Notes under the pieces: model-generated
What the model saw: the letters and a program-made list of their open reading frames with translations, nothing else
What the model was told of the DNA's origin: nothing
The model's database searches: none
From: a virus
DNA length: 21,922 nt
Reading direction: 5' to 3' (one strand)
Virus record (IMG/VR): IMGVR_UViG_3300019776_000116
Coordinates: 1-21,922 of that record
Translations under genes and position numbers: made by a program
Shown: piece by piece, positions 1-21,922 of the stretch
Layout: each line of letters opens with the position of its first letter
Numbering within the stretch: the stretch's first letter is position 1

Positions 1-179
1 ACCTTTACGGCGCGGACCTTGGGGACGCGGACCTTCGCAGCGCGAACCTTTACGGCGCGGACCTTTACGGCGCGAACCTTGGGGACGCGGACCTTTACGG
101 CGCGGACCTTCGCGGCGCGGACCTTCGCAGCGCGAACCTTTACGGCGCGGACCTTTACGGCGCGGACCTTGGGGACGCG
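1..179 (+). repeat. 15-bp tandem repeat encoding the pentapeptides
   Basis: Eleven complete 15-bp units (15-179) plus a partial one at the left edge repeat with almost no synonymous change. Every unit has the form (G/A)AC CTT NNN NNN GCG, and the variable two codons are only TAC GGC, GGG GAC, CGC AGC or CGC GGC. Leucine is always CTT and alanine always GCG. The array probably continues to the left of the window. Confidence 0.95.
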
Positions 180-434
180 GGTAAATTGACTGGCGACCGT
201 CCGTATTTCGCGGTCGGCCCAATCGGTTCGCGGCAAGACGTTTTAGCGGCATTCCTCACGGAAAAGGGGGTATTCCTTCGCGCCGGTTGTTTCTTCGGCA
301 CCGTGGAAGAATTCAAGGGCAAGCTGCAGGACGAACACGGGGACAATCAGCACGCGGTCGAATACCGCGCCGCCCTGGTGCTGATTGAAGCGCATTATTC
401 CGCATGGCCCGCGACTGTGACCGAAGGGGAATAA
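1..434 (+). CDS. Pentapeptide-repeat protein, 3' end (partial)
   Basis: The reading frame is open from the left edge (first full codon at position 3) to the TAA at 432-434, so the start lies outside the window. The first 59 codons are consecutive pentapeptides of the A(D/N)LXX type (for example [20 protein letters not shown]), which in known families fold as a right-handed quadrilateral beta-helix. A non-repeat C-terminal domain of about 84 residues follows, with the segment [20 protein letters not shown] and a conserved-looking RAGCFFGT. Some pentapeptide proteins (Qnr, MfpA) mimic DNA and bind gyrase; nothing here proves that role. The ParB-like gene begins three bases after the stop, so the two are probably co-transcribed. 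Family assignment is firm; function is unknown. Confidence 0.9.
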
Positions 435-436
435 TC

Positions 437-1276
437 ATGGAAAATTTCAATGACACAATGACCGCGGGCAATGTCAAAGCCGCAATGAAGGAAGTCGGCG
501 CCGTGAGTGCTGACCTGTGGCAAGTCACGCCGGACAAATTGCGGGTGCTGGAAGGCTTCAATGCCCGCGTGAAGAATGACACCTACACCGGCCGCGTGCG
601 CTGGATTGCTGACAGCATCAAGGTCAACGGCTATTACAAGGATAAGCCGCTTTCCGGCTTCGTGGCCCGTGAAGGCGACGATAACGTCATTTATGTGACC
701 GGCGGACACCGGCGGCATGAAGCGGTTTTGCTGGCTATCAGTGAGGGCGTGGAAGTGCCAGCCGTGCCGGTTATCGTGAGCCCCAAGGGCACCAGCATGG
801 AAGACTTAACGGTCGCCCTTGTGGTGGGCAATGACGGGGAGCCCTTGAGCCTGTACGAAGCCGCGGTCGTGTGCAAGCGCCTGGCGGCCTTCGGCTGGTC
901 TTCCCAAGAGATTGCCCGGCGCCTGGGGTATGCGTCCGCACAATACGTCGACGGCCTGCTGGCGCTGGCTGGGGCACCCCTGGCAATCCGCAAAATGGTA
1001 ATGGAAAACGTCATTGCGGCCACGACAGCCATTGAAGCCATAAAGAAGCACGGGGACAAGGCGGTCGACGTGCTGCTGGCCGCGCTGGTCAAGTCCGGGG
1101 GCGGGCGTGTTACGACCAAGCACATGCCGCAAGCTGAATTCAAAAAGGCCGTACGCAAGCTGGCCGAACCAATGCACACGGCGTTGACCAAGGTGCAGGC
1201 CGACCCCGGCTTTGCCAGCCTATCGGAAGAGGTCCGGGGTATCCTGGCGGAACTGCTGGGAAGCATCAAGCAATAG
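437..1276 (+). CDS. ParB-like DNA-binding protein
   Basis: The protein has 279 residues. The N-terminal half carries ParB/Srx-type motifs: GFNAR at 40-44 and TGGHRRHEA at 88-96, corresponding to the box II region of ParB proteins (GERR-like). A helix-turn-helix follows at about 155-177 (SSQEIARRLGYASAQYVDGL). The C-terminal 100 residues are not recognised. The ATG at 437 is chosen because AAGGGG lies 8-13 bases upstream; an in-frame start at 404 would sit inside the preceding gene. No ParA ATPase gene is visible nearby, so plasmid-like partition is not demonstrated; many phages carry solitary ParB-like proteins whose role (nuclease, regulator or CTP-dependent clamp) varies. The gene ends just before a strong terminator. 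Confidence 0.85.
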   Translation: MENFNDTMTAGNVKAAMKEVGAVSADLWQVTPDKLRVLEGFNARVKNDTYTGRVRWIADSIKVNGYYKDKPLSGFVAREGDDNVIYVTGGHRRHEAVLLAISEGVEVPAVPVIVSPKGTSMEDLTVALVVGNDGEPLSLYEAAVVCKRLAAFGWSSQEIARRLGYASAQYVDGLLALAGAPLAIRKMVMENVIAATTAIEAIKKHGDKAVDVLLAALVKSGGGRVTTKHMPQAEFKKAVRKLAEPMHTALTKVQADPGFASLSEEVRGILAELLGSIKQ

Positions 1277-1296
1277 TCAAAATTAAATTTTCAATT

Positions 1297-1320
1297 GCCC
1301 GCCGCGTGCGGGCTTTTTCT
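1297..1320 (+). terminator. Rho-independent terminator after the ParB-like gene
   Basis: A perfect 6-bp GC stem GCCCGC (1297-1302) / GCGGGC (1308-1313) with loop CGCGT is followed directly by TTTTTCT. It lies 20 bases after the stop codon and just before the next promoter. Confidence 0.9.
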
Positions 1321-1322
1321 TG

Positions 1323-1351
1323 TTGACATAGATAAATTATTTATCTATAAT
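1323..1351 (+). promoter_or_regulatory. Consensus sigma-70 promoter with embedded operator palindrome (copy 1)
   Basis: TTGACA at 1323-1328 and TATAAT at 1346-1351 are both perfect consensus hexamers separated by 17 bp. The spacer and the first two bases of the -10 form a perfect 19-bp palindrome, TAGATAAATTATTTATCTA (1329-1347, centre at 1338). A dimeric repressor bound there would block RNA polymerase; that is inference. Transcription should start near 1358. Confidence 0.9.
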
Positions 1352-1363
1352 TGAGCCATCAAC
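1329..1363 (+). repeat. 35-bp direct repeat, copy 1 (operator, -10 and leader)
   Basis: Identical to 1639-1673, offset by exactly 310 bp. The repeat includes the 19-bp palindrome, the -10 box and the leader segment TTGAGCCATCAAC. After the repeat both leaders diverge but share GGAGCCC as the ribosome binding site region. Confidence 0.97.
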
Positions 1364-1380
1364 TACCCGGAGCCCTTCAA

Positions 1381-1593
1381 ATGACACTCGCAACCTTCAC
1401 CCCTGGCAAGACCTACACCACCCGGAGCATTTGCGACCACGACTGCATTATCCGCGTGACCGTGGCGAAGCGTACCGCCAAGACCATCACCACCGACGCG
1501 GGCAAGGTGTTGCGTGTGGGTGAATATGACGGCGCCGAATTCGTGAAGCCCTGGGGCTCCTACAGCATGGCCCCGATTGTGCGGGCATCCTGA
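1381..1593 (+). CDS. Small conserved mobile-element protein, unknown function
   Basis: The protein has 70 residues. The start is the ATG at 1381, preceded by GGAG at 1369-1372. An upstream in-frame TTG at 1351 overlaps the -10 box and cannot be in the transcript. The sequence begins MTLATFTPGKTYTTRS, has a CDHDC cluster at about 18-22 and ends with GSYSMAPIVRAS. It resembles small proteins of unknown function that occur on phages and plasmids with a closing YSMAP(V/I) motif; this is from memory of the family, not a search. It has no signal peptide or membrane segment. It forms a single-gene unit with its own consensus promoter and terminator. Confidence 0.8.
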   Translation: MTLATFTPGKTYTTRSICDHDCIIRVTVAKRTAKTITTDAGKVLRVGEYDGAEFVKPWGSYSMAPIVRAS

Positions 1594-1598
1594 CCACC

Positions 1599-1622
1599 GC
1601 CCCGCAAGGGGCTTTTTATTTT
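1599..1622 (+). terminator. Rho-independent terminator after the 70-residue protein gene
   Basis: Stem GCCCC (1599-1603) / GGGGC (1608-1612) with a GCAA tetraloop is followed by TTTTTATTTT (1613-1622). It closes the first single-gene cassette 11 bases before the next -35 box. Confidence 0.9.
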
Positions 1623-1632
1623 GGGCGACCGC

Positions 1633-1661
1633 TTGCATTAGATAAATTATTTATCTATAAT
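1633..1661 (+). promoter_or_regulatory. Sigma-70-type promoter with embedded operator palindrome (copy 2)
   Basis: The -10 TATAAT (1656-1661) is consensus. The -35 position 17 bp upstream reads TTGCAT (1633-1638), weaker than the TTGACA of copy 1. The spacer holds the same perfect 19-bp palindrome (1639-1657). The two promoters should therefore respond to the same regulator but differ in strength. Confidence 0.85.
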
Positions 1662-1673
1662 TGAGCCATCAAC
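1639..1673 (+). repeat. 35-bp direct repeat, copy 2 (operator, -10 and leader)
   Basis: Exact copy of 1329-1363. Identity begins at the first base of the palindrome and ends at CATCAAC in the leader; the -35 boxes lie outside the repeated segment and differ. Confidence 0.97.
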
Positions 1674-1693
1674 AACGCAACGGAGCCCCGAAA

Positions 1694-1993
1694 ATGTCAA
1701 ACACCATCGCCCAAACCATCCTTGCCCAACTTGGCGGCAATCGCTTCCTTGCCATGACCGGCGCAAAGGATTTGGTCAACACCGGCAAGGGCCTTCAATT
1801 CGCTATCGGCCGCGGCGCCAGCAACAAGGCCAACAAAGTGGTCGTGACCCTGACCGACGCGGACCTGTACGACGTGCGCTTCCTGACCATTCGCGGCGTC
1901 AATATGACCGAACGCGGCACCGTTGAAGGCGTGCATGCTGACCGCCTGGCGGCCGTCTTCACCGAACAAACCGGATTTGATACCCACATGTAA
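1694..1993 (+). CDS. Small conserved mobile-element protein, unknown function
   Basis: The protein has 99 residues. The start is ATG 1694 with CGGAG upstream at 1681-1685; an in-frame TTG at 1661 overlaps the -10 box and is excluded. The sequence starts MSNTIAQTILAQLGGNRFLA and continues with MTGAKDLVNTGKGLQFAIGR, SNKANKVVVTLTDADLYDV and RLAAVFTEQTG. It resembles a widespread family of roughly 90-100-residue proteins of phages and plasmids with the LGG..F..MTGA pattern and no known function (recall, not a search). It is driven by the second copy of the promoter-operator cassette. Confidence 0.82.
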   Translation: MSNTIAQTILAQLGGNRFLAMTGAKDLVNTGKGLQFAIGRGASNKANKVVVTLTDADLYDVRFLTIRGVNMTERGTVEGVHADRLAAVFTEQTGFDTHM

Positions 1994-2010
1994 GGGCACG
2001 GCTGCCGGGA

Positions 2011-2024
2011 GCCCCTACGGGGGC
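2011..2024. terminator. GC hairpin between convergent genes (possible terminator)
   Basis: GCCCC (2011-2015), TAC, GGGGGC (2019-2024) can form a short strong hairpin between the plus-strand gene ending at 1993 and the minus-strand gene ending at 2033. No T-tract follows on either strand, so terminator activity is uncertain. Confidence 0.35.
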
Positions 2025-2032
2025 CGCCTGGC

Positions 2033-2542
2033 TTACTTGAAGGACATTGGGGGCGTGCTATCCGGTGGCAAATACTCGTTGACCCGATTCAAAAAGCCAA
2101 CTTTCTGGCAATCGACTTCCCTCATGTGCGACTGCACCATATCCATTGAAATTTTGCGAAGGGTATCGACGTCTTCGTGGTGGCAGTGGAAAGCATAAAG
2201 GCCGGTACTTCCCCCCTTGTCCTGGGGGAGCGTGTGCGGGTCAATATCGCCCAAGGTCAACACCGGGTAGCGCATGGTCGCCATTGCCCACGCCGAAGCC
2301 GCGAAAGTCTCCCGGTCGACGTCATGAAGCCGGAAGCGTGCTTGCACCAATTGCGCCTTGGCGTCACGCCTGGCCGCCGAAGTAGGGTCGACGGGGCCGC
2401 CGCCGTTTGCATCCCGGATACATTGGGAACACGTCCCCGACTGGGTGTAGCGGTAGGAATCATGCCCATTGCGGCAAATTTTCCCGGTGTAGTAGGTTTT
2501 AAGGCCCCTTGCGCGGGCTTCCGGTCTAGTTAGGATATCCAT
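2033..2542 (-). CDS. Small phage protein with N-terminal zinc-binding motif
   Basis: The protein has 169 residues and is the only gene read from the minus strand. The start ATG at 2540-2542 is preceded by AGGAG with 8-base spacing. The N-terminus has the segment ARGLKTYYTGKICRNGH followed by CSQC, giving a C23-x3-H27-x10-C38-x2-C41 cluster that probably binds zinc. This motif is common at the start of phage HNH-endonuclease-like proteins, but no HNH catalytic core follows here. The remaining 125 residues are unrecognised, with an HCHHED cluster at about residues 118-123. It may bind nucleic acid; function is unknown. Confidence 0.75.
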   Translation of the reverse strand: MDILTRPEARARGLKTYYTGKICRNGHDSYRYTQSGTCSQCIRDANGGGPVDPTSAARRDAKAQLVQARFRLHDVDRETFAASAWAMATMRYPVLTLGDIDPHTLPQDKGGSTGLYAFHCHHEDVDTLRKISMDMVQSHMREVDCQKVGFLNRVNEYLPPDSTPPMSFK

Positions 2543-2798
2543 CGTTTACGCTCCTATGATGCGTCGAAGTGTAGCAGACCCCTTGCGCTTCCGCAATACC
2601 TACCGGCTAAAATTATGATCTTTTACCCCAAAAGCCCACCCCGACGCACGTTTTCGTCTACTGCGGCTCCTTTTACTATGCATAACTTATGGTATGCACA
2701 TATAATTATGTATGTATAGCGTTCTGTATACAGCAATTTTATATTTAAGGGGTATAGGGGTAAAGAGAGTGTAGACCGTTGATTTAATTGAATAAATT

Positions 2799-2832
2799 TT
2801 ACCCCACCCCGTAATTTTTGGGGCTGGGGTAA
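2799..2832. repeat. Imperfect inverted repeat TTACCCCACCCC / GGGGCTGGGGTAA
   Basis: The left arm 2799-2810 and right arm 2820-2832 are complementary except for one extra base in the right arm, with a 9-base loop GTAATTTTT. Related GGGGTAA or TTACCCC motifs lie at 2623-2629, 2757-2763 and 2835-2844, so the hairpin is part of a wider cluster of the same motif. Confidence 0.75.
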
Positions 2833-2874
2833 CAGGGTAAGGGGTCCGGCAAATATGGGCGCCGTCCGTTGTGG

Positions 2875-2904
2875 TTGCTACATGTGGCCGCCTGGGGCTA
2901 GAAT
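2875..2904 (+). promoter_or_regulatory. Weak candidate promoter for terminase operon
   Basis: TTGCTA (2875-2880) and TAGAAT (2899-2904) are separated by 18 bp. If used, transcription would begin almost at the ATG at 2914, giving a very short or absent leader. A phage-specific late promoter could equally exist elsewhere in the gap. Confidence 0.25.
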
Positions 2905-2913
2905 TAGGGCACT

Positions 2914-3642
2914 ATGAGCCTGACACCCAAACAACGCCGATTTGTGAATGAGTATTGCGTCGATGAAAACGCGACGCAGGCCGCTATTCGCGCCGGCTAT
3001 TCCCAAGATACGGCCGGTGTGATTGGTTGCGAGAACCTAAAAAAACCTTACATAGCCGAAGCGATACGCGACCGGATGGAAGAAGTAGCCGTCGCGGCCA
3101 GCATTACGCCGGAGTGGGTCGTCAACCAATGGGCCAAAATCGCATTGGCCGACCCTAATGCCCTGGTGCAAGTCCGCCGCCTAAATTGCCGCCATTGCCA
3201 TGGCTTCGACCATCAATACCAATGGACGGAAGGCGAATATGCGCGGGCGGTCGACAAGGCTGTGGAATCTGAAAAGCCAGCCCCCGACGGCATGGGTGGC
3301 TTTGGGTTTGACCCAAACGGAGCACCAAACCCGAAATGCCCGGAGTGTGGCGGCCTTGGGGTTGAAGACGTGCATATTGCGGACACCCGGAAAATCAAGG
3401 GCTCCGCAAAGGTGCTTTATGCTGGCGCCGAACGGACCCGCAACGGCATCAAAATAACCATGCGGGACAAAGACGCCGCCGTGTCAAATTTGGCCCGTTA
3501 CTTGGGCATGATGGTCGACCGCAAGGAAATCAGCGGCCCCGGCGGCGGCCCGGTTGCCCTGGCGCACCTGTCCGCGGACGATTTGAGCGACGACCAGCTT
3601 GCCGCCATTCTCAAGGCCGACGATGCTACCGACGAAGCGTGA
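2914..3642 (+). CDS. terS: Terminase small subunit
   Basis: The protein has 242 residues. The N-terminus (MSLTPKQRRFVNEYCVDENA, then TQAAIRAGYS) is the classic Terminase_2/XtmA helix-turn-helix that recognises packaging-site DNA. An unusual middle section carries two cysteine pairs, CRHC (92-95) and CPECGG (142-147), separated by a glycine/proline-rich linker, like a zinc ribbon split by an insertion. The C-terminus is acidic (LSADDLSDDQLAAILKADD), as expected for contact with the large subunit. An AGGG at 2906-2909 provides a close ribosome binding site. The last 20 bases overlap the large-subunit gene. Confidence 0.93.
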   Translation: MSLTPKQRRFVNEYCVDENATQAAIRAGYSQDTAGVIGCENLKKPYIAEAIRDRMEEVAVAASITPEWVVNQWAKIALADPNALVQVRRLNCRHCHGFDHQYQWTEGEYARAVDKAVESEKPAPDGMGGFGFDPNGAPNPKCPECGGLGVEDVHIADTRKIKGSAKVLYAGAERTRNGIKITMRDKDAAVSNLARYLGMMVDRKEISGPGGGPVALAHLSADDLSDDQLAAILKADDATDEA

Positions 3643-5068
3643 AGCCGCGGCCGAACTGCTACGGCGCCGGGAAGCGCGGCGCAACCTGGCCGCCTACATC
3701 AATTTTACGAACCGAAAATATAAACAAAGTGGCTTTAGTGCCGCCGTGTGCGCGGCGCTCGACATGTTCATTGATGACATGATTGCAGGCAAGCGGCCCA
3801 TTCTGGTGCTGCAGGCCCCGCCCCAGCACGGCAAATCCGAAATTGTTAGCCGCAAACTCCCGGCGTTCCTGCTGGGGCGCTTCCCGGACTGGCGGGTCGG
3901 TGCGGCCAGCTATTCGGACGAACTGGCCGGAGCAATGGCCCAAGACGTGCGGCGCAACCTGGCGTCGGACGAACATAAACGCTTATTCCCTGTGGCCGCC
4001 GAACGGCGCCGCTATGACGTCAACCGTACCGGGGAATTTACGGCGCCCGGCGGCGCTGGCGGATACCTGGGCGTCGGCGTTGGTGCTGGCCTCACGGGGC
4101 GCCCGGTTGATATCGGCATCATTGACGACCCGGTAAAGAACGAAAAAGAAGCATTGAGCCCCACCACGAAGGAAGGGCATTGGAACTGGTATCAAACCGT
4201 TTTCACGACCCGGCTTTCGGAGAACTCCGGGCAAATCATCATGGCGACAAGTTGGGCGGAAGACGATTTGCCCGCCCGCATTTGCAACCACTTCAAGGGC
4301 GACCCGCGGCTTACCGTGTTGCGCTTCCCGGCAATCAACTTGCCCGGAGAGGTCGGCTATAACCCGAACTTGCCGCCCGGCCCCCTGGTCCCCGAACTCA
4401 AGAGCCTGGCCTTTCTGCATGAGGTCAAGGGGCTATTTTCGGAATACTGGTGGGCGGCCATGTACCAACAATGCCCGCGGCCGCTGGGTGGCAACGTGTT
4501 CAAGGAATCAGGCTTGCGCTATTACTTGCCCAAGGACTTGCCCGCCAAATTCGACAAGGTGCTGGCCTCTTGGGATTGCACATTCAAGGACACGGACGGC
4601 ACCGACTTTGTCGTGGGCCAGGTGTGGGGCAAGGCTGGCGCCAATGCCTATTTGCTGGCGCAAGTCCGCGCCCGCATGTCATTCACCAAGACCGTGAAGG
4701 AAGTCGTCGCCTTGCGTGCCGCCTGGCCGCGTACCAAAGAAGTTTTGATTGAAGACAAGGCGAACGGCCCGGCGGTAATTGATACCCTGAAAGCCAGCGT
4801 GCCGGGTATTATTCCGATTGAACCGGACGGCTCCAAGCTGGCGCGGGCGCATGCCGTTACCAGTTATTGGGAAGCGGGGAATGTGTGGCTTCCGCACCCG
4901 GACGCGGCGCCATGGGTGAAAGACTTGGTCGGGGAGTTGACCGGGTTCCCGGCGGCGGCCAATGATGACCAAGTGGACGCCCTTACTCAAGCATTGCGCC
5001 GCTTGTATCCGTTGTTTAACAAGCTCAAGATTACGCAAGAAGCGATAAACAAGGCCATGGGCAGATAA
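3623..5068 (+). CDS. terL: Terminase large subunit (ATPase and nuclease)
   Basis: The protein has 481 residues. It powers DNA translocation into the prohead and cuts the concatemer. Visible ATPase motifs are Walker A QAPPQHGKSE (64-73), Walker B DIGIIDDP (163-170) and the coupling motif ATSWAEDD (208-215). The RNase H-like nuclease has acidic residues in SWDCTFK (D318), IEDKANG (E377) and NDDQVDA (D448/D449). The ATG at 3623 has AAGG six bases upstream and overlaps the terS end by 20 bases, indicating coupled translation; the in-frame TTG at 3599 lacks such support. Length is normal for the family. Confidence 0.96.
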   Translation: MLPTKREAAAELLRRREARRNLAAYINFTNRKYKQSGFSAAVCAALDMFIDDMIAGKRPILVLQAPPQHGKSEIVSRKLPAFLLGRFPDWRVGAASYSDELAGAMAQDVRRNLASDEHKRLFPVAAERRRYDVNRTGEFTAPGGAGGYLGVGVGAGLTGRPVDIGIIDDPVKNEKEALSPTTKEGHWNWYQTVFTTRLSENSGQIIMATSWAEDDLPARICNHFKGDPRLTVLRFPAINLPGEVGYNPNLPPGPLVPELKSLAFLHEVKGLFSEYWWAAMYQQCPRPLGGNVFKESGLRYYLPKDLPAKFDKVLASWDCTFKDTDGTDFVVGQVWGKAGANAYLLAQVRARMSFTKTVKEVVALRAAWPRTKEVLIEDKANGPAVIDTLKASVPGIIPIEPDGSKLARAHAVTSYWEAGNVWLPHPDAAPWVKDLVGELTGFPAAANDDQVDALTQALRRLYPLFNKLKITQEAINKAMGR

Positions 5069-5114
5069 TGCCCGCGGCGTTACAATGACCAACAATTTAC
5101 CCGGAGCGTCGACC

Positions 5115-7049
5115 ATGCCCGAAGCAAAAGCCAAAGCGGCGCCACGTATCCGGCGCAATGAACACAAAGCCACGCCAGCCCCCAAGGGCACCGGCCTACG
5201 TCGGGCGGCAACCAAAGCCAAAAGCATTGCGGCCGACGGCGCCCTCAAGCCCTACGCCTATCCAATCAAGCCGCCCACCCTGGCGCCCGGCGTTGTCCCG
5301 GCCGGAGTGGTGGCGCCGGTCATGGCAACGGATGCGAACCCCTACAGTTTCGCGGCGGACGTGTACCCCGGCGGCGGCTTCCCTGGCTTTTCGTACCTTT
5401 CGCAGCTTGCGACCCGTGCGGAATATCGGGCGTTCGCTTCCACCATGTCGACCGAACTTACCCGCGAATGGTTGGAATTCACCAGCAAGCAAGACGACGA
5501 CACGGATACCGCGGACAAAATCAAAGTGATTGAAGACGAATTCAAGCGGCTGAACGTGCGCGGGGTGCTACAGCGTGCGGCGGAAAATGATTGCTACTTT
5601 GGCCGGGCTCAAATCTTCATTGAGATTGACGGCGCCGACCGCGGCACCCCGCTAATTTTGGACCCGCGCACGGTCAAGCAAGGAAGCCTAACGCGGGTCG
5701 TTCCTGTGGAAGCCATTTGGACCACGCCCGCTGGTTACAACGCCTTGGACCCAGCGGCCCCGGATTTTTACAAGCCGTCCAAATGGTTCATGCTGGGGCA
5801 AGAGGTCCATGCTTCCCGCTTGATGACGGTCGTAACCCGTCCGCTCCCGGACATTCTCAAGCCCGCCTTTAACTTCGCGGGCATGTCCCTTTCCCAACTT
5901 GCGGAACCCTACGTCGACAACTGGCTACGCACCCGCCAAAGCGTTGCGGACCTTATCAACAATTTCAGCATTACGGTACTTGCCACGGCAATGGACCAAG
6001 TGCTGCAGGGTGACGATGACGGCACGGACCTTTTCGCACGGGCTGACCTTTTCACGGCCACGCGAAGCAATCGCGGCTTGATGCTGCTGGACAAAGAGCG
6101 GGAAGAGTTGGTGCAGGTCAACACCCCATTGTCGGGACTTCACGAATTGCAGGCGCAAAGCCAAGAACACATGTGCAGCGTGTCGCGCATGCCCGCCATT
6201 ATCTTGACAGGTATCAGCCCCAGCGGCTTGAACGCTTCCAGCGACGGGGAAATTCGGATTTTCTACGATTGGGTCGCGGCGCAACAGGAAGCCTTTTGGC
6301 GCGAACCGCTGGAAGTAATTTTGAAGGTCGTGCAGCTTTCGCTATTCGGGGAAATCGACCCGGATATCGGCTTTACCTTTACCCCGCTGTACCAAATGAC
6401 GCCCAAGGAAGAAAGCGAAATCAGGGCGGCCGATGGTGTAACGGATTGCGCCTATGTGGCCGCCGGTATCATCGACCCCAGCGAAGTGCGGGACCGCCTG
6501 GCGAAAGACCCGAACAGCGGTTATCAGGGTTTGGACACCGACGCCGTTATCGTGCCCCCTACTGACCCAGCGAACGAACAAGACCCTGGCGAAGAAGACC
6601 CGGCGCAAGATGCGGCGTTCGAGGAAGGAAAGCACCCGCGGGCGGACAATGGGCAATTCGGGTCGGGCGGCGGTTCGCCCGACCCGAAGAAGGTGGTGCC
6701 GTTAGAAGGGAAAGAACTAGACCAAGAAGTCGCCAAGCAAATTACCGAAGGGTGGCAAAAAGCTATCGGCGGGCCAAGTTTTACCATAGGCAAGCAGTAC
6801 CCCGTAACGGTTGAAGTAAATGGGCGAAAAATGAATTTTGCTGCGTCGAAGAAAACCGGGAGCGGGCCGATAACTCTAGAGACTTTGATTCAAACTCGAA
6901 GCGGGCCAATGTTCCAACAGTTCAAATTGGGAAAAGGTGGCGCATTAGTTGACGCTGGTTCTCGTAATCTTTTCGCGCATACGGAGGAGGCGAAAGCCGA
7001 ACAAATAGCCGAACATAAGGCGATATTTAACCATGCCAAAGCAACCTAA
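5115..7049 (+). CDS. Portal protein, DUF1073 type, with extra C-terminal domain
   Basis: The protein has 644 residues from ATG 5115, which has GGAG eight bases upstream; an in-frame ATG at 5085 would add ten residues and lacks a good site. Residues about 75-490 match the DUF1073 portal family (now also named Acb1-like N-terminal): NPYSFAADVYPGGGF, STELTREWLEF, ENDCYFGRAQIF and SGLNASSDGE. The ring of portal subunits forms the DNA channel at one capsid vertex. After an acidic linker and KHPRADNGQFGSGGG (506-520) comes an extra domain, about 530-644, that is not portal-like. G+C falls to about 49% over 6781-7020 against about 63% before it. The end overlaps the MuF gene by 17 bases. Confidence 0.88.
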   Translation: MPEAKAKAAPRIRRNEHKATPAPKGTGLRRAATKAKSIAADGALKPYAYPIKPPTLAPGVVPAGVVAPVMATDANPYSFAADVYPGGGFPGFSYLSQLATRAEYRAFASTMSTELTREWLEFTSKQDDDTDTADKIKVIEDEFKRLNVRGVLQRAAENDCYFGRAQIFIEIDGADRGTPLILDPRTVKQGSLTRVVPVEAIWTTPAGYNALDPAAPDFYKPSKWFMLGQEVHASRLMTVVTRPLPDILKPAFNFAGMSLSQLAEPYVDNWLRTRQSVADLINNFSITVLATAMDQVLQGDDDGTDLFARADLFTATRSNRGLMLLDKEREELVQVNTPLSGLHELQAQSQEHMCSVSRMPAIILTGISPSGLNASSDGEIRIFYDWVAAQQEAFWREPLEVILKVVQLSLFGEIDPDIGFTFTPLYQMTPKEESEIRAADGVTDCAYVAAGIIDPSEVRDRLAKDPNSGYQGLDTDAVIVPPTDPANEQDPGEEDPAQDAAFEEGKHPRADNGQFGSGGGSPDPKKVVPLEGKELDQEVAKQITEGWQKAIGGPSFTIGKQYPVTVEVNGRKMNFAASKKTGSGPITLETLIQTRSGPMFQQFKLGKGGALVDAGSRNLFAHTEEAKAEQIAEHKAIFNHAKAT

Positions 7050-7827
7050 AACCGTTCGGGCCATTCATGCGAACCGCGGGACCGAAGCGAAATACCGCAA
7101 GGCCCTGCAGCGCATGATTGCCGAAATGCACGGGTCGGTCGAATACTGGCTTACGGCCGCCTATCGCAAAGACCCGCCCCGCATGTTGGCGCTGGTCGAA
7201 CAAGCGCAAGACGCGGCACCCAGCGCCAAAATGAAAAAGGTATTGGACGAACTGGCCCGGCGCTGGATTACCCGCTTTGACGAATGGGCGCCCAAGATTG
7301 CCGACGCCTATTTGCAAGGCATGTTCAAGACCACCGACAGCGCAATGCGCCAGGCGCTCAAGGAAGCCGGGTGGACGGTTGAATTCAAGATGACGCCCGC
7401 CGTGCGCGACGCCTTCAATGCGTCACTTGAAGAAAACGTCGGCCTTATCCGGTCCATTCCTGAAAAATATTTGCAACAGGTAGAGGGTAGCGTTATGCGC
7501 TCCTACAGCGCCGGGCGCGACCTTGAATCCATGGTGAAGGAATTAAAGCAACTTTACCCGGCCGCCAGTCACCGGGCGGAATTGATAGCGCGGGACCAAT
7601 CGAACAAGGCGAACGCCGTCGTCAACCGGGCCAGGCAAATGGAACTTGGGATTACGGAAGCCGTTTGGATGCACAGCCACGCGGGGAAGAATCCACGCCC
7701 TGACCATGTGGCCGCAAATGGAAAACGGTATAACATCGCGGAAGGCTGTAAAATTTCCGGCGAATTTATCCAGCCAGGCGAAGAAATAAATTGCCGCTGC
7801 ACTAGCCGGGCAATATTGCCAATATAG
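7033..7827 (+). CDS. MuF-like head morphogenesis protein (SPP1 gp7 family)
   Basis: The protein has 264 residues. The C-terminal half shows the Mu F/SPP1 gp7 signature: ARDQSNKANAVVNRARQ (186-202), HSHAGKNPRPDH (214-225), NGKRYN and GEEINCRC (249-256). These minor head proteins bind the portal and are packaged in the capsid, where they help DNA entry. Order directly after the portal gene is typical. The N-terminal 120 residues are helical and charged. No toxin domain is attached here, unlike some MuF proteins; the extra domain in this phage is on the portal instead. Confidence 0.9.
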   Translation: MPKQPKTVRAIHANRGTEAKYRKALQRMIAEMHGSVEYWLTAAYRKDPPRMLALVEQAQDAAPSAKMKKVLDELARRWITRFDEWAPKIADAYLQGMFKTTDSAMRQALKEAGWTVEFKMTPAVRDAFNASLEENVGLIRSIPEKYLQQVEGSVMRSYSAGRDLESMVKELKQLYPAASHRAELIARDQSNKANAVVNRARQMELGITEAVWMHSHAGKNPRPDHVAANGKRYNIAEGCKISGEFIQPGEEINCRCTSRAILPI

Positions 7828-7836
7828 GGGGCAATC

Positions 7837-8373
7837 ATGTATCCATCAAATCAACCGGGAAACCGGAACAACAGAACCAAGGTCGACAGCGAATTAGGGT
7901 CGTTCTATTCGGGCACGCAATTCCGCACGTTCAAGGAAATCACCCTTGCCGCCGGGGCTTCGTTGAATATCAAAATGGTGCGTCCGCTGGATATCATCAT
8001 TCGCGGTTTTCAAATGCACGTAAGCACCGGGGAAATGCGTTGCGAGATTTACCGTGGCGCCACACCTGGGGGAACTTGGAACGGCACCCTTCCAGTTATT
8101 GGCAAATGCGAATTTACCGACAACCCGCTTCCGCTTTATGTCCCGCAATGTTCATTGACGTCGGGCGGCACCTTTACCGGCGGCACGCTTTATGATTTGA
8201 TGCACGTTAAGACGGCCGGGGCAACGGGCCAGGCTTCCACAATTGGCGACGAAATGGAAAGCCAGCTTGGAGCCCCAGCCAATAGCACGGGCATTTATAA
8301 ATTCATGAACCCCGGAAATTCTGACGCCGTCGGCATCTTTGCCATGTGGTGGGAAGAATTGCCTACAAAGTAG
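7837..8373 (+). CDS. Unrecognised beta-rich protein, probable virion component
   Basis: The protein has 178 residues and follows GGGGGC nine bases after the MuF stop. It has no membrane segment or signal peptide. The sequence is rich in Gly, Thr and beta-type residues (EITLAAGASLNIKMVRPLDI, RGATPGGTWNGTLPVIG, SGGTFTGGTLYDL) and ends with GIFAMWWEELPTK. Similar proteins occur in head regions of other phages and may be decoration or head-fibre proteins, but that is a weak resemblance from memory. Position between the MuF gene and the prohead protease supports a head role. Confidence 0.65.
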   Translation: MYPSNQPGNRNNRTKVDSELGSFYSGTQFRTFKEITLAAGASLNIKMVRPLDIIIRGFQMHVSTGEMRCEIYRGATPGGTWNGTLPVIGKCEFTDNPLPLYVPQCSLTSGGTFTGGTLYDLMHVKTAGATGQASTIGDEMESQLGAPANSTGIYKFMNPGNSDAVGIFAMWWEELPTK

Positions 8374-8394
8374 ATTTGATGCCATAATCTGACT

Positions 8395-9660
8395 ATGCCT
8401 ATCTTGAGATTAGCTTTTGACCGAACAGCACGCCGGATTGACGCCGACGGGCGTTTGCACGTCGACCGCTCCCATATCTCCAAGGCCACGGTCAACCCCT
8501 ATTACGGCAAAGAGATTCCGGGCTTTGATGCCCTGGGCCTGCAGCCTGATACGGTTTACCGCTTGCTTCGTGACCCTGTGGAACTTGAGCGCGGCGCCCC
8601 GACCTTCGCCCGCCTTCCCATTCTCTCCGAACATGTCCCCGTTACCGTGGATGCGCCCCGCCCCGATTTGGTCGTCGGCGCTATCGGTTCCGAAATAACT
8701 TTTTCCGCCCCCTATCTTGACGCTGATTTGTGCGTATGGGACGCGACCGCAATTGCTGGCATTGAAACGGACAAGGTAAGGGAACTTTCTTGCGCTTATC
8801 GTTACGTGCCAGTCATGGAGCCCGGCGAATTTGAAGGCCAGGCATACGACGGCCGCATGACGGAAATTCAAGGAAATCACCTAGCGTTAGTTGAGGTCGG
8901 CCGCGCTGGGTCTGATGTAGTAGTGGCCGACCGTAACCCTTTCACTTTCAAGGAATCCGCCATGAAGATGACCAAACTGGGCAAGGCCCTTTTTGCGGCA
9001 TTGTGCGCGGCCTCTCCGGTACTGGCAGCGGATTCCGCTTTGCCTGCACTGGTTGGCCCGGCAACCCGCAAGAATTTCAAGAAGGAAGACGTTAAGGCCA
9101 AATTGCTGGCCCTCGACGCCGAACTCGACCCGCAACAACTCGACAACGTAATCGACGCGCTGCTGGACGTGGAACAGGAACCCAAGGCCGTTGAAACGCC
9201 GATGGCCGCCGCCGATGAATCCCCCGCCGACAAGCTCCGCAAGTTGCTGGCCGGTAAGGTGGACGAATCGGTAATCAATGAGGCTTGCAATCTGCTGGCC
9301 GCACCGGCTCAAGACGCTGACGAAGCCGCCGAAAAAATGATTAAGGACGGCGAAAAGCCGGTCGACGTCAAAGCGGCAATGGACGGTTTGCGCAAAGACT
9401 TGCGCGAAGCCGAAGAGGCCCGCCGTGATGTTCGCGCAATCGTTGGCGACGTCATGGGCATGGATTCAGCGGCCGAAGTCTACGGCTTCGCCCTGGACCA
9501 CATGAAGGTCGACCGCAAGGATGTGGAAGGCGCCCCGGCCCTTCGCGCACTCTTCAAGGTTGCCGCTTCCAAGTCTGCAACCCCGACCCCGCGCATCGCT
9601 CAAGATGCTGGCGGCCTGGATAAGCAGTTTCCGGGCGCCGCCCGTTTCCGTAACGCTTAA
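8395..9660 (+). CDS. Prohead protease with fused scaffold region (DUF2213)
   Basis: The protein has 421 residues. Residues 1-180 match the DUF2213 maturation protease: LPILSEHVPVT with H80, ELSCAYR with S132, and GNHLALVEVGRAG with H162. H80 and S132 are the likely catalytic pair by comparison with other prohead proteases. Residues 190-421 are charged, helical and Glu/Lys/Ala-rich, as expected for a scaffold that fills the prohead and is later digested. No clear ribosome binding site precedes ATG 8395. The region from 8962 can also be translated by itself (see the internal CDS). Confidence 0.87.
   Translation: MPILRLAFDRTARRIDADGRLHVDRSHISKATVNPYYGKEIPGFDALGLQPDTVYRLLRDPVELERGAPTFARLPILSEHVPVTVDAPRPDLVVGAIGSEITFSAPYLDADLCVWDATAIAGIETDKVRELSCAYRYVPVMEPGEFEGQAYDGRMTEIQGNHLALVEVGRAGSDVVVADRNPFTFKESAMKMTKLGKALFAALCAASPVLAADSALPALVGPATRKNFKKEDVKAKLLALDAELDPQQLDNVIDALLDVEQEPKAVETPMAAADESPADKLRKLLAGKVDESVINEACNLLAAPAQDADEAAEKMIKDGEKPVDVKAAMDGLRKDLREAEEARRDVRAIVGDVMGMDSAAEVYGFALDHMKVDRKDVEGAPALRALFKVAASKSATPTPRIAQDAGGLDKQFPGAARFRNA
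8962..9660 (+). CDS. Internal in-frame scaffold protein start within the protease gene
   Basis: The ATG at 8962 (codon 190 of the protease frame) is preceded by AAGGA at 8950-8954 with seven-base spacing, a better site than that of the full-length start. It would give a 232-residue scaffold lacking the protease, as lambda Nu3 is made from within the C gene. The first residues, MKMTKLGKALFAALCAA, look superficially like a signal peptide, but the position at the protease-scaffold junction argues against export. Confidence 0.7.
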   Translation: MKMTKLGKALFAALCAASPVLAADSALPALVGPATRKNFKKEDVKAKLLALDAELDPQQLDNVIDALLDVEQEPKAVETPMAAADESPADKLRKLLAGKVDESVINEACNLLAAPAQDADEAAEKMIKDGEKPVDVKAAMDGLRKDLREAEEARRDVRAIVGDVMGMDSAAEVYGFALDHMKVDRKDVEGAPALRALFKVAASKSATPTPRIAQDAGGLDKQFPGAARFRNA

Positions 9661-9674
9661 AAGGAGTCACCACC

Positions 9675-10586
9675 ATGAGCGGCTTTCAAAAAACGGTCAA
9701 CCTGACTCCCGCCCCCGCGGTAGCTGGTGACTTTGCATCATCCAATCCACGGGCGACCGTGCTGGCTGGCCCTGGCGGCTTTGTTGCGGGGGCGCTTGGC
9801 GTCACCGTTGGCAAATTTGCTTGGGTCGATGACGACGGCGTTACTGTCCAAAGTTTCGGCACCGCCACAAAGGCCCCGAACGGCTTTGTTCACCGCGAAC
9901 AGCAAGCCTTGATTCAAACCTATTTGGCTGAATCGGGCATGAACATTCCGCACGGCTTCCCGGTCACTCTACACAATCAGGGCGATTTTTGGGCGGTCAA
10001 TAAAGGCCCGAACGCTTGCGCCGTTGGCGACGCCGTTTATGCGGACTACAGCAACGGGGACGTCTACACCGTTTCGGCACCGACCGGCGCTTCGGCAACC
10101 GGCGCAATGGGCGCAACCTTCACCGCTTCGGGCTCCGGCACGAATCTGACGGTTTCCGCGGTTACTGGCGTGCTGACCGTTGGCGAGACTTTGAGCGGCA
10201 CCGGCATTCCGGCCGGTACGACCATCGTTTCGCAAACCAGCGGCACGACCGGCGGCGCTGGCGTCTATGTCACCAGTGCGGCGACCACAATCTCCGCGGC
10301 AACCGGCACCAGCTTCGGTAACACCCTGGTCGTGTCCGCTGTGGCTTCCGGTTCGCTGAAAGTTGGCGACCCTGTGAGCGGCACCGGCATTCCTTCGGGC
10401 GCCGTTATCGCTTCGCAAGTGAGCGGCACGGCTGGCGGCGTGGGTACTTACACGCTGGACCAAAGCGCCACGGCTTACGCCGCGTCGACCACTGTCACCG
10501 TTACCGCGGGCGTTGCTGCTACTGGCTGGAAAGCTCAGTCGGTTGCGGCCGTTGGTGAACTCGTCAAAATCTCTACCTGGGGTTAA
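9675..10586 (+). CDS. Capsid cement/decoration protein (DUF2190 type) with inserted repeats
   Basis: The protein has 303 residues and a strong ribosome binding site (AAAAGGAG, 9660-9667). Residues 1-135 resemble the DUF2190/gp24-like structural cement family (VAGDFASSNPRATVLAGPGG, GFVHREQQALI, AVGDAVYADYSNGD), and the last 25 residues (GWKAQSVAAVGELVKIST) look like the end of the same fold. Between them, residues about 145-275 hold two repeats with SGTGIP(A/S)G, SQ(T/V)SGT and (A/V)G(V/T)Y motifs. The family is usually about half this length, so the repeats look like an insertion. It lies directly before the major capsid gene, the usual position for cement proteins. Confidence 0.8.
   Translation: MSGFQKTVNLTPAPAVAGDFASSNPRATVLAGPGGFVAGALGVTVGKFAWVDDDGVTVQSFGTATKAPNGFVHREQQALIQTYLAESGMNIPHGFPVTLHNQGDFWAVNKGPNACAVGDAVYADYSNGDVYTVSAPTGASATGAMGATFTASGSGTNLTVSAVTGVLTVGETLSGTGIPAGTTIVSQTSGTTGGAGVYVTSAATTISAATGTSFGNTLVVSAVASGSLKVGDPVSGTGIPSGAVIASQVSGTAGGVGTYTLDQSATAYAASTTVTVTAGVAATGWKAQSVAAVGELVKISTWG
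10137..10500 (+). repeat. Two-copy protein repeat inside the cement gene
   Basis: Two units of about 61 residues align: SGTGIPAGTTIVSQTSGT at 174-191 and SGTGIPSGAVIASQVSGT at 235-252, each preceded by a (L/V)xVG(E/D)xxS strand and followed by GG(A/V)G(V/T)Y. The DNA copies have diverged, so the duplication is not recent. Confidence 0.85.
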
Positions 10587-10589
10587 ACC

Positions 10590-11630
10590 ATGAATCCAAT
10601 CCTTCAAGCACTGATGGAACGCGCCGGGGTCCATTTCATGGGCCAGCCCGGCGTCGACTTCCAAGCCCCTGGCGCCTCGTTGCGCCTGGCACACGACGGT
10701 TTTGCGTGCGACGCACAGCCCGCCCTTATCACCACCAGCAACGCCGGTATTCCGGCCTTCCTGACTACCTTCATCGACCCGAAACTGATTGAAATTTTGG
10801 TTTCCCCGATGAAGGCGGCCGAAGTTGTTGGCGGCGAAGTCAAAAAGGGCGATTGGACCACCGAAACTGCAATGTTCCCGGTAGTGGAATCCACGGGCGA
10901 AACTTCGTCGTATGGTGACTACTCCGAAAACGGCGTCGCTGGCGTCAATTCCAACTTCCCGCAACGCCAAAGCTATCACTATCAAGTGATGACGCAATGG
11001 GGTGAACGCGAACTGGAACGCGCCGGGCTGGCCCGCATTGATTGGGCAAACCGCATGAACATTGCGTCGATTCTGACCCTGAACAAGTTTCAGAATAAGA
11101 CGTATTTCTTCGGCGTGTCCGGCCTGCAAAACTATGGCCTGCTGAACGACCCGAACCTGTCCGCCGCTATCGTGCCCACCACGAAGACCGCGGGCGGCAC
11201 GGGCTGGGCGAATGCCACGGCGCAAGAAATCAATTCGGACGTGCAAAAGCTCTACAAGCAATTGCAAACCCAAGCGGGCGGCCTGGTTGAACTTGACACC
11301 AAGATGACCTTGGCAATGTCCCCCATTTCGGAAGTCTATTTGACCAAGACGACCGACTTCAATGTCAACGTGCAGGACATTCTGAAAAAGAATTTTCCCA
11401 ATTTGACCGTGAAGACCGCGCCGGAGTACACCACGGCGTCCGGGGAACTGGTGCAACTGATCGTGGACGAAGTGGAAGGCCAGCGCACGGCCGACACCGC
11501 TTTTACCGAAAAGCTCCGCGCCCACCCAATCGTCGTGCAGTCTTCCAGCTTCAAGCAAAAGAAGTCGCAAGGCACCTGGGGCACCGTGATTTTCCGCCCC
11601 GCCTTCATTGCCCAAATGTTGGGTGTGTAA
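10590..11630 (+). CDS. Major capsid protein (DUF2184 type)
   Basis: The protein has 346 residues and is probably the HK97-fold shell subunit. It matches the DUF2184/encapsulin-like capsid group in the segments TFIDPKLIEILVSPMKAAE, QSYHYQVMTQWGERELERAG, FFGVSGLQNYGLLNDP and KLRAHPIVVQSSSFKQKKSQ. Order protease-scaffold, cement, capsid is standard. The gene starts three bases after the cement stop and is followed by a GC hairpin. No N-terminal propeptide is obvious, although cleavage within the first 50 residues by the upstream protease is possible. Confidence 0.88.
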   Translation: MNPILQALMERAGVHFMGQPGVDFQAPGASLRLAHDGFACDAQPALITTSNAGIPAFLTTFIDPKLIEILVSPMKAAEVVGGEVKKGDWTTETAMFPVVESTGETSSYGDYSENGVAGVNSNFPQRQSYHYQVMTQWGERELERAGLARIDWANRMNIASILTLNKFQNKTYFFGVSGLQNYGLLNDPNLSAAIVPTTKTAGGTGWANATAQEINSDVQKLYKQLQTQAGGLVELDTKMTLAMSPISEVYLTKTTDFNVNVQDILKKNFPNLTVKTAPEYTTASGELVQLIVDEVEGQRTADTAFTEKLRAHPIVVQSSSFKQKKSQGTWGTVIFRPAFIAQMLGV

Positions 11631-11639
11631 GTAAGCAAT

Positions 11640-11664
11640 CCGGGGGCTTCGGCCCCTGGGTTTT
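11640..11664 (+). terminator. Hairpin after the major capsid gene
   Basis: CCGGGGGC (11640-11647) and GCCCCTGG (11652-11659) pair with one mismatch around a stable TTCG tetraloop, followed by TTTT. It lies 10 bases past the capsid stop. The short T-run suggests partial termination or 3'-end protection of capsid mRNA rather than full stop, because the neck genes follow without an obvious new promoter. Confidence 0.7.
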
Positions 11665-11689
11665 AATCGCAAACTAGGAGAGTTTGAAA

Positions 11690-12034
11690 ATGGCAAAAAT
11701 CGTCGTAGTGGGTTGCAAATTGCCCCACGGTATCATCATTCAGCACCCCATGGACCCGACCAAAAAGGTCGAATTGGTGGGCAAAAACAAAGCCTTGATT
11801 GTGGGCGCGGACTACGCCACAACCGAAGTCGACGGGGACTTTTGGGAACAATGGGCCGCAGTCAATAAAGAATTTTCGGCCGTCAAATCGGGCGCCATTT
11901 TTGTCGCCAAAAGTCTGACGGACGCCGCCGCAATTGCTGGCGAATTCAAGGACCGCAAAACAGGCTTTGAGCCCATGCGTACCGACGGCAAAGACGAACG
12001 CGCAAGCGGCGTGAAGCCAGCCGACAAGGACTAA
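11690..12034 (+). CDS. Conserved head-module protein, unknown function
   Basis: The protein has 114 residues. ATG 11690 has AGGAG nine bases upstream; an in-frame TTG six bases earlier is less likely. It starts MAKIVVVGCKLPHGIIIQHP, has DFWEQWAAVNKEFSAVKSG in the middle, and ends in a hydrophilic tail (GKDERASGVKPADKD). Similar small proteins sit between capsid and connector genes in related myophages; their role is not established. It starts the neck gene cluster and ends four bases before the DUF4054 gene. Confidence 0.7.
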   Translation: MAKIVVVGCKLPHGIIIQHPMDPTKKVELVGKNKALIVGADYATTEVDGDFWEQWAAVNKEFSAVKSGAIFVAKSLTDAAAIAGEFKDRKTGFEPMRTDGKDERASGVKPADKD

Positions 12035-12038
12035 GACC

Positions 12039-12437
12039 ATGACCGCCGTAGTATTCGACCCGGTAGCCTTCAAAGCCCGCTATCCCGAATTTGCGGCGGT
12101 TGCCAATGCGACCTTGGGGGCCTACTTCACGGAAGCGGGCCTTTACTTGTCCAATGCGAACAATTCGCCCGTGCGGAACCTGACCCGCCGGGCCATCCTT
12201 TTGAACATGCTGACCGCCCACGTCGCCTATATCGGCGGTGCTTTGAGCGCGGACGGCATGCCGCGGCCCGTGGGTCGCCTATCGCAAGCCGGTGAAGGTA
12301 GCGTGTCCGCCGCCTTTGAAGGTGCGCCCCCTGGCTCCGCGCAATGGTTCCAGCAATCACAGTACGGCGCCGCATTCTGGCAAGCGACTTCCAGCTTGCG
12401 CGGCTTCCGCTACGTTTCCCGGCCTACGGTTTATTGA
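12039..12437 (+). CDS. Head-tail connector protein (DUF4054)
   Basis: The protein has 132 residues. The opening VVFDPVAFKARYPEFAAVAN and the later RRAILLNMLTAHVAYIGG are typical of the DUF4054 family, gp6-like adaptors that attach below the portal. The section VGRLSQAGEGSVSAAFE and the C-terminal AAFWQATSSLRGFRYVS also fit. Position directly after the capsid genes and before the gp10-like gene supports an adaptor role. Confidence 0.85.
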   Translation: MTAVVFDPVAFKARYPEFAAVANATLGAYFTEAGLYLSNANNSPVRNLTRRAILLNMLTAHVAYIGGALSADGMPRPVGRLSQAGEGSVSAAFEGAPPGSAQWFQQSQYGAAFWQATSSLRGFRYVSRPTVY

Positions 12438-12438
12438 C

Positions 12439-12882
12439 ATGGCCGACCACACTCTCAGCGGTTCCGATGGGGTCATGAAGGCCCTGGAAGCAATCGCCCA
12501 ACGCATGGGCGGGGGAGAGGTTGCGGTCGGCTTCATGGAAGGGGCCACGTACCTGGACGGCACGCCCGTCGCCGCTGTGGCCTACTGGAATGAGTTTGGA
12601 AGCGTGGGGCAACCGGCCCGGCCGTTCTTTCGCCAAATGATTGCCGCGGAGTCCCCCACCTGGCCGGACAAAATGGCGAAGCTGGCAAAAGCCACGAATT
12701 ACGACGGCCCCCGCGTGCTGGCGCTGATGGGTGAAGATATCAAAGGTGCATTGCAACAAAGCATAAATGACTTCACGACGCCCGCACTGGCCGAAAGCAC
12801 GATTGAGGCCAAAGGCTTTGCCAAACCGCTGATTGACACGTCGCACATGCTCAATTCAATTGCCATTGAGGTATCAGAATAA
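12439..12882 (+). CDS. Head-tail joining protein (HK97 gp10-like)
   Basis: The protein has 147 residues from ATG 12439, placed one base after the stop of the upstream gene. It contains VAVGFMEGATYLDGTPVAAV, the strong family motif AYWNEFGSVGQPARPFFRQM and the closing PLIDTSHMLNSI, which are typical of gp10-like/virion morphogenesis proteins that complete the neck or tail end. A longer in-frame frame reaching back to 12292 would run through the DUF4054 gene and is rejected. Confidence 0.82.
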   Translation: MADHTLSGSDGVMKALEAIAQRMGGGEVAVGFMEGATYLDGTPVAAVAYWNEFGSVGQPARPFFRQMIAAESPTWPDKMAKLAKATNYDGPRVLALMGEDIKGALQQSINDFTTPALAESTIEAKGFAKPLIDTSHMLNSIAIEVSE

Positions 12883-13256
12883 TGGACTTGCGCGGACTCG
12901 CTAACGGTGTGACCAGCACCATAAATCCGAATGAAACCGTTACCGTTTTGCGGTCGACGGGTTACACCATTGGCGCCGGAGCCAAACAAGTTCCAGCGTT
13001 TGCCGCCCCCGTGACCGGCCCCGCGCAAGTGCAAGCCCTGGACGCGAACGATATCAAGCAACTGGACGGCCTGAATATTCAAGGCACCATCCGGGCAATC
13101 TATTTGCGCGGCACCCTGGCGGGCGTCGTGCGGCCGAATCAAACCGGCGGCGATATCGTCAAGCGCAAGAATGAAACGGAATCATGGCTTGTCGTCAAGG
13201 TGCTTGAAAGCTGGCCCGATTGGACTAAGGCGGCCATTGTGCTGCAGGGGCAATAA
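12882..13256 (+). CDS. Neck-module protein, unknown function
   Basis: The protein has 124 residues and its ATG shares one base with the preceding stop codon, showing translational coupling. The sequence (GVTSTINPNETVTVLRSTGY, DANDIKQLDGLNIQGTIRAI, GDIVKRKNETESWLVVKVLE) is beta-rich and typical of small head-closure or stopper proteins in this position. The family is not named with confidence. Confidence 0.7.
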   Translation: MDLRGLANGVTSTINPNETVTVLRSTGYTIGAGAKQVPAFAAPVTGPAQVQALDANDIKQLDGLNIQGTIRAIYLRGTLAGVVRPNQTGGDIVKRKNETESWLVVKVLESWPDWTKAAIVLQGQ

Positions 13257-13778
13257 ATGTACACCGCCAGCATTTCGGTCGATCAAGTCATTGATGCCCT
13301 GGCGGCATTCCTTGCACCTTTCATGCCTGGGGCGCAAATCGTCCGCGCACAGGTCAACCGGGTGGCCTTGCCGTCAAATCCTTGCGCTGTGCTTACGGAA
13401 CTTTTGCAAGTTGATTTGAGCGTACCGGCCACGGAATACCAGCCGCCGGTCGCCCCGGCGCCAGCCATTGGGACCGCCACAATCTACGGCCCGTCGCGCA
13501 TCGACGTGCAAATTGACTTTTACGGGGCGCAAGCTGGTGAGTTTTGCAAGACCGTAAAAACCGCGTTCCGGTCGCATTGGGGGTTTGCCCATTTCCCCGC
13601 GAACATTAAGCCGCTGTACACGTCCGACGGCGTTCAATCGCCCCTCTTAACCGGGGAACAGCAATATGAAAGCCGATGGACGCTTACGGCATCAATGCAA
13701 TACAATCCAACTGTTACGGTTCCGCAGGAATTTGCCGAACAGGCTTATCCGGCTTTGGTTATTCCGGCGGACGTGTGA
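13257..13778 (+). CDS. Neck/tail terminator-like protein (gp12-like)
   Basis: The protein has 173 residues and begins directly after the TAA of the upstream gene. It contains VIDALAAFLAPFMPGAQIVR, the family-like TATIYGPSRIDVQIDFYG and QQYESRWTLTASMQYNPTVT. This pattern fits the phage neck terminator gp12-like (LIC_12616) proteins that cap the tail tube before joining the head. It sits directly before the sheath gene, the expected position. Confidence 0.75.
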   Translation: MYTASISVDQVIDALAAFLAPFMPGAQIVRAQVNRVALPSNPCAVLTELLQVDLSVPATEYQPPVAPAPAIGTATIYGPSRIDVQIDFYGAQAGEFCKTVKTAFRSHWGFAHFPANIKPLYTSDGVQSPLLTGEQQYESRWTLTASMQYNPTVTVPQEFAEQAYPALVIPADV

Positions 13779-13814
13779 TTATGCGGATTACCACTTATTT
13801 CATGAGGTGAACAA

Positions 13815-15296
13815 ATGACTATCCCGGCAAGCGACATTGTTGTTGTCAATCCCGGCGTCGTTGGTTCCGGCGGTAATCCGCTGGCCCTGAACGGCGTCAT
13901 TCTCTCCAAAAATACTTTGCTCCCGACCGGCGGCGTGCGTTCATTCGCCAGCGCCGACGCCGTGAGTGCGTTTTTTGGCCCGTCTTCCACGGAATACGCC
14001 CTTGCCCAAACTTACTTTTTGGGCTTTGACAATTCCACGATCAAACCGGGCACGCTGTATTTCGCCCCGTTTGTGGAAGCCGACCGCGCCGCCTGGTTGC
14101 AATCGGGTTCCCTGTCCGGCATGACCCTGGCGCAACTACAAGCCCTGTCCGGCGTGCTGACTGTGACCGTCGACGGCACGGCCTTTACGTCTTCAAGCAT
14201 CAACCTCGCAACGGCAACCAGTTTCAGCAATGCGGCGACGATGATTGCCGCGGCCTTCACTGGCACCGGCAAACCGACTTGCGCCTGGAATGCGGTCAAC
14301 AGCACCTTCACGCTAAACAGCGTCACGACCGGCGCATCCTCGACAATCGGCTATGCAACCGGCACCCTGTCCGCGGGCCTCAAGCTGACCAGCGCGACCG
14401 GCGCCATCCTGTCCCAAGGTGACATTGCGGACACCCCGGCCACGGCCATGGATGCGGTCAAGGCGGCGACTCAGAATTGGGTCGACTTCATGACGATTTG
14501 GGAGCCTTTGCTTGCCGACAAAGAACTCTTTGCCGAATGGACGAACGCGCAAAATCAGCGTTACATGTACGTTTGCTGGGACACGGACGCGCAAGCAATC
14601 GTCAACGGTTCGACTACCTGTTTTGGTGCGGTTGCCAAGTCCCTGGGCTACGACGGCGTCGTGCCGGTTTACAACACTGTGACCCTGGCCGCGTTCATGC
14701 TGGGCACCGTGGCGTCGATTGACTTTAGCCGCCTGAATGGCCGCATCACTTCGGCTTTCAAATCGCAAAGCGGATTCGTGCCCACTGTGACCGACCAGCA
14801 AATCGCAGCCAATCTGCTGGCGAACGGTTACAGCTTTTACGGCTCCTATGCGACCGCAAACGATCAATTCAATTTCCTTTACAACGGCCAAATGTCCGGC
14901 AAGTGGAAATGGGTTGATACCTTTGTCGACCAAGTCTATTTGAACAGTCAATTCCAATTGGCCTTGCTTTCGCTGCTGACAAGCGTTAAGTCGATTCCTT
15001 ACAACGAATCCGGCTATTCGCTGATTCGTGCGGCCATGATCGACCCAATTTCCGCCGGTATCAACTTTGGCAGCATTCGCACCGGCATTACCATGTCGGC
15101 GTCGCAAAAAGCCCAAGTGAATCAGGCGGCCGGTTTGGACGTTTCGACCATCATTGAGCAACAAGGCTATTACCTGCAAATTCTCGACCCTGGTGCGCAA
15201 GTGCGCGGCAATCGCGGAACGCCGGTAATCAACTTTTGGTACACCGACGGCGGCGCGGTCCAAAAGATCACCGTCGCATCTATTGACATCATGTAA
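13815..15296 (+). CDS. Tail sheath protein (DUF3383)
   Basis: The protein has 493 residues and a clear ribosome binding site GAGGTGA. It opens TIPASDIVVVNPGVVGSGGN and shows DUF3383 hallmarks such as WTNAQNQRYMYVCWDTD, FDRL-like strands around TVASIDFSRLNGR, and RAAMIDPISAGINFGSIRTG. The C-terminus NFWYTDGGAVQKITVASIDI forms the strand that links neighbouring sheath subunits in contractile tails. The presence of this gene defines the phage as contractile-tailed. Length matches the family. Confidence 0.92.
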   Translation: MTIPASDIVVVNPGVVGSGGNPLALNGVILSKNTLLPTGGVRSFASADAVSAFFGPSSTEYALAQTYFLGFDNSTIKPGTLYFAPFVEADRAAWLQSGSLSGMTLAQLQALSGVLTVTVDGTAFTSSSINLATATSFSNAATMIAAAFTGTGKPTCAWNAVNSTFTLNSVTTGASSTIGYATGTLSAGLKLTSATGAILSQGDIADTPATAMDAVKAATQNWVDFMTIWEPLLADKELFAEWTNAQNQRYMYVCWDTDAQAIVNGSTTCFGAVAKSLGYDGVVPVYNTVTLAAFMLGTVASIDFSRLNGRITSAFKSQSGFVPTVTDQQIAANLLANGYSFYGSYATANDQFNFLYNGQMSGKWKWVDTFVDQVYLNSQFQLALLSLLTSVKSIPYNESGYSLIRAAMIDPISAGINFGSIRTGITMSASQKAQVNQAAGLDVSTIIEQQGYYLQILDPGAQVRGNRGTPVINFWYTDGGAVQKITVASIDIM

Positions 15297-15305
15297 GGAA
15301 CAATC

Positions 15306-15743
15306 ATGGCTGATACCACAATCACCAGCGCGAACAGCGTTTTTACCATCGTGGTCGCGGGCTTGTTCCCGGCCCCGGTGCAGCTTCGCGGCTACGCCAG
15401 CGACAAGGCTTTCACCACGGAAGCCATTGACCTGGCCGAAGTCCAAATGGGCGTCGACGGTCGCATGACCGCCGGTTTCATTCCGAACCCGACGAAGCAA
15501 ACCGTTACGCTGCAGGCCGATAGCCCCAGCAAGGACATTTTCACCGCACTGATTCAGGCAATGAAGACGGCGCGGGAAGTGTTCTACATTTCCGGTTCAA
15601 TCGCGTTGCCTTCGACCGGCGAATCTTTCACGCTGACCCGCGGCATTCTCACGAATGCAAAGCAAATCCCGGACGCGCAAAAAGTTCTGCAGCCCGTGGA
15701 TTACGTCATTACCTGGGAAAGCGTGAACCGTTCGCTGCTGTAA
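15306..15743 (+). CDS. Tail tube protein
   Basis: The protein has 145 residues and AAGGAA overlapping the sheath stop as ribosome binding site. It follows the sheath, has the expected tube length, and is beta-rich with a central MGVDGRMTAGFIPNPTKQTV stretch and ending YVITWESVNRSLL. Similar proteins after DUF3383 sheaths are often labelled tail fibre in databases but correspond to the tube by position. The gene is followed by the structured leader of the chaperone gene. Confidence 0.82.
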   Translation: MADTTITSANSVFTIVVAGLFPAPVQLRGYASDKAFTTEAIDLAEVQMGVDGRMTAGFIPNPTKQTVTLQADSPSKDIFTALIQAMKTAREVFYISGSIALPSTGESFTLTRGILTNAKQIPDAQKVLQPVDYVITWESVNRSLL

Positions 15744-15758
15744 CAGGCGCACCAGTTA

Positions 15759-15852
15759 GCCCCCGGCAAGGCCCACAAAGCCGCTTTGCCCTCTCCCGAA
15801 GCACGCCGGGGGCACCTTAACACCACGGGAGAGGAATCACGATACGGAGAGG
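15759..15852 (+). promoter_or_regulatory. Candidate RNA pseudoknot with anti-Shine-Dalgarno segment
   Basis: Two perfect 9-bp inverted repeats interlock: GCCCCCGGC (15759-15767) with GCCGGGGGC (15805-15813), and CCTCTCCCG (15790-15798) with CGGGAGAGG (15826-15834). The order is stem 1, stem 2, stem 1, stem 2, the topology of an H-type pseudoknot with loops of 22, 6 and 12 bases; the first loop holds a mini-hairpin CAAAG-CCG-CTTTG (15776-15788). CCTCTCC (15790-15796) can also pair with the true ribosome binding site GGAGAGG (15846-15852) of the chaperone gene. The leader could therefore control chaperone translation. Confidence 0.65.
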
Positions 15853-15859
15853 TATCACA

Positions 15860-16318
15860 ATGGCACGCACGACAGCAAATTACACCATTCAAGACGAAGG
15901 CCGCGACCACGGTAAGGTTTTCGTTTTAACCGAACTACCCGCCAGCCGGGCGGAATCTTGGGCAATGCGGGCGCTCCTGGCCCTCATGTCAAGCGGCGTC
16001 GAAGTCCCGGAAGGGTTTGACCGCATGGGCATGGCTGGAATGGCGGAAGTCGGCATTCGTGCCCTATCCGGCCTCAAATGGGAAGTCGCGGAGCCATTGC
16101 TTGCGGAAATGTGGTCTTGCGTGCAAATCATGCCGGACCCCAGCAAACCGCACATTGTCCGAAATCTGATTGAAGAGGACATTGAAGAAATTTCGACCCG
16201 CGTGAAACTTCGCGCCGAAGTGTGGAAATTGCACACGGGTTTTTTGAAGGCCGTCGCCCCCTCAATCTCCGAAGGCTCCCCGGCGGCGGCCCGCAAAAAG
16301 GGTTCGCGGAATACTTGA
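15860..16318 (+). CDS. Tail assembly chaperone, short form (gpG analogue)
   Basis: The protein has 152 residues. It starts at ATG 15860 with GGAGAGG seven bases upstream. It opens with NYTIQDEGRDHGKVFVLTEL and contains PASRAESWAMRALLALMSSG, a pattern common in phage tail chaperones, and SRVKL-type helices near the C-terminus. It lies between tube and tape-measure genes, where nearly all long-tailed phages encode a chaperone pair that coats the tape measure protein during tube polymerisation. The end carries the frameshift site. Confidence 0.83.
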   Translation: MARTTANYTIQDEGRDHGKVFVLTELPASRAESWAMRALLALMSSGVEVPEGFDRMGMAGMAEVGIRALSGLKWEVAEPLLAEMWSCVQIMPDPSKPHIVRNLIEEDIEEISTRVKLRAEVWKLHTGFLKAVAPSISEGSPAAARKKGSRNT

Positions 16319-16467
16319 ACCTTTCGGCCGTTATCGGCACGTTGCTTTCCAAACGCATGGCAACGCTGCACGAATTGGATACGGTTTATGGGGTGCAAGA
16401 CGTCTACGATATGCTGGAAGTCATAACGGTAGATGACTACAATAACGCTTTGGCGAACCGGGAATAA
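15860..16467 (+). CDS. Tail assembly chaperone, -1 frameshift fusion (gpGT analogue)
   Basis: A -1 shift at C AAA AAG (16294-16300) would join the first 147 codons to a second frame running from 16300 to the TAA at 16465-16467, giving a 202-residue protein. The extension reads GFAEYLNLSAVIGTLLSKRM, then ATLHELDTVYGVQDVYDMLE and VITVDDYNNALANRE, which resembles the T-domain of other phages. The second frame has no plausible start with a ribosome binding site, consistent with expression only by shifting. Confidence 0.78.
16294..16321 (+). promoter_or_regulatory. Programmed -1 frameshift site
   Basis: The heptamer CAAAAAG is in phase as C AAA AAG, so both tRNAs on lysine codons 146-147 can slip back one base; the A-site re-pairing is perfect and the P-site re-pairs at two of three positions. 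GGTTC (16301-16305) and GAACC (16317-16321) can form a hairpin immediately downstream. The zero-frame stop follows at 16316. Confidence 0.7.
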
Positions 16468-16472
16468 TCCAC

Positions 16473-18341
16473 ATGGCTACAATCATCGACAGCTTGCTTG
16501 TAAAACTTGGGCTAGATTCTTCGGAATTTAGCGCGGGTAAGAACAAGGTCGACAAGGGCCTCAAGGATACCGGCGCCGAAGCCGATAAAGCCGGGGCGAA
16601 GCTCAAAAAATCGGGCAAGGACGGCGCCGAAGGTTTCGAGAATGTAGCCAAGAGCGCGACCAAATTCCTGGCAATCATTGGCGGCACCGTGGCCGTTAAG
16701 CGGTTCATTGAACAAACCGTCGAATCGTCCGCCACCCTCGACCGTCTTTCGCAAAATCTCAGTGCCAACGTGGCGACCGTGTCCGCCTGGTCCAATGCGG
16801 CCGAACTTGCCGGGGGTTCCGCGTCCGGGCTCCAAGGCACCATGGATATGCTCAGTAAGTCGCAAACGGAATTGCAGCTTACCGGGCAAAGCGGCCTTAT
16901 CCCCTATTTCTCCGCGCTGGGCTTGAGCCTGGCGGACACTCAAGGGAAAGCCAAACCGGTCAACGACTTGCTGCTGGAACTGTCTGACCGTTTCAGCAAA
17001 ATGGACCGCACCACGGCCAACAATATGGGCCGTATGATGGGCCTTGACCAAGGAACAATGCAACTTTTGCTAAAGGGGCGTTCCGAAGTTGAATTGATGA
17101 TTAAGCGGCAAAAGGAATTTGGCGCCGTCACGAAGCAACAGGCCGAAGAATCTAGCCGCCTCAAATTGGCAATGACTGACAGCCGCCAAAGTTTTGAAGC
17201 CTTCGGGCGCGAACTTTTGTCGGCCGCAACCCCAGCCATTGAAAAGCTATTTTCCATCATGGCCGATTTTGGCGCATGGATGCGGGAAAACAAGGAATTC
17301 GTTAACGCCTTCCTGACCATCATCGCGGTCGGCCTGGGTGCGATTGCCGCGGCAACAATCCCCATTAACCTGACTGTGGCCGCCGTCACCGGCCTGGCCG
17401 CGGCAATCGCATTGCTATATCAGGATTACCAGACATGGAAGCGCGGCGGGGAAAGTTTCATTGACTGGTCGAAATGGGAGCCCGGATTTAAGGCCGCTGG
17501 CGCCGGTATCCGCTGGCTCAAGGACTTGTTAAGCGACTTGGTTTATCGGGCGATTGCTGGCGCCGACGTCCTGTCCGCCGTGTGGAATCGTGATTGGGAT
17601 AGGGTCAAATTTGCAGCGGGGGAATTCATGAACGGCAACGGCAAGACTTACGGCGAATCTCCGCCCCCTGCACCACCCGCCACGGCCCCTACGTCTTCGG
17701 CTGGGGGTAAGGGTGCGTCGAACCAAGAGCAAGCCGCCATGGCCTATTTTCAGGCCCAAGGTTGGTCGCGTGAGCAAGCGGCCGGACTGGCGGCCAATAT
17801 CAAACTGGAATCGGCTTTTAACGCTGGGGCTGTGGGCGACAACGGCAAGGCATACGGCATTGCACAATGGCACCCTGACCGGCAAGCCGAATTCCAAAAG
17901 AAGTTTGGAAAACCCATTCAAGGGTCGACGCTTGAAGAGCAAATGGCCTTCATGCACTATGAATTGACCCAAGGCAATGAGCGTGCCGCCGGGGCCAAAT
18001 TGCGCGGAACAAGTAGCGCCGCCGAAGCCGCCGCCGCGGTATCCATGCACTATGAACGCCCGGCCGACAGAGCGGGCGAAGCGGCGAAGCGCGGACAAAT
18101 GGCCCTTGCCATGCTTGGGGGCGTGCCTGGGGCCTCTCAGGCGGCCGCCGGGGCTGGTGCTGGTCAAGTTGCCCAAGGCAACCTTGCGGGCGCCCCTGGG
18201 GCCGGTAGTCGAAGCGTTGAAACCCACATTGGAGAGGTCAAAGTTTATTCAGCGGCCACGGATGCGAACGGCATCGCCAAAGACATGGGCAAGTCGCTGG
18301 ATTACCTTTTTACATCGCAAGCAAATTACGGGCTGAATTGA
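16473..18341 (+). CDS. Tape measure protein with C-terminal tail lysozyme domain
   Basis: The protein has 622 residues. Residues 1-270 are helical, opening MATIIDSLLVKLGLDSSEFS then GKNKVDKGLKDTG as in many tape measures. A hydrophobic stretch at 278-316 could insert in the inner membrane. A Pro/Ala/Ser linker (395-412) leads to a lysozyme-like domain at about 417-542: MAYFQAQGWSREQAAGLAAN, IKLESAFN with probable catalytic E446, YGIAQWH (461-467) and EEQMAFMHYEL, matching the phage tail lysozyme family that cuts peptidoglycan during DNA entry. Using about 1.5 angstrom per residue, the tail would be short (below 100 nm). Confidence 0.92.
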   Translation: MATIIDSLLVKLGLDSSEFSAGKNKVDKGLKDTGAEADKAGAKLKKSGKDGAEGFENVAKSATKFLAIIGGTVAVKRFIEQTVESSATLDRLSQNLSANVATVSAWSNAAELAGGSASGLQGTMDMLSKSQTELQLTGQSGLIPYFSALGLSLADTQGKAKPVNDLLLELSDRFSKMDRTTANNMGRMMGLDQGTMQLLLKGRSEVELMIKRQKEFGAVTKQQAEESSRLKLAMTDSRQSFEAFGRELLSAATPAIEKLFSIMADFGAWMRENKEFVNAFLTIIAVGLGAIAAATIPINLTVAAVTGLAAAIALLYQDYQTWKRGGESFIDWSKWEPGFKAAGAGIRWLKDLLSDLVYRAIAGADVLSAVWNRDWDRVKFAAGEFMNGNGKTYGESPPPAPPATAPTSSAGGKGASNQEQAAMAYFQAQGWSREQAAGLAANIKLESAFNAGAVGDNGKAYGIAQWHPDRQAEFQKKFGKPIQGSTLEEQMAFMHYELTQGNERAAGAKLRGTSSAAEAAAAVSMHYERPADRAGEAAKRGQMALAMLGGVPGASQAAAGAGAGQVAQGNLAGAPGAGSRSVETHIGEVKVYSAATDANGIAKDMGKSLDYLFTSQANYGLN

Positions 18342-18342
18342 T

Positions 18343-19098
18343 ATGGCGCTTATCCCATTCCCTGACGTGCCCAAATTGCCAGGCGTCCCGGCGTTGCCAC
18401 GTTCGTCCAATTTCCCGCCGTCCCTACGTGCTGGCCTAGGGTTGCTGCAGGGCATGCTATGGCGCATTTTCCAAGTGCAAACCCGCTGGGGAATTTTCGA
18501 CAGCAAGGGTAAGCCCCTGGGCGACCCGGCCAAATTTTCGGGCCTCATTGGCAGCGCTTTGGACGCGGCCGGGCTGGGTTCTACCTTATCGACCGGGGCC
18601 GTTGATTACTCCAAAGAAACCCGCGTAAGCGACTTCCCGCTTGAGCGTGGCAGCTTCGCCAGCTACAACAAGGTCGAAACGCCAGCGTCGCCCGTGGTTA
18701 CGCTGTGCCTCACTGGCAGCGAAAAGAACCGCCGCACATTTTTGGAAGCCATCGATACCGCTTGCAAATCGACGGACCTTTACAGCGTGGTAACGCCGGA
18801 AGTGACTTACATCAATTACAGCGTCGAACGGTACAACTACCAGCGCCGGAGCAACAAGGGCGCGACCCTGCTGATTGTGGAAATCACCTTGAAGGAAATC
18901 CGCCAGGTTTCGGCCTCTTATGCCCAATCGAACAAAGGGCAAGTCGACAAGCCAAAGGACGCCAGCGCCACGCCGCAAGCTGACAATGGTAAGGTGCAGG
19001 CGCAAACGCCGATCGCTTCCACGCTCAAGAGCCTGGCGGACAAAGTGCCCGCCCTTGCTGATAAAGCCGGGGCCTACCTTCAAGGATTGGTGAACTGA
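18343..19098 (+). CDS. Dit-like baseplate/tail hub protein
   Basis: The protein has 251 residues and begins one base after the tape measure stop. The conserved core is at about 45-190: RIFQVQTRWGIFDSKGKPL, YSKETRVSDFPLERGSFASY, SPVVTLCLTGSEKNRRTFLE and YNYQRRSNKGATLLIVEITL. This pattern fits Dit-like distal tail proteins of short-tailed myophages, which form the hub ring joining tube and baseplate. The C-terminal tail is low-complexity and ends in a hydrophobic helix. Confidence 0.75.
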   Translation: MALIPFPDVPKLPGVPALPRSSNFPPSLRAGLGLLQGMLWRIFQVQTRWGIFDSKGKPLGDPAKFSGLIGSALDAAGLGSTLSTGAVDYSKETRVSDFPLERGSFASYNKVETPASPVVTLCLTGSEKNRRTFLEAIDTACKSTDLYSVVTPEVTYINYSVERYNYQRRSNKGATLLIVEITLKEIRQVSASYAQSNKGQVDKPKDASATPQADNGKVQAQTPIASTLKSLADKVPALADKAGAYLQGLVN

Positions 19099-19406
19099 TG
19101 CAAAGCGTACCTTTACAGCCTATCCCGTCCCAATCGACCAAAGTTGTTTTGGGCGGCCAGAATTGCCAGCTTTTGATTAACCAAAAGCCGCAAGGGATTT
19201 TTGTCGACATAAACGCGGACGGCGTGGATATCGTCACCAGCGTGATTGCCCGCGACGCCGTGCCGCTGGTTTGCCGCGAATATACCGGCTTCGCTGGAAA
19301 TTTACTTTTCATTGACACCCAAGGCAGCGACGACCCGTCCTATGCTGGATTGGGCGACCGCTTTTCTTTGGTCTATTTGACGGCGGAAGAATATGCCCTC
19401 ATTTGA
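19098..19406 (+). CDS. Baseplate plug-like protein (Pam3 gp18 family)
   Basis: The protein has 102 residues. Its ATG shares one base with the previous stop. VPLQPIPSQSTKVVLGGQNC, LLINQKPQGIFVDINADG, DDPSYAGLGDRFSLVYLTAE are typical of the cyanophage Pam3 baseplate plug gp18 family found between the Dit-like and hub genes. The 3' end overlaps the hub gene by 14 bases. Confidence 0.78.
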   Translation: MQSVPLQPIPSQSTKVVLGGQNCQLLINQKPQGIFVDINADGVDIVTSVIARDAVPLVCREYTGFAGNLLFIDTQGSDDPSYAGLGDRFSLVYLTAEEYALI

Positions 19407-20268
19407 CAGCAAAAAGCAATTGCGCTTTGTCATTACGCTAGGAACTGGCAAATTCGGTTCAAGCAACAATGACCAAATTACGCTGCAGGGCTTCCGCGCA
19501 ATCGCTGATATCGACAAAGCTGGCGGCATGATGATGGGCACGCTACGCGCTAAAATTTTTGGCGTGAAGCAAGTCGACATGAACAGCGTTACGACGCTGC
19601 AATGGAAGCCCGGCACACTGATTCCCAACACCGTGGAAGTGTTCGCCATCGACGGGGCCGCGGAAACGCTGGTATTCGCCGGGAACATCGTCAACGCCTG
19701 GGCTGATTACCAAAGCATGCCGGACGTGTATTTGCACATTCAGGCGCAATCGGCATTTTTCAACGCTTTGAAGGCCATCCCGCCGCGGAGTTTCAAAGGC
19801 CGCGTCGACGTGGCTTCGGTCATGGCGCAAATTGCCCGCGACCTGGGCTACACCTTTGAAAATAACGGCGTCACCACGCAATTGACCGACGTCTATTTGC
19901 CCAATACCGGCATGGAACAGGCCAAAGACCTTGCACGGGCCGCCGGGTGCGACCTGTATCTTGACGACAAGATTTTGGCAATCACGCCGCCGAATGTTCC
20001 GCGCAAAGTAATCATTCCGCTGATATCGCCAGCGTCCGGCCTGGTGGGTTATCCGACGTTTGACGGCGTGGGCGTCAATTTTCAAATCCTATTCAATCCA
20101 GCCGTAACCTTCGGCGGTTCCGTCAAATTGGAAACTGACGTGCAACAAGCGGCCGGGGAATGGGTTGTTACTTCGGTCGGCCATAGGCTGGAATCGGAAA
20201 AGCTGGGCGGCGCCTGGTTTTCAACAATAAGAGGGAATCAGAATGGCCTCGCAGTCACCGGACGCTAA
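19393..20268 (+). CDS. Baseplate hub protein (gp27/gp44-like)
   Basis: The protein has 291 residues. It should form the trimeric hub above the spike. Features include the early beta-domain (DQITLQGFRAIADIDKAGGM, GTLRAKIFGV), the SFKGRVDVASVMAQIARDLG segment followed by YTFENNG, typical of hub proteins, and LARAAGCDLYLDDKILAIT. The C-terminal strands (WVVTSVGHRLESEKLGGAWF) fit the family. It overlaps the plug gene by 14 bases and the spike gene by 26 bases, indicating coupled translation. Confidence 0.83.
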   Translation: MPSFDSKKQLRFVITLGTGKFGSSNNDQITLQGFRAIADIDKAGGMMMGTLRAKIFGVKQVDMNSVTTLQWKPGTLIPNTVEVFAIDGAAETLVFAGNIVNAWADYQSMPDVYLHIQAQSAFFNALKAIPPRSFKGRVDVASVMAQIARDLGYTFENNGVTTQLTDVYLPNTGMEQAKDLARAAGCDLYLDDKILAITPPNVPRKVIIPLISPASGLVGYPTFDGVGVNFQILFNPAVTFGGSVKLETDVQQAAGEWVVTSVGHRLESEKLGGAWFSTIRGNQNGLAVTGR

Positions 20269-21013
20269 CGGCATCCCAAGCGGGCAATTGAAGCCTTCCA
20301 GCACTTGGGGGGAATTCAACAATATCGCCTTCATGGTGCAGCAAGCATTGTCGAAGATGCAAACCGCGACCCTTGTCCGCGTGGAATCTTGCACGAATTC
20401 CGGCGCATTGTCCCCGGTGGGCTTGGTCGACGTCACGCCGCTGGTCAATCAACTGGACGGCCAGGGGAACCCGACGCCCCATGTGACTATTCACAATGTC
20501 CCATATTTGCGGCTGCAGGGTGGCGCCAATGGCATCATCATGGACCCACAAAAAGGCGACATTGGTGTTTGCGTGTTCGCGTCCCGTGATATTTCCAAGA
20601 TCAAGGCGACCAAGAAACAAGGCAATCCGGGCAGCTTCCGGCAATACAGCTTTTCCGACGGCATGTACCTGGGCGGCATGCTTAACGGCACCCCGACGCA
20701 ATATGTCCAATTCAGCGCCGCGGGCATCAAGATTCATTCCCCGGTCGCCGTAGTGCTGGACGCTCCCGATATCCAATTGAACGCGGCCACTGTGGAAATC
20801 AACGGCACCACGTCGACCACGGTCACGACTCCCACCTTCACGGTCAACGGCGCCACGGTCCTAAATGGCACCATTTCCCAAACGGGCGGGGGTGCGGCGC
20901 AATTCTCCGGCTCCATGGCAGTAACGGGCGACGTGACAGCACAGGGCACAAGCGTTCATAATCATACCCATACCAGCACGACGCCGGGTACGCCGACGAG
21001 TCCGCCACTATGA
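20243..21013 (+). CDS. Baseplate spike protein (Gp138/gpV-like)
   Basis: The protein has 256 residues with AGAGGG as ribosome binding site inside the hub gene. The N-terminal OB-fold region contains PQKGDIGVCVFASRDISK (102-119), typical of Gp138 N-terminal domains. The following Thr/Val/Gly-rich repeats (160-235) fit a triple beta-helix that pierces the outer membrane. HNHTH at 239-243 near the end is an HxH cluster that binds iron at the tip of P2 gpV-type spikes. The stop overlaps the next start by four bases (ATGA). Confidence 0.88.
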   Translation: MASQSPDANGIPSGQLKPSSTWGEFNNIAFMVQQALSKMQTATLVRVESCTNSGALSPVGLVDVTPLVNQLDGQGNPTPHVTIHNVPYLRLQGGANGIIMDPQKGDIGVCVFASRDISKIKATKKQGNPGSFRQYSFSDGMYLGGMLNGTPTQYVQFSAAGIKIHSPVAVVLDAPDIQLNAATVEINGTTSTTVTTPTFTVNGATVLNGTISQTGGGAAQFSGSMAVTGDVTAQGTSVHNHTHTSTTPGTPTSPPL

Positions 21014-21369
21014 CGCAATACAACACACTTTTACTAGATCAATCCGCATGGGATTTGGTCATTGACAGCGCCGGAAATATCGCAATGGCAACGCCCCCTT
21101 ACGCCCTGGCGCAAGATGTTGCCAGCGCCGTGCGCTTGTTCCTGGGTGAATTGTGGTATGCGACAACCAAGGGCATTCCGTATTTTGAGGACGTTTTAGG
21201 CCACTTGCCGCCCGCGTCTTTGCTGACCGGCTACATTGAAAAGGCGGCCTTGACGGTCCCCGGCGTCGTGACGGCCCAATGTATAATTTCGGCATTCGAC
21301 GCCCGCGAAATTACCGGACAAATTCAGTTTATTGACGAAACAGGAACCGCCAACGGCGTGACCTTCTAA
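21010..21369 (+). CDS. Baseplate wedge protein (gp25/gpW-like)
   Basis: The protein has 119 residues. It contains LDQSAWDLVIDSAGNIAMAT, YALAQDVASAVRLFLGELWY and GIPYFEDVLG, the standard pattern of the T4 gp25/Mu gp46-like wedge, where the conserved region near GIPY contacts the sheath initiator site. It overlaps the spike gene by four bases and is followed by baseplate J, as in most contractile phages. Confidence 0.87.
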   Translation: MTQYNTLLLDQSAWDLVIDSAGNIAMATPPYALAQDVASAVRLFLGELWYATTKGIPYFEDVLGHLPPASLLTGYIEKAALTVPGVVTAQCIISAFDAREITGQIQFIDETGTANGVTF

Positions 21370-21378
21370 GGGGCAATG

Positions 21379-21922
21379 ATGGCATCCAGCGCAGTACCAA
21401 AAATTCAATTTACGGCCGCTGGTTTGGTCATTCCAGCGGAAACTGACGTATTGGCGGGCGTGCAGGCCGACATGAATGCGGCATTCGGTGGCGGGCTGAA
21501 TCCGGCGCTTGAGACTCCGCAAGGGCAACTTGCTTCAAGCCAGGCCGCCGTTATTGCTGACAAAAATAACGAAATCGCAACTTTCGTAAATCAAGTCGAC
21601 CCCCAATATTCCGCCGACCGTTTTCAGGACGCAATCGGGCGCATTTACTTTCTGACCCGCAAGCCAGCCACGCCGACCGCCGTGACGGCCACACTTACCG
21701 GCCTGGTGGGTACGGTCATTCCCGCGGGAACTTTGGCCCAAGACACCAGCGGGAACACTTACGCCGCTTCCGGCGCCGCAACAATTGGCCCCACTGGCAC
21801 CGTCGACGCCGAATTCCAAAATATTGAAAATGGCCCCATTCCGTGCGCGGCCGGAACCTTGACCCAAGTTTATCAAGCCGTGCCGGGCTGGGACGCAATC
21901 ACGAACGCGGCCGACGGCACCA
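21379..21922 (+). CDS. Baseplate J-like protein (Mu gp47), 5' part, runs off the window
   Basis: The frame from ATG 21379 stays open to the window end (181 complete codons). AAGGGG at 21368-21373 favours the second of two adjacent ATGs (21376 is too close). The sequence KIQFTAAGLVIPAETDVLAG, NPALETPQGQLASSQAAVIA and DPQYSADRFQDAIGRIYFL is typical of the N-terminus of baseplate J/Mu gp47 wedge proteins, with a beta-domain beginning near VIPAGTLAQDTSGNTY. Order after the gp25-like gene supports this. Confidence 0.9.
   Translation, partial: MASSAVPKIQFTAAGLVIPAETDVLAGVQADMNAAFGGGLNPALETPQGQLASSQAAVIADKNNEIATFVNQVDPQYSADRFQDAIGRIYFLTRKPATPTAVTATLTGLVGTVIPAGTLAQDTSGNTYAASGAATIGPTGTVDAEFQNIENGPIPCAAGTLTQVYQAVPGWDAITNAADGT

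Follow-up and report, generated by a model that had tools for sequence, protein, structure and literature searches.

Phages need their tail proteins in fixed proportions, and the known RNA-level device for setting them in this part of the genome is a −1 frameshift inside the tail assembly chaperone gene. On the IncB and IncIα plasmids, the repZ pseudoknot activates translation, is controlled by an antisense RNA, and responds to the ribosomes of an upstream open reading frame (ORF). Translational riboswitches of the preQ1 classes hide the Shine-Dalgarno (SD) sequence in a pseudoknot (reviewed in PMC11625349), and the mRNA of the Helicobacter pylori aapA3 type I toxin forms mutually exclusive anti-SD/SD pairings, possibly one after another during transcription (PMC6733600). 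The locus that we describe here, at a structural gene junction in a virus, probably encodes a conserved cis-acting brake on tail chaperone translation, with a single anti-SD loop that would pair with either of two SD copies.

The window, by which we mean the whole 21,922-nt stretch of DNA analyzed, belongs to a source record that the IMG/VR record check gives as a virus. Within its tail module, a 116-nt gap separates a tail-tube-type gene from a tail-assembly-chaperone gene, and Pfam and PHROG matches bear out the preliminary description on this placement. The upstream gene (15306..15743, plus strand) encodes a tail tube-type structural protein of 145 aa (Pfam E217_Gp32, 1.5e-26; PHROG 1964, 4.4e-53) that is presumably the tail tube, judging from its family and its position immediately downstream of the sheath gene (13815-15296; DUF3383). 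The downstream gene (15860..16318, plus strand) encodes a tail assembly chaperone of 152 aa (PHROG 1932, 8.4e-48), and the tape measure gene lies at 16473-18341. Toward its 3′ end the chaperone gene contains a canonical −1 slippery site, G_GGU_UUU, at 16237-16243, and the −1 frame is open at 16222-16467 (PHROG 3976), which is the usual G/GT-type tail chaperone frameshift.

The gap was previously described as holding two perfect 9-bp stems in pseudoknot order, and both are present (15759-15767 with 15805-15813; 15790-15798 with 15826-15834). No other interlocked pair occurs among the window's 38 perfect 9-bp inverted repeats (arms within 100 nt), and when the gap was dinucleotide-shuffled 20,000 times, none of the shuffles produced such a pair (at least one 9-bp repeat arose in 195). 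The reported duplication of GGAGAGG and of the sequence after it is likewise real, as a direct repeat (GGAGAGGAATCACGAT at 15828 and GGAGAGGTATCACAAT at 15846) with 88% identity and 18-nt spacing. Folded without pseudoknots, the gap has a minimum free energy (MFE) of −46.7 kcal/mol (z = −2.7; 0/200 shuffles as low). Chance does not account for the interlocked repeats or for the two GGAGAGG copies.

IMG/VR scans returned 47 related loci with the chaperone as query and 50 with the tube protein, a profile scan kept 80 of 537, and we inspected the gap in every related locus that keeps the gene order. After removal of identical copies, 29 loci carried the element or a reduced form of it; L234 and L241 were added afterwards. 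The alignment used for covariation comprised 22 distinct gaps aligned with MAFFT on sequence only and not fitted to structure (a hand-picked five-sequence MAFFT alignment that included L234 and L241 was misaligned and is left out of the results). Unguided, RNAalifold recovered three helices from the 22 gaps: P1, which is the first of the two interlocked stems, and two hairpins, P3 and P4. When P1, a small hairpin P2, P3, P4 and the pairing of the P3 loop with the second SD copy (SD2) are taken together, 91.0% of alignment cells are paired, against 78.7% in shuffles, which leave relatedness in place, and 40-49% in slid controls, which remove it. Double changes affect 17 pairs of this set, with 56 double-change cells versus 15.4 in shuffles; for P3 and P4 alone, 97.8% of cells are paired and the double-change cells number 34 versus 8.1.

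Because P3 and P4 touch invariant anchors, their arms can also be read at fixed offsets without any structure fitting. Read in this way, the 14 distinct arm pairs of P3 are paired at 89% of positions (65% in shuffles) and the 15 of P4 at 77% (53% in shuffles), with 0/5000 shuffles as high in either case. The same reading of the flanks of the first SD copy (SD1) gave no pairing (34% versus 33% in shuffles; 1964/5000 as high). These results place SD2 within a conserved hairpin and SD1 outside any. Compensatory changes in the aligned relatives strongly support P1, P3 and P4, and since they exceed those of the controls, the gap contains a conserved structured RNA element, larger than the two-stem layout first proposed.

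All parts of the element lie on the plus strand. P1 is the outer stem and encloses P2 and P3; its perfect 9-bp arms (15759..15767 and 15805..15813) show compensatory changes in relatives, and it starts 4-15 nt past the tube stop codon across members. P2 (15770..15772 with 15780..15782) is a small, variable hairpin taken from the MFE fold; it is weakly supported and missing in some members, such as L039. P3 (15783..15788 with 15797..15802) is paired in 98.5% of cells, with changes on both sides in 4/6 pairs and 0/5000 shuffles equal to it, and it presents the nearly invariant apical loop CCCUCUCC (15789..15796), the anti-SD. SD1, GGAGAGG at 15828..15834, has no conserved stem and is complementary to 15790-15796, a pairing that would form a pseudoknot with P1. 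P4 (15841..15845 with 15852..15856) is paired in 96.9% of cells, with changes on both sides in 4/5 pairs, and its arms vary widely among members (GAUAC/GUAUC, GAUUC/GAAUC, GUUAC/GUAAC, GAUGC/GCAUU, GACC/GGUC). SD2, GGAGAGG at 15846..15852, gives its first six bases to the P4 hexaloop GGAGAG (15846-15851) and its last G to the first position of the 3′ arm. The chaperone AUG at 15860 lies 8 nt past the end of the hexaloop and 7 nt past the end of the SD2 heptamer. The conserved spacing to this AUG upholds the earlier naming of SD2 as the chaperone's true SD; the site is not free, however, but sits in P4, a hairpin that the preliminary description had overlooked. The mechanism therefore shifts from a decoy set against a free site to one anti-SD loop facing one free copy and one hairpin-loop copy.

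The second interlocked stem requires a different kind of argument. Compensatory changes had been proposed as the check on both stems, and whereas P1 does covary, the second is nearly invariant. Its pairs 15797-15798/15826-15827 compete with P3 and are not conserved, so that the transferable pairing is one of 7 bp (15790-15796/15828-15834), the 7/9 bp that are conserved and compatible with P3. Covariation can barely test or prove a pairing with so little variation. CCTCTCC was correctly described as complementary to either GGAGAGG copy, and the loop and both copies are conserved in relatives; they are also the only strongly conserved blocks in the alignment. Counted over 28 distinct members, the loop reads CCCTCTCC (CCCUCUCC as RNA) in 24 and keeps the core CTCTCC (CUCUCC) in 27, while SD1 is GGAGAG in 27 and SD2 in 26 (GGAGAA in L033, GGGGAG in L035). 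The loop core stays constant while the P3 stem sequence varies, and in members without the element the SDs are different ones (GGGG, GGAGG), which argues that GGAGAG is kept for its match to the loop. Two members change both partners jointly: L033 has loop UUCUCC with SD2 GGAGAA, and L241 has loop ACUCUCC with SDs GGAGAGA and GGAGAGU, so that the seventh pair is lost on both sides. When the energies of loops against downstream regions were compared across members, a locus's own loop was clearly best for L241 only. As these energies are not decisive, the case for pairing is made by complementarity and joint conservation. The P3 loop CCUCUCC, complementary to the SD GGAGAGG of the next gene, has the defining feature of an SD-sequestering sequence, and on this comparative evidence it likely pairs with the SD copies.

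Three loci (L224, L227 and L231) show the same hairpin-in-hairpin layout with a different matching pair (loop UUUCCUCCUUUC, SD AAAAGGGG), a version that may be independent or may have diverged far; UUUCCUCCUUUC, in the chaperone upstream region, resembles the 3′ end of 16S rRNA. In L237 and L240 the two sides again change in a matching way: both GGAGAG copies are missing and the loop is CCGUCUCC.

As for the brake's direction and trigger, the bait role of SD1, the competition, the coupling and the purpose, we infer the following scheme. The P3 loop would be a built-in anti-SD that pairs one SD copy at a time, with SD1 as a competitor for it. With the loop on SD1, the pseudoknot would be closed and SD2 guarded by the weak P4 stem only, giving low to moderate translation; with the loop on SD2, a P3-P4 kissing contact would block initiation. 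Duplex estimates are approximately −13 kcal/mol for the loop with SD1 in most members (pseudoknot cost ignored), −8.5 kcal/mol for the loop with the SD2 hexaloop (kissing cost ignored), −7 to −11 kcal/mol for an SD with the 16S end, and −4 kcal/mol for P4. By these estimates the loop would normally rest on SD1, leaving SD2 to P4. Ribosomes finishing the tube gene just ahead of P1 could disturb P1, which would couple production of the chaperone to that of the tube; the purpose would be to keep the tube protein in fixed excess. In the fullest version, a single loop would select either a free decoy SD or, through a kissing contact, the true SD in the loop of a second hairpin, and a bistable fold coupled to upstream translation would set the tube-to-chaperone ratio as a new class of translational control RNA in phages. 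This is a tentative proposal that we regard as possible but doubtful.

A covariance model found one significant copy of the element per record in 21/25 records, always at the tube-chaperone junction; a second match in one record was insignificant (E = 0.755). By DNA, INPHARED gave no match, and by protein it gave distant relatives of <60% identity only, with the element missing in the ten gaps of these named phages that were inspected. On the chaperone tree, many forks of which are weakly supported, the carriers group together with scattered absences (L034, L037, L038). This scatter suggests that the element can be lost, and the absence from three near relatives makes it dispensable.

Several loci carry additional sequence at the junction. 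In L008, L009 and L022, P1-P3 are kept ~500 nt upstream of the chaperone and a single SD replaces SD1 and P4, an arrangement that the braking model can explain only if the insertions happened recently. What is inserted there, between P1 and the chaperone start, are small ORFs in antisense orientation (144 and 84 aa). In L029 (2800-3000; contig shared with L125), a 66-aa ORF starts behind SD2 and a retained P4 at the usual start-codon distance, and the chaperone starts directly after its stop codon, so that the element now appears to serve another gene, this 66-aa ORF; the retained spacing counts in favor of the braking model. Across the loci compared, the tube-chaperone gap is a repeated insertion site. 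Lysozyme-like ORFs, named by eye, occur between tube and chaperone in L230 and L263 (~900-1500) and after the tube gene in L169-L171.

Candidates elsewhere were rejected. The pattern CCTCTCC..GGAGAGG..GGAGAGG matches many low-complexity places, and L097 scores weakly and looks accidental. In L072 (6266-6380, minus strand), a hairpin loop with CCUCUCC and two GGAGAGG copies precede a 67-aa ORF, but we did not count it as a second family because in its sole relative, L190, the hairpin is retained but the loop is not. That ORF adjoins a GroES-like gene (named by eye).

More distant phages have an intrinsic terminator at this same gap (computed for LZ35; by eye in Amjad_SA and L243), and a U-run directly follows P1 in L129 and L041, with U-rich sequence there in L024, L026 and L035. 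The gap thus seems to be a general site for lowering expression past the tube gene, and P1 could be a degenerate or conditional terminator, or a 3′ stabilizer of the tube mRNA, that steps down the mRNA while anti-SD pairing is secondary. We consider this unlikely: in most members, including the window (ACCUUAACAC), U accounts for 0-4 of the ten bases that follow P1, the window lacks the GC-rich hairpin with an immediate U-tract that defines an intrinsic terminator, a terminator scan found none in the window or L129, and the conserved loop, the SD copies and P4 would be left unexplained. Less likely still is that the RNA is a protein operator, with P3 and P4 as binding hairpins for the chaperone or tube protein (autogenously) or for host CsrA. 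Invariant loops on covarying stems, as seen here, are typical of protein-binding hairpins, and GGA motifs presented by hairpin loops at an 18-nt spacing, that of the two copies, would suit CsrA geometry; against this, each conserved loop is complementary to the other, a match for which a protein site would have no need, and SD1 lies outside any hairpin. The loop consensus of a CsrA operator, ANGGA, is also absent, since the A and C of ACGGA sit in the P4 stem. The least probable account, in which SD1 and SD2 are a tandem landing or standby site that raises ribosome recruitment while P3 keeps SD1 tidy or is a by-product, draws on the similar binding of SD1 and SD2 to the 16S end in duplex estimates and on the fixed position of SD1 11-22 nt (most often 18) upstream, but a pure 16S constraint would permit other SD variants, whereas the two copies both fit the P3 loop; P3 is itself strongly selected, and a start codon stands behind SD1 in only 5/27 members. 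With a suitably spaced start codon in those five alone, one of them in frame, we also rejected the idea that a leader peptide begins behind SD1.

If the braking model is true, these phages have a second RNA-level device for tail protein proportions, a compact one (~100 nt) at the start of the chaperone gene. The SDs are identical, but one is free and the other sits in a hairpin, which provides a natural internal control. Setting a single anti-SD loop against a duplicated SD is an unusual arrangement, and one that could also be of use in synthetic biology.

By comparison of sequences, then, the element would act like known SD-hiding RNAs, in a layout for which we found no precedent: no described example of it turned up in the literature searched, as the preliminary description had supposed, and Rfam 15 matched nothing in this part of the window even at a permissive E = 5, nor any of seven divergent members at the gathering threshold. 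Like the intrinsic terminators of Obolenskvirus LZ35 and other phages, it places a strong hairpin that may lower downstream expression at the tube-chaperone site; unlike them, it has no U-tract in most members and has an extra conserved loop, SD copies and P4. It shares with preQ1-type riboswitches an upstream loop that would pair with the SD region for control in cis, but it has two SD copies, of which the true one is displayed by a separate hairpin, and neither a ligand-binding core recognizable in the alignment nor an Rfam riboswitch match. As in repZ, a hairpin loop would pair near a downstream ribosome binding site under the possible influence of ribosomes on an upstream ORF, yet the repZ pseudoknot turns translation on under an antisense RNA, whereas the loop here matches the SD itself. 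The proposed mutually exclusive anti-SD/SD pairings within one mRNA recall aapA3. There, several anti-SDs compete for one SD at a toxin start, whereas this element has a single anti-SD loop for two SDs and lies inside a phage structural operon, at the junction of two of its genes.
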